IMG/VR virus record: IMGVR_UViG_3300026512_000034
Location: 1 to 39,444 of that record
Reading direction: 5' to 3' (one strand)
Length of the DNA: 39,444 nucleotides
From: a virus
The first letter of the stretch is position 1. Each line of letters opens with the position of its first letter. Below are positions 1-39,444 of this stretch, in pieces. The translations under genes were made by a program, and so were the position numbers. Below the pieces are notes generated by a model. It saw only the letters and a program-made list of their open reading frames with translations, had not been told where the DNA came from and ran no database searches.

Positions 1-37
1 CAGTCATTCGGGGGTTCGAGTCCCTCCACCCCATCCA
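1..37 (+). tRNA. 3' end of a tRNA gene, probably tRNA-Gln (partial)
   Basis: The window opens inside a tRNA. A T-arm is visible (stem 10-14 / 22-26 around the loop TTCGAGT), followed by the 3' acceptor strand CACCCCA (27-33), a discriminator T and an encoded CCA (35-37). The matching 5' acceptor strand would be TGGGGTG, typical of bacterial tRNA-Gln, but the anticodon lies outside the window, so the isotype is an inference. It sits 11 bp before tRNA-fMet and is probably in the same tRNA cluster. Confidence 0.75.
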
Positions 38-48
38 CTTTCTTCTGT

Positions 49-127
<79 letters not shown>

Positions 128-162
128 TAAACCTCCTAAAATTCGAACTTCAAAGCACTTTA

Positions 163-220
163 AAAAACTTAAGTTTTTCTTTGTGTACCCTGAAAAATCG
201 TGTGTGTACCCTGGGTACAT
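163..220. promoter_or_regulatory. Candidate integrase arm-type sites next to attL
   Basis: GTGTACCCTG occurs twice (183-192 and 204-213), the second running into an inverted copy (GTACCC/GGGTAC, 206-218). The same motif recurs near attR (39129-39173). Inside the integrase reading frame these repeats encode the odd C-terminal tail with repeated QGT. A perfect 16-bp AT-rich palindrome, AAAAACTTAAGTTTTT (163-178), spans the integrase stop codon. Repeated short motifs beside both att cores are what tyrosine integrases use as arm sites; the assignment is by position and recurrence only. Confidence 0.55.
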
Positions 221-1287
221 GGATCACACGTTAGATCGATGTCTCGATCGATCGTAAGCTGTTCTCCTCTGACATACTTCGCGTAAGTCGTCAGAATCAT
301 CTGAGGGCTTGAATGCCCCACCAGTCTCGCCAGGTCCATCACTTTTATTTTCCCGCTGTTGAGCATCTTCACGATGAACGTGTGCCTTGTATCGTGTACT
401 CGGTGAGGTACGCCGATCTGCTTTAAAAAACGCAGTGCGTTCAGTGAACTGATATCCCGCAGCGGCGAACCGTCGTCTTTTGAGAACAGGTAGAGCGACC
501 TTTTTGATTTTGCTGCTGCTATCTGGGCTTCGATGTACGGAACCGCTCCTTGAAGCAGTGGGACTGTTCTCGCCGATGTCGCAGTCTTTGGCGTGGTGAT
601 GACGCCTTTCGTGATGTTTTTGTTGACGTTGATCGTCATCGACTCGAAGTTGATATCGTGAACGGTCAGCGCGATGATCTCCCCTGCCCGCATTCCAGTG
701 TTGAACGCAATGCCGAAGAAGTTGTGCAACTGCCCGGTCGAATGCCGAAGCACTTTGGCGATCTCTTCGTCACTGTATGGCGAAATGTCGCGTTTCGTGT
801 GCTTCGGTATCCTGATCTTTCCATCGAAAGGGTTCGAGTCTATCACGCCGTCATAGACCGCGATATCGAAAATTCCGCGAAAATCTGTGATATAATTTTT
901 TAAAGTTTTCGGCGACGCTTCGAAATTGAAAACCCAGTCTCGAAGCTCGGATATCTCTATTTTTGAAATATCTTTCTGCCCGAAAATCTTCACGATGCTT
1001 TCGACTCTTTTTTGGATTTCGGAGTATGTCTTGAGGTGCTCCTTTTCTCGAAGATATACTTCCGAAAACTCTTTCAGCCTGTTCTTCACCTCTTTTTTCG
1101 GCTTTACGAACTCTTTGGCTTCAAGACGTTTTTCAAGAGCCGGCAGCACTTTCTCTTTCAGATACTTCCTGTTTGCTGGCGTATCCTCTTTTCCGGTCGC
1201 CTTGACCACCTCTTTGCCGTTCGCCTCATATTTGACGTACAACATCCGCTTACCAGATCGCATCTTTCGGCTTTTGATGCTTGCCAT
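169..1287 (-). CDS. int: Tyrosine site-specific integrase
   Basis: Catalyses integration and excision between phage attP and the tRNA-fMet attB. The 372-residue length is normal. The N-terminal ~60 residues look like an arm-binding domain, residues ~70-160 a SAM-like core-binding domain, and the catalytic domain follows. The full active-site set is visible: R200 (GMRAGEI), K234, H298 and R301 (HDTRH), H325 (LVGHSS) and nucleophile Y335 (TTYAKY). The 3' end lies about 40 bp from attL, the usual arrangement. It is the last gene of the leftward early operon, after the excisionase-like gene. The last ~20 residues are low-complexity and overlap the presumed arm-type sites, so the DNA there probably serves two purposes. 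Confidence 0.96.
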   Translation of the reverse strand: MASIKSRKMRSGKRMLYVKYEANGKEVVKATGKEDTPANRKYLKEKVLPALEKRLEAKEFVKPKKEVKNRLKEFSEVYLREKEHLKTYSEIQKRVESIVKIFGQKDISKIEISELRDWVFNFEASPKTLKNYITDFRGIFDIAVYDGVIDSNPFDGKIRIPKHTKRDISPYSDEEIAKVLRHSTGQLHNFFGIAFNTGMRAGEIIALTVHDINFESMTINVNKNITKGVITTPKTATSARTVPLLQGAVPYIEAQIAAAKSKRSLYLFSKDDGSPLRDISSLNALRFLKQIGVPHRVHDTRHTFIVKMLNSGKIKVMDLARLVGHSSPQMILTTYAKYVRGEQLTIDRDIDLTCDPCTQGTHTIFQGTQRKT

Positions 1288-1289
1288 TG

Positions 1290-1318
1290 CAGTACCTTTC
1301 CGTACCTTCGCAACGGTA
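1290..1318. promoter_or_regulatory. GTACCTT repeats between xis-like gene and int
   Basis: GTACCTT appears twice in direct orientation (1292-1298 and 1302-1308), followed by an inverted GGTAC. The 13-mer GTTGCGAAGGTAC on the - strand here also occurs in the attR arm (39159-39171). This suggests a shared binding site for integrase or excisionase, or an autoregulatory operator over int. No experimental parallel is claimed. Confidence 0.4.
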
Positions 1319-1549
1319 CTATGATATCAGCTTTTCGACAAGATCGTCAACATCGTCCAGGCGCTCAGTTTCAGATATCAGAAATCTCTCAACCGCTTTG
1401 AGATTAATTCTGATGCCTCGCATCCACGGAAACTCTCCGTAATGGACCCCTTTTTTCAGGTGCCCTTCATCGATGCCTTTCTTGATGCGGCCTGGCGACA
1501 CACCGAAGTAGTGCGCCGCCTCACTGATGGATGCCCATGTCTGTTTCAT
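1319..1549 (-). CDS. Excisionase-like helix-turn-helix protein
   Basis: A 76-residue basic protein. The N-terminal half reads as a winged-helix/MerR-type helix-turn-helix: the segment ISEAAHYFGVSPGRIKKGI matches the start of helix-turn-helix excisionases, and a basic wing follows (GIRINLKAVERFL). It lies immediately upstream of the integrase in the same operon. That position and size fit a recombination directionality factor that bends att DNA and favours excision. It could instead be a small transcription regulator; no residue decides between the two. Confidence 0.65.
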   Translation of the reverse strand: MKQTWASISEAAHYFGVSPGRIKKGIDEGHLKKGVHYGEFPWMRGIRINLKAVERFLISETERLDDVDDLVEKLIS

Positions 1550-1576
1550 TGCGGCTCCTTAAAACGGTCCCCTCTT

Positions 1577-2626
1577 TTAGATTGGAAGTTCAGGCGTCGC
1601 CACCATCGCTCTGTATTCCGCGACCATCTGATTCAACCCTTCAGGATCGGCCATGATGGAATCGATATTTTCGGCGGTGATCCCGTAGTGCTGTACGAAT
1701 CCGTTGCAGTCGGTCCTTGAAAGCCCTGCCTGTATAAAGTCTGGATATTTTGCGGCCACGGCCGTACTGATCCCGTTTCTATCGGCCTTTTGCGAAGAGG
1801 TAGGAGCCACGCCAGTCTTTGCGCCAGTGGCTGCCGTAGACTTTGGGGCCTCCACTGTGGCATCAATGGCTTCCGTCTCTTTCGGTTTGGTCTGGATTTT
1901 ATTCAAATCAACTTCCGGCTCTTTTACCGGTTTCGCTTCAACATAATCCGTCTCTTCGACCACTTCTGCGGCCACAGCCTTCATGAGCCCGTCCCCCATC
2001 GGCAGCTTTTTTGCCAGCTTTTTGACGACTGTTTTAAGCGCCATTTCGATGAACCACTGTTTCCAAACGTCGCCGTCGGAGTTCTGTCCTGCCCTGCGGT
2101 GTTTGTCGATCAGTGCGCGGCTCATCACCTCTACCGCAGTTTCCTCGTTTGGGAGCTTAGCCACGGCGAATACGCATTTCAGGTGTTCTTTGGCCCATTT
2201 TGGATCATCGTCCATCCGATCATCAAAGTTAGGGCGGTAGATGATTTTCTCTTCCCACCCGTCGAAGCTGTAATCGAATTCGTCGCAATCGAATACCGCA
2301 AACTCCTTGATCTGGATACCGTATCGCGCTGCGATCTTTTTGTATCCTCGCGCCGATACGATCAGTTGTGCCAGCTTGCCGCCCTTTTTGGTTTTGAACG
2401 GTACCAGATATACTTCGGATGAAACCTTGTCGATATTCAGATCCAGCATTGCCACGGTTAGACATGATTTGACTACACTGTCCGGGTTGCATTGTGAGAG
2501 CTGATAGTCGGATGCTATTTCGACCGCCGCCGCGTAAAAGCGATCCGTCTTCTCTTTCGTGTTAAGAAGTGCCTTGATTTTTCCGTATTCGTTTTTCAGT
2601 TTTGATGCTACTATTTCGTTTGCCAT
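1577..2626 (-). CDS. recT: RecT-family single-strand annealing protein
   Basis: Binds ssDNA and anneals complementary strands, working with the exonuclease encoded just upstream to recombine phage DNA ends. The 349-residue protein has the RecT core at about residues 25-225, including LIVSARGYKKIAARYGI and the helix VWKQWFIEMALKTVVKKLAK, which are characteristic. After residue ~235 there is an acidic, threonine/alanine-rich linker and a small C-terminal domain (~290-349), the part that often contacts host partners. It follows the exonuclease gene by 9 bp. Confidence 0.93.
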   Translation of the reverse strand: MANEIVASKLKNEYGKIKALLNTKEKTDRFYAAAVEIASDYQLSQCNPDSVVKSCLTVAMLDLNIDKVSSEVYLVPFKTKKGGKLAQLIVSARGYKKIAARYGIQIKEFAVFDCDEFDYSFDGWEEKIIYRPNFDDRMDDDPKWAKEHLKCVFAVAKLPNEETAVEVMSRALIDKHRRAGQNSDGDVWKQWFIEMALKTVVKKLAKKLPMGDGLMKAVAAEVVEETDYVEAKPVKEPEVDLNKIQTKPKETEAIDATVEAPKSTAATGAKTGVAPTSSQKADRNGISTAVAAKYPDFIQAGLSRTDCNGFVQHYGITAENIDSIMADPEGLNQMVAEYRAMVATPELPI

Positions 2627-2635
2627 GTACTTCCC

Positions 2636-3367
2636 TTATAAAATTCCCAGCTGATCTCTTCGCCAGTTTGGTAGATCCATTGTCAGAAACGAGACCGCAT
2701 CCGAACCGCTCTTTTCATATTCCAGATACCCGTCGATCAGTTCCGAATAAGCCGCCCGTCCATCCTCGATCAAATCCTGCGTGACCTGATACGCAAACGG
2801 CTCGTTCGGCGATTCGCTGGGCACGACAAGAAACCCGAACGCTTTGGCCGGAAGCCCCGCCATGTTCATCGTGTCCAGATACCATGCCGCCTGAATGTGA
2901 TAGCCCAGTCGGTACGCGTCCGCTTCGAACTTTCTCGGATCGTTGTAGCGCGTCGTCTTCAGATCGTAGACGATACCGTTTGTTTTGTCGTAGGCGTCTA
3001 CGCGGACTTTTCTTGTGATGCCGTAGCTATCGTCTTCAATAATGACACTTACCTCATTGACGGTGTACCTTAAAATGTAGTCGAACATCAACCGTCCGTT
3101 GTGTGTCATTATGTCAAGCTTGTCGATGTTTGCATCTGAAAGAAGCGGAACGCGATACTTGTTTTCCAAAAGCCGCTCATGCAGGATAGTCCCCATTGTC
3201 AGCGCCGGGGACTCTATACGCTTCATCCGTTGCCGAAGCTTGTATAACTTGTAGCTTTTGAGCATCAGCTTCAGCCCGGACGCACTTATGCCCGGGTGAG
3301 CGTGATAGTCTTCGTTGCTCATGTCGTAGGAGACGGTAACTTTCGGCTCCAGGTCGATCTCGATCAT
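2636..3367 (-). CDS. RecE-type PD-(D/E)XK exonuclease
   Basis: Predicted 5'-3' dsDNA exonuclease producing 3' overhangs for RecT. The 243-residue protein begins with the family signature of RecE C-terminal nucleases (SNEDYHAHPGISASGLKLM), and the catalytic core follows: VDAYDKTNGIVYDLKTT carries the D...D-x-K triad at about residues 125-141. H63 in TILHERL is a further core residue. It is much shorter than E. coli RecE and corresponds to its C-terminal nuclease part, as in many phages. It overlaps the upstream gene by 4 bp (ATGA-type coupling). Confidence 0.9.
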   Translation of the reverse strand: MIEIDLEPKVTVSYDMSNEDYHAHPGISASGLKLMLKSYKLYKLRQRMKRIESPALTMGTILHERLLENKYRVPLLSDANIDKLDIMTHNGRLMFDYILRYTVNEVSVIIEDDSYGITRKVRVDAYDKTNGIVYDLKTTRYNDPRKFEADAYRLGYHIQAAWYLDTMNMAGLPAKAFGFLVVPSESPNEPFAYQVTQDLIEDGRAAYSELIDGYLEYEKSGSDAVSFLTMDLPNWRRDQLGIL

Positions 3368-4194
3368 GACACTTCCACCTGCACCCCGTTGAGGCGCGTG
3401 CCTTTGAGTTCCTCAACGACGAATGTACGCACTTTTTCAGGATCGTCCGTCCGCGCTTTTACGGTAAAACAGATGCGCCATGTTCCTGTCTCTTTTTCTA
3501 CCGGTGCAGATTGCTGAACCGTTGCCTTACTCAAAGCCTCTTTTTTGGCCTCTTCAACGGCGCGTTGTTTCTCCGCTTCCATTTTTCGCGCCAGATCGAT
3601 CTCTCTCTGCTTTGCCAGTTCTTCGGCTTCGAGACGTGCTTTCTCCGCGATTTCACGTTCGCGCTTGGCCTTCTCTTCGGCTTCGAGACGTGCCTTGAGG
3701 ATCTCGTTCTGTACTGCTGCCACCCGTGCGTCGATAGCCTCTTTCGTGGCCTTGTTCAGCTTTCCGGCAGATGTGACGCTTGAGAGCTTCGCCAGGTCAT
3801 TCACGATCACGGCTTCTGGATCGACGCCGACCTCTTCGCACTTCTGACGCTTGTATTCAAATACCAGATCAAGCACCATATCGAGCTTCTTCTGCTCGAA
3901 AACTTTAACCTGTGATTCGATGGATGCACGGCCCTCCTGGACGATGCTTTCAAGCTCTTTCTTTTCGGCCTTTAGACGATTGACCGGCTCCGATATCAGA
4001 TCGATATACTCTTTGTATTTGTCACCGATTGCCTTTTTGACCTTGTTGAGCGACGCCATGACCTTTTTCGCTTCGGCGACATTCGCTTCCGTAACTTCGA
4101 TGCTGTATTTTTCGACTTCATGCTTCAGGTGCGCTTTCACTTCGTCGAAGTTCGTCGAAACCTCACCCGCCGTATAATCGACGACGATGTTCAT
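3364..4194 (-). CDS. DUF1351-like coiled-coil phage protein
   Basis: A 276-residue protein of unknown function, found in many phages beside recombination genes. Residues ~5-110 contain the DUF1351-like start (SLNKVKKAIGDKYKEYIDLI). Residues ~160-225 are a highly charged continuous coiled coil (repeated EAEEKAKRER/EAEELAKQRE). The C-terminal ~45 residues (TWRICFTVKARTDDPEKVRT) form a small domain typical of the family. It probably supports RecE/RecT, but this is by association only. It overlaps both neighbours by 4 bp. Confidence 0.75.
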   Translation of the reverse strand: MNIVVDYTAGEVSTNFDEVKAHLKHEVEKYSIEVTEANVAEAKKVMASLNKVKKAIGDKYKEYIDLISEPVNRLKAEKKELESIVQEGRASIESQVKVFEQKKLDMVLDLVFEYKRQKCEEVGVDPEAVIVNDLAKLSSVTSAGKLNKATKEAIDARVAAVQNEILKARLEAEEKAKREREIAEKARLEAEELAKQREIDLARKMEAEKQRAVEEAKKEALSKATVQQSAPVEKETGTWRICFTVKARTDDPEKVRTFVVEELKGTRLNGVQVEVS

Positions 4195-4763
4195 GATGCC
4201 TCCCCCGCAATATCGAACATTTCGTTAAGCGTTATCGGCTTATTTTTCAACCGTTCTTCCGCGCGAATCATATGCGCGAACCGGCGAAGCATCCCGGCGG
4301 TCACTACGATTCGCATATCGTCGTCGAGCTTGTCGAATTTCTCGTCGGTCATTCCGATGGGCGATACCGGCTCCGGCTCCTCTTCGACGGTAAACGGCTC
4401 TTTTTGTTTGAGCGTCGCATCATCATCAGCCAGATCCTCGGCCCCCTGTGCAGTGGTTTCGGGATCTGTCTGTTTGATCGTTGTTTGATTTGATTCATTT
4501 TTTGTCAAAAGCTTTTCGACACTTTCGTTCGTCACACCGCCGTTTCCGTCCCCGACCAAGTTGCCTTTTCCCATCTGGATTTTGACTGCCTTGACGCTCT
4601 TGTATCCAAGTTTTTCCCGTGCTTCTTCGATTGTCATGTTGTTCCTTTTCGCATAGCTTTCTATTACTGCCTCAGCGCCTTTACGTGTGAACGTTTCGCG
4701 TTTGGCTACCTCCTCCAGTTCGTTCAGCGATCCTGGCTGTTTCACAATATTTATTTCGTTCAT
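4191..4763 (-). CDS. Hypothetical acidic early protein
   Basis: No family recognised. The start chosen is the ATG at 4763 because GAGAGG lies 8 nt upstream and because that ATG overlaps the stop of the preceding 43-residue ORF (ATGA); longer upstream starts lack such support. The ~190-residue product has a helical N-terminal part (residues ~5-60), a Q/T/D/E-rich acidic linker (~85-135) and a short helical C-terminus. It sits in the recombination operon between a DUF1351-like gene and tiny membrane ORFs. Confidence 0.7.
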   Translation of the reverse strand: MNEINIVKQPGSLNELEEVAKRETFTRKGAEAVIESYAKRNNMTIEEAREKLGYKSVKAVKIQMGKGNLVGDGNGGVTNESVEKLLTKNESNQTTIKQTDPETTAQGAEDLADDDATLKQKEPFTVEEEPEPVSPIGMTDEKFDKLDDDMRIVVTAGMLRRFAHMIRAEERLKNKPITLNEMFDIAGEAS

Positions 4764-4891
4764 CTGTATTTTCCTCTCCATACATCCCTGATTTTCCGTT
4801 TCGCCATCCATTCGCCGATCATTTTTGCCAAGAATCCAAGCGGCGGGGCGATCAGCATTACCACTGCGATTGTTGCGAGAATTTCTTCCAT
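4760..4891 (-). CDS. 43-residue single-span membrane peptide
   Basis: Begins at an ATG (4891) with GTGAGGA about 8 nt upstream and ends in TGA overlapping the next start (ATGA). The product starts MEEILATIAVVMLIAPPLGF, one hydrophobic span at residues ~4-22, followed by a basic tail (MAKRKIRDVWRGKYR), so it is probably N-out/C-in. Function unknown. Tight coupling on both sides supports that it is translated. Confidence 0.6.
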   Translation of the reverse strand: MEEILATIAVVMLIAPPLGFLAKMIGEWMAKRKIRDVWRGKYR

Positions 4892-5025
4892 TATTGCGTC
4901 CTCACTTTCCAAAGTGATATAATTTCACGTACTTCTTCCAGTACACCTATTACCAGTGCGCGACCCGCCAAGATTGCCGCACTGGTCACCATAACTGCCT
5001 GTCCAACATCACTTACCGTTTCCAT
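4891..5025 (-). CDS. 44-residue hydrophobic small protein
   Basis: ATG at 5025 inside the end of the upstream gene; the TAA stop overlaps the next start (TAATG). The product has a moderately hydrophobic stretch (residues ~8-30, including AVMVTSAAILAGRALVIGVL) and an amphipathic tail. Together with the next 43-residue ORF it makes two consecutive tiny membrane-type proteins. No family recognised. Confidence 0.55.
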   Translation of the reverse strand: METVSDVGQAVMVTSAAILAGRALVIGVLEEVREIISLWKVRTQ

Positions 5026-5209
5026 GCAATCTCTCTTTCAACGCTTCATTCTCTTCGGCGAGACGTCTGTTTTGATATTCGAGCGTAAAAATGATCTGCT
5101 GAGCAGTTGCCGACCATGTTCGAAACATCATTTCAATACTCTCTATCTGGTTTTTCACCTGCCTGATCATGCTTTCGAGCGTCTGGATCTCTTCGTTTGG
5201 AACCTCCAT
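5009..5209 (-). CDS. Small coiled-coil early protein
   Basis: 66 residues, almost wholly helical, with heptad spacing (EEIQTLESMIRQVKNQIESI and YQNRRLAEENEALKERL). Function unknown; it resembles the small coiled-coil proteins common in phage early operons. It begins where the upstream gene stops (shared base 5209) and overlaps the following ORF by 17 bp. Confidence 0.6.
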   Translation of the reverse strand: MEVPNEEIQTLESMIRQVKNQIESIEMMFRTWSATAQQIIFTLEYQNRRLAEENEALKERLHGNGK

Positions 5210-5400
5210 TACGAAACATCCTCGTGCATCTCTTCGAAAAACGCATCGATAGCGGCAACCAGATCGTCTTCATCGTCCCGCAGAAGCGTTTCGATGTACT
5301 CCAGAAACTCGAGCGCCAAATCGCTGTTTCGTATATGCCGAAGCTTGTCGGCTGCCTGCCTGTTTTTGTACTGTGTTATGGTTAAGGTCTGAATTTCCAT
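5209..5400 (-). CDS. Hypothetical acidic early protein (63 aa)
   Basis: The start is set at ATG 5400 because GGAGGA lies 5 nt upstream; an ATG four codons earlier would bury that ribosome site. The product is acidic and helical with the cluster LLRDDEDDLVAAIDAFFEEM. Unknown function. Translation is probably coupled to the 34-residue ORF that overlaps its 5' end. Confidence 0.6.
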   Translation of the reverse strand: MEIQTLTITQYKNRQAADKLRHIRNSDLALEFLEYIETLLRDDEDDLVAAIDAFFEEMHEDVS

Positions 5401-5486
5401 GATTTCCTCCATCTGATGTCATACACGAACCCGTATCTTGTACAGGCTATGAAGCTGTCACGCTTTTTCCTTACGATTTTCAACAT
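5382..5486 (-). CDS. 34-residue basic leader-type ORF
   Basis: ATG at 5486 is preceded by GGAGG at a 6-nt gap. The ORF ends in TAA inside the next gene, whose ribosome site it covers. The product is basic (MLKIVRKKRDSFIACTRYGF...). It would be the first translated ORF of the leftward recombination operon. It may be a coding leader peptide or a real small protein. Confidence 0.4.
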   Translation of the reverse strand: MLKIVRKKRDSFIACTRYGFVYDIRWRKSWKFRP

Positions 5487-5525
5487 TGTTGACCTCCATG
5501 GGCAAAAACGCCCAACAACACCCAA

Positions 5526-5641
5526 CCAAGCACACCTCTAAAAGTTCAATTTATTAGGAGTCGGTAGCCCATGCTCTAAAAAAGGAAACAGATATAGCAG
5601 TTGCCGCCGCTTTCGTAATGCGGCGTTGCGGGTGTGCTTGG
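5526..5641. other. Structured intergenic segment (candidate RNA element)
   Basis: Perfect 11-bp inverted repeats CCAAGCACACC (5526-5536) and GGTGTGCTTGG (5631-5641) enclose 94 bp that include a second stem, CGCCGC/GCGGCG (5605-5610 / 5620-5625, 9-nt loop). No convincing coding sequence covers it. As part of the leftward operon's leader it would fold into a closed domain upstream of the 34-residue ORF. On the + strand it would lie upstream of the promoter at 5651-5680. Either a leader RNA or an independent ncRNA is possible. No reverse transcriptase is nearby, so a retron is unlikely. Confidence 0.4.
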
Positions 5642-5650
5642 GTAAGTGTT

Positions 5651-5706
5651 TTGCGGTTTCATTGTGAGTGGTGTTATAATTATGTTGCAAGCCACCATAA
5701 CACCAC
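5651..5706 (+). promoter_or_regulatory. Promoter/operator copy A with 10-bp dyad
   Basis: Rightward sigma-70-like promoter: TTGCGG (5651-5656), 18 bp, TATAAT (5675-5680). The -10 lies inside an exact inverted repeat, GTGGTGTTAT (5668-5677) / ATAACACCAC (5697-5706). Much of it (TGTTATAAT, TGTTGCA, CATAACAC) is repeated in the same order at 5864-5898. A dyad spanning the -10 and start site is a classic repressor site. Downstream (5707-5860) no gene is visible but hairpins are, for example ACCTC...GAGGT enclosing ACCG/CGGT at about 5750-5776. Confidence 0.5.
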
Positions 5707-5863
5707 CCATCATAAAACCTCGAAAGGTGATAACGCTTAAAACCTCTACCGGGCTCGGTCTCGAGGTCTCTTAGCTTAGCCATGAGACGGCATCCGCCGC
5801 CTGCTCTCCTGCACCGCATGGCCTGTATGTGAAATATCTCGTGAAGTCCACGGCGGGCCCCTC

Positions 5864-5898
5864 TGTTATAATGGTGTTGCACAAAATCCCATAACACA
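5864..5898 (+). promoter_or_regulatory. Promoter/operator copy B, drives the membrane moron
   Basis: TATAAT at 5867-5872 is followed, within 45 bp, by the ATG of the rightward membrane gene at 5911. TGTTAT (5864-5869) and ATAACA (5891-5896) form a dyad with a 21-bp spacer, and the block shares TGTTATAAT, TGTTGCA and CATAACAC with copy A. No good -35 is seen. Inferred: one regulator controls both sites. Confidence 0.5.
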
Positions 5899-5910
5899 AA
5901 AGAGCCCGTG

Positions 5911-6291
5911 ATGGACTTGTCGTGGTCCAAAAATCTCGATACGAAAAGGTGGTGGAACATGCTGATTGTCATTGGGGCGTTTCTCGTCGGACTCGCTTTC
6001 GGATTTCCCCAGGATTTCATCGATCCTCGCGCGGTCTTCTTTTTCGGCCTCTTTCTGCTGGCGCTCGGCCTCGGGGAGGCGGCGAACCATCAGGAGGTCG
6101 AAAAGTACGAAAAAGGCCGCATCGCGCTGGTCAACCCGCTGACCGGAAAAGAAAAGGGCGGCATCGACAACATGCGCGTCAAAAAAGGGACGCACTACGT
6201 GCGGCGCCCCGTTTTTATAGGCGTCGTGCTCGATGCGCTGTCGCTTATCTTTCTATCCCTCAGCATCTTTGTTTTCGTCAAGACGTTCTAA
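5911..6291 (+). CDS. Three-span membrane protein (moron)
   Basis: Rightward gene between leftward operons, with its own promoter/operator. ATG 5911 is preferred over a GTG one codon earlier. The 126-residue product has hydrophobic spans at about 16-36, 42-58 and 103-124, with a polar cytoplasmic-type loop between the second and third (KYEKGRIALVNPLTGKEKGG). No family recognised. Single membrane genes with a private promoter in prophages are often lysogen-expressed superinfection-exclusion or host-modifying factors; that role is inference. Its 3' end overlaps the antirepressor gene end by 4 bp (convergent). Confidence 0.75.
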   Translation: MDLSWSKNLDTKRWWNMLIVIGAFLVGLAFGFPQDFIDPRAVFFFGLFLLALGLGEAANHQEVEKYEKGRIALVNPLTGKEKGGIDNMRVKKGTHYVRRPVFIGVVLDALSLIFLSLSIFVFVKTF

Positions 6292-7079
6292 ACAAATTCT
6301 AAAAGATCATGAGCCGACGGCTCGACGGGCGGCCCGGCGGGGCGGCCTACGAAACGTCGAAGCAGGCGTAGAACGCTTAGCCTTTCCGTCGTTTGTGCCG
6401 CCTCCTCTTTTCTGAACGCTTCTACGATCTTTTGGGCCAGGGCGATCTGGCCCTTGCCGGTGATCTTGGTGGTGAACTTCTGGTGTGCGCCGGTGCTGCC
6501 CGCAAACGTCTGGGTCGTCACCTCGAACCATCCGTTGTCGATGTACTTCTGGTACGGCACGTTGTGTCGCGTGCCGCCGGTGATGAGATAGCCGTTTTCC
6601 CGCAGATGTTCAAAAAGCCGGTTCTGCCCGATCTTTACCCCTTCCGCGTCGCTGAGCAGCTTGGCGTAGGTGCCGATGAGCACGCTGTCGACGGAGGCCT
6701 CGACCGTCTTGGCGAAACTCACCAGCGGTTTTTGCTCCCGGATCGTCTCTTCGACCTTTTCGGGGGTCAGGTAGCCGCCGTGTTTGCGGATGTCGGGCAG
6801 TACCTCGTGGGTGACCCAGCGTTTGAATTTTTTGGCTTCGGGTTTGTTGCTTCTGAGTATCAAAGAGTACAAGCCGCTTTCATTGATCATCAAAATTGTC
6901 CCGCCACGCTCTAACGATTCGTTATAGCGGTCATCCTCATCAACATGATCGCTGATTGCTTTTGAAGTATTGCTATATCCCAGCGCACTGCACACATCCT
7001 TCGCCACGAACCAGGGCTCCCCGTCGATAAGCCCGCCTCGAATCTGCACGCCGTTGTTTTTGAATATCTCAAGGTTCAT
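6288..7079 (-). CDS. BRO-N / ANT-type phage antirepressor
   Basis: The start is ATG 7079, behind a strong AAGGAGG site and overlapping the stop of the upstream gene. Of 263 residues, ~1-105 form a BRO-N domain (GEPWFVAKDVCSALGYSNTS, then RWVTHEVLPDIRKHGGYLTP). Residues ~115-235 form an ANT/KilA-C-like DNA-binding domain (RLFEHLRENGYLITGG, with KFTTKITGKGQIALAQKI). Such proteins counteract or replace prophage repressors. It is co-transcribed with the Cro-like gene and divergent from the CI-like repressor, as expected for a lytic-side regulator. The C-terminal ~30 residues are R/P-rich and unlike the family. Confidence 0.85.
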   Translation of the reverse strand: MNLEIFKNNGVQIRGGLIDGEPWFVAKDVCSALGYSNTSKAISDHVDEDDRYNESLERGGTILMINESGLYSLILRSNKPEAKKFKRWVTHEVLPDIRKHGGYLTPEKVEETIREQKPLVSFAKTVEASVDSVLIGTYAKLLSDAEGVKIGQNRLFEHLRENGYLITGGTRHNVPYQKYIDNGWFEVTTQTFAGSTGAHQKFTTKITGKGQIALAQKIVEAFRKEEAAQTTERLSVLRLLRRFVGRPAGPPVEPSAHDLLEFV

Positions 7080-7306
7080 TTCGCCTCCTTGGTATCCTCT
7101 GTGACGTTGACGTAGCGTCCCACGCCAAGGGCGATAAGCTTCTCGACGATTGCCTGACTCTTCGTACCGCTTCGTGTGTAGCGCTTGCGCTTGATATGCT
7201 GCAGCAGGTTGTAGTCGATGCCGTACTTTCGGCAAAAGTCCATCTCGTTTCCGCCGCCGAGATTCTGGATGGCCGCCCTGTCAACGACGAACTTCACATC
7301 TGCCAT
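7076..7306 (-). CDS. Small DNA-binding regulator, Cro-like by position
   Basis: 76 residues, basic. FCRKYGIDYNLLQHIKRKRY looks like a helix-turn-helix, in which the second helix would contact DNA. It has an AAGGGG site 5 nt before the ATG and overlaps the antirepressor start by 4 bp. Its promoter faces the CI-like gene across a 144-bp operator region. The sequence is not diagnostic; Cro function is inferred from size, fold and place. Confidence 0.6.
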   Translation of the reverse strand: MADVKFVVDRAAIQNLGGGNEMDFCRKYGIDYNLLQHIKRKRYTRSGTKSQAIVEKLIALGVGRYVNVTEDTKEAK

Positions 7307-7450
7307 GTTTGCCCCTTTTTGGTATAATGTTTTAGTGTTTGTGTAAACTCATTAGAAATAATGACGATATTTTTAGTAACACTTTAATCGTATTGTTCCA
7401 TATTTTTTCCCTACTGTCAAGGGTTTTATGGAATACAATGGAGAATAAAT
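7307..7450. promoter_or_regulatory. Divergent operator/promoter region of the CI/Cro switch
   Basis: Two inverted repeats lie here: AGTGTT (7334-7339) / AACACT (7378-7383), and TTCCATA (7396-7402) / TATGGAA (7427-7433), the latter enclosing CCCT/AGGG. A rightward TATAAT is at 7323-7328. A leftward TTTACA (7347-7342) with TATACC (7326-7321) has a 15-bp spacer. The CI-like gene has GGAG 7 nt before its ATG. Confidence 0.55.
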
Positions 7451-7876
7451 ATGGATGATGTTGGAGAAAGACTCGACAAAGCAGCAAAACTTGGAGGTTT
7501 CAGGAGCAGGCGCCAGATGGCTCAAGCACTTGGAATAAACTATCGAACGATGGTTAATTGGGTAGAAAACAATAAAATCTCAGAAAAAGGAGCCATCCAG
7601 ATCGCCTCCAAAATCCCCATCTCCCAGACCTATCTGCTCACCGGCGAAGGCGACCCGGAGGTGATACAGTCGAACATAAACCACGGTGTCCAGGTTGTCG
7701 GAAACGCCTATGGATCTTCCGTAGCTGCTGCTACAGCGACCGTAGAAAAAGCTGGAAGCACGGAAGACGCCAAGCTGTTGGAACAGATATGCAAAAATGC
7801 CGAAAAACTCGATGAAGTCGGCAGGATCAAAGTGCTCAACTATATCTGGAAGCTCAGGGGGCTCCTCGATGAGTGA
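7451..7876 (+). CDS. CI-like prophage repressor
   Basis: The N-terminal ~65 residues are a phage CI-type helix-turn-helix (FRSRRQMAQALGINYRTMVN), ending in the family's GEGDP-like segment. There is no LexA-type peptidase domain: the rest (141 residues in all) is a linker plus an amphipathic C-terminal helix (EKLDEVGRIKVLNYIWKLRG), probably for oligomerisation. Without a self-cleavage domain, induction would need another protein, and the BRO/ANT antirepressor is the obvious candidate. The linker carries the motif NINHGVQVVGNAYG (75-88), repeated at the N-terminus of the next protein. Its 3' end overlaps that gene by 8 bp. Confidence 0.85.
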   Translation: MDDVGERLDKAAKLGGFRSRRQMAQALGINYRTMVNWVENNKISEKGAIQIASKIPISQTYLLTGEGDPEVIQSNINHGVQVVGNAYGSSVAAATATVEKAGSTEDAKLLEQICKNAEKLDEVGRIKVLNYIWKLRGLLDE

Positions 7877-8501
7877 AAACGTCAACCACGGTCTGCAGAC
7901 CGTCGGAAACCTCCACGGTGATATCGCAAAGTTGGAGCAGAAGTTTTTCCGGATCGAAACGCTCAACCTCTTCCACGAAGGAATCGCCGTACCCATGGAC
8001 GCACACCGCATACCAGACGCGCTGTGGCCCCAGGCAAACTGGAGAAAGAGGTTCTGGCTCTATGCGCTGCCCACATTCGTCATCTTCGTCTTTTACCGCC
8101 AGATCGTCCTGGGAATGATCGATCTTTCCGGCATCGACCGCCATTCCCGGTGGGCCGGTTTATGGGACTTGGGATTTCTGATCGCCCTGCTAACGTTCAT
8201 TGCCGTCCACATCGTCGGAATCGACTTGCACGTCAGAAAGACTCACCGTTTCATCGTGCGAAAAGACGGCATCTATTTCCGAAAGGACTACATACCCGTA
8301 GAGAACATTTTGGGATGCGAGATCGGCGGCATCTTCGGGAACATTGTCAAGATCCATTGGATCGAAAAAAAAGACGCACGCACCTCCACCTACCGGTTCA
8401 CCAACAGACCCCAGGCACTCCTGGCCTACGTGAAAATCAAGGCGATCGTCCATAACGCACCGTCTGAAAAACGCGGAAGATACGGTGCATTCAAATACTG
8501 A
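7869..8501 (+). CDS. Two-span membrane protein with PH-like C-domain, coupled to the repressor
   Basis: The start is ATG 7869, overlapping the repressor's stop. The 210-residue product opens with NVNHGLQTVGNLHG (4-17), 9 of 14 identical to the repressor linker motif. Hydrophobic spans follow at ~62-82 and ~96-118. After ~125 a beta-rich segment (RKDGIYFRKDYIPVENILG, then a final helix) resembles bacterial membrane-flanked PH-like domains; that is a fold-level guess. Co-translation with the repressor means it is made in lysogens. A role in membrane sensing for the switch or in superinfection exclusion is inference. Confidence 0.75.
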   Translation: MSENVNHGLQTVGNLHGDIAKLEQKFFRIETLNLFHEGIAVPMDAHRIPDALWPQANWRKRFWLYALPTFVIFVFYRQIVLGMIDLSGIDRHSRWAGLWDLGFLIALLTFIAVHIVGIDLHVRKTHRFIVRKDGIYFRKDYIPVENILGCEIGGIFGNIVKIHWIEKKDARTSTYRFTNRPQALLAYVKIKAIVHNAPSEKRGRYGAFKY

Positions 8502-8512
8502 TAAGGAGAACG

Positions 8513-8698
8513 ATGCCCATCAAGAGCGAAATCGAAACACGCCTGAAAAAAAGAGAGTGCAATACATCGAAGAGGTCAAACATCCTCAAAAACGAAAATC
8601 CTCTGCATGAAGATCCGTGCGATCACCCGCCGACCACATCGGCAAAAGCTCAGAAGCTACGGCACGCTGAAATATTAACACGAGGAATATTGGGATGA
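8513..8698 (+). pseudogene. Decayed partial copy of the membrane-protein gene
   Basis: A 61-residue ORF follows a strong AAGGAG site but resembles nothing. In a different frame, bases 8607-8678 encode 23 residues plus stop that align without gaps to the last 23 residues of the gene at 7869-8501: KIRAI...YGTLKY versus KIKAI...YGAFKY, both ending at a stop. This indicates a tandem duplicate of that gene's 3' end that has lost its frame upstream. The 61-residue ORF itself may still be translated. Confidence 0.5.
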
Positions 8699-8731
8699 TC
8701 AGCCAAGAAGAGAAACGAAAAGACGTCTAAG

Positions 8732-8836
8732 ATGAATGAAGCCGTCATCATGACGGCGAGCGTGTTCATCGTTATCGGCATCGCCGTCGCCGTTTACGCA
8801 AACTATATCGACAAAAAGGCCAAGCCCCGCCACTGA
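8732..8836 (+). CDS. 34-residue single-span membrane peptide
   Basis: ATG 8732 to TGA 8836. The product has one hydrophobic span (residues ~4-22, ITASVFIVIGIAVAVYA-like) and a short basic tail (DKKAKPRH). The upstream Shine-Dalgarno is weak. It ends the rightward immunity cluster. Function unknown; it resembles in plan the small membrane peptides of the early operon. Confidence 0.45.
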   Translation: MNEAVIMTASVFIVIGIAVAVYANYIDKKAKPRH

Positions 8837-9085
8837 GCCGCCCGCTTCTCTCTCGTGAAAGAACAAAAGAACCGTGCAATCCGTGCTCAAACTCAATATT
8901 TATTGTTGTTTTCAGCCGATGAAGTAGATGTCGGGCTTAGATAAAGTTTGTTAAAATGTTTGAAACTTTGCTTGGAAGAAAACGCGAAAAGATGACTGCT
9001 ATACCGTCGGCAAGCCGATACCATAGCATTAGCGTTCTGAAGTGTATTCGCAGCCGAGGGATGCTCAATTGAAATATAACTCCAA
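8837..9085. other. Intergenic segment at the left edge of the AT-rich cargo
   Basis: No convincing gene. Base composition shifts here from the GC-richer phage DNA to the AT-rich cassette that follows. A 38-codon ORF on + (from 8956) and a longer one on - have no ribosome site or recognisable sequence. This is the probable junction where the cassette was inserted; I see no terminal repeats or IS ends. Confidence 0.4.
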
Positions 9086-9499
9086 ATGAAAAAGAAAAAG
9101 CCGATAACCCGTTCTGAAAATATGCGCCGGATAAAATCGAAGGACACCAAAATTGAAAAGCTTCTGGGCAAAGCAATGTGGGCGGAAGGGTTGCGTTATC
9201 GTAAAAACTGCAAAGATGTCTTTGGAAAGCCGGATTTTTGCTTTAAGGGAAAAAAGATTGCAATTTTTTGTGATAGCGAGTTTTGGCACGGTAAAAAGTT
9301 TTTAGAAGGGGAAAGGTTTAAAACCAATGCGGACTTTTGGGAGGAAAAAATCAAACGAAATATAGAGCGTGATAAAATTGTCAATGAAACATTAGAAAAA
9401 AAAGGGTGGACTGTGTTAAGGTTTTGGGGGAAGGAAATAGAAAAAAACACTATGCAATGTTTGTTAAAAATCAAGGAAGCTTATGAAAATGTCAGATAA
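9086..9499 (+). CDS. vsr: Vsr-type very-short-patch-repair endonuclease
   Basis: Nicks 5' of the T in T:G mismatches that arise by deamination of 5-methylcytosine, so it normally accompanies a C5 methyltransferase, as here. 137 residues, usual length. It aligns throughout with E. coli Vsr: TRSENMRRIKSKDTKIEKLL, catalytic-core GKPD (D50), IFCDSEFWHG (with W67 and H68), and FWEEKIKRNIERDK then GWTVLRFW. E. coli Vsr has THG where this has CDS, as in many restriction-associated relatives. In MORC/MutL-ATPase restriction operons Vsr homologues are thought to be effector nucleases. Overlaps the next gene by 17 bp. Confidence 0.92.
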   Translation: MKKKKPITRSENMRRIKSKDTKIEKLLGKAMWAEGLRYRKNCKDVFGKPDFCFKGKKIAIFCDSEFWHGKKFLEGERFKTNADFWEEKIKRNIERDKIVNETLEKKGWTVLRFWGKEIEKNTMQCLLKIKEAYENVR

Positions 9500-11450
9500 T
9501 AGAAAATTAAAGTTGTCATTTCACGGAAAAATTATCGATCATCTCGGTATACAAATGTATCAAAGTCCGATTGCTTCGATTGCGGAATTGATTTCAAATG
9601 CTTGGGATGCCGATGCTACGGAAGTGAACATACAACTACCTACCGATATGAGTATTGATCCGAAAATTATCATTCAAGACAACGGTATCGGAATGACTTT
9701 CGACGAATGTCAAAATAAATATCTGAATGTCGGTTATAACAAAAGAGAAGCTTCCGGAAAATCATCTACTGATAACGGTAGACCTTTAATGGGAAGAAAA
9801 GGTATAGGGAAATTTGCCGGATTCGGTATAGCAAAGAATATTAAAATAGAAACGGTAAGTAAAGAAACAGGTGAGAGAACAGTATTTAACTTAGATCTTG
9901 AAACAATTAGAAAAGGCGATACTTATGTCAATACAGACCCGTTAGAAATGGACGTTGAAGAATATAACGAGCCTGATCCGAATAGAGTAAATGAACACGG
10001 GATGATTATAACGCTTTCAAACCTCACGTTTGATAGAGCACCGTCAATTGAAGTTTTCAAAAGAGGTATATCAAGACGTTTTACGTTTAATTCTCGAAAA
10101 GATGACTTTATTATAAAAATTAACGGTATTGAAGTTGAACAAGATTACGATAGCGCAAATATAGAATTTTCTTTTCCAAGAGATTATACACTTGAAGAGA
10201 AGCCTGAAAATATTAGAATAGAAGAGGGCTTTGCCGTAGAAAATATTTCCGATAGTCATCAAATAAGGTGGGAAATAAATTTTTATAAAGATACGATTCA
10301 GGAACAAGGCGTGCAAGGGATTGCTGTTTATGCCCATAAAAAATTAGCTCAGTCTCCTTTTATGTTTAATTTGACGGGCGGTTTACCGTCTCAGACCGGT
10401 CCGGAATATATGTCCGGAATTGTGATAGCCAATTTTGTCGATGAGTTGCCTGAGGATGTTATCTCTCCTGAAAGGCAACGTCTTAATTGGAGTCATAGAG
10501 ATTTAAAGTTGCTTGAGCAATGGGGACAAGAGAAAATTAAAGAGCTTTTAAAACTTTGGAAAAAACGAAGACAGGAAGAAAGAGAAAAATTAATAGAAGA
10601 GAAAATTGAAGGCTTTGGAAGTCGTTTGGGAAGGTTTCCTCCGCACGAGCGTGAGGTTATAAAAAAAGCTTTAAAAAAACTGGCAGAACTTCCAAAACTT
10701 GACGAAACGCAGTTTATTGATATGGGAGAAGCCATTTTAACTTCCTGGGAGGGAGGACGCTTAAAAGCGCTTATTGAAAAAATGGCCGGTGTTAGAGACA
10801 TGACGGAAAAACAACTTTTAAATATTTTGCTTGAAGCAAATGTTTTGACCGCCCTTCATACGGCAGAAGCGGTTAAAACAAAATTAGATGCAATACACGG
10901 TTTAAGAGAAAGAATAGAAAAGAGGGAGCTTGAAAATGCCGTAAGAGACTATATTGCCAAAAATCCTTGGTTAATTTCTCCAAAATGGGAAACTTTTATT
11001 GTTGAAAGAAGTCTTAATCATATAATGCGTCAAGCCTTACAAATATCAGAAATTGAGAATCTTGATGACTGGAGAGGAAGGGTTGATTTGATTTTATCTA
11101 GCGGAGAATCTTTATTAGTATTAGAATTTATGCGACCGGGTTTAAAGATTGATAGAGACCACTTATCAAGATTTGAAGATTATATTAACTCAATTAGAGC
11201 TTCTTTGGAAAGTCAAACAGGACTTCATTTTAAGAGTGAACAAGTTTATGGATATTTAATTGCTGATCGTATTGATGATACCAATCCTGCACTGAGAAAA
11301 CGAATTGAGCAAGATGAAAAAGAAAAAATGTATACTTTAGAATGGGGAACACTACTGAGTCAAGCTGAATCCCAATGGAAAGAATTTTTAGATGTCTTAA
11401 TAGATCGTTCACCTGAAGATGAAAGGTTGCAAACATTTAAAACTAAATAA
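9483..11450 (+). CDS. MORC/MutL-like GHKL ATPase with C-terminal nuclease-like domain
   Basis: 655 residues. The N-terminal GHKL ATPase carries the N-box (IAELISNAWDADA, E35 and N39), the G1 box DNGIG (66-70) and the G2 box GRKGIGKFAGFG (104-115). The middle (~340-500) is charged and helical. A C-terminal segment, GRVDLIL...VLEFMRPG (~533-551), looks like a PD-(D/E)XK core in which the usual K of ExK is M, so activity is uncertain. Iyer, Abhiman and Aravind described MORC-like ATPases in restriction-modification operons with Vsr and C5 methylases; this trio fits. It probably acts as the DNA-translocating or clamping sensor of a restriction system. AGGA precedes ATG 9483. Confidence 0.85.
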   Translation: MKMSDNRKLKLSFHGKIIDHLGIQMYQSPIASIAELISNAWDADATEVNIQLPTDMSIDPKIIIQDNGIGMTFDECQNKYLNVGYNKREASGKSSTDNGRPLMGRKGIGKFAGFGIAKNIKIETVSKETGERTVFNLDLETIRKGDTYVNTDPLEMDVEEYNEPDPNRVNEHGMIITLSNLTFDRAPSIEVFKRGISRRFTFNSRKDDFIIKINGIEVEQDYDSANIEFSFPRDYTLEEKPENIRIEEGFAVENISDSHQIRWEINFYKDTIQEQGVQGIAVYAHKKLAQSPFMFNLTGGLPSQTGPEYMSGIVIANFVDELPEDVISPERQRLNWSHRDLKLLEQWGQEKIKELLKLWKKRRQEEREKLIEEKIEGFGSRLGRFPPHEREVIKKALKKLAELPKLDETQFIDMGEAILTSWEGGRLKALIEKMAGVRDMTEKQLLNILLEANVLTALHTAEAVKTKLDAIHGLRERIEKRELENAVRDYIAKNPWLISPKWETFIVERSLNHIMRQALQISEIENLDDWRGRVDLILSSGESLLVLEFMRPGLKIDRDHLSRFEDYINSIRASLESQTGLHFKSEQVYGYLIADRIDDTNPALRKRIEQDEKEKMYTLEWGTLLSQAESQWKEFLDVLIDRSPEDERLQTFKTK

Positions 11451-12471
11451 GCTGATTTTTGATTTGCATAGCCTGCTGCCGTATATATTCCGGCGGTAAG
11501 GCGTTACCGATCATTAAAGCAATTTTATCCCTTGCAACATCAGTCGGGAACTTATAATTCGGCGGGAATGTTTGTAAAAGTGCCGCTTCACGTAATGTAA
11601 TAGCCCTATCTTCTTCAGGGTGCAAAAATCTTCCTTTGGAAGGGTTGGTGCATCCGCCGGTGATTGTCGGTGAGACGTCATCCCACTTCATTCTACCGTA
11701 AACATCTCTAAAACCGTTAGGATATTTTAGGTGACAAGGAAGCCAGTATTCTTTCGGTAAGTCCTTGCGACTTCCGCCGTTTTTGGGAATAAGAGAAATC
11801 ATTTTTTGAACTTTTTCGGTTCGGTTTACTTTATAATCGTGAAGAGGGTCATTCCCCGTTCCCGGCCTGTGAAGGTCGACTATCGCGTCTTCAACGGTTT
11901 TGATTTTGGAAGAAGGAGGCGCAAAAGGAATTTTTTTCTTAAAGCCCGTCATCAAAATCATTCTTTTGCGACGTTGCGGAACACCGTATTTTGAAATATC
12001 GTGTATTTGAACCGTGTCGTCATCGACGTGATAGCCGAGCTTCTGAAGCTTTGCTAGCACAACTTTGATACGGGGATCTTTTGCCAGTCCGGGAACATTT
12101 TCTATCAAAACGGCTTTGGGAAGCAGCTCTTCGACCAAGCGCACCATTTGAAATACAAGGTCATTTCTTTCATCATCTACCGAGGCGGCCGCGTTTTTAG
12201 TGCATAGAGTAGAAAATCCTTGGCAAGGCGGGCATCCAGCCAATAAATCCAGTTCTCTCGGTTTGATATTGAGTTGAGAACAAATCTCTTCACCGCTAAT
12301 GTCTTGGATAGGAGAGTTCCATAAAAAGGTGTCTTGATGGTTTAAGCGATACGCTTTAGATACCGTACGGTCAATCTCCACCGCGCCGATTACATCAAAG
12401 CCGGCTTGTTTCAATCCTTCTGTCAAGCCGCCGGCTCCGGCAAAAAGATCAATGGCTATATATTTTTTCAT
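11443..12471 (-). CDS. dcm: C5-cytosine DNA methyltransferase (Dcm/DNMT family)
   Basis: Transfers a methyl group from SAM to C5 of cytosine in a short target. Motif I is DLFAGAGG (8-15), motif IV GCPPCQGFS with nucleophile C83, motif VI ENV (124-126), motif VIII QRRKRMI, motif IX around SPTITGGC, and motif X IGNALPPEY. At 342 residues the target-recognition domain is short. ATG 12471 is preferred because GGAG lies upstream; an ATG eight codons earlier is possible. It is convergent with the ATPase gene (8-bp overlap). It would protect phage and host DNA from the cassette's own nucleases. Base composition is AT-rich like its partners. Confidence 0.95.
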   Translation of the reverse strand: MKKYIAIDLFAGAGGLTEGLKQAGFDVIGAVEIDRTVSKAYRLNHQDTFLWNSPIQDISGEEICSQLNIKPRELDLLAGCPPCQGFSTLCTKNAAASVDDERNDLVFQMVRLVEELLPKAVLIENVPGLAKDPRIKVVLAKLQKLGYHVDDDTVQIHDISKYGVPQRRKRMILMTGFKKKIPFAPPSSKIKTVEDAIVDLHRPGTGNDPLHDYKVNRTEKVQKMISLIPKNGGSRKDLPKEYWLPCHLKYPNGFRDVYGRMKWDDVSPTITGGCTNPSKGRFLHPEEDRAITLREAALLQTFPPNYKFPTDVARDKIALMIGNALPPEYIRQQAMQIKNQLI

Positions 12472-12572
12472 TCTTGATATACTCCATTTTTTCAAAATTT
12501 TATCAAAATTAAGTTTTGTCGGTCTTGATTGAGGTTTGCCGTATAGCGACCAAACCGTCCACCTCTTTTTCT

Positions 12573-12986
12573 TTATACCGCCGCTTCCAGCCTTCGCACG
12601 TCATAGACCGTCTTCATCCCCGTCATCTGCCAGTGGGGTTTGTCCCATTGCCACAGCTCCCAGCCCCAGTCGATTTTCAGGCCGTGGGTGTCGATGACCT
12701 GTTTCATCGCGCCGGCGACGGCGGAAAAGGCCGTGTCGTCGTCCCAGCGGTATCGGCCGTCGATGTAGGGGACCAGGTCCACGGCCAGGCCGTAGAGGTG
12801 GTAGGAGTCGAGGGTTTTGGACTTTCCTGTCTCCACCAGCTCGCGCTGCCGCTCGATCGTGCGCACCCCCTCTATGACGCCGAAATCCACCGGCGTGACC
12901 CGTATCGCTTCGGTCACAGCGAACGAAAGGGCCGGGTGGAGGCCCACGAGCCGCGAGAGGGAGCGTTCGGAGAGTTTGTAGCTCAC
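12573..12986 (-). CDS. Endolysin, M15-family peptidase
   Basis: Cleaves peptidoglycan cross-links for lysis. The start is GTG 12986, with GGAGGG 7 nt upstream and a 4-bp overlap (GTGA) with the holin-like gene; there is no nearby ATG. The 137-residue product has the zinc site of D-Ala-D-Ala/L-Ala-D-Glu peptidases: SYHLYGLAVDLV (H and D ligands) and the distal WQWDKPHWQM (H ligand). It has no signal peptide, so export needs the adjacent holin. It is the last gene of the late operon. Confidence 0.9.
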   Translation of the reverse strand: MSYKLSERSLSRLVGLHPALSFAVTEAIRVTPVDFGVIEGVRTIERQRELVETGKSKTLDSYHLYGLAVDLVPYIDGRYRWDDDTAFSAVAGAMKQVIDTHGLKIDWGWELWQWDKPHWQMTGMKTVYDVRRLEAAV

Positions 12987-13327
12987 TTTTTTCCCTCCTT
13001 CGTGACGATGTCGAAGGTTTTTGTTGCACCGCTCTTTTCGATGATGATGAGTTCGGCGAGGTAGAAGGCCCGGGTCCCCTGGTGGCCCAGCAGGCTCGCG
13101 ATGGAGACGCTGAGCAGCTCGTTGAGCCCATACCCCATGCACCCCAGAAAGATCGTGATGGAGAGGCCGGCGTTGATGATCGAGTCGGCGACGAACATCC
13201 CGAAAAGCCGCCCCGCCCTCACGCCACTTCGCTTTCGGGTCAGAAAGTTGACGAAGGCCCCCCACATGCCGAAGGCCGCGGCGATGGCAGTGGAGGCTCC
13301 GGAGATGTCGGTGATCTTCTCAGGCAT
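12983..13327 (-). CDS. Holin-like membrane protein
   Basis: 114 residues with three hydrophobic stretches (~10-29, ~42-62, ~70-90) and a charged C-terminus (EKSGATKTFDIVTKEGKK). This plan matches LydA-type phage holins that form membrane pores to release the endolysin encoded immediately downstream. It overlaps both neighbours by a few bases. The family call rests on topology and position. Confidence 0.7.
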   Translation of the reverse strand: MPEKITDISGASTAIAAAFGMWGAFVNFLTRKRSGVRAGRLFGMFVADSIINAGLSITIFLGCMGYGLNELLSVSIASLLGHQGTRAFYLAELIIIEKSGATKTFDIVTKEGKK

Positions 13328-13754
13328 CGCGTCGCCTTCTTTCGATCAGCGGCCGGATGAGCCACCGTAAGCCGAACGTCGCGGCGACGATCCCCAGGAA
13401 CGAAACCACATACCACTCCGGCGCTTTGCCCACATACCCCCACCCCGTCACGACATAGTCCTGTACGGTCGGGATGAACGACCCGATGATCGGCAGCGTG
13501 AGCAAAAAGAGCAGATACTCGTCTTTCCATGAGTTCTGCATCTGTTTTTGCGCGTTGATGTCCCAATCCGCTTCGATGCGTTGGCCCTGCTTCGCAAGCT
13601 CCACCCGCGCGTCGATCATCTTCAGTTTCGCCTCCGCCTCTTTCTCCAGCAGCTTCGCCTCCAGCTCGGCTTTGAGCGTTTTTCTTTTCTGCCACTCCAT
13701 CATCGGTTTGGCCACTGCATCCGCAATCGCGCCGAAAATATTGAACCAGCTCAT
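13320..13754 (-). CDS. 3TM-type holin
   Basis: The start is ATG 13754 with AAGGAGAG just upstream. The 144-residue product has an N-terminal amphipathic part, a charged coiled coil (~25-65, KLLEKEAEAKLKMIDARVEL), then hydrophobic spans at ~78-97 and ~112-130 and a basic end (RPLIERRRRDA). This layout matches the 3TM holin family, often located between tail genes and the endolysin. With the downstream holin-like gene it may form a holin pair or holin/antiholin. Confidence 0.7.
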   Translation of the reverse strand: MSWFNIFGAIADAVAKPMMEWQKRKTLKAELEAKLLEKEAEAKLKMIDARVELAKQGQRIEADWDINAQKQMQNSWKDEYLLFLLTLPIIGSFIPTVQDYVVTGWGYVGKAPEWYVVSFLGIVAATFGLRWLIRPLIERRRRDA

Positions 13755-13771
13755 CTCTCTCCTTTCTTGAT

Positions 13772-14704
13772 TTAATTCTCTATTTCGATGATCATGACCC
13801 ATCCGTCGTCAAACGTATGGTTAACAGACTTGATCGAGTATTCACCATCATCTTCACCAAAGCCCGTCAACTTCAACGTGCCGCCTGCGTATATCTCTTT
13901 CCCATGCATCTCAATCTTGCCGGACTTTATGCCTCGATTCGCACGTTCAAGTTTTGCTTCGGCTTTTGCCTTCGCTTCTGCCGCAGTTTTAAACTGGCCC
14001 TCCATCAACAACACAGGGTTACCGTTGCCAACCGTTACTGATTCAACTGTATTGTCCCGCGTGTCGTGCCATGTCGCTTTGCAGGATGCGTATAGCGTCC
14101 TGTTCGCGTGTTTGATGCGTAGTTCCGAACATTCTGAAGAATCAATCTCGAAGACCGGCAACTCGTCGGAGCGCTTCGCGTCTTTCGTACGCTTCAAGAA
14201 GATCAGAGTTCCGTTTTTAATGCTGAATATCCCGTTATAGTCGCTCGCAATTCGCTTCATAAAGTGTAAGTCGCTTTCGTTCGTCTGGCTCAAATGCGTA
14301 ACGTACAGATCATCAAAATCACTTTTCAGCTTCAAGCCGTGACGGTCGGCTATGATTTGCACTATCGCCTTGAGTGAAATTTGCTCATAGCTTAGATCGC
14401 GCTTTTGCTTTAGTGCGGCGGAGAAGTCCGCGCCGGTAGCCGTGATGGTCAGCCCGAAGCTATCGCGTTCCGTCGTCTGAACCAAAAAAAGGCCGCAAAA
14501 AAAGAGCCCGGTCTCTTCGTAGCCAAGCCAGAGCTTTAATTCGTCTTTATATGCTGGTCTCTTAAAGTCTCCTGCAACTCGAATAGTGATCTCATCGCTT
14601 TGGTTGCCGTCTTCATCTTTGAAGGTGATCGACGAAAGATTTGCACGAATTTGCTCCGTTACGTCGGTACCGTTTGCTTCTATCTTGAAAATCGGTGTCA
14701 CCAT
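13772..14704 (-). CDS. D: P2 gpD-like tail protein (baseplate hub/late control)
   Basis: 310 residues, the normal gpD length. The N-terminal half is the gp27-like hub fold (NGTDVTEQIRANLSSITFKD). The middle has HFMKRIASDYNGIFSIKNG, a hallmark of the family, and the C-terminus has YSIKSVNHTFDDGWVMIIEI. It forms the baseplate hub to which the gpV spike and gpT tape measure attach. It follows X with a 7-bp overlap, as in P2. Confidence 0.92.
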   Translation of the reverse strand: MVTPIFKIEANGTDVTEQIRANLSSITFKDEDGNQSDEITIRVAGDFKRPAYKDELKLWLGYEETGLFFCGLFLVQTTERDSFGLTITATGADFSAALKQKRDLSYEQISLKAIVQIIADRHGLKLKSDFDDLYVTHLSQTNESDLHFMKRIASDYNGIFSIKNGTLIFLKRTKDAKRSDELPVFEIDSSECSELRIKHANRTLYASCKATWHDTRDNTVESVTVGNGNPVLLMEGQFKTAAEAKAKAEAKLERANRGIKSGKIEMHGKEIYAGGTLKLTGFGEDDGEYSIKSVNHTFDDGWVMIIEIEN

Positions 14705-14904
14705 AGCGCCTTTGCAGTAGATTCAGACTGTACCGTTTTAATTTCCGGCAGATAGACGATATCGCCCACCGAAAGCACCGTCTTGTCCAATAGGTGAGGA
14801 TTGGCTTCCATGACGGCATCCATGATATGCGCGTCGATTCTTCCATAGGCTTTGAAGACAATGATGTCGAGACGATCGCCCTCTATCGCTCTGTATTGGT
14901 TCAT
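14698..14904 (-). CDS. X: P2 gpX-like tail protein
   Basis: 68 residues with a LysM-like fold: an aspartate-containing start (EGDRLDIIVFKAYG) and DKTVLSVGDIVYLPEI near the end. It is essential in P2 tails, probably at the tube-initiator/baseplate. It is coupled to U (ATGA) and overlaps D. Confidence 0.92.
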   Translation of the reverse strand: MNQYRAIEGDRLDIIVFKAYGRIDAHIMDAVMEANPHLLDKTVLSVGDIVYLPEIKTVQSESTAKALW

Positions 14905-15269
14905 GAAAAATACCTCGTCATTGAGATTGAATATTCTTGATATCTATATTTCCCGTCTTTCAAAAAACCGCTTTTGGTGCGGCTCAACTCGTCGATGGTG
15001 ACCTCATAGCTTTCTCCAGTGCCAAGCGTCAGGCGTACTGGCTTTTGCTCTTTTGCAAGGTCTTCAAACGCTTTTAATGCGTTGACGCTTTGCAGCAGCA
15101 ATTTCCCTGAAAACGTGATCGTCTCTTCCCATAGTCCGTTTCGTTGCGTATATTGATGATTGGCAATGCGCTTTTGCCTGCTCCAGTCAAAATTGAAGCG
15201 GTGTTGGATTGTCGCTATATCATTGCCATTCAAGTCAAAAAGAAACTCTTCTATCTTTGCCAGCATCAC
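14901..15269 (-). CDS. U: P2 gpU-like tail protein
   Basis: 122 residues matching the gpU family, including FDWSRQKRIANHQYTQRNG and EETITFSGKLLL near the middle, with a C-terminal strand-rich end. Required for tail assembly. Overlaps T and X by 4 bp each, in the P2 order T-U-X-D. Confidence 0.92.
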   Translation of the reverse strand: MMLAKIEEFLFDLNGNDIATIQHRFNFDWSRQKRIANHQYTQRNGLWEETITFSGKLLLQSVNALKAFEDLAKEQKPVRLTLGTGESYEVTIDELSRTKSGFLKDGKYRYQEYSISMTRYFS

Positions 15270-17830
15270 ACACCCTCATCTGAAAATGTTCTATTTCGTC
15301 TGCTCTCTTCTGCTGCACGAAGAGCGGAACGGACGGCGTTTTCGACTTGCGTTCTGATTGTCGCTTCCTCAATTTTCCCATCAGTAGCCTGTATGATGAT
15401 ATCTCCAAAGCTCACCGATATCTGTATGGGTTTATCTTTTTGAGATATAACAGGTGTCTGAACTTTTGGATGAACAATTGCTTCACCGACAGTTGGATTG
15501 ATTGATACAGGCGGGACATTGGGGGTGATAGTCGGAACGGAAACATCAGGCGTAATTGCCGGATTGACCACGTTGGGTTTAATAGTAGGCATTCCATTCC
15601 GCTGTACTGCCGGTGCTGATACGATCTGCATTTTCGGTATCTGTACAGGCTGCGCCATTGCCACCTGCGCCGCAACTGCCGTTCCGACGGCTATCTTTTT
15701 GACTGTTTGTGCGACCTCGATCTTTTTTTCATCATCACCGAAGCCGAAAAAAGAGGCGATGCTTGATCCGATGCCTTTGATCTTCTCCACCGCACCTGCA
15801 AGCCAGTCAAACTTTTCACCGAGCCAGTCGAACACCTTGCCCCACGCTTTCATCACCATGCCCATTGGCGACCACGAAAAAGCTTTTTTAATCCATCCCC
15901 ACACCTTGTCGACGCCGTTTTTAAACCAGTCGAATTTGTTATATGCCCACACTGCGGCGGCGGCCAAAGCCCCAAGCGCCGTGACGACAAGGCCGATCGG
16001 ATTGGCGCGCATAACGAGATTGACGCCCGTTAAGGCCACTTTGAAGATACCGGCAGCGGCGGCTGCACCCTTTTGCGCTACGGCTCCGCGCATTGTCCAG
16101 AGCGTGGCGAGCTTCGTTTTTGCGGCAAGAATGCCTTGCCATAATGTAAGCGCTTTTGTTTTTGTCGTTGCGGCGGCCGTCTGAATGTTTGCAAGCATCA
16201 TGGCGGAGCGAAACAGCGCGATCACCATTTTCACTTTGTGAAATCCGTTCGCAACAAACGTCATCGCATACCCAAGCCCCGCCGCGGCAATGCTGAAGGC
16301 GGCGAAAGCCGCCGCGCCCCCAAATACCACGCCTGTCAATGTGGGCGAGAAATTGGAAAATGCGGTCAGCTTGTCCGACAGCCACTTGATACCGAGCGTC
16401 ACCCCTTTGATAGCCGGTAAAAGCGCGGTTGTGGCCGAGATGGCAAGAGCTTCGAGCGACGAACCGAGCGCCTTGATCGATCCTGCGACGGTGTCGTTTT
16501 GTGTCTTTGCGATCTTTGCCGCCGTGCCCGATGCGTTTTTGAGTGTCTGTTCATATTCTTGAAGCTTTTTGAGCCCGACATTCATCAGCGCGATAGCCCC
16601 TCCAAGCGCCTCCTGGCCGAAGAGCTTCTGCATCACTTCGGCTTTTTCGGCGTCGGCCATATCGCGTGTCGCTTCGTTGATCTCACCGATGAGCGGCAGC
16701 ATTCCTTTGAACTTTCCGGACGCGTCTTTCGTCTCGATGCCAAGCTCTTTGAGCATTTTCGCAGCGGCGGAGGGAGGCGCGGAGAGGCGTGAATACATCG
16801 CCTTGATCGTCGTACCGGCCATCGACCCCTGAATACCCACGTCGCCTAGTTTCGCCGCGAGCGCGGATACCTCCTCGATCGATGCTCCGAGCGCGGACGC
16901 CACCGGCGCGACATACTTCATCGTCTCACCGAGCATTCGCGTATCCACATTCGCCGTCGTCATCGTTTTTGCCATCACATCCGCGACACGGGTCATTTCG
17001 GAAGCTTTCAACCCAAAGCCGGAAAGTATGTTGGACGCAATGTCTGAAGTTTCAGCCAGTTCCGTCTGCCCAGCCGCCGCGAGATTGAGAAGTCCCGGCA
17101 TCGCTTTGACCGTGTCGTTGGCGCCAAATCCTGCCATCGCAAGATATTGCATCCCCTTCGCCGCTTCGGATGCACTGAATACCGTAGCAGCCCCCAGTTT
17201 TCGCGCGGTATCGGAGAGCGCTTTGAACTGTTCGTCCGTCGCCCCGCTGAGCGCCTTCACGCGTGCCATCGCGCTTTCAAAATCCACGGCGAACTTGAGC
17301 GGGGCGGCGACCGTGATGCCGAGGGCTATTTTGTCGCTTATGGTGCTTTTGAGTTCGGCACGCTTTTGAAGATTCGTCTCGACGGCAAGTTTATGCCGGT
17401 TGATGCTTTCAATCGTTTTGCCGATTTTCGCGATGGATCTGTCGGTTTTTTCGGCTTCCATGCGCGCATGTCTGAGCCAGTCGGTCACTTTGATCTTATG
17501 GGCGTTCAGCCCGCTGATTTTTCTACCGGTTTCTGCGAGTTTACGCTTGAGCGCGTCTATTTCGTCCTGCGACTTCGCGGTGGCGAGTTTGATCTTGATC
17601 GCGTCGCGTTTTCTGTAAAGCGCGTCGATGGTTTTTTGCAATGTCGAGAGTCGGTCGGTCGCTTTCTTGACATCGATATTTTCATCGATCAGCTTCAGAC
17701 GTTTTTTCCCGAGCTTCGAAACAGTGGAGCCGATTTTGTCGATGCTTTTTATCGCACGCCCTGCCGCAAGCTCAACGCCCGCGGCGCTCATGCCGAGCAC
17801 GATAGAAAGCCCCAGCGTTTTTATCGACAT
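15266..17830 (-). CDS. T: Tail tape measure protein (P2 gpT-like)
   Basis: 854 residues; sets tail length and is ejected on infection. Residues ~25-160 are coiled coil. The TP901-type tape-measure domain follows (~180-380, MARVKALSGATDEQF; FSASEAAKGMQYLAMAGF). Hydrophobic segments occupy ~480-680. The C-terminus (~720-800) is a proline-rich tract with repeats such as TIKPNV, AITPDV and TITPNV, ending in a charged helix. The length predicts a moderately short contractile tail. The rightward moron's promoter overlaps its 5' end. Confidence 0.95.
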   Translation of the reverse strand: MSIKTLGLSIVLGMSAAGVELAAGRAIKSIDKIGSTVSKLGKKRLKLIDENIDVKKATDRLSTLQKTIDALYRKRDAIKIKLATAKSQDEIDALKRKLAETGRKISGLNAHKIKVTDWLRHARMEAEKTDRSIAKIGKTIESINRHKLAVETNLQKRAELKSTISDKIALGITVAAPLKFAVDFESAMARVKALSGATDEQFKALSDTARKLGAATVFSASEAAKGMQYLAMAGFGANDTVKAMPGLLNLAAAGQTELAETSDIASNILSGFGLKASEMTRVADVMAKTMTTANVDTRMLGETMKYVAPVASALGASIEEVSALAAKLGDVGIQGSMAGTTIKAMYSRLSAPPSAAAKMLKELGIETKDASGKFKGMLPLIGEINEATRDMADAEKAEVMQKLFGQEALGGAIALMNVGLKKLQEYEQTLKNASGTAAKIAKTQNDTVAGSIKALGSSLEALAISATTALLPAIKGVTLGIKWLSDKLTAFSNFSPTLTGVVFGGAAAFAAFSIAAAGLGYAMTFVANGFHKVKMVIALFRSAMMLANIQTAAATTKTKALTLWQGILAAKTKLATLWTMRGAVAQKGAAAAAGIFKVALTGVNLVMRANPIGLVVTALGALAAAAVWAYNKFDWFKNGVDKVWGWIKKAFSWSPMGMVMKAWGKVFDWLGEKFDWLAGAVEKIKGIGSSIASFFGFGDDEKKIEVAQTVKKIAVGTAVAAQVAMAQPVQIPKMQIVSAPAVQRNGMPTIKPNVVNPAITPDVSVPTITPNVPPVSINPTVGEAIVHPKVQTPVISQKDKPIQISVSFGDIIIQATDGKIEEATIRTQVENAVRSALRAAEESRRNRTFSDEGV

Positions 17831-17853
17831 TCACGATCCTTTTGTGTTATACT
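17824..17853 (+). promoter_or_regulatory. Moron promoter overlapping the start of T
   Basis: TCGACA (17824-17829), 18 bp, TATACT (17848-17853): a good sigma-70-like promoter pointing right, against the tail operon. The predicted start (~17860) precedes the ATG at 17884 by about 24 nt. Confidence 0.5.
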
Positions 17854-17883
17854 CATTTTATGAAACCATTGATCAGGCGCACC

Positions 17884-18078
17884 ATGTTTACGCTGAACGA
17901 TTCGAAACACGCGCTGTTTTGGCATTGGCTTTTGACGTTCGTCATTTTAGTTTCCGTTACCGGCATGCCCGTAGCTTCGGCAGCATTCGCGGTGCCGGGG
18001 CTGATTTTAACAGCCATGGTCACAAGCCTGCTCGATCTGGCACTGGGCCTATTCGGCCTCAGCTCCATCGATGCTTAA
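17884..18078 (+). CDS. Inverted membrane-protein moron between E' and T
   Basis: The only rightward gene in the structural region. It fills the ~218-bp space left between the end of E' and the start of T. ATG 17884 (64 residues) suits the promoter; ATG 17860 is the alternative. The product has two hydrophobic segments (~13-30 and ~32-55, HWLLTFVILVSVTGMPVASA and then LILTAMVTSLLDLALGLFGL). No family recognised. Its 3' end overlaps E' by 30 bp, tail to tail. Orientation, own promoter and topology fit a lysogenic-conversion gene; the function is unknown. Confidence 0.65.
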   Translation: MFTLNDSKHALFWHWLLTFVILVSVTGMPVASAAFAVPGLILTAMVTSLLDLALGLFGLSSIDA

Positions 18079-18407
18079 CCTCTCCGCCTCTTCCGCGAAA
18101 GCGGCGAATGTAACCGTCTGCATCTGCATCATATCGCCATAGGAAAAGTGCAGCCAATGGCCTATGCCGGCCATCATTCCGATGCACTCATCCCACTCTA
18201 TGACAAAAAACCCTGCAGCTCCTTGTCGAGCTTGTTGAAATCCGCCATTGTGAGACTTTCGATTTCGTCGGGTGTCATTTCGGTCAAATTTGAAAGCAGT
18301 GCGATTTCACGTTCAAGATCGTCGGTGATCTTCGATACGACTTTCATATCCCGTACCAACGGCTCACGCATCTCGACCGTTTTTCTGTTGCTCAGTTCGA
18401 TTTTCAT
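18049..18407 (-). CDS. E': Tail assembly chaperone E+E' made by -1 frameshift
   Basis: The zero-frame E ORF ends at 18198. At the heptamer T TTT TTG (18210-18204) the -1 frame is open for 51 more codons, to TAG at 18049-18051, giving a ~119-residue E+E' protein. The extension begins VIEWDECIGMMAGIGHWLHF. P2 uses the same heptamer for the same purpose, and no separate ribosome site or start serves E'. E and E+E' bind the tape measure during tail assembly. Confidence 0.85.
18198..18407 (-). CDS. E: Tail assembly chaperone E (P2 gpE-like)
   Basis: 69 residues, unshifted product. The sequence (LSNRKTVEMREPLVRDMKVV; LLSNLTEMTPDEIESLTMAD) matches the P2 gpE / phage tail E family, located as usual between tube and tape-measure genes. 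Its ATG overlaps the stop of the 54-residue upstream ORF (ATGA). The slippery site lies three codons before its stop. Confidence 0.92.
   Translation of the reverse strand: MKIELSNRKTVEMREPLVRDMKVVSKITDDLEREIALLSNLTEMTPDEIESLTMADFNKLDKELQGFLS
18204..18210 (-). promoter_or_regulatory. Slippery heptamer T TTT TTG
   Basis: The codons GGT TTT TTG TCA TAG on the - strand give the X XXY YYZ arrangement, identical to the P2 E/E' site. The following ~60 nt contain GC-rich segments (GGCCGGC...) that could stall ribosomes. Confidence 0.8.
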
Positions 18408-18568
18408 TTGGTCACCTCTTCAACCACTTTGTATTTCCCGGCAGCTTCTTTTTCGAGAAGCTCCACCTCTTTTTTACTTACCTCTTTTGTCTCTCCGCGA
18501 CGCAGGATAAGCAGGTCTTTGCCTGCTTTGTCCTTGATGCCGATATAGTATGTCGCCAGCACTTTCAT
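18404..18568 (-). CDS. 54-residue tail-operon protein
   Basis: ATG 18568 overlaps the stop of FII (TAATG) and the stop overlaps the start of E (ATGA), so translation is coupled on both sides. The product (MKVLATYYIGIKDKAGKDLL then an E/K-rich stretch) is a small beta-alpha protein with no recognised family. Its position between tube and chaperone suggests a tail-assembly accessory. Confidence 0.7.
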   Translation of the reverse strand: MKVLATYYIGIKDKAGKDLLILRRGETKEVSKKEVELLEKEAAGKYKVVEEVTK

Positions 18569-19053
18569 TACATCACCGCCGATCGGATCGATTCGTAGAT
18601 ATCTTTGCCGCCGATTTTGGCGATGTAGTTCGGCAGATCGATACTGTAGACCTCTTCATCGCCCAGTTCGAGATGGTAGACGTTGACATACATCTTCACT
18701 TTCGCTTTCATGCCGTCGCCCGCTTTGAGCGTATCCACTTCCACATCGATGGAACCGCCGATAGTCGCCGAGATTTTTTTGGACACGGTATTTTCAAGGT
18801 ACTCACCCTTGAGATTGAGCGTGGCATCCTGCAACTTGTTCGCCTCGTTCATGATCGCGCTGTTCACCACATTCAGATCGCACTCAAACTCCATCGGTTC
18901 CAGCAGTCCCGAATCGACGTGGATGCCGTTAACCTGCTCTTTTTTCGTTTTCACGGCCGGCAGTTTGTAGCTCTCAACCGTTCCTAGATATCCGATACCG
19001 GATACGAATACATTCAGCTCTTTGACTCTCCCTGGTATCTGTCGTGTTGCCAT
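18568..19053 (-). CDS. FII: Major tail tube protein (P2 gpFII-like)
   Basis: 161 residues, typical length. GRVKELNVFVSGIGYLGTVE at the start, and a middle that reads LPAVKTKKEQVNGIHVDSGL. It polymerises as the inner tube inside the sheath. It follows the sheath gene by 10 bp. Confidence 0.93.
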   Translation of the reverse strand: MATRQIPGRVKELNVFVSGIGYLGTVESYKLPAVKTKKEQVNGIHVDSGLLEPMEFECDLNVVNSAIMNEANKLQDATLNLKGEYLENTVSKKISATIGGSIDVEVDTLKAGDGMKAKVKMYVNVYHLELGDEEVYSIDLPNYIAKIGGKDIYESIRSAVM

Positions 19054-19063
19054 ATTTCACTCC

Positions 19064-20197
19064 TTATGCAAGTCTTTTGTAAACGACGCTACTGTAAGCG
19101 TCAACGCGGTCGAATGTCACCTTGATGAGCGCCGGACTCGGTGTCTCCTGTGCTTCAATCGTGAAGTAGAACTCACCGTTGGTGATCGCTGTCGGTGTGG
19201 TGCGCTCTTTGTCGAGGTAGACGTTGAAGCCCAGCATGACATCAGAGCCGACGAGGTTCGCCATGAACGCCCGCAGACTATCCGACGCCGCGTCCAATGC
19301 GTTCAGATCTTTGTCGACCGCCCAGAAGATGCCGCCGATGACGGCAAATGATGCCAGGTCGAAGATTCTCACGCGGCGAGCGTCCTGCCAGATCGGGTCG
19401 ATATCGCACGTCTCATAATTCCAGGTGCGAATACCTGAATAGTTGATGAACGATGTGATCTGCTTTTCGTTAAGCGGATCGGTTTCATCCTGGAACCCTG
19501 CCAGAAACTCGCGAATGGTTTTCACGCCGCCGACCGGGATAACGCGGTTTGAGATCGAGTAGCTGTATCCGATGTCTTTGCTTCCATCAATGGATGCGCG
19601 AAGATAAGCAAGGACAATGGATGCGCTATATTCATCTGTTGCGTTGATAGCAGTATTCCAATCAGTCAGATTGGTAAATACAGGCGTGACACGGCGTGAT
19701 CCGAGCGCATCGCGTTTAGTGATAGCATCGGCATTGTCTGTCGCATCAAGGTCTACGAACGCGCGTGCTTTAAGCTTGCTAGAAGTTGCGACAATGGCGT
19801 TTTGCACATCGATATCGGTTGACCAGTCGCCAACACCAATGATATCCGGGCGGATGCCGAATATCGACGGGGCGGTGGCAAGCGCGTTGATTGCGCCGAT
19901 CACATTGCTTTTCTCGATAGCAGCATCCGCATCAATGTGTGCGATGGACAAGACCAGTGGCACAATGAGACCGTATTTGTCTTCACCAAATTGCAGATAT
20001 TTCAGAATATTTCCGCCTGTTGCAGCCGAAATTTCAGGATCGGCCAGCGCATCTTTAATGCTATCAAAATACTTCATGCCAGCAGGCACTCCGGCATCAG
20101 CGGTCAAGACCAACGCCATTGGGATCGTGCTCGATACGCTGATCGGGCGCGCCCCCGTCGATACGACGTCGACGACGACGCCTCGGTTGATACTCAT
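19064..20197 (-). CDS. FI: Contractile tail sheath protein (P2 gpFI-like)
   Basis: 377 residues. The N-terminus (RGVVVDVVSTGARPISVSST) and the late motif SGIRTWNYETCDIDPIWQDA are typical of sheath proteins. The C-terminal domain carries the strands that link neighbouring subunits (YFTIEAQETPSPALIKVTF). Presence of sheath and tube proves a myovirus-type contractile tail. Confidence 0.95.
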   Translation of the reverse strand: MSINRGVVVDVVSTGARPISVSSTIPMALVLTADAGVPAGMKYFDSIKDALADPEISAATGGNILKYLQFGEDKYGLIVPLVLSIAHIDADAAIEKSNVIGAINALATAPSIFGIRPDIIGVGDWSTDIDVQNAIVATSSKLKARAFVDLDATDNADAITKRDALGSRRVTPVFTNLTDWNTAINATDEYSASIVLAYLRASIDGSKDIGYSYSISNRVIPVGGVKTIREFLAGFQDETDPLNEKQITSFINYSGIRTWNYETCDIDPIWQDARRVRIFDLASFAVIGGIFWAVDKDLNALDAASDSLRAFMANLVGSDVMLGFNVYLDKERTTPTAITNGEFYFTIEAQETPSPALIKVTFDRVDAYSSVVYKRLA

Positions 20198-20198
20198 G

Positions 20199-20447
20199 CT
20201 ACTCTCCTTTCGATTTTTTGCAGTGGCTGCGCTCGATGCGTCTTAACATGCCGCAGAGCGCCACCTCGATACGGTTCGCCCTCCCCGCCTCGATGCGCCG
20301 GGCGATGTGGGAGGAGACCGTCTCGTCCTGGGAACCGTTCCATACCAGCACGTTGACCATCTGGTCGAGCACCAGCAAAAAGCGCATCGCGCGGGAGCGC
20401 TTCGCCATGTCGCGCTCGAATTTCGCGATCAGCGCGTCTTTCTCCAT
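20199..20447 (-). CDS. Small conserved phage protein (SxDETxSS family)
   Basis: The start at 20447 overlaps the upstream stop (TGATG). The 82-residue product contains DQMVNVLVWNGSQDETVSSH and a late HCKKS. I recall a recurring family of ~80-90-residue prophage proteins with N-x-L...GSxDETxSS...HC and no established function, sometimes mis-annotated as helicase fragments. Here it lies between fibre-related genes and the sheath. Confidence 0.65.
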   Translation of the reverse strand: MEKDALIAKFERDMAKRSRAMRFLLVLDQMVNVLVWNGSQDETVSSHIARRIEAGRANRIEVALCGMLRRIERSHCKKSKGE

Positions 20448-20899
20448 CAGAGCGCCTCGGCGAAGGCCGCGAGATCCTCGAAGGCGCTCAGCCCCTCCAG
20501 TTCCGCGGCCCGATCGGCGTACCACGCCAGGTGCTCGGCCAGCGCGTCGAACGCCCCGTCGAGCAGTGCGCTGTCGCTGTAGCCGGCCTCCGCCAGGGCC
20601 AGCATCTTTTCGTAGGCACTCCGCTCCGTCTCGGTCAACACGGAGGCATCGGGCGAAAGCGAGTCGACCAGCTTGGCCAGCAGGACCACCGCCTTGGACG
20701 TGCTCGTATCCTTCTTGTTGGCGTCTCCGATCGCTCGGACGATCCGTTGCGACACGACCCATCCGAGCGTCTCGAAGAGGGTGTTTTTAAGTGCCGCCGG
20801 GTCGGTGGGAATGTTCCAGATTTTTTTGCCGCGCTTGTCGATGTAATAGGGTTCGATATTCGTGTAGATGTTGTCCCCGATTTTAATAACGCTGATCAT
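20447..20899 (-). CDS. Hypothetical protein after the tail fibre (possible fibre accessory)
   Basis: 150 residues. The N-terminus is beta-rich (VIKIGDNIYTNIEPYYIDKR); the rest is alanine-rich helix (LAALAEAGYSDSALL-like). No family recognised. Tail-fibre chaperones commonly follow fibre genes, so an accessory role is plausible by place only. Base composition is more GC-rich than its neighbours. Confidence 0.55.
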   Translation of the reverse strand: MISVIKIGDNIYTNIEPYYIDKRGKKIWNIPTDPAALKNTLFETLGWVVSQRIVRAIGDANKKDTSTSKAVVLLAKLVDSLSPDASVLTETERSAYEKMLALAEAGYSDSALLDGAFDALAEHLAWYADRAAELEGLSAFEDLAAFAEAL

Positions 20900-20907
20900 G
20901 ATCTCTC

Positions 20908-21873
20908 CTAAAATACAAGATTGGATGTAATGTTTCGAGGCTTTCCGTCTGCGTCGAAAACGATTCCATCAAAAAAATCGTAAGAAACGTTTCCGTCAGG
21001 GTCAGTCATTTCAGAGCTCGTAGTCACAAACGAACACGTCTGCTTATGAATATAAAAAAGTTTTGTCCCTGCCGTTTCGATACTATGGTGCGCTTCGTAT
21101 TGACTGATGGAAATTAATCCGCTGTGATCCCAGTATTTCCCACCAGCCACATAAAATTGTTTACCTTGATCGTTTTTGGCGGGGATTACAGCATCAACCC
21201 TGTTGAGCACTAATCCGTTTACCGATGTAACGACCGATCCACCCATATCAAACAGCATCATGTTCCCGGGTCCAGCGTATGGGACAAGACCATCGGCTGG
21301 CGCGGGAAGGATGGGGTCAATCTCATACAGACCGATAACGGCATTCCGCAACATAAATCTACGAATTGCTGCATAATCGTTGCCCGAAAATGAGTATACA
21401 TACTGTTCCGGGATGATTTTTGCGTGCGATCCATCTCCGGCCTTGTTGACGGCGTAGAATGTAATATTTTTGTGTATGATACCTATGTCAAGTGTTAATA
21501 TGTGATCTGCCGAGTTTGATAGATATATGCTACCTCTCCCCCCTGTCGGTACGCTATCGCACGCCTTCTTGATCGTCGCAAACGGCGCACCGCTGCTTCC
21601 GTCGTTCAAGTCGTCGCCGTTTTCGGCATCGACGTAGAAGGTCCGGCTCATCTGCCCGATCGCCGCGCCCACGTCGTCCCACATCTGTTGCCTGATCTTC
21701 GCGCGGTTGGGGATGGTGACGGCGGTGAGATTCCCGAGCTCGTCGTATTGCGGCAGGCTCACGTCGCCGGGGGTCGGCGAGTAGAAGATTTCGTAGGCCT
21801 TGCGGTTCTGCTCCGCGATGTTGGCCAGCAGGCGGTCCTGTTTTTGCTGAATTTCAGCGAGATTGATGCTCAT
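20908..21873 (-). CDS. Tail fibre/tailspike with beta-helix domain
   Basis: 321 residues. An N-terminal helical attachment segment (~1-45) is followed by ~70 residues of linker and then RTFYVDAENGDDLNDGSSGAP (split here only for quoting), the entry motif of right-handed parallel beta-helix proteins. Alternating short strands follow to the end. Probably the host-recognition spike or distal fibre. No catalytic residues are evident. It is shorter than most fibres and may need trimerisation with the upstream fibre. Confidence 0.75.
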   Translation of the reverse strand: MSINLAEIQQKQDRLLANIAEQNRKAYEIFYSPTPGDVSLPQYDELGNLTAVTIPNRAKIRQQMWDDVGAAIGQMSRTFYVDAENGDDLNDGSSGAPFATIKKACDSVPTGGRGSIYLSNSADHILTLDIGIIHKNITFYAVNKAGDGSHAKIIPEQYVYSFSGNDYAAIRRFMLRNAVIGLYEIDPILPAPADGLVPYAGPGNMMLFDMGGSVVTSVNGLVLNRVDAVIPAKNDQGKQFYVAGGKYWDHSGLISISQYEAHHSIETAGTKLFYIHKQTCSFVTTSSEMTDPDGNVSYDFFDGIVFDADGKPRNITSNLVF

Positions 21874-21874
21874 G

Positions 21875-22558
21875 TCATGCTCCTTTTGTTGATTTGACTA
21901 GTGATATTTCCAAGCTGTTTTGCAGTATTTGGCGGCCAAGTTCAGCGCTCATATCAAGCTGTGATAGTTGCAGCTCTTCGATATCCTCTTCGTTTTCTGC
22001 TATTCTATTTTCATGATCTATGAGCCTGTCATTTGTCATTCCCTTGAATTTGTAATAATCAGCTTTTGCGAGTTGCAAAAGGCCAATTTCTTCTTGAAGG
22101 TCCAAATGCCTTAGCCCTGCCTGTGCGCCGACTTCAAGAATCATCAGGTCTTGCTCGGTTTCGTAGAACGGCAGGTATTGAAAGTCGATCAACTGCTCGG
22201 CGTTTTGATAGACAAGCTGAATTTTGAACGTTTGTCGCATGCCAGGCGGGAACGGGAACGGCGGCTTTGCCAGCATGAAGAGCGTGCCGTCTTCAAGGAA
22301 TAGCCCTGCTGTGCGTGCGTAATCTGTTGCCTCTTCCGGCGCTACATCGCAAAGAAATTCCACCGTGTTGTCGTCGATTTTGTTGTACAATGAAATATCT
22401 TTTTGCAGCCACCCGCTAATATCCGTCAATGCTGGGTCAAGGTTGTAGTCAGTTGTGCTGAACTTGAAATATTTCGGCTGAACAAGCTTCCCGGTGACCG
22501 AAGCGTCAGCCATTGCAAAAATGCCCTTTTCGGTGATGATACTTTTTCCTACTGCCAT
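21875..22558 (-). CDS. Tail fibre N-terminal/collar protein (P2 gpH-like position)
   Basis: 227 residues. The N-terminal ~150 residues resemble the tail-fibre attachment domain of P2-like phages (ADASVTGKLVQPKYFKFSTT; LVYQNAEQLIDFQYLPFYET). The C-terminal ~70 residues are coiled coil. P2 gpH is far longer, so this looks like a short baseplate adaptor with the beta-helix protein as the distal part. Confidence 0.75.
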   Translation of the reverse strand: MAVGKSIITEKGIFAMADASVTGKLVQPKYFKFSTTDYNLDPALTDISGWLQKDISLYNKIDDNTVEFLCDVAPEEATDYARTAGLFLEDGTLFMLAKPPFPFPPGMRQTFKIQLVYQNAEQLIDFQYLPFYETEQDLMILEVGAQAGLRHLDLQEEIGLLQLAKADYYKFKGMTNDRLIDHENRIAENEEDIEELQLSQLDMSAELGRQILQNSLEISLVKSTKGA

Positions 22559-23164
22559 CTATACTCCTTCCATAATAGCTACTGCCGAAACTTCGCCCAT
22601 CGCGCCGATTTGCGCCACGGCGTAGCAGGTCATTGTTTCTTCGAATCCATCCACCATCTCGGCATATACGGCACTTTCACACATAATGCCGACATGCGTA
22701 AATATTTCCGTACCGACACGGTAAGACAGAAGCATTTCGGTGATATGACTGCGGGTGTTTTTGCTTGATTCTGCGATAGTTTTAACCCGCTCTGCCATCT
22801 CCGCAGTAATCTCTACATCTTTCATTGTCGATAGATCGATCTTGAACGTGTACGGCTCACCGCCATACTCGAACCACTCAACGATATCTACGTCAACAAT
22901 CGCGTCGAGCGCGCCCTCTACCGCTTTTTTTGTGCCGCGGCACCAAGCTGATTTGACTGTTCCGGCGATAAGTCCTCTTTGAATCTCTTCACTAAATCCA
23001 TCAATGGAAACGCCCGCCTCTAATGCAAGATGAGGCAATACAGACGGGTGACATGTCATCGGGTCGACGCTTACCAATGCAGGGTCAATCACCTGCAAGT
23101 CCTCGCGGTGCATCTGCTCATAGCATTTCCATGCTTCGGTCATGTATGCTGGTAGCAACGTCAT
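22559..23164 (-). CDS. I: Baseplate protein I (P2 gpI-like)
   Basis: 201 residues, normal gpI length. The family motif is near HLALEAGVSIDGFSEEIQRG, then KSAWCRGTKKAVEGALDAIV and DVDIVEWFEYGGEPYTFKID. It connects the baseplate wedge to fibres. It overlaps J by 4 bp and ends at the fibre start. Confidence 0.92.
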   Translation of the reverse strand: MTLLPAYMTEAWKCYEQMHREDLQVIDPALVSVDPMTCHPSVLPHLALEAGVSIDGFSEEIQRGLIAGTVKSAWCRGTKKAVEGALDAIVDVDIVEWFEYGGEPYTFKIDLSTMKDVEITAEMAERVKTIAESSKNTRSHITEMLLSYRVGTEIFTHVGIMCESAVYAEMVDGFEETMTCYAVAQIGAMGEVSAVAIMEGV

Positions 23165-24270
23165 TGCGCTACTCCAAACGTGAGCGATAATGTCGGTCTG
23201 ATTACTTGATGCGGCTCGATGATGACCGACGACAACGGCGATGTGATAACAACATCTTTTACTTGTTCGGTTTCAAGCAACCCGTACAGTTTCGCCATCG
23301 TCAGGCTTCGGCTAAAGATCATTGTGTTTTTCGCTATTGCCTCTTCAATTATTGCGCGTACTTCAAGCGCATAGGTCAGGTCATATAGCACGATGTGGGC
23401 TTCGATCGAAATGTCTACGATGTCAGCTGAATAAATCGATACCTTATCTGTTAACGGTCGAATCTCATCTTTATTGAGTGCCATGTCCACGCGGTCGATC
23501 ATTACTGCATCGGCTTCGCCAGTATTTGAGAGCAGGTAAACTTTCACAACGCCAGGAACATCGCTGATGACCTGCACATCTCCCACCCGTGAATCAGCAG
23601 TTTTCGCGTAATACTCATACATCAGCGCTGATCCTGCGGTAGATTTGCGCTCACGGCTTAACCAGATGCGGTCTCTGAAACGTTCATCATCTTCTGTGTT
23701 TGCCCCACCATGGAAAGCCTCATCTTGGGTCGCCGTAACAACATAAGGAAGCGGCGTTAAAATCACCTCTGTTTTTACGTCGCTTGATTCCACAAACTGC
23801 TGAAGCTCCACCGTCCCAGTCACGGTTGTAATTCCGGCGGGGATGGTTACGTCATCGAGCAGTAATGCTGTCGAACCTTTGCCATCCCCAAGCCGAAGGC
23901 CATCTGGAAGCGTGACATCATAGTTGAGCGGCATTGATAATGTGAACGTAAAAAGAGCGTAAGGCTTTGCTCCTTCTAGACGTGTCACGCCATAGCGTGT
24001 CGCGCCGATATGGTCCAGATCGCCACCTTTTGCATAGGCCAGCAGCTGTGATTTGACGGCCTGATTGATGCGGGTTCTCAACAACATCTCCTCATAGGCG
24101 TCGGTCTCGATCATCGTCATCAAGTCGTCGCTTTCGCTTGGAATGTACTCAATACCCTTTGCTTCCATTAGCTCTATTACACGATCAAGCTTTCTTTGCT
24201 TGATCGCTTCAAAATCAAAAACCTCGATTACTTCGGGGGCCGGGAGATCAGACAGTTGCATTTTCCACAT
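23161..24270 (-). CDS. J: Baseplate assembly protein J (P2 gpJ-like)
   Basis: 369 residues. It begins near LPAPEVIEVFDFEAI and continues with the core LLRTRINQAVKSQLLAYAKG, then DHIGATRYGVTRL. RIWLSRERKSTAGSALMYEY and VGDVQVISDVPGVVKVYLLS are typical of the family. It forms the wedge with W and I. Two starts are possible, ATG 24270 or ATG 24261. Confidence 0.94.
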   Translation of the reverse strand: MWKMQLSDLPAPEVIEVFDFEAIKQRKLDRVIELMEAKGIEYIPSESDDLMTMIETDAYEEMLLRTRINQAVKSQLLAYAKGGDLDHIGATRYGVTRLEGAKPYALFTFTLSMPLNYDVTLPDGLRLGDGKGSTALLLDDVTIPAGITTVTGTVELQQFVESSDVKTEVILTPLPYVVTATQDEAFHGGANTEDDERFRDRIWLSRERKSTAGSALMYEYYAKTADSRVGDVQVISDVPGVVKVYLLSNTGEADAVMIDRVDMALNKDEIRPLTDKVSIYSADIVDISIEAHIVLYDLTYALEVRAIIEEAIAKNTMIFSRSLTMAKLYGLLETEQVKDVVITSPLSSVIIEPHQVIRPTLSLTFGVAQ

Positions 24271-24559
24271 CCGTAAATCCTAAACCGATGGCCCGGTCTA
24301 TTCCATTTTCAGCGTACTCGATACGGATACTTACCGTATCGCCCGTCTGAATACGAACCCGCTTAATTATTGCGCGCGGTTCGTTTTTTTCGATGGCCTC
24401 GTATGTGTGGCGAGTGGCATCAAGCACCCATTCATCGTTCACGGTTTTGTCGATCAGCTCAAACAGACGGCTTCCGTAGTCTGGCATCATTACGCGACTG
24501 CCAAGAGGTGTGACAAGGATTCGGCGGATCGATTCAGCTGTATCTATCTGGTAAATCAT
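24248..24559 (-). CDS. W: Baseplate wedge protein W (P2 gpW / T4 gp25-like)
   Basis: 103 residues. SIRRILVTPLGSRVMMPDYG then RLFELIDKTVNDEWV match the GPW_gp25 family, a sheath-initiating baseplate protein. It overlaps V by 4 bp and J by 23 bp. Confidence 0.94.
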   Translation of the reverse strand: MIYQIDTAESIRRILVTPLGSRVMMPDYGSRLFELIDKTVNDEWVLDATRHTYEAIEKNEPRAIIKRVRIQTGDTVSIRIEYAENGIDRAIGLGFTDVENATV

Positions 24560-25113
24560 GCCCGTTCCGCTCCGTCTGTTGTACTGAAGTTAGTCAGGTC
24601 TCCCCGCGCATCCATGATGCCTCCGCCCACCGACAAGTCGCCCGTGATATCCGTGACAGCTGCGTCGATGGTTACAGTGTCGGCGGCGATTGTTGCGTTG
24701 GTGCATGTGATATAAACAGGGCCGGCGGCGACAACACTCACGCTGCCAGATGCATCGACTTTAATCGTTTTTGCGATAGTATCGATCGCTATGCGCGTGC
24801 CATCTTCCCATTCGATGATCTCAGTTGTGTCGTCTGCACCAGACGGCTCTTTTTGCCCGTGGTTGAAAATCCCGCGAACGACGATCCCGCTGTCCGCTTC
24901 TCCGAACGGACTGACGACAAGTGCCTGTTCGCCTGGTCTAATCGGAATCCAGTGACGGCGAAAGCTACTGGAAAAGCTCATGACCGGCAAAAAGTCGGTT
25001 ACCCGCTCGCCGACCTTGACGCGCGCCAGCGCCTTGCCATTGGCGCTTTTTGTCTCTGCGATCGTCCCGAAGCGCGCAAGGTTCGATATGCGTCGCAGAA
25101 TCTCCGGTATCAT
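24556..25113 (-). CDS. V: Baseplate spike protein V (P2 gpV-like)
   Basis: ATG 25113 is used because GGGGGA precedes it and it overlaps the upstream stop (TAATG). 185 residues. An N-terminal OB-fold (LARVKVGERVTDFLPV; IPIRPGEQALVVSPFGEADS) is followed by a triple-stranded beta-spike region with repeated short strands (residues ~110-165). It punctures the outer membrane. Confidence 0.92.
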   Translation of the reverse strand: MIPEILRRISNLARFGTIAETKSANGKALARVKVGERVTDFLPVMSFSSSFRRHWIPIRPGEQALVVSPFGEADSGIVVRGIFNHGQKEPSGADDTTEIIEWEDGTRIAIDTIAKTIKVDASGSVSVVAAGPVYITCTNATIAADTVTIDAAVTDITGDLSVGGGIMDARGDLTNFSTTDGAERA

Positions 25114-25547
25114 TACATCCCCCACGCTTCCGTGTAATATTTCACCGAAAGATCGATGCGCGCAGCGCCGACGATACTCTCGTTCTGCTCTATCTGCATC
25201 TCTGTACCGGTCACTGATCGGTAATCACCAAGATACTCGCTCTCCTCTTCTGGTTTACCGATAACCCGCAGGACGTCCATCACTTTGCTTCGAAGCGATT
25301 CTGCTGTCATCCTCTCGTCGGCCGCGTAGATTTCGATCTCGATCTTCAGTGAATGATCGCTGCTACCGGAGGGATAGTCATGTGTGATGTCGTCATCGGT
25401 ATCTTTGAGAATGAGTGCAGGTAGATCGTGTTTGCCAAGAGGTGTGACAAGCCACTCGAACAGGTTCGGCTCCCATGTGTAGCCGTTTGCGACCGTGATT
25501 GTTTTTAGTCTGGTTTTGAGGTTGTCGATGATGGCTTGTCGTTTCAT
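25113..25547 (-). CDS. Probable tail terminator/completion protein
   Basis: 144 residues, alpha/beta. The N-terminal helix (MKRQAIIDNLKTRLKTI) and the later strands (HSLKIEIEIYAADERMTAES) resemble tail-terminator proteins of the gpU/STM4215 fold. It lies first in the tail cluster, next to the head module, where such a joining protein is expected. Its ribosome site GGGAG comes from the 52-bp repeat. Confidence 0.65.
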   Translation of the reverse strand: MKRQAIIDNLKTRLKTITVANGYTWEPNLFEWLVTPLGKHDLPALILKDTDDDITHDYPSGSSDHSLKIEIEIYAADERMTAESLRSKVMDVLRVIGKPEEESEYLGDYRSVTGTEMQIEQNESIVGAARIDLSVKYYTEAWGM

Positions 25548-25551
25548 AAGA

Positions 25552-25603
25552 GTATTCTCCCGAAATTGCGAAAAAAAGTAAGGGAGTGAAAAACGGTGCT
25601 AAA
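25552..25603. repeat. 52-bp direct repeat, copy 1 (head/tail junction)
   Basis: Identical to 30553-30604. On the - strand it starts at the TAG stop of the FII-like gene and ends just before the start of the tail terminator, supplying its GGGAG ribosome site. CTCCC (25557-25561) and GGGAG (25582-25586) can pair around a 20-nt loop. It contains an A7 run. Confidence 0.9.
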
Positions 25604-25907
25604 ATCTCGGCCGATCATCTTTCGAGATATAGATTTTGACCATCCCAGAGTGGTCGTCTTCGATTTTGATGACCGTATAGGGGGTGCCATCGATGGATAT
25701 CGCCGGATTCTCCCCGGCCACATCGCTGCGCTTCGCTATCAGATAGTCGACACCATCTATAGCGTTTCCTTCCAGTACCGCTTCGTTGTCACGGGAAAAG
25801 ATGGCCGGGATTTCCGAATTGTCGATCACCACGTTTCGGGCGAACTCTTCCGTATCGAGGAAGACATCTTGGATATCTTCCTCGATATCCTGCGTGAAGC
25901 TATTCAC
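25599..25907 (-). CDS. Head-tail joining protein (lambda gpFII-like)
   Basis: 102 residues. The N-terminal helix (DIEEDIQDVFLDTEEFARNV) and the C-terminal strands (YTVIKIEDDHSGMVKIYIS) match the lambda FII / phage_attach family. It completes heads so tails can bind. It is the last gene of the repeat-bounded head block; its stop lies in repeat copy 1. Confidence 0.75.
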   Translation of the reverse strand: MNSFTQDIEEDIQDVFLDTEEFARNVVIDNSEIPAIFSRDNEAVLEGNAIDGVDYLIAKRSDVAGENPAISIDGTPYTVIKIEDDHSGMVKIYISKDDRPRF

Positions 25908-26169
25908 CCTCTTTATAGCCCTCGATCAGCTCGGTGAGTTCATCTTTTTTCTCGTTGCCAGCAAGTTCGATACCGAGACTTTCCGCATACCCGATGAGTT
26001 CATCTTTTTTCATTTTTGAAAGATCGGTATCGTCTTCATCCTCGTCCGGCTCGGCCGCCGCGAGCTCGACGAGCCGCGCGGCCTCCTTCTCTTCCGCGTC
26101 GAAAAGATCGCCCGGGAGGTGGCGGCCGTCACCGGTGACTACCAGTTTGAGCGCCCTGAGTCTCATCAC
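25900..26169 (-). CDS. Lambda gpFI-like accessory with HeH/LEM-type end
   Basis: 89 residues. The N-terminus is a short beta segment (LRALKLVVTGDGRHLPGDLF), then an acidic linker (DEDEDDTDLS), then a small two-helix domain (KMKKDELIGYAESLGIEL). That domain resembles HeH/LEM modules found in phage packaging accessories. Overlaps both neighbours. The position between capsid and FII-like genes equals lambda FI. Confidence 0.65.
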   Translation of the reverse strand: MMRLRALKLVVTGDGRHLPGDLFDAEEKEAARLVELAAAEPDEDEDDTDLSKMKKDELIGYAESLGIELAGNEKKDELTELIEGYKEGE

Positions 26170-27188
26170 AGAACCTTCGCGCTCATGAATGCGTCAACTT
26201 CGACCGGAACGACCAGCGGAGCAGACTGCATCAGCAGGTAGCGCACGCTCGGGTCTTCTTCTTCCCAGCTTTTGGCGAAGACTTTCGTCGCGTAGAGGGC
26301 CTTGAGGTCTTTGATAGCGCCGTAGACGCGTTTCGCTTTCGCCTGTGTACTGCCGTAGATGACGGTTTCTGCATCAACCATCGCTTTTTCAGCACCGGTC
26401 TCGTCATCGATGTACCACTCGTCATAGCTGTAGATATCAGTGGCGATCTCCGGAATATAGCCCCAGTATGTCACACCTTTGGGCAATACTTCAGGATTGA
26501 TGATTCCGCGCTCCATGCGACGTAGATCGAGCGCATTCTGAACCTTTGCGTTATTGATGAACGCATCGACCGCATCGCCTCCCATTACAGCCACATTCGG
26601 AGCGATTCCCCCAGCCTTGACTCGCTCTGTGCGCCATGCGCGCATTTGTTTGATCGGATCGGAGTCCGTATCACTCCAGAGCGCCGTACCAGAGAGTACC
26701 GGAAGCTGCGAGACATCGAAACTGAAGTCGATCTCATCCTCCACGCCGTCACCCTTAACAATGATTTTTCCAGTGGTAAGCGCCTGAGCCGCCATCCACT
26801 CGATGCGGCGGTAGATATACTCTTTGCCCTCCATAAGATCATCGACGAGCTTGGCCGCCGCACGCTCCATCGCGCTGCCTGCTTCATAAAACACCGTGTT
26901 GGCGTTCTGGACGACATCGGCCGCTTCGGTGACGAATTTGTGCTTGATGTAGGCCGGCTTGTAGGTTCGCACCGTCTTTTGTGCCCCTTCAACCACTTTG
27001 CCCTTCATACGCGGTGCTACGAACGGGGCCATTTTTCGTTTTCCCTTTTTGATCTCGATATCGACGGCTTCCGCTTCGCTGACATCCTCTTTTTTAAAGA
27101 AGAGGTCCTGAAGGAAGGTTCCTGCTGCCGGAATCTGGTTGACCGACGCCGTCAGCTCACGGGTCTGGAAAAGTTCTTCGATTGTCAT
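26166..27188 (-). CDS. Major capsid protein (lambda gpE family)
   Basis: 340 residues, HK97 fold. TIEELFQTRELTASVNQIPA at the start, and VDIEIKKGKRKMAPFVAPRM then YKPAYIKHKFVTEA, are diagnostic of the lambda E family. APNVAVMGGDAVDAFINNAK lies in the second half. It builds the icosahedral head. No P2 N-type capsid is present, which shows the head has a lambda origin. Confidence 0.94.
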   Translation of the reverse strand: MTIEELFQTRELTASVNQIPAAGTFLQDLFFKKEDVSEAEAVDIEIKKGKRKMAPFVAPRMKGKVVEGAQKTVRTYKPAYIKHKFVTEAADVVQNANTVFYEAGSAMERAAAKLVDDLMEGKEYIYRRIEWMAAQALTTGKIIVKGDGVEDEIDFSFDVSQLPVLSGTALWSDTDSDPIKQMRAWRTERVKAGGIAPNVAVMGGDAVDAFINNAKVQNALDLRRMERGIINPEVLPKGVTYWGYIPEIATDIYSYDEWYIDDETGAEKAMVDAETVIYGSTQAKAKRVYGAIKDLKALYATKVFAKSWEEEDPSVRYLLMQSAPLVVPVEVDAFMSAKVL

Positions 27189-27200
27189 ATTCTATACTCC

Positions 27201-27545
27201 TTATGCGATGGTTTTCAGGTAGATTCCGAGCATTCGGAATGCCTCTTTGGTCGATGCAGCGGTGTGTCCGTTTCCAAACGTCAGCGCCGCTTCGTTGATT
27301 TCTCCCGCCTTGATGACGCCGATGGTTGAGTCGCCCGCCGTCGCATCCGCATCGTCGAGCAGAATCGCGTAGACGTTTTCGCTTCCGTCGCTCACCTCCG
27401 TGCCGTCGTCGAGCGTCTTTGCGGAAAGTTTGAGCTTCCCGGTCTCCGTAACCTTGCCCAATGCCGCCCCGCGCGCAAGCGTCTGCCCCGCTTCGAGAAT
27501 CTCCGTGTCGGTCACGATGGGACCGGATACGATAAGTGTGCTCAT
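27201..27545 (-). CDS. Head decoration protein (lambda gpD-like)
   Basis: 114 residues, rich in A/T/G. It carries EILEAGQTLARGAALGKVTE and VYAILLDDADATAGDSTIGV, typical of the trimeric decoration protein that stabilises expanded heads. It precedes the capsid gene, as in lambda. Confidence 0.88.
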   Translation of the reverse strand: MSTLIVSGPIVTDTEILEAGQTLARGAALGKVTETGKLKLSAKTLDDGTEVSDGSENVYAILLDDADATAGDSTIGVIKAGEINEAALTFGNGHTAASTKEAFRMLGIYLKTIA

Positions 27546-27952
27546 GCCTGTGCTCCTTTCAGTTTTTCAATCGCTTTGGCCATGATGGTTTTGGCCTCCG
27601 CCTGCGGTTTTTCACCGTCGGTATCGGATACCGACGTTCCGGCTTCCGCTACCAGCGCGGCCACCTCTTCGCCGTCAGCCGTCCACGACTGCTCCATCTT
27701 CGCCTTTTTCTCTTTTTCAGCCCGCCACATCGCAAGCTCTACCTGCTCTGCGGTGCTTTTGCCGTCAAACTTCATCTCATTTACGATTGCTTCAAATCCA
27801 GGTACTGCCACTGCCTCAATAGCTTTGATACGCTCGCGCTCCGCTGTTGCCCCGACCTCAAAAATACCCGCATAGAGTTCAGGGTGCTGCTCTTTGAGCG
27901 TCGCGGCTGTCATCATACCGCCATGCTCTGCCGTTTTTGTCTGTTGTGACAT
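27542..27952 (-). CDS. Nested scaffold protein from an internal start (Nu3-like)
   Basis: In frame within the protease gene, ATG 27952 is preceded by AAAGGAG at an 8-nt gap, one of the best ribosome sites in the cluster. It would give a 136-residue E/K/A-rich helical protein, matching lambda Nu3 nested in C. The site has no coding reason to exist other than initiation. Confidence 0.7.
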   Translation of the reverse strand: MSQQTKTAEHGGMMTAATLKEQHPELYAGIFEVGATAERERIKAIEAVAVPGFEAIVNEMKFDGKSTAEQVELAMWRAEKEKKAKMEQSWTADGEEVAALVAEAGTSVSDTDGEKPQAEAKTIMAKAIEKLKGAQA

Positions 27953-28816
27953 AGTGTTTACTCCTTTGTTTTTGGTAAGTTCTTCGATAAGAGCTTCAAA
28001 ATTTCCGACACGATCGACCATTCCAGCATCTTTCGCTTCGTCTGAAATAAGAAGATCGCCGCCTCCAAAACGCTCTATCACCGTTTCATAGCTCACCCCG
28101 CGATACTCGGCGACGGCGGCGACGAACTTTCGGCCCAGCTTGTTGGCCCACGCCTCGATCTGTGCCCGCCCCTCTTCACTCGAGATATCCGGCCGCTTCT
28201 TTGGTGAGACGACCGAAACGATCTCCACGCGCTCAAGTCCCTCTTTTTTCAGTTTTTCCGTGTCATCGATCATCGAGAAAACGACACCGATTGAACCAAC
28301 AAGAGCGGTTTCAGATGCCACGATCTCATCGGCTGCCGCCGCGATCCAGTACCCGGCACTTGCAGCAAGATCATCCACATAGGCAACGACACGCTTTTTC
28401 GATCCGCGGATATAGCTCGCGAATTCCGCGATACCGCTCGCCTCTCCGCCGGGTGAGTCGATATTCAGCACGATCGTATCGATGGACGAATCATTTTCAA
28501 GCGTCTTGAAATCTTCGGAATACGCCTGAAGGCTTCGCATAGGGCCGGAGAGGTTCATGCCGTTGCCGTAGCGCATGATGGGTCCGGTAATGTTCAGCAC
28601 GCCAACACTGCCGCGATACTCGACGAACGATGTGTCTCCGGCCTCCTTCACATTGGCCGACAACGCCTCTTTTCTCGCCTCCAGCTGCGCCTTGATGGCG
28701 GCGTTCGTGATGCCGCTTGTGACATCCTCTCTCGCGACGATATTCTGCACCGCGCGCATCCAGTCGGGATGCATCAGCCACGGCTGCGCCGCTATTCTTC
28801 CAATCATATTGATCAT
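27542..28816 (-). CDS. Prohead protease with scaffold domain (lambda gpC-like, S49)
   Basis: 424 residues. The S49/SppA-type peptidase (~70-275) contains the strand LNIDSPGGEASGIAEFASYI and the nucleophile S153 in AASAGYWIAAAADEI. The general base is expected further on, near K198-K210. The C-terminal part (~289-424) is a charged helical scaffold that can also be started internally at 27952. It processes portal and scaffold during head maturation. Confidence 0.93.
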   Translation of the reverse strand: MINMIGRIAAQPWLMHPDWMRAVQNIVAREDVTSGITNAAIKAQLEARKEALSANVKEAGDTSFVEYRGSVGVLNITGPIMRYGNGMNLSGPMRSLQAYSEDFKTLENDSSIDTIVLNIDSPGGEASGIAEFASYIRGSKKRVVAYVDDLAASAGYWIAAAADEIVASETALVGSIGVVFSMIDDTEKLKKEGLERVEIVSVVSPKKRPDISSEEGRAQIEAWANKLGRKFVAAVAEYRGVSYETVIERFGGGDLLISDEAKDAGMVDRVGNFEALIEELTKNKGVNTMSQQTKTAEHGGMMTAATLKEQHPELYAGIFEVGATAERERIKAIEAVAVPGFEAIVNEMKFDGKSTAEQVELAMWRAEKEKKAKMEQSWTADGEEVAALVAEAGTSVSDTDGEKPQAEAKTIMAKAIEKLKGAQA

Positions 28817-30303
28817 TCCATCTCCTTGAGTCCTGATTCTTTCAAAAGTATCGTTTCACGTTTCGCTTTGCGCACGTTTTGCTCGTAGTCGCTTCCGTTG
28901 ATCTCCGCCGCTTCGCGCGCTCTGGTGCTGAACCCTTCCTTTACACGAGCCGCAGCCGCTGAAGTTTCGACCTTTTCGTTGATCTGCCCCGCCGCCGGTC
29001 CGGTCCAGACGCTGCCCAGGTAGGCTTTGCGCACGAACGGATCGTCCAGAAAGCCCGGTGCTTGAAGCCGACCGGAAAGCACAGCTTCGGTGATGACGGC
29101 TTCATAAAACGGCTGGCAGAAGCCGTCACCGATCCACCTGCGCCGCGTTTTGAATATCCGCCATGCCTCGAGAAATGCCGCTCGGGACGCCGTATAGCTG
29201 GATGTGAAATGTTTGAGCAGAATTTCATACGGTATCCCGAGTCCTGCACCGATTTGTCGGAAAATAGTTGTGACAAACGGATCATAGGCAGTATTCGGCC
29301 GTTTCGGATCTGCCGTCTCGATCGACTCATCCTTGGTAAGCGAGACGATGGCGCCGGGTCCAAGTTCGATGTTTTCATCGAAACTTTCTGCCATATCACC
29401 TTCGTCAGACTCGTTTTTCAAAAAGACGGTAAAAAGACCGCTAATGAGCGCGGCCGTCAGCTCCGCTTCGGTATACTCGGAGAGGATTTTGAGGTGATTG
29501 ATGACTGGCGCAAGGTACGGAACACCGCGCCGCTGTCCCGGCCTTGTCTGCCGATAGAGGTGAATGACGTTACGTCGGCCGCTTTTGCCGTAGGCCGGGA
29601 TCACGACCCATTCACGGTTCATGTCGTAGCCACCCGGATGCAATTTGAGCACATGGTACTCGATCGGTGCGCCGTATCTATCGACGCGGATGCCGCCCGC
29701 AAGTTCGTCCGTGTCCATCGCGTCGTCCTTGTTGCAGACGCGGTCCGCCTCGATAAGAGATAGTGTCGTGGTATAGGGCCAGTGTTTTCGCCTGATGGCC
29801 GGCATCGTCGCGAAAAGGTCCCCGGAAAGTAGGGCTGAGATCAAAGCCGTAGTCTGAAGTTCATAGAAGTTTTTCGAGCGTGCGGCATCACAGTTGACGC
29901 TTTCAGCCACGAAACGAAACTCGCGCTCGGCCGCCGCTTCCCACTCCGCCGCCGCATCGTCGGAAAGGCCAAGATAGTCGCGATCGATCTGCGCCTGCAC
30001 TCTCAGACCGCTGCCGACGATGCTCGCCGCGTTCGTATCGATCACACCGGCAACAAGAGGGTCGTTGCGGTAGAGGTCCCGGCTTCTCGTGCGAAGCGTT
30101 TTGAGATTCGGCAGGTCGTCCTTGTCTGCACTTCCCCCGCTGGCGTGCCAGTTTTTCAAAGAGCGGTGCGATCCGGATGCCCCGACATAGCTGCCAAGCG
30201 CACCCATACTTGCCCTGGCACGCATCCTCTGAAGACCCTTGACCGGCGCGAAATAGGATACGACCTTGTCAACGATCGTAGGTTTGAAATTGACGTTATT
30301 CAA
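28813..30303 (-). CDS. Portal protein (lambda gpB family)
   Basis: 496 residues. LRTRSRDLYRNDPLVAGVID and the following VGSGLRVQAQID are characteristic of lambda-family portals. EADRVCNKDDAMDTDELAGG and IHLYRQTRPGQRRGVPYLAP mark the wing and stem. FTSSYTASRAAFLEAWRIFK is near the crown. It forms the dodecamer through which DNA enters. Overlaps the protease by 4 bp. Confidence 0.95.
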   Translation of the reverse strand: MNNVNFKPTIVDKVVSYFAPVKGLQRMRARASMGALGSYVGASGSHRSLKNWHASGGSADKDDLPNLKTLRTRSRDLYRNDPLVAGVIDTNAASIVGSGLRVQAQIDRDYLGLSDDAAAEWEAAAEREFRFVAESVNCDAARSKNFYELQTTALISALLSGDLFATMPAIRRKHWPYTTTLSLIEADRVCNKDDAMDTDELAGGIRVDRYGAPIEYHVLKLHPGGYDMNREWVVIPAYGKSGRRNVIHLYRQTRPGQRRGVPYLAPVINHLKILSEYTEAELTAALISGLFTVFLKNESDEGDMAESFDENIELGPGAIVSLTKDESIETADPKRPNTAYDPFVTTIFRQIGAGLGIPYEILLKHFTSSYTASRAAFLEAWRIFKTRRRWIGDGFCQPFYEAVITEAVLSGRLQAPGFLDDPFVRKAYLGSVWTGPAAGQINEKVETSAAAARVKEGFSTRAREAAEINGSDYEQNVRKAKRETILLKESGLKEME

Positions 30304-30535
30304 ATCGGCTCACCCCGTAACGGATTCTCAGACCCCCGCGCCCGTCGGCTTTCGCCTGAAGACGGTCGACTTCCCGTTTCCAATATTTGATATCTTCGTT
30401 GACCTGTTCGAGTTCGGCACGGCGTGATCTGCTCTTGTCGCCGCCCACGGTATACTCCTGTGAACGCAGAATGCGGCTTCTGGCATCTAGTGCCTCTTTG
30501 AGATAGGTCTTCGCTTCGTCGAGTGTCCAGGTCAA
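30296..30535 (-). CDS. Head-tail connector (lambda gpW position)
   Basis: The start is TTG 30535, with GGAG 7 nt upstream; there is no suitable ATG. The 79-residue product is helical (WTLDEAKTYLKEALDARSRI; LEQVNEDIKYWKREVDRLQA), like the gpW/DUF6148 group that sits between terminase and portal genes and stabilises packaged DNA. First gene inside the repeat-bounded head block. Confidence 0.8.
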   Translation of the reverse strand: MTWTLDEAKTYLKEALDARSRILRSQEYTVGGDKSRSRRAELEQVNEDIKYWKREVDRLQAKADGRGGLRIRYGVSRFE

Positions 30536-30552
30536 AGAATACTCCTTTTAGC

Positions 30553-30604
30553 GTATTCTCCCGAAATTGCGAAAAAAAGTAAGGGAGTGAAAAACGGTGC
30601 TAAA
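30553..30604. repeat. 52-bp direct repeat, copy 2 (terminase/head junction)
   Basis: Identical to 25552-25603, 5,001 bp away. As with copy 1 it begins (on the - strand) at the TAG stop of the upstream gene and includes the CTCCC/GGGAG pair. Here a separate GGAG site follows for the next gene. Confidence 0.9.
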
Positions 30605-30782
30605 TCTTTCCTTTGAACGAAAGCAGCTCTTCGAGTTTCTTTCTGAACGTGTCACTCTCATGAAGCAATGCCTCGAGAGTCTCCCCGATCCGCTTTCCCC
30701 TCTCATTCGCCAAAATCTCCAAAACGACCACAGTATCGATCTTCACACTCCCCCGAAGCTGTACTGTCGGCTGTTTTCTCAT
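30600..30782 (-). CDS. Small ribbon-helix-helix-like protein
   Basis: 60 residues. VQLRGSVKIDTVVVLEILAN followed by GKRIGETLEALLHES has the strand-helix-helix spacing of Arc/MetJ-type DNA-binding proteins. Located between terminase large subunit and head genes. A late regulator or terminase accessory are both possible. Overlaps terminase by 4 bp. Confidence 0.55.
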   Translation of the reverse strand: MRKQPTVQLRGSVKIDTVVVLEILANERGKRIGETLEALLHESDTFRKKLEELLSFKGKI

Positions 30783-32629
30783 CTTCCAATCCCCTTTGAT
30801 AATTGTCTCTTTCTTCTTTGCTGCTGCTTTACGAAAAGCCCACCTCTTTTAGCCAAAAGCTCCAAATCTATACCCGCGAGGAATAATGCTGCATACGCAT
30901 ACACCCGCACATCCAACGCTTCGTTACGTGCTCGGATTTTCACCCATCTCCCATCTTTCCCCCTTTGTTCTGCTGTCAACTGCTTGAAATATTCTGCATT
31001 GTATGCTTCATCGTTTGGAAAGTGCATATACCCTGGTCCCGGTTCTTCGGTCATGATGTACGAATAGAGCACATCTTTAGCAGCATTGACGCCAATCTGG
31101 TAGAGATGTATCGTCTCTTTCGTTTTTCCGCCTGTGCCTCTGATTTTTCCTTTCCCGGCGCGCAATGGAACGACCGGAGCGTCGATCTGTTTTGCACCTT
31201 TTATTGCGAAAATGTTTCGAGAAAATCTTGTCTTGCAGAATCGATATGCAGCCTGTGAGCTGTGGCCCTGCGTATCGAGGGCCACAGCATGTATCTTCAT
31301 CAGGCCGTTTTCGTGTATGAATGTGCGCACCGAGAACTCATCGAGACGCTGCCAAACTTCTGGCTTGGATGTGTCTCCATGAAAAACTTTTCTACAGATG
31401 GACCAGCTCTCTTCATGTTCACCCCATCCGACTACTTCAATTTCCAAGCGGTCGTCTTGTGTGTCGACACCGCATGTCAAAACCAATACCGGCTCAGGTA
31501 CTTCTGCCGTGTAGTCCTCTTTTCTCGTCTCAAGATCATCGATTTCTACCTTTTCATATTCCTCTTCCCACGGTCGTGCCAGCACTTCGTTATAGAAGGC
31601 TTTCAGCTTCAGCGGGTTGTCTTTGGCGGCAAGAAACTCCTTGACGATATCCGGCCACGTTACGTTAGGCGAATACGACAAAAACGCCCAAACGTGAAAT
31701 GAAGCAATGCCATTAAACGGCTTAGTGGCTGCCCACTTACCCCTTTTGTCCATTTCGCGCTTATGCCTGTCGTATATTTTTCCCCCACATTCCACACACT
31801 CAAAATGAGCGGTTTCTGGGTAATGCTTGATAGTGTTACCATAATCGTCTACATTTTTATCCCATTTCAAATCTTCAAACTCAAAGGTCTGATAGTGACC
31901 GCAGTGTGGGCATGGCCAGTGCCTATATCTCTGATCGCCTGCCTCAAACCACTTGACAACCTGCGACGTTTCTTTGATGATGGGCTTCCCGCCGATGATG
32001 TTTTTCCGGTCCCAGAAGTCGGAGGTCCTGCGCATACCTGTCGTCAATGTATCCCCTGCTTTTCCCGCTTCGAGCTTCCATGTGTCGATCTCATCCGCTA
32101 CGAATACGCGCACGGTACGTCGGTTGAAGTTTCGCTCTGATTCAGCTCCGACACCTTCCCAGATGCCACCCGGATAGAATTTCTTGGTAGTTTTCTCCCT
32201 CTTCTTCCGGCCTCGGATAGACGGCGTATCGATAAGTCCTGCAATTTCTGGATTGTCGCGTATCATCGGCTCGAATTCATCCTCTGCATAGCCTCTGATC
32301 TCGTCGTCGGTGGGTTGCGCGTGCAGAATCGAGCTAGGGCGCTGGTGGATAAAGTAGGCCTGTGTAGCATTCAGCATCTTTGTATATCCCACACGGGTAG
32401 ACTTTTTAACAACGACAATAGGCGTAACGAAATCGCACATTGCATCAGCGATCTCTTCCTGCCACGGGTAAAGTTTCATTTTCCCTGGTGCAGCGCTCGA
32501 TTCTTGAGATAGATAGAAATACTTGTTAATCCATTGTGATCCAGTCAAATTTGGACGCGGCTTAAGGATATTCAAGCCATATCTAATTATTTCTATCTGT
32601 TGTTTTGTCAAGCTGATTCCTTGCCTCAA
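30779..32629 (-). CDS. Terminase large subunit (lambda gpA family)
   Basis: 616 residues; ATP-driven DNA packaging and cos cutting. The Walker A variant is KSTRVGYTK (76-84), as in gpA. Walker B is VFVADE (~175-180). A zinc-ribbon pair is visible (CPHCG and CVECG). The nuclease domain starts at LTCGVDTQDDRLEIEVVGWG (~385). Overlaps the small subunit by 47 bp, and later in-frame starts are possible. Confidence 0.95.
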   Translation of the reverse strand: MRQGISLTKQQIEIIRYGLNILKPRPNLTGSQWINKYFYLSQESSAAPGKMKLYPWQEEIADAMCDFVTPIVVVKKSTRVGYTKMLNATQAYFIHQRPSSILHAQPTDDEIRGYAEDEFEPMIRDNPEIAGLIDTPSIRGRKKREKTTKKFYPGGIWEGVGAESERNFNRRTVRVFVADEIDTWKLEAGKAGDTLTTGMRRTSDFWDRKNIIGGKPIIKETSQVVKWFEAGDQRYRHWPCPHCGHYQTFEFEDLKWDKNVDDYGNTIKHYPETAHFECVECGGKIYDRHKREMDKRGKWAATKPFNGIASFHVWAFLSYSPNVTWPDIVKEFLAAKDNPLKLKAFYNEVLARPWEEEYEKVEIDDLETRKEDYTAEVPEPVLVLTCGVDTQDDRLEIEVVGWGEHEESWSICRKVFHGDTSKPEVWQRLDEFSVRTFIHENGLMKIHAVALDTQGHSSQAAYRFCKTRFSRNIFAIKGAKQIDAPVVPLRAGKGKIRGTGGKTKETIHLYQIGVNAAKDVLYSYIMTEEPGPGYMHFPNDEAYNAEYFKQLTAEQRGKDGRWVKIRARNEALDVRVYAYAALFLAGIDLELLAKRGGLFVKQQQRRKRQLSKGIGR

Positions 32630-33149
32630 GTTTCATGGTGTTTATGTATTCGATCAGCCACTCAACCGCTTCGGTAGAAACTTCTGGGAAGTGAGCTTTT
32701 AGGTTCACGGGCAGATCGTCGAGCGCCTTATTGAATGGTGTGAAGATTTTTTCTACCGCGGCCTTGGCATCCTGCACCGGTATCAACTCCCCTTCAGCCT
32801 GCAAAAACTTCTGACGGCTGATTTTTCCCATCCAAAAATCTTTAATGATCTGAACCTTCTGGCTTGGTGATTGAGCTTCGGCTAAGAGTTGGTTGAGTTC
32901 CTCGACATTTTCTTCATTGTAGATGGCAGGATCATCCGCAACTTTTTTAGGTGGTGCGATCGGCGGCGTAAAGTCTCTTTTTCTCCCTTTCGTCAATGTC
33001 TCGAGTGCTTTTTCAAGGTAGATTTTTTTACCATCAGGCGTCATGCACTTATCGAATATGCCCTGCCTGACAAGTTTCGAGATATACTGAGGTGATTTGC
33101 CGATATGTCGCGCCAGTTCAGATTTTGTAACCGAGATTAACTTTGCCAT
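32583..33149 (-). CDS. Terminase small subunit (Nu1-like)
   Basis: 188 residues. The N-terminal winged-helix (SVTKSELARHIGKSPQYISK, then a wing with KKIYLEKALETL) is the DNA-recognition domain of Nu1-type subunits. The C-terminal ~80 residues are helical for binding gpA. It is immediately downstream of the candidate cos region it would recognise. Confidence 0.85.
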   Translation of the reverse strand: MAKLISVTKSELARHIGKSPQYISKLVRQGIFDKCMTPDGKKIYLEKALETLTKGRKRDFTPPIAPPKKVADDPAIYNEENVEELNQLLAEAQSPSQKVQIIKDFWMGKISRQKFLQAEGELIPVQDAKAAVEKIFTPFNKALDDLPVNLKAHFPEVSTEAVEWLIEYINTMKLEARNQLDKTTDRNN

Positions 33150-33304
33150 CGTTTTTAAACCTTTTGGTTTAATTTTTCTCTAAACATTATTGGTTGTTCC
33201 CAAAAATTCTGGGTTTAACCGTGGTTTAAAAGTTGAAAAATAGAGAGTTTCCGCGATCGCGAGTATCCGCACGAATTTCCACCCCCAGAAGGACCCGCAC
33301 ATCC
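33150..33304. promoter_or_regulatory. cos: Candidate cos region upstream of terminase
   Basis: Four copies of GGTTTAA: an inverted pair TTAAACC/GGTTTAA around TTTT (33155-33172) and two direct copies (33212-33218, 33223-33229). A 10-bp perfect palindrome CGCGATCGCG (33252-33261) lies beyond them in a GC-richer patch. In lambda the order is cosN, then terminase-binding repeats, then nu1; the order here is the same. Alternatively the repeats are operators for late genes. Confidence 0.4.
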
Positions 33305-33841
33305 TCATCCTCTCCCTAAATAAAAATCGAAGTTGTGTTTAAACTCTTTTTCGTAATTTGCCTCTACTTCTCTTTTAGCTTTATCCAGAATCTCTTTATT
33401 GAACATCTGCGGGATTGACAGAGTTTTCTTTGATTCAATAGGCAATCTATCTTTGCCAATCCGCTGAAATACATGCACATTCCCATTTTTTCCGGTAGCA
33501 ATAAACGCTCCTCTTATGACCCTTCTGCCTCTATCTTTTCTAACCTTGACGCTCACGCCTTTTTTTGTTTTACGTGCCCCGAAGTTGATGAGGCTCGATT
33601 GATTGCCACTTATCTTGAACCTCCATGCGACATCGTTGCCATCCGTCATAGTTCGTGTCTTGATCTTATCTTTCAGCTTATTGGCCTTGATGCTGTACGT
33701 CTTCCGCACCTCTTTTGTCGCGGTGGTTTTTAATCTTTGACCCATGCGTCGTACTGTTTTGCTAAGTGCTTTCTTATACTCTTTAGGATTGAGGGCGGCC
33801 AACGCCTCATCAATACCATCAATCTTTACATCAATTCTCAT
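33305..33841 (-). CDS. Minor tail protein Z-like (lambda gpZ family)
   Basis: 178 residues, basic. KKALSKTVRRMGQRLKTTAT and the patch WRFKISGNQSSLINFGARKT match the gpZ family, which acts at the head-proximal tail end. Its location before terminase, far from the tail cluster, is unusual for lambda but seen in chimeric phages. Overlaps the upstream gene by 4 bp. Confidence 0.8.
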   Translation of the reverse strand: MRIDVKIDGIDEALAALNPKEYKKALSKTVRRMGQRLKTTATKEVRKTYSIKANKLKDKIKTRTMTDGNDVAWRFKISGNQSSLINFGARKTKKGVSVKVRKDRGRRVIRGAFIATGKNGNVHVFQRIGKDRLPIESKKTLSIPQMFNKEILDKAKREVEANYEKEFKHNFDFYLGRG

Positions 33842-34191
33842 CTCACGCCTTCCAATTCTATCGCCCGATCGATGCTCTCTTTCGCCTCTTTCAAGTCCGT
33901 TAGCTTATCTTTATGCCCACGGACGCCCGGCATAAGCAGCTTCTTAATAGCGTGTGCCGTGGCCGGGTTCGTGACATTGAATGCCACAAGAACGTCATAC
34001 ACGTCGATAGTTGCACCCTTGCATTCTCTTTGGTATTTGTTCTTTGGCCGCACTGTCGCCATCGCTGCTTCTTCTCGCGGGTCGTAGCGCTGCCAGTCGC
34101 TCTTCGGTGGCAATGGACTCACAAATAGGCTGATACCGCTGTATGCATCTCTGTACATCTCCAGAATCTCTTCGGTCTCTCTGCTCGTCAT
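33838..34191 (-). CDS. Conserved phage protein, function unknown (IDVYDVLxAFNVT family)
   Basis: ATG 34191 has GAGGAGA upstream and overlaps the VRR-NUC stop (ATGA). The 117-residue product has a flexible N-terminus and a conserved C-terminal half (TIDVYDVLVAFNVTNPATAH; KKLLMPGVRGHKDKLTDL), a common domain in small phage proteins near replication genes. No established function known to me. Confidence 0.65.
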   Translation of the reverse strand: MTSRETEEILEMYRDAYSGISLFVSPLPPKSDWQRYDPREEAAMATVRPKNKYQRECKGATIDVYDVLVAFNVTNPATAHAIKKLLMPGVRGHKDKLTDLKEAKESIDRAIELEGVR

Positions 34192-34526
34192 ATCATCTCC
34201 TCTATCATTTCTATCGCTTCCTGCGCCCCGTAGCACACAACGCCGACCGCATACTCGAATCGATTGACCATCTCCAAAAACTCCCGCTGCTTCTCGCTCA
34301 CGCGCGACACGCTTCTCTTTCGGCGCTTCATTTCCACAAACACGATCTTCTTCGGCGTAAAAACGAACAGATCGCTCACACCGGCCGTCATCCCCTCTTT
34401 TTTGGCCTGCTGCGCCTGCCAGCGGGTCCGCTTCTGGCCGTTCGGCACGGCGGCAAAGGGGATTCGCTTTCGCGCCAGCCAATCGATAAACGCTCGCTGC
34501 TCGTCGATCTCTTTGGGGATGATCAT
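34188..34526 (-). CDS. VRR-NUC domain nuclease
   Basis: ATG 34526 has AGGAG 5 nt upstream. The 112-residue product has the full VRR-NUC set: EQRAFIDWLARKRIPFAAVP, PNGQKR, EGMTAGVSDLFVF (catalytic D), then FVEMKRRKRSVSRVSEKQ (E-x-K). Standalone VRR-NUC proteins in phages are thought to resolve branched DNA before packaging. Next to terminase, as usual. Confidence 0.9.
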   Translation of the reverse strand: MIIPKEIDEQRAFIDWLARKRIPFAAVPNGQKRTRWQAQQAKKEGMTAGVSDLFVFTPKKIVFVEMKRRKRSVSRVSEKQREFLEMVNRFEYAVGVVCYGAQEAIEMIEEMI

Positions 34527-34592
34527 GCACACTCCTGCTCATTTTTCGTATATTTTTGCAGGATTCGAAAGAAAAGTATCTTTTAAGATTTT

Positions 34593-34799
34593 TTACTGGA
34601 ATAGCGGTGGTGTCTTGTCGTCTTCGTATCTTTTGCAGTGATACTCTCGTTTGTACTCTCGGAACTCTTTATCACTCGCGAGTTTCAGCTCGATCACCTT
34701 GCCGAGGCTCATGCCCCTTGCTTCCGCCATCCTCTCGATGGCGTAAAGCGTGCTTGCCTTGACAGTCGGATGGATAGTGACGGTGCTGTCGATTTTCAT
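34593..34799 (-). CDS. Ribbon-helix-helix-like regulator
   Basis: 68 residues. A strand STVTIHPTVKAS is followed by two helices (LYAIERMAEARGMSLGKVIE), then a charged tail. Fold resembles Arc/CopG. It stands alone with ~60-bp gaps on both sides at the replication-to-packaging boundary, so it may regulate late genes; this is inferred from place. Confidence 0.55.
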   Translation of the reverse strand: MKIDSTVTIHPTVKASTLYAIERMAEARGMSLGKVIELKLASDKEFREYKREYHCKRYEDDKTPPLFQ

Positions 34800-34809
34800 T
34801 GCCTTCCTT

Positions 34810-35010
34810 TCATCGGGTTGTGCCCGCCGCGATCCGCGCCGCGTTTACCTCTTCGTCCGTAGCGAACTTCCTGCACGCCTCTTTGTACCCCTCTTTTTTC
34901 CACACATCGTCAAGTTTTTTGGAATAGTACGCGACCGCCTGGCCGCTGGGCGTGTAGCGCAACTCGATGTCGCGGGAGAGGTTTCCAACGAGGATTACTT
35001 TATTGAACAT
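34810..35010 (-). CDS. Truncated SSB-like protein
   Basis: ATG 35010 has GGAG 7 nt upstream. The first ~27 residues are a textbook SSB N-terminus ([20 protein letters not shown]). The rest of the OB fold is absent: residues ~28-66 ([20 protein letters not shown]...) are unrelated. Full SSBs exceed 140 residues. It looks like an in-frame deletion fusing an SSB start to another sequence. It may be non-functional, or a small repurposed protein. Confidence 0.65.
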
Positions 35011-35326
35011 CACATTCTCCAAAAACCTCTATTTCGGTTGGGGTGCGTTTATGCACCCATGACTCTGCCCCATCATACTCATACCTTTCGAGCCACGATC
35101 CATCTGTGAATACAACAACCCCGAACAGCTCTTGGGCTCCATAGCCTTCGTCGTAGTCAAAATCCAAGGCTCGAAGATTTTTTTGCAGCCCATGCTTACA
35201 AAATATCCAAACCTCTTTTTTGTCGAAGTTGTCATCGAGCACGCATATTCGTGCATACGCGATATCCTCAAGGAATTTTCCAGCAGCGTGAATGGTATCA
35301 AGGATCTCTTCTTTTGCGTTTACCAT
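35000..35326 (-). CDS. Hypothetical protein, replication operon
   Basis: ATG 35326 has GAGGTGG 4 nt upstream. 108 residues, acidic, aromatic-rich ([38 protein letters not shown]), probably all-beta after an N-terminal helix. No family recognised. Overlaps the truncated SSB by 11 bp. Confidence 0.65.
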
Positions 35327-35535
35327 CACACCACCTCGTCCAGCTTGACATGCAGCAGCTCGCGCCCCTTCATGATCTCCACCGCCGCCTCCAGCGACGC
35401 CACGCGGTCTTTGAGCCTGCGGTTCTGCCGCTTCAGGTCGTCGTAGTCGGCCAAAAGCTTTTGCAGCTTCACCGCGTCCACCGTCACCCTCTCCGTCGTG
35501 TGGAAAAAATCTCTCATGAACTCGTCGATTCTCAT
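35326..35535 (-). CDS. Small coiled-coil protein, replication operon
   Basis: 69 residues. Residues ~20-60 form a leucine-heptad coiled coil (LQKLLADYDDLKRQNRRLKD). Its stop overlaps the next start (TGATG). Function unknown. Confidence 0.6.
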   Translation of the reverse strand: MRIDEFMRDFFHTTERVTVDAVKLQKLLADYDDLKRQNRRLKDRVASLEAAVEIMKGRELLHVKLDEVV

Positions 35536-35562
35536 CGTTGTCTTCCTCCTGCGTCAGTTGAT

Positions 35563-36468
35563 TCACGCGATTTGGGGCATTTCATAGACCACCTCCGTGT
35601 AGTTCGGCTCCTGTTCCAGCGTCCACGGCCGACTGTAGAGCCTTTCGTTCTCCTGGCGGTTCTTCGTGCAGTGGATCACGCGCCCGCCGCTCTTTTCGTC
35701 CTTGACTACGAAGAGGATCACATCGGCGTCGTACTTCTGGTCGCCGCTGCCTTTGAGCGCGAACCGCCCGGTCTTTTCCGACTCTTCGCTGATCTGGTTG
35801 ATGAGGATCAGGATGACGTCGAGCTCCTGGCACAAAATCGCCAGCCGTGTCGAGACGGCCGACCACTTCTCGTGCTCTTTGCCCGCATGCCCTTCGTGCT
35901 CGATCTTCATCTTCGAGTCGATCACGAAAAAGCGGTAGCCCTCTCTGGCTCGGATTCGGACGATCTTTTCGATCACCTCGATGTCGTTGCCCTTGAGGCG
36001 CACCTTGAGGTTTTTACGTTGCGCTTCGGTGGCCAGCAGCTTCTCCAGCCGGTAGGCGCTGCGTCGCATCCCCATCTCGTAGCTGAAGAGGTAACACCGC
36101 TCGTATCGGGCCACGTTGGCCAGTATCTGCATAGCCAGCGTCGTCTTCCCCGCTCCGGACGCTCCGGCGATCTGCACGAAGGTGCCGCTTTCGAACCCCT
36201 CCAGCGTTCCAGGCGCGTCCAACGCCTCCACGCCGGTCAGGTACTTCGGACGCTTCGGAAGGCTCTTGACCTTCTCGATGAGCTCCATAGCGCTCATCTC
36301 CTCCTCTTTGTCGGCTTCCTTCTGCAGCGTCTCGATCGCCTCGATCTTGAGCTTGTAGAGCCGCTTTTTAAGCTTTAGCTCCGTATCGATCTCGCCGGAT
36401 TCCATCGCTTTGGCGATTTTCCCCTCCAACTCTGCGATGCGCTTTGCGATCTCGTCGAGGATCTTCAT
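35563..36468 (-). CDS. DnaB C-terminal-like RecA-fold helicase ATPase
   Basis: ATG 36468, overlapping the initiator stop by 4 bp. 301 residues. An N-terminal coiled coil (~1-70) replaces the DnaB N-domain. The RecA-like motor shows Walker A GASGAGKTT (~106-114), the H1a-like LFSYEMGMRRSAYRLEKLL, a Walker B-like FFVIDSKM, sensor LILINQISEES, and DADVILFVVKDEKSG. That pattern is DnaB rather than RadA (no zinc finger or Lon domain). Likely the phage replicative helicase. The missing N-domain is encoded by 37304-37657. Confidence 0.85.
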   Translation of the reverse strand: MKILDEIAKRIAELEGKIAKAMESGEIDTELKLKKRLYKLKIEAIETLQKEADKEEEMSAMELIEKVKSLPKRPKYLTGVEALDAPGTLEGFESGTFVQIAGASGAGKTTLAMQILANVARYERCYLFSYEMGMRRSAYRLEKLLATEAQRKNLKVRLKGNDIEVIEKIVRIRAREGYRFFVIDSKMKIEHEGHAGKEHEKWSAVSTRLAILCQELDVILILINQISEESEKTGRFALKGSGDQKYDADVILFVVKDEKSGGRVIHCTKNRQENERLYSRPWTLEQEPNYTEVVYEMPQIA

Positions 36469-37307
36469 GCGTCCACCTCCCCCACCGGCCCGATGCAGAA
36501 CCAATCGCCGAACTCCGGCTTGAACTCTTCGACGAAGCCGTCGCGCACTCTTCGACGCGGTCTCTCTTCGGACTGCCGCTTTTGAGCCGCGTAATCGGCC
36601 AGGAAGTTGATGAGCCGCTTGGCGTAGCGGCCCTCTTTCATCAGGTGCTCTTTGAACGCCCGGACAAACGCCATGGGATCGTCGATCTTCTCCGCCAGCT
36701 TTGACGCCTCCGAGAACTCTCGCTGACTGAGCCGCCCTTTCGCTCCGACTAACGCGCACTCGGTCTTGATGACGTCGAGCTTTTTGAGCGCACCGGCGCG
36801 AGTACGATCGGATTCGCCTTGAGGCTCCGGGTGTTCGCAAGAGGGGTTTGGGGTATTCTCTGTAGTAGTCTCTGTGTAGTCTCTGTCAAAAGATTTATCA
36901 TTAATACATCGGTGCATTTTGCCCTCACTCATCGGTGCATTTTGCACCTCTCCATCGGTGCATTTTGCACCATTGCATCGTGCAGGCTCCAAAGATTCTA
37001 ATTTCTTATAATCGATCGTGTAATAATTCGTTCTGTCGCGCTTGTCTTCGGACAGTCTTTCGACACGGATAAGCCCGGCATCCTTCAGCTTTTTCAGCGT
37101 CCTTTTGATCGTGTCTGCACTGAAAAACCTGAACTGCTCTCTCCACTGTTCGATGGTGTTGTAGACCCAGAATTTCCCATCATGTTTAAAATTGGATTTC
37201 TGCACCCAATAGTGGATCTGCTGAAGTATAATCGCCTCGTTTAGCCCGATCTTTTCGGCAAGCTCGGGATTGACGACAAGCGGATTTTCGGAAAACAAAA
37301 GACTCAT
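36465..37307 (-). CDS. Replication initiator (lambda O-like) containing iterons
   Basis: 280 residues. The N-terminal winged helix (~10-105: IILQQIHYWVQKSNFKHDGK, TIKRTLKKLKDAGLIRVERL) is typical of phage replication-organiser proteins. The linker (~106-170) is low-complexity and is encoded by DNA carrying three 16-bp iterons. The C-terminal helices (~170-260) probably recruit the helicase. Lambda O has the same plan: DNA-binding domain, origin in the linker, partner domain. Confidence 0.85.
   Translation of the reverse strand: MSLLFSENPLVVNPELAEKIGLNEAIILQQIHYWVQKSNFKHDGKFWVYNTIEQWREQFRFFSADTIKRTLKKLKDAGLIRVERLSEDKRDRTNYYTIDYKKLESLEPARCNGAKCTDGEVQNAPMSEGKMHRCINDKSFDRDYTETTTENTPNPSCEHPEPQGESDRTRAGALKKLDVIKTECALVGAKGRLSQREFSEASKLAEKIDDPMAFVRAFKEHLMKEGRYAKRLINFLADYAAQKRQSEERPRRRVRDGFVEEFKPEFGDWFCIGPVGEVDA
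36907..37025. repeat. ori: Origin of replication: iterons plus AT-rich segment inside the initiator gene
   Basis: CATCGGTGCATTTTGC is repeated exactly at 36907-36922, 36930-36945 and 36953-36968, with a degenerate fourth at 36976. The period is 23 bp, so each repeat is read in a different codon phase. The peptides therefore differ, and conservation must act on the DNA. AT-rich DNA follows (about 36990-37025), like a duplex-unwinding element. Confidence 0.8.
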
Positions 37308-37657
37308 ATTGCCAACCTCCTCGCAACATAAAGCGCCGCGTTCTTCTTGATAACCGACAAAGAGTGTTCAAGGTGCGACTTGATAAGCGGCACCCTTGCC
37401 GCCACCGCTACGAATGCCATTTCGTCTCTTACGTTCCAGTCCTCCCACATAGAGAGCTCATCGTGTACCCCCTCCATGTAGACGGGCACATCGCGCTTTC
37501 TCATCGCCTGTATCGTCTCGGCGATCTTGATGAGCGACGGATCGGTGAACCATCGCTCATCGACATCGATGGACGCGATCTCCGAAGGGATTTCGGCATA
37601 TTCCGGGTATATCAGCGTCGCCAGCACGGCGGCCTGATGCTTGAGTGTATGGTCCAT
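37304..37657 (-). CDS. DnaB N-terminal-domain-like protein
   Basis: 117 residues that match only the helical N-terminal domain of DnaB: HQAAVLATLIYPEYAEIPSE at the start, ERWFTDPSLIKIAETIQAMR, then VAARVPLIKSHLEHSLSVIK and a terminal arginine-rich helix. No ATPase follows. It may be a split N-domain working with the ATPase at 35563-36468, or a loader/decoy binding host DnaB. Overlaps the initiator by 4 bp. Confidence 0.7.
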   Translation of the reverse strand: MDHTLKHQAAVLATLIYPEYAEIPSEIASIDVDERWFTDPSLIKIAETIQAMRKRDVPVYMEGVHDELSMWEDWNVRDEMAFVAVAARVPLIKSHLEHSLSVIKKNAALYVARRLAI

Positions 37658-37699
37658 ATTCTACTCCTCGGTTCCGTACGGATTTTTGACAACGAGAGC

Positions 37700-37720
37700 C
37701 CCTTTGGTTGTTTCAAAGGG
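37700..37720. promoter_or_regulatory. Stem-loop before the DnaB-N-like gene
   Basis: CCCTTTG (37700-37706) and CAAAGGG (37714-37720) pair perfectly around 7 nt. No T-run follows in either direction, so it is not a classic terminator. It lies in the 89-bp gap between 37657 and 37747 and may tune readthrough or mRNA stability. Confidence 0.4.
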
Positions 37721-37746
37721 ACAATTTCAAGGCGTTGTGGTGGTAT

Positions 37747-37971
37747 TTAGCGTTTCGGTTTCTGCAGTTCGTCGATCATCTCATCGATCAACTCTTTGGC
37801 GTCGTTTACGCCGTCAATGACGAGGCGCAGAGCGTGGGAAAGCTCTATCGGCTCCGCGTCTTTCTTGGCGGCGTGCATGAGCACATATAGAGTGCTTTCG
37901 ATGGTGTCGAGACGTGATTTGATGAACGACGATCGCATGATCGTGTAGTGGTTTGGTTGTGTGGTTGTCAT
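37747..37971 (-). CDS. First gene of replication operon, unknown
   Basis: 74 residues, helical (IKSRLDTIESTLYVLMHAAK; ALRLVIDGVNDAKELIDEMI). AAGGAG 6 nt before ATG 37971. It is the first gene after the consensus promoter at 38019-38043. No family recognised. Confidence 0.65.
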   Translation of the reverse strand: MTTTQPNHYTIMRSSFIKSRLDTIESTLYVLMHAAKKDAEPIELSHALRLVIDGVNDAKELIDEMIDELQKPKR

Positions 37972-37988
37972 GCAATGCTCCTTAAAAT

Positions 37989-38065
37989 TGAAGTAACTTC
38001 ACTTTCATGGAGCATTATATAGAAGTTGTTTCTATTTTGTCAAGTGTTTTTATGAAGTGGCTTCA
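37989..38065 (-). promoter_or_regulatory. Replication-operon promoter with three palindromic operators
   Basis: On the - strand TTGACA (38043-38038), 18 bp, TATAAT (38019-38014): both hexamers are consensus. TGAAGTAACTTCA (37989-38001) lies downstream, AGAAGTTGTTTCT (38021-38033) in the spacer and TGAAGTGGCTTCA (38053-38065) upstream of the -35. This is a typical repressor array; the XRE gene alongside is the likely regulator. Confidence 0.8.
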
Positions 38066-38518
38066 CTTTTCAAGCTCATCTGATATGAGCTCCTTTATCT
38101 TGTTAAATTTCTTTTCTACCCGCATGAGTTCTATCATCTCATTAACCCATTTAGGCACCTCATACTTACCAGTAGCCCAGTTACTTACTGATTCTCTGGA
38201 CACTCCTGTCCGTTCCGCAAACTCCTTCTGCGAAACGCCGATCTCCTTCAACTTCCGTTTCAGTTCGTCGGGTGTCATTGTTGGTCCTTCTACCTTTGGT
38301 CTGGACTTAAGAAGATCTTTCATAACTTCAAGCATCCCTTCGGCATCACTATCCCAATTCTTAGTATTTACTCTTGGATCATTGTCATCAACAAGTCCGG
38401 ATATTCGAAGCTTGTCCCATAGCTGATATATTAGTGCAGTCCTATCTTCGATTTTAGTATATCTATCTAATTCTGAGATCAGCTTTTCGATATCTTTTTT
38501 TGCTTCTTCATGTGTCAT
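38063..38518 (-). CDS. XRE-family repressor with C-terminal helix-turn-helix
   Basis: 151 residues. TAGGAGG precedes ATG 38518. Unusually, the helix-turn-helix is at residues ~80-135 (TPDELKRKLKEIGVSQKEFA, then ERTGVSRESVSNWATGKYEV). The N-terminal ~75 residues are a helical domain, perhaps for dimerisation or sensing. Its 3' end overlaps the third operator, so it probably controls the replication operon promoter just downstream. It is separate from the CI/Cro region. Confidence 0.8.
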   Translation of the reverse strand: MTHEEAKKDIEKLISELDRYTKIEDRTALIYQLWDKLRISGLVDDNDPRVNTKNWDSDAEGMLEVMKDLLKSRPKVEGPTMTPDELKRKLKEIGVSQKEFAERTGVSRESVSNWATGKYEVPKWVNEMIELMRVEKKFNKIKELISDELEK

Positions 38519-38719
38519 AGCTTGTCCTCCTAATCATATAATTTTACCAATTATTAGCATTTAGTTAGTTTTAATGTAGTTTGTCCGATAATTCAAACGG
38601 TGATATACCACCATTAGTTACCAGATATCATCTGAATGACGTGCCGGCTGGTTACCGGTCGTTAAGGCGATGAGTGGTTATCAAACAACAGGGAGCTCTG
38701 GCACCTTTACGGTGTCTCG
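38519..38719. promoter_or_regulatory. Repressor upstream region with two dyads; possible small RNA
   Basis: Dyads GGTGATATACCACC (38599-38612) and CAGATATCATCTG (38622-38634) lie upstream of the XRE gene and could be autoregulatory sites. Rightward from ~38640 there is no ORF but hairpin-forming sequence (CCGG...CCGG; CACC-TTTAC-GGTG at about 38703-38714) leading straight into the strong terminator at 38720-38754, as in a small regulatory RNA. No clear rightward promoter. Confidence 0.35.
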
Positions 38720-38754
38720 CCTCGGTGTCCGTTTGGGCATCGGGGTTTTTTTTT
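38720..38754 (+). terminator. Strong rho-independent terminator
   Basis: An 11-bp stem (38720-38730 pairs with 38735-38745, including G-U pairs), loop GTTT, then nine Ts (38746-38754). It is rightward. No gene ends just before it on that strand, which implies an untranslated transcript upstream. Confidence 0.85.
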
Positions 38755-38803
38755 GGCCATTTGGTTGGGGTGCGGGGCGGTACTTCATCATAAAGGACTT
38801 GCC

Positions 38804-38893
38804 ATGAGTCCCCTGTTTGAACTAACCATTCATCAAATGGCGTATGTTGGACTTGCTCTGATATACATAGTCCTCGCGTTTAGCGGGAAATAA
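38804..38893 (+). CDS. 29-residue single-span membrane peptide
   Basis: ATG 38804 with AAAGGA 6 nt upstream. The product (MSPLFELTIHQMAYVGLALI and then YIVLAFSGK) is one hydrophobic segment with a charged end. It lies between two structured elements near attR. Function unknown; very small but with a good ribosome site. Confidence 0.45.
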   Translation: MSPLFELTIHQMAYVGLALIYIVLAFSGK

Positions 38894-38900
38894 CAAACCA

Positions 38901-38949
38901 TGACGCGCCGATGCGTGCCTAACCAACACATCAAAACACCGGCGCGTCA
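38901..38949. repeat. 10-bp inverted repeat with 29-nt loop
   Basis: TGACGCGCCG (38901-38910) and CGGCGCGTCA (38940-38949) are perfectly complementary. It immediately follows the 29-codon ORF. Lacks a T-run, so it may be a structured 3' end or a protein-binding site rather than a terminator. Confidence 0.6.
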
Positions 38950-39207
38950 CGCCACATACGCACCGTTGTCGTAAAAAACTATCTGCACCCCGTCCAGCAA
39001 TCCACACCCAAGAGCACATCCAGATAACCGATCGCCTTCACTATGCTTTCATTACTCTGTCCTTGAGGTAGTTTATATGGATTTATCTAATTAGTATGCG
39101 TAGAAAAATTAGAAAATAATTTGTAACAAAGGGTACGCGTGTACCCTTAAAAAGTAGTGTTGCGAAGGTACACAGTGTAGTAAATGCCGTATTTTAGGGA
39201 TTTAGTG
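38950..39207. promoter_or_regulatory. attR arm with integrase-type repeats; otherwise non-coding
   Basis: No gene seen. AAGGGTAC and GTACCCTT form an inverted pair around GCGT (39129-39148), carrying the same GTGTACCCT element as the attL arm. The 13-mer GTTGCGAAGGTAC at 39159-39171 equals one between int and xis. A further AAGGTACAC ends at 39173. These are candidate arm-type and Xis sites. Confidence 0.55.
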
Positions 39208-39258
39208 CGGGCTCATAACCCGAAGGTCGGAGGTTCAAATCCTCCTCCCGCAACCAAT
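39208..39258. repeat. attR: attR core: 51-bp direct repeat
   Basis: Identical to 77-127. It is a 3' tRNA-fMet fragment without the 5' half, so it is the displaced attB end. Confidence 0.95.
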
Positions 39259-39444
39259 CAAACCCCCTAAGCAAAAATATCTTCTTGAGTTCTTCCTTTT
39301 CTGCACCCATTCAACCGAAAAAACACAAAAGTCATTTTGTTCATTCTTGTTAGATGCCATCTTCGTAAAGAAAAATTTTGTATCCCAATCGAAACCCGGT
39401 ATTTCCATAACTCCCATAGATATTACCAATGAACTTGTTCAATT
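39259..39444. other. Right chromosomal flank
   Basis: Host DNA. On the - strand an open frame enters from the window edge and ends at TAA 39350-39352 (C-terminal residues GNIYGSYGNTGFRLGYKIFL and a few more). It may be the 3' end of a host gene, but 31 codons are too few to judge. Confidence 0.3.

Follow-up and report, generated by a model that had tools for sequence, protein, structure and literature searches.

Identical 52-bp repeats at the borders of the head genes of a lambda-head/P2-tail phage as probable paired late promoters under a neighbouring regulator

Phage P2 transcribes its groups of structural genes from separate late promoters under one small activator, Ogr/Delta, and Ogr is a zinc-finger protein. 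In Mu, the late promoters under C, a protein of the Mor/C family, are Plys, PI, PP and Pmom. Most of the characterised ribbon-helix-helix regulators of phages and plasmids, Arc and CopG included, are repressors, and the heptad of the omega repressor is WATCACW. Lambdoid phages carry conserved short boundary sequences at their module joints. For Mu C, one phage activator has been described to serve several late promoters with non-consensus -10 and -35 elements, from a site located just upstream of the -35 (PMC4461284).

The window analysed here is the full 39,444-nt stretch of IMG/VR virus record IMGVR_UViG_3300026512_000034 (positions 1 to 39,444), from a phage whose late genes run on the minus strand. 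A repeat search returned a 55-nt pair with one mismatch (25549-25603 and 30550-30604), within which 52 bases are identical, at the same coordinates as the two identical 52-bp repeats of the first-pass annotation. Both lie on the minus strand: the upstream copy (30553-30604) separates orf60 from gpW and is the proposed head promoter, and the downstream copy (25552-25603) separates the FII-like from the tail-terminator gene and is the proposed tail promoter. They occupy the only two clear gaps of a tightly packed leftward operon, each beginning inside the TAG stop of the preceding gene (orf60 or FII). The earlier statement that each copy spans from this stop to the next start was correct for the stop in both cases; for the start it applies to the 25552 copy, which ends only 4 nt from the start codon, and not to the 30553 copy, which ends 17 nt ahead of the TTG start of gpW. 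The pair is unique in kind within the window, att/tRNA-Met repeats aside, and was reproduced in none of 100 shuffles, which rules out chance. A dispersed host repeat, named in the first-pass annotation as the finding that would speak against its proposal, or a MITE, was also ruled out: the 1.94-Mb host genome contains only two copies of the 52-mer (next matches 21-29 nt, E ≥ 0.36) and a search of 17 other genomes of the host genus found none. An exact 32-mer scanned against viral contigs gave no match.

Family matches bore out the gene content previously described, with lambda-type head genes between the copies, a P2-type tail downstream and terminase on the opposite side. The upstream copy is followed, all on the minus strand, by a gpW-like head-tail adaptor (30296-30535, PHROG 118), a portal protein of lambda gpB type (28813-30303, PHROG 21), a head maturation protease/scaffold of C/Nu3 type (27542-28816, PHROG 53), a gpD-type head decoration protein (27201-27545, PHROG 49), a gpE-type major capsid protein (26166-27188, PHROG 29), a small gene in the FI position with weak mixed matches only (25900-26169) and an FII-like head closure protein (25599-25907, PHROG 2551 and 82). 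A tail-terminator-like gene (25113-25547, PHROG 4204) is the first after the downstream copy.

Between TerL and the upstream copy lies orf60 (30600-30782, minus strand), a 60-codon gene missing from the gene list of the first-pass annotation. The structural neighbours of its predicted structure (pLDDT 87) are almost all ribbon-helix-helix proteins, the nearest in Foldseek being Arc, MatP and CopG with weak E-values (0.3 and above); for a second member of the orf60 family, 36 of 37 structure matches were ribbon-helix-helix proteins (E 2.5 and above). orf60 falls into no Pfam or PHROG family, and it matched neither the Mor/C family (PF08765) nor any of 50,697 phage records. With the Pfam ribbon-helix-helix profiles, the best result over ten family members was 56B_RHH in one member (E 0.18). 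On the strength of its predicted fold, orf60 is a probable ribbon-helix-helix DNA-binding protein, and this fold and its co-occurrence with the element designate it as the proposed regulator of both promoters. A gpZ-like gene (33305-33841) was also considered as regulator; it is kept in the phages but was rejected, as Pfam assigns it to minor tail protein Z.

We consider it probable that the 52-bp copies are paired late promoters for the head and tail genes under a single neighbouring regulator, most likely orf60. Twenty copies of the element, which come from related phages and hence are not fully independent, were gathered from relatives via the CTCCCTTAC core. The box ACTCCCTTAC, placed by window scan and by the profile of copies at 30579-30588 and 25578-25587 (minus strand), includes a weak -35 (CTTACT), and its positions 2-10 are identical in 20/20 copies. 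A putative half-site CACC, drawn from the profile, lies 10 bp upstream of the CACT in the box (30595-30598 and 25594-25597, minus strand), and copies of one phage agree in this region. The -10 hexamer of both window copies is GAGAAT (30555-30560 and, 6 nt before the tail-terminator ATG, 25554-25559; minus strand). This is a poor hexamer, and a standard sigma-70 scan listed neither 52-bp copy. At the same distance, relatives carry mostly TATACT, or TACACT and GAAAAT, with a signature of A (19/20), A (18/20) and T (19/20). The mean match to TATAAT over the 20 copies was 4.3/6 at this offset versus at most 3.0 at every other, a score reached by 0/2000 base shuffles, and CTTACT is separated from the -10 by 17 bp in 19/20 copies and by 18 bp in one (L060, downstream). 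The constrained parts of the element are the box and the -10, not its full length. Judged from sequence, this fixed box-to--10 spacing indicates promoter architecture, and since no copy in the profile has a good -35 hexamer, the promoters look activator-dependent. A shared box, a fixed -10 and a non-consensus -35, as in activator-dependent late promoters of the Mu C or P2 Ogr type, are all found here; the window genes that were scanned included no Ogr-type zinc-finger gene. Across 397 genomes of the phylum, the box pattern occurred at 3 sites only (reversed pattern, 0), two of which form a pair 5.4 kb apart exactly at the head and tail borders.

At least six related phages (the window, L006, L008, L009, L060 and G045) carry the same box at the head border and again at the tail border. 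Every relative read has the element directly before gpW or the tail-terminator gene, a border position that the first-pass annotation had proposed to check. Extra genes or DNA separate the preceding gene from the box in L008, L009, L011, L035 and L060, and hence the element keeps close to the gene that follows rather than to the one that precedes. Upstream and downstream copies match within a phage, the true pairing being the best of 720 permutations, and all type-A phages with a readable slot have orf60 between TerL and gpW; the supporting phage lineages are few in number.

Comparison of L009 with L012 gave identities of 95% for TerL, 96% for gpW, 94% for portal, 95% for the major capsid protein and 46% for orf60. 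L012 carries a new, identical 32-bp box at both borders, starting at the stop codon of the new orf60, with TANACT 15 nt further on, and its downstream border also retains the old type-A box. As read from these sequences, orf60 and the boxes at both borders were replaced together and the head genes were not exchanged. A box-B scan returned just the two contigs already known. Other boxes with the same plan lie beside distant orf60 relatives, in G006 C136 (43-bp pair), G012 (20-bp pair) and G006 C6. The short box-C pattern gave 63 matches among viral sequences and was at background level in the 397 genomes except for the G006 C6 pair, so that it is no evidence on its own. The predicted beta-strand contact residues were T-Q-R (T6, Q8 and R10 in orf60), K-R-R and A-T-H for box types A, B and C respectively, type B being one phage and type C two. 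In Burkholderiales prophages, the orf60 slot is occupied by a Mor/C-like 'late transcriptional activator' (PHROG 532), with weak Mor matches below Pfam's curated cut-off, followed by paired boxes in which TANA(C/G)T stands exactly 23 nt after TTGCCC (14/14 copies).

A simple model would thus consist of a late promoter made of a regulator box (CACC, 6 nt, CACTCCC), the weak -35 CTTACT, a 17-bp T-rich spacer and the -10. The upstream copy would drive the head operon from gpW onward and the downstream copy the tail operon from the tail terminator onward, both under a single phage regulator, most likely orf60, whose gene closes the terminase operon next to the upstream copy. The tail-terminator gene of this phage would then be predicted to have a leaderless mRNA. 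The role of orf60 would most likely be that of an activator, because the -35 is weak and Mor/C-like proteins fill the same slot elsewhere. The copies would match because both must fit the same protein, and their unconstrained spacer would be identical as well because one copy recently overwrote the other in this phage, by gene conversion or copy transfer. More tentatively, the ribbon-helix-helix family encoded between terminase and head genes might be one of late-gene activators, with the new box also copied to the distant tail promoter when the regulator was replaced. We hold as equally tentative that each such activator is encoded next to a DNA box of its own, the regulator and all its promoters changing as a set.

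The box touches the -35 and the structural neighbours of orf60 include the repressors Arc and CopG, which would suit operators through which orf60 shuts off the promoter downstream of its own gene and the tail promoter, for timing or dosage. We find repression fairly unlikely given the poor -35 in all copies, the Mor/C-like activators that Burkholderiales phages place in the same slot, and the lack of an obvious use for a repressor made with terminase, just ahead of the need for head genes. Alternatively, the promoters might be read by an unrecognised phage regulator or a sigma-like protein encoded elsewhere, with orf60 as a hitch-hiking passenger. Since orf60 adjoins the upstream box, joint replacement there could be a single cassette swap, and the window has a second orf60-like gene (34593-34799), for which a box-C site was sought in the window and not found. 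The gain of the same new box at the distant downstream border of L012, and the several unrelated boxes that each adjoin their own orf60-like or Mor/C-like gene, make a separate factor unlikely.

The repeats had also been suggested to be landing sites at which RecE/RecT exchange head cassettes between phages, and RecT was indeed recovered, as was a gene resembling exonuclease VIII. One comparison does show a head/tail mosaic break at the tail-terminator border: G006 contig C6 becomes homologous to the window tail 9 nt into the tail-terminator gene, and upstream of this point both its head and its promoter box are different. This break is at the downstream border only, and the junction joins two different boxes; such an exchange places promoters at module joints, and gene expression still explains the element. 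The window and L006 are collinear in one unbroken 8.9-kb alignment (79.5% DNA identity) through both copies, with only box and -10 invariant, and L009/L012 swapped orf60 and boxes, not heads. A capsid-exchange site is therefore quite improbable. Very improbable, finally, is an RNA element in which CTCCC/GGGAG pairing hides the ribosome-binding site, or a cleavage site sets head-gene dosage. The window 52-mer is able to form a 5-bp stem, but its energy is inside the shuffle range (z -1.1), GGGAG is restricted to the window and missing from all other copies, already from L006, and the distance to the start codon can be large, as for the downstream copy of L012; an Rfam search gave no match for the element. 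With a hairpin that is not conserved and homology unbroken through both copies, neither RNA pairing nor capsid swapping is the main explanation.

If true, paired promoters under orf60 would provide a late switch for the little-studied lambda-head/P2-tail phages of vent-dwelling Campylobacterota, a function for an unannotated 60-residue gene and an extra protein fold among phage late regulators. The matched pairs and several natural regulator/box swaps in near-identical phages would form a clean system for studying how regulator and site change together. The rule for annotators would be that perfect repeats bordering the modules of phage late operons may mark co-regulated promoters, one of them adjoining the gene for the regulator.

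The closest described phage by portal (52%) is Sulfurimonas phage SNW-1 (OP810509.1), which has the same gene order and, in the orf60 slot, an HTH plus orf60-like protein (WAK43908.1). It differs in having no gap before its tail genes, hence no second promoter there; with the orf60-like domain present and this gap absent, SNW-1 counts against the paired-promoter plan. The SNW-1 paper does not mention promoters. In contrast to the lambdoid boundary sequences, the element conserves a regulator box with a -10 at a constant distance from it, with no homology break to the nearest relative. With Arc (P22), CopG and the omega repressor, orf60 shares the predicted fold, a small size and half-sites one helical turn apart, and many boxes contain TATCAC, reminiscent of the omega heptad; those proteins repress, however, whereas orf60 lacks a family sequence match and is proposed to activate late genes. 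An open-access literature search for ribbon-helix-helix late activators found none, which does not prove their absence. As with Mu C, several late promoters would be under one regulator, and a Mor/C-like gene fills the orf60 slot in the lambda-head prophages of Burkholderiales. Unlike C and Mor, to which it has no sequence relation, orf60 is a predicted ribbon-helix-helix protein, its promoters come in near-identical pairs and the gene of the proposed regulator closes the terminase operon, beside the first of them.

The window represents one entire contig of 39,444 bases within a 1.94-Mb assembly and is a prophage: it has an integrase and a complete tRNA-Met, and att-like repeats of 63 bp at both ends. 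Its late genes all lie on the minus strand, in the order gpZ-like gene, TerS, TerL, orf60, first repeat copy (30604-30553), gpW, portal, protease/scaffold, D, MCP, a small gene, an FII-like gene, second copy (25603-25552), tail terminator, baseplate genes and the remaining P2-type tail. From TerS to the baseplate most adjacent genes overlap or abut, and the two long gaps are the two elements. The 52-bp pair described in the first-pass annotation is exact; it is no dispersed host repeat, the element being found only twice in the host genome. Upstream of TerS (33155-33229, minus strand) we also observed four GGTTTAA/TTAAACC heptads in two tightly spaced pairs, and a related arrangement is retained in the related phage L006; they could be TerS-binding sites of a cos region or terminase-promoter operators.

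Relatives were gathered by portal search of viral contigs (26 loci), and by a genome-contig scan (58), and pattern searches added further ones. All relevant copies directly precede gpW or the tail-terminator gene, the border position anticipated by the first-pass annotation. L006 (portal 92% identical) carries a 30-bp exact repeat common to the same two borders, partly different in sequence from that of the window, and phages L008, L009 and L060 (Nitratiruptor) and genome G045 have one copy per border. An opposite-strand gene, different in each case, is inserted between orf60 and the box in L009 (5283-5639), L011 (5029-5658), L035 and L060 (4366-4881), and extra DNA separates FII from the box in L008; this assigns the element to the gene 3′ of it. 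In these four phages the orf60-promoter slot acts like an insertion point for accessory (moron) genes.

We then aligned 20 element copies on the CTCCCTTAC core. TTT at +12 to +14 is followed by a T-rich variable spacer and a hexamer (TATACT, TACACT, TACAAT, TATCCT, GAAAAT or GAGAAT) with A at position 2 in 19/20, A at position 4 in 18/20 and T at position 6 in 19/20. At this offset the match to TATAAT reaches a sharp maximum (4.3/6, next best 3.0; 0/2000 shuffles), and if CTTACT is read as a weak -35, every copy but one has a 17-bp spacer. A generic sigma-70 scan missed the copies, their -35 being poor. Across 397 genomes of the phylum, the box plus -10 pattern occurred at 3 sites, two of which form a border pair 5.4 kb apart, and the reversed pattern at none. 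On these sequence features the copies are very probably promoters. CACC lies upstream, a helical turn ahead of the box's CACT, and a regulator could sit there. At 25547-25559, the -10 of the downstream copy is 6 nt before the tail-terminator ATG, as in L006; the mRNA started there is predicted to be leaderless, and read-through transcripts into the tail terminator would carry a GGGAG ribosome site overlapping the -10.

The candidate regulator is orf60 (30600-30782), whose 3′ end lies inside the upstream copy. It is located between TerL and gpW in every phage with a window-like (type A) box and a readable slot, and was not found in box-less relatives such as L014, L015, L016 and L018, the exception being G230, with a similar small gene and no box. 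Most neighbours of the predicted orf60 structure (pLDDT 87) are ribbon-helix-helix proteins (Arc, MatP, CopG, antitoxins), each with a weak E-value; similarly, 36 of the 37 structural matches of a second family member were ribbon-helix-helix, all weak. In the same slot of the described Sulfurimonas phage SNW-1, an orf60-like domain is C-terminal (hhalign probability 95.8, E 7e-9) and fused to another N-terminal domain (L168 8317-8643, WAK43908.1), a stretch of which matches the PHROG terminase small subunit (E 3e-7). The early region of the window holds a second orf60-like ribbon-helix-helix gene (34593-34799), 27-29% identical to orf60, with a 91% identical copy in contig C136 of G006; a target site for it was looked for and not found.

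Comparison of L009 and L012 provides a natural experiment. Terminase, gpW, portal and capsid proteins are 94-96% identical and orf60 only 46%. Before gpW of L012, the type A box is replaced by a different 32-bp (type B) box starting at the stop codon of the new orf60, and the -10 is retained; the tail-terminator border has gained this box too, with a -10 of its own, after the old promoter. The hexamers (TACACT, TAAACT) lie 15 nt after the box at both borders. Residues predicted to face DNA seem to differ with the box (T-Q-R vs K-R-R). Given co-occurrence, joint replacement, fold and analogy, orf60 is probably the regulator of the paired promoters.

The first-pass annotation had suggested that the pair may be a capsid-exchange boundary or an RNA element. 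Window and L006 align unbroken for 8.9 kb through both copies, so in that comparison the copies do not delimit a swapped cassette. The downstream border is nevertheless a real mosaic joint between the window and contig C6 (L180) of G006, from the host's genus: 80% DNA identity in the tail starts 9 nt inside the tail-terminator gene (the tail genes from tail terminator to gpJ, window 23100-25550, are 78-89% identical), while the head is unrelated (portal 25%, FII 34%) and the box is C6's own. The promoter moves together with the side that carries the regulator rather than with the tail. As for CTCCC/GGGAG pairing, GGGAG occurs in the window alone, the stem is absent from L006, and the 52-mer folds no better than shuffles (z -1.1).

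Within each phage, upstream and downstream half-sites match more closely than when partners are reshuffled (observed difference sum 5, the best of 720 permutations). Only the box half is identical in L006, where spacers differ, whereas the spacer is identical as well in the window; likewise, for another box, the identity spans 43 bp in G006 C136 against 20 bp and the -10 in G012, a close relative of C136. This contrast fits a shared-regulator constraint, which would hold box and -10, together with one element being copied over the other from time to time.

The same plan recurs independently. Two G006 prophages carry boxes of the form TAGTnnACTA (type C) adjoining distant orf60 relatives, before gpW and the tail terminator in C6, whereas in C136 the second copy follows the portal gene. 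The type A copies stem from a fairly small set of related phages; type B is represented by two contigs (both borders in one of them) and type C by three. At its start, G012 contig C102 (L185 1-2200) has several adjoining direct repeats, exact and long (64-111 bp). An unbiased screen of 77 lambda-head loci looked for exact repeats (at least 16 bp) shared by the TerL/gpW border and later DNA; 13 were positive, seven of them Burkholderiales prophages. In these seven the box CAAATTGCCC and variants, matched within each phage, occur before gpW and again some 2-3 kb further on, and TANA(C/G)T follows TTGCCC at exactly 23 nt in 14/14 copies. In several of them the gene filling the slot resembles Mor/C (PHROG 532/836 'late transcriptional activator'; Pfam Mor E 1e-4 to 4e-3, short of Pfam's cut-off); in others it is HTH-like. 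From the same lines of evidence, we lean towards orf60 acting as an activator, preferred over a repressor mainly because of these Mor/C-like genes and the precedent of Mu C, which binds upstream of the -35 and from there turns on several late promoters whose core elements are non-consensus (PMC4461284).
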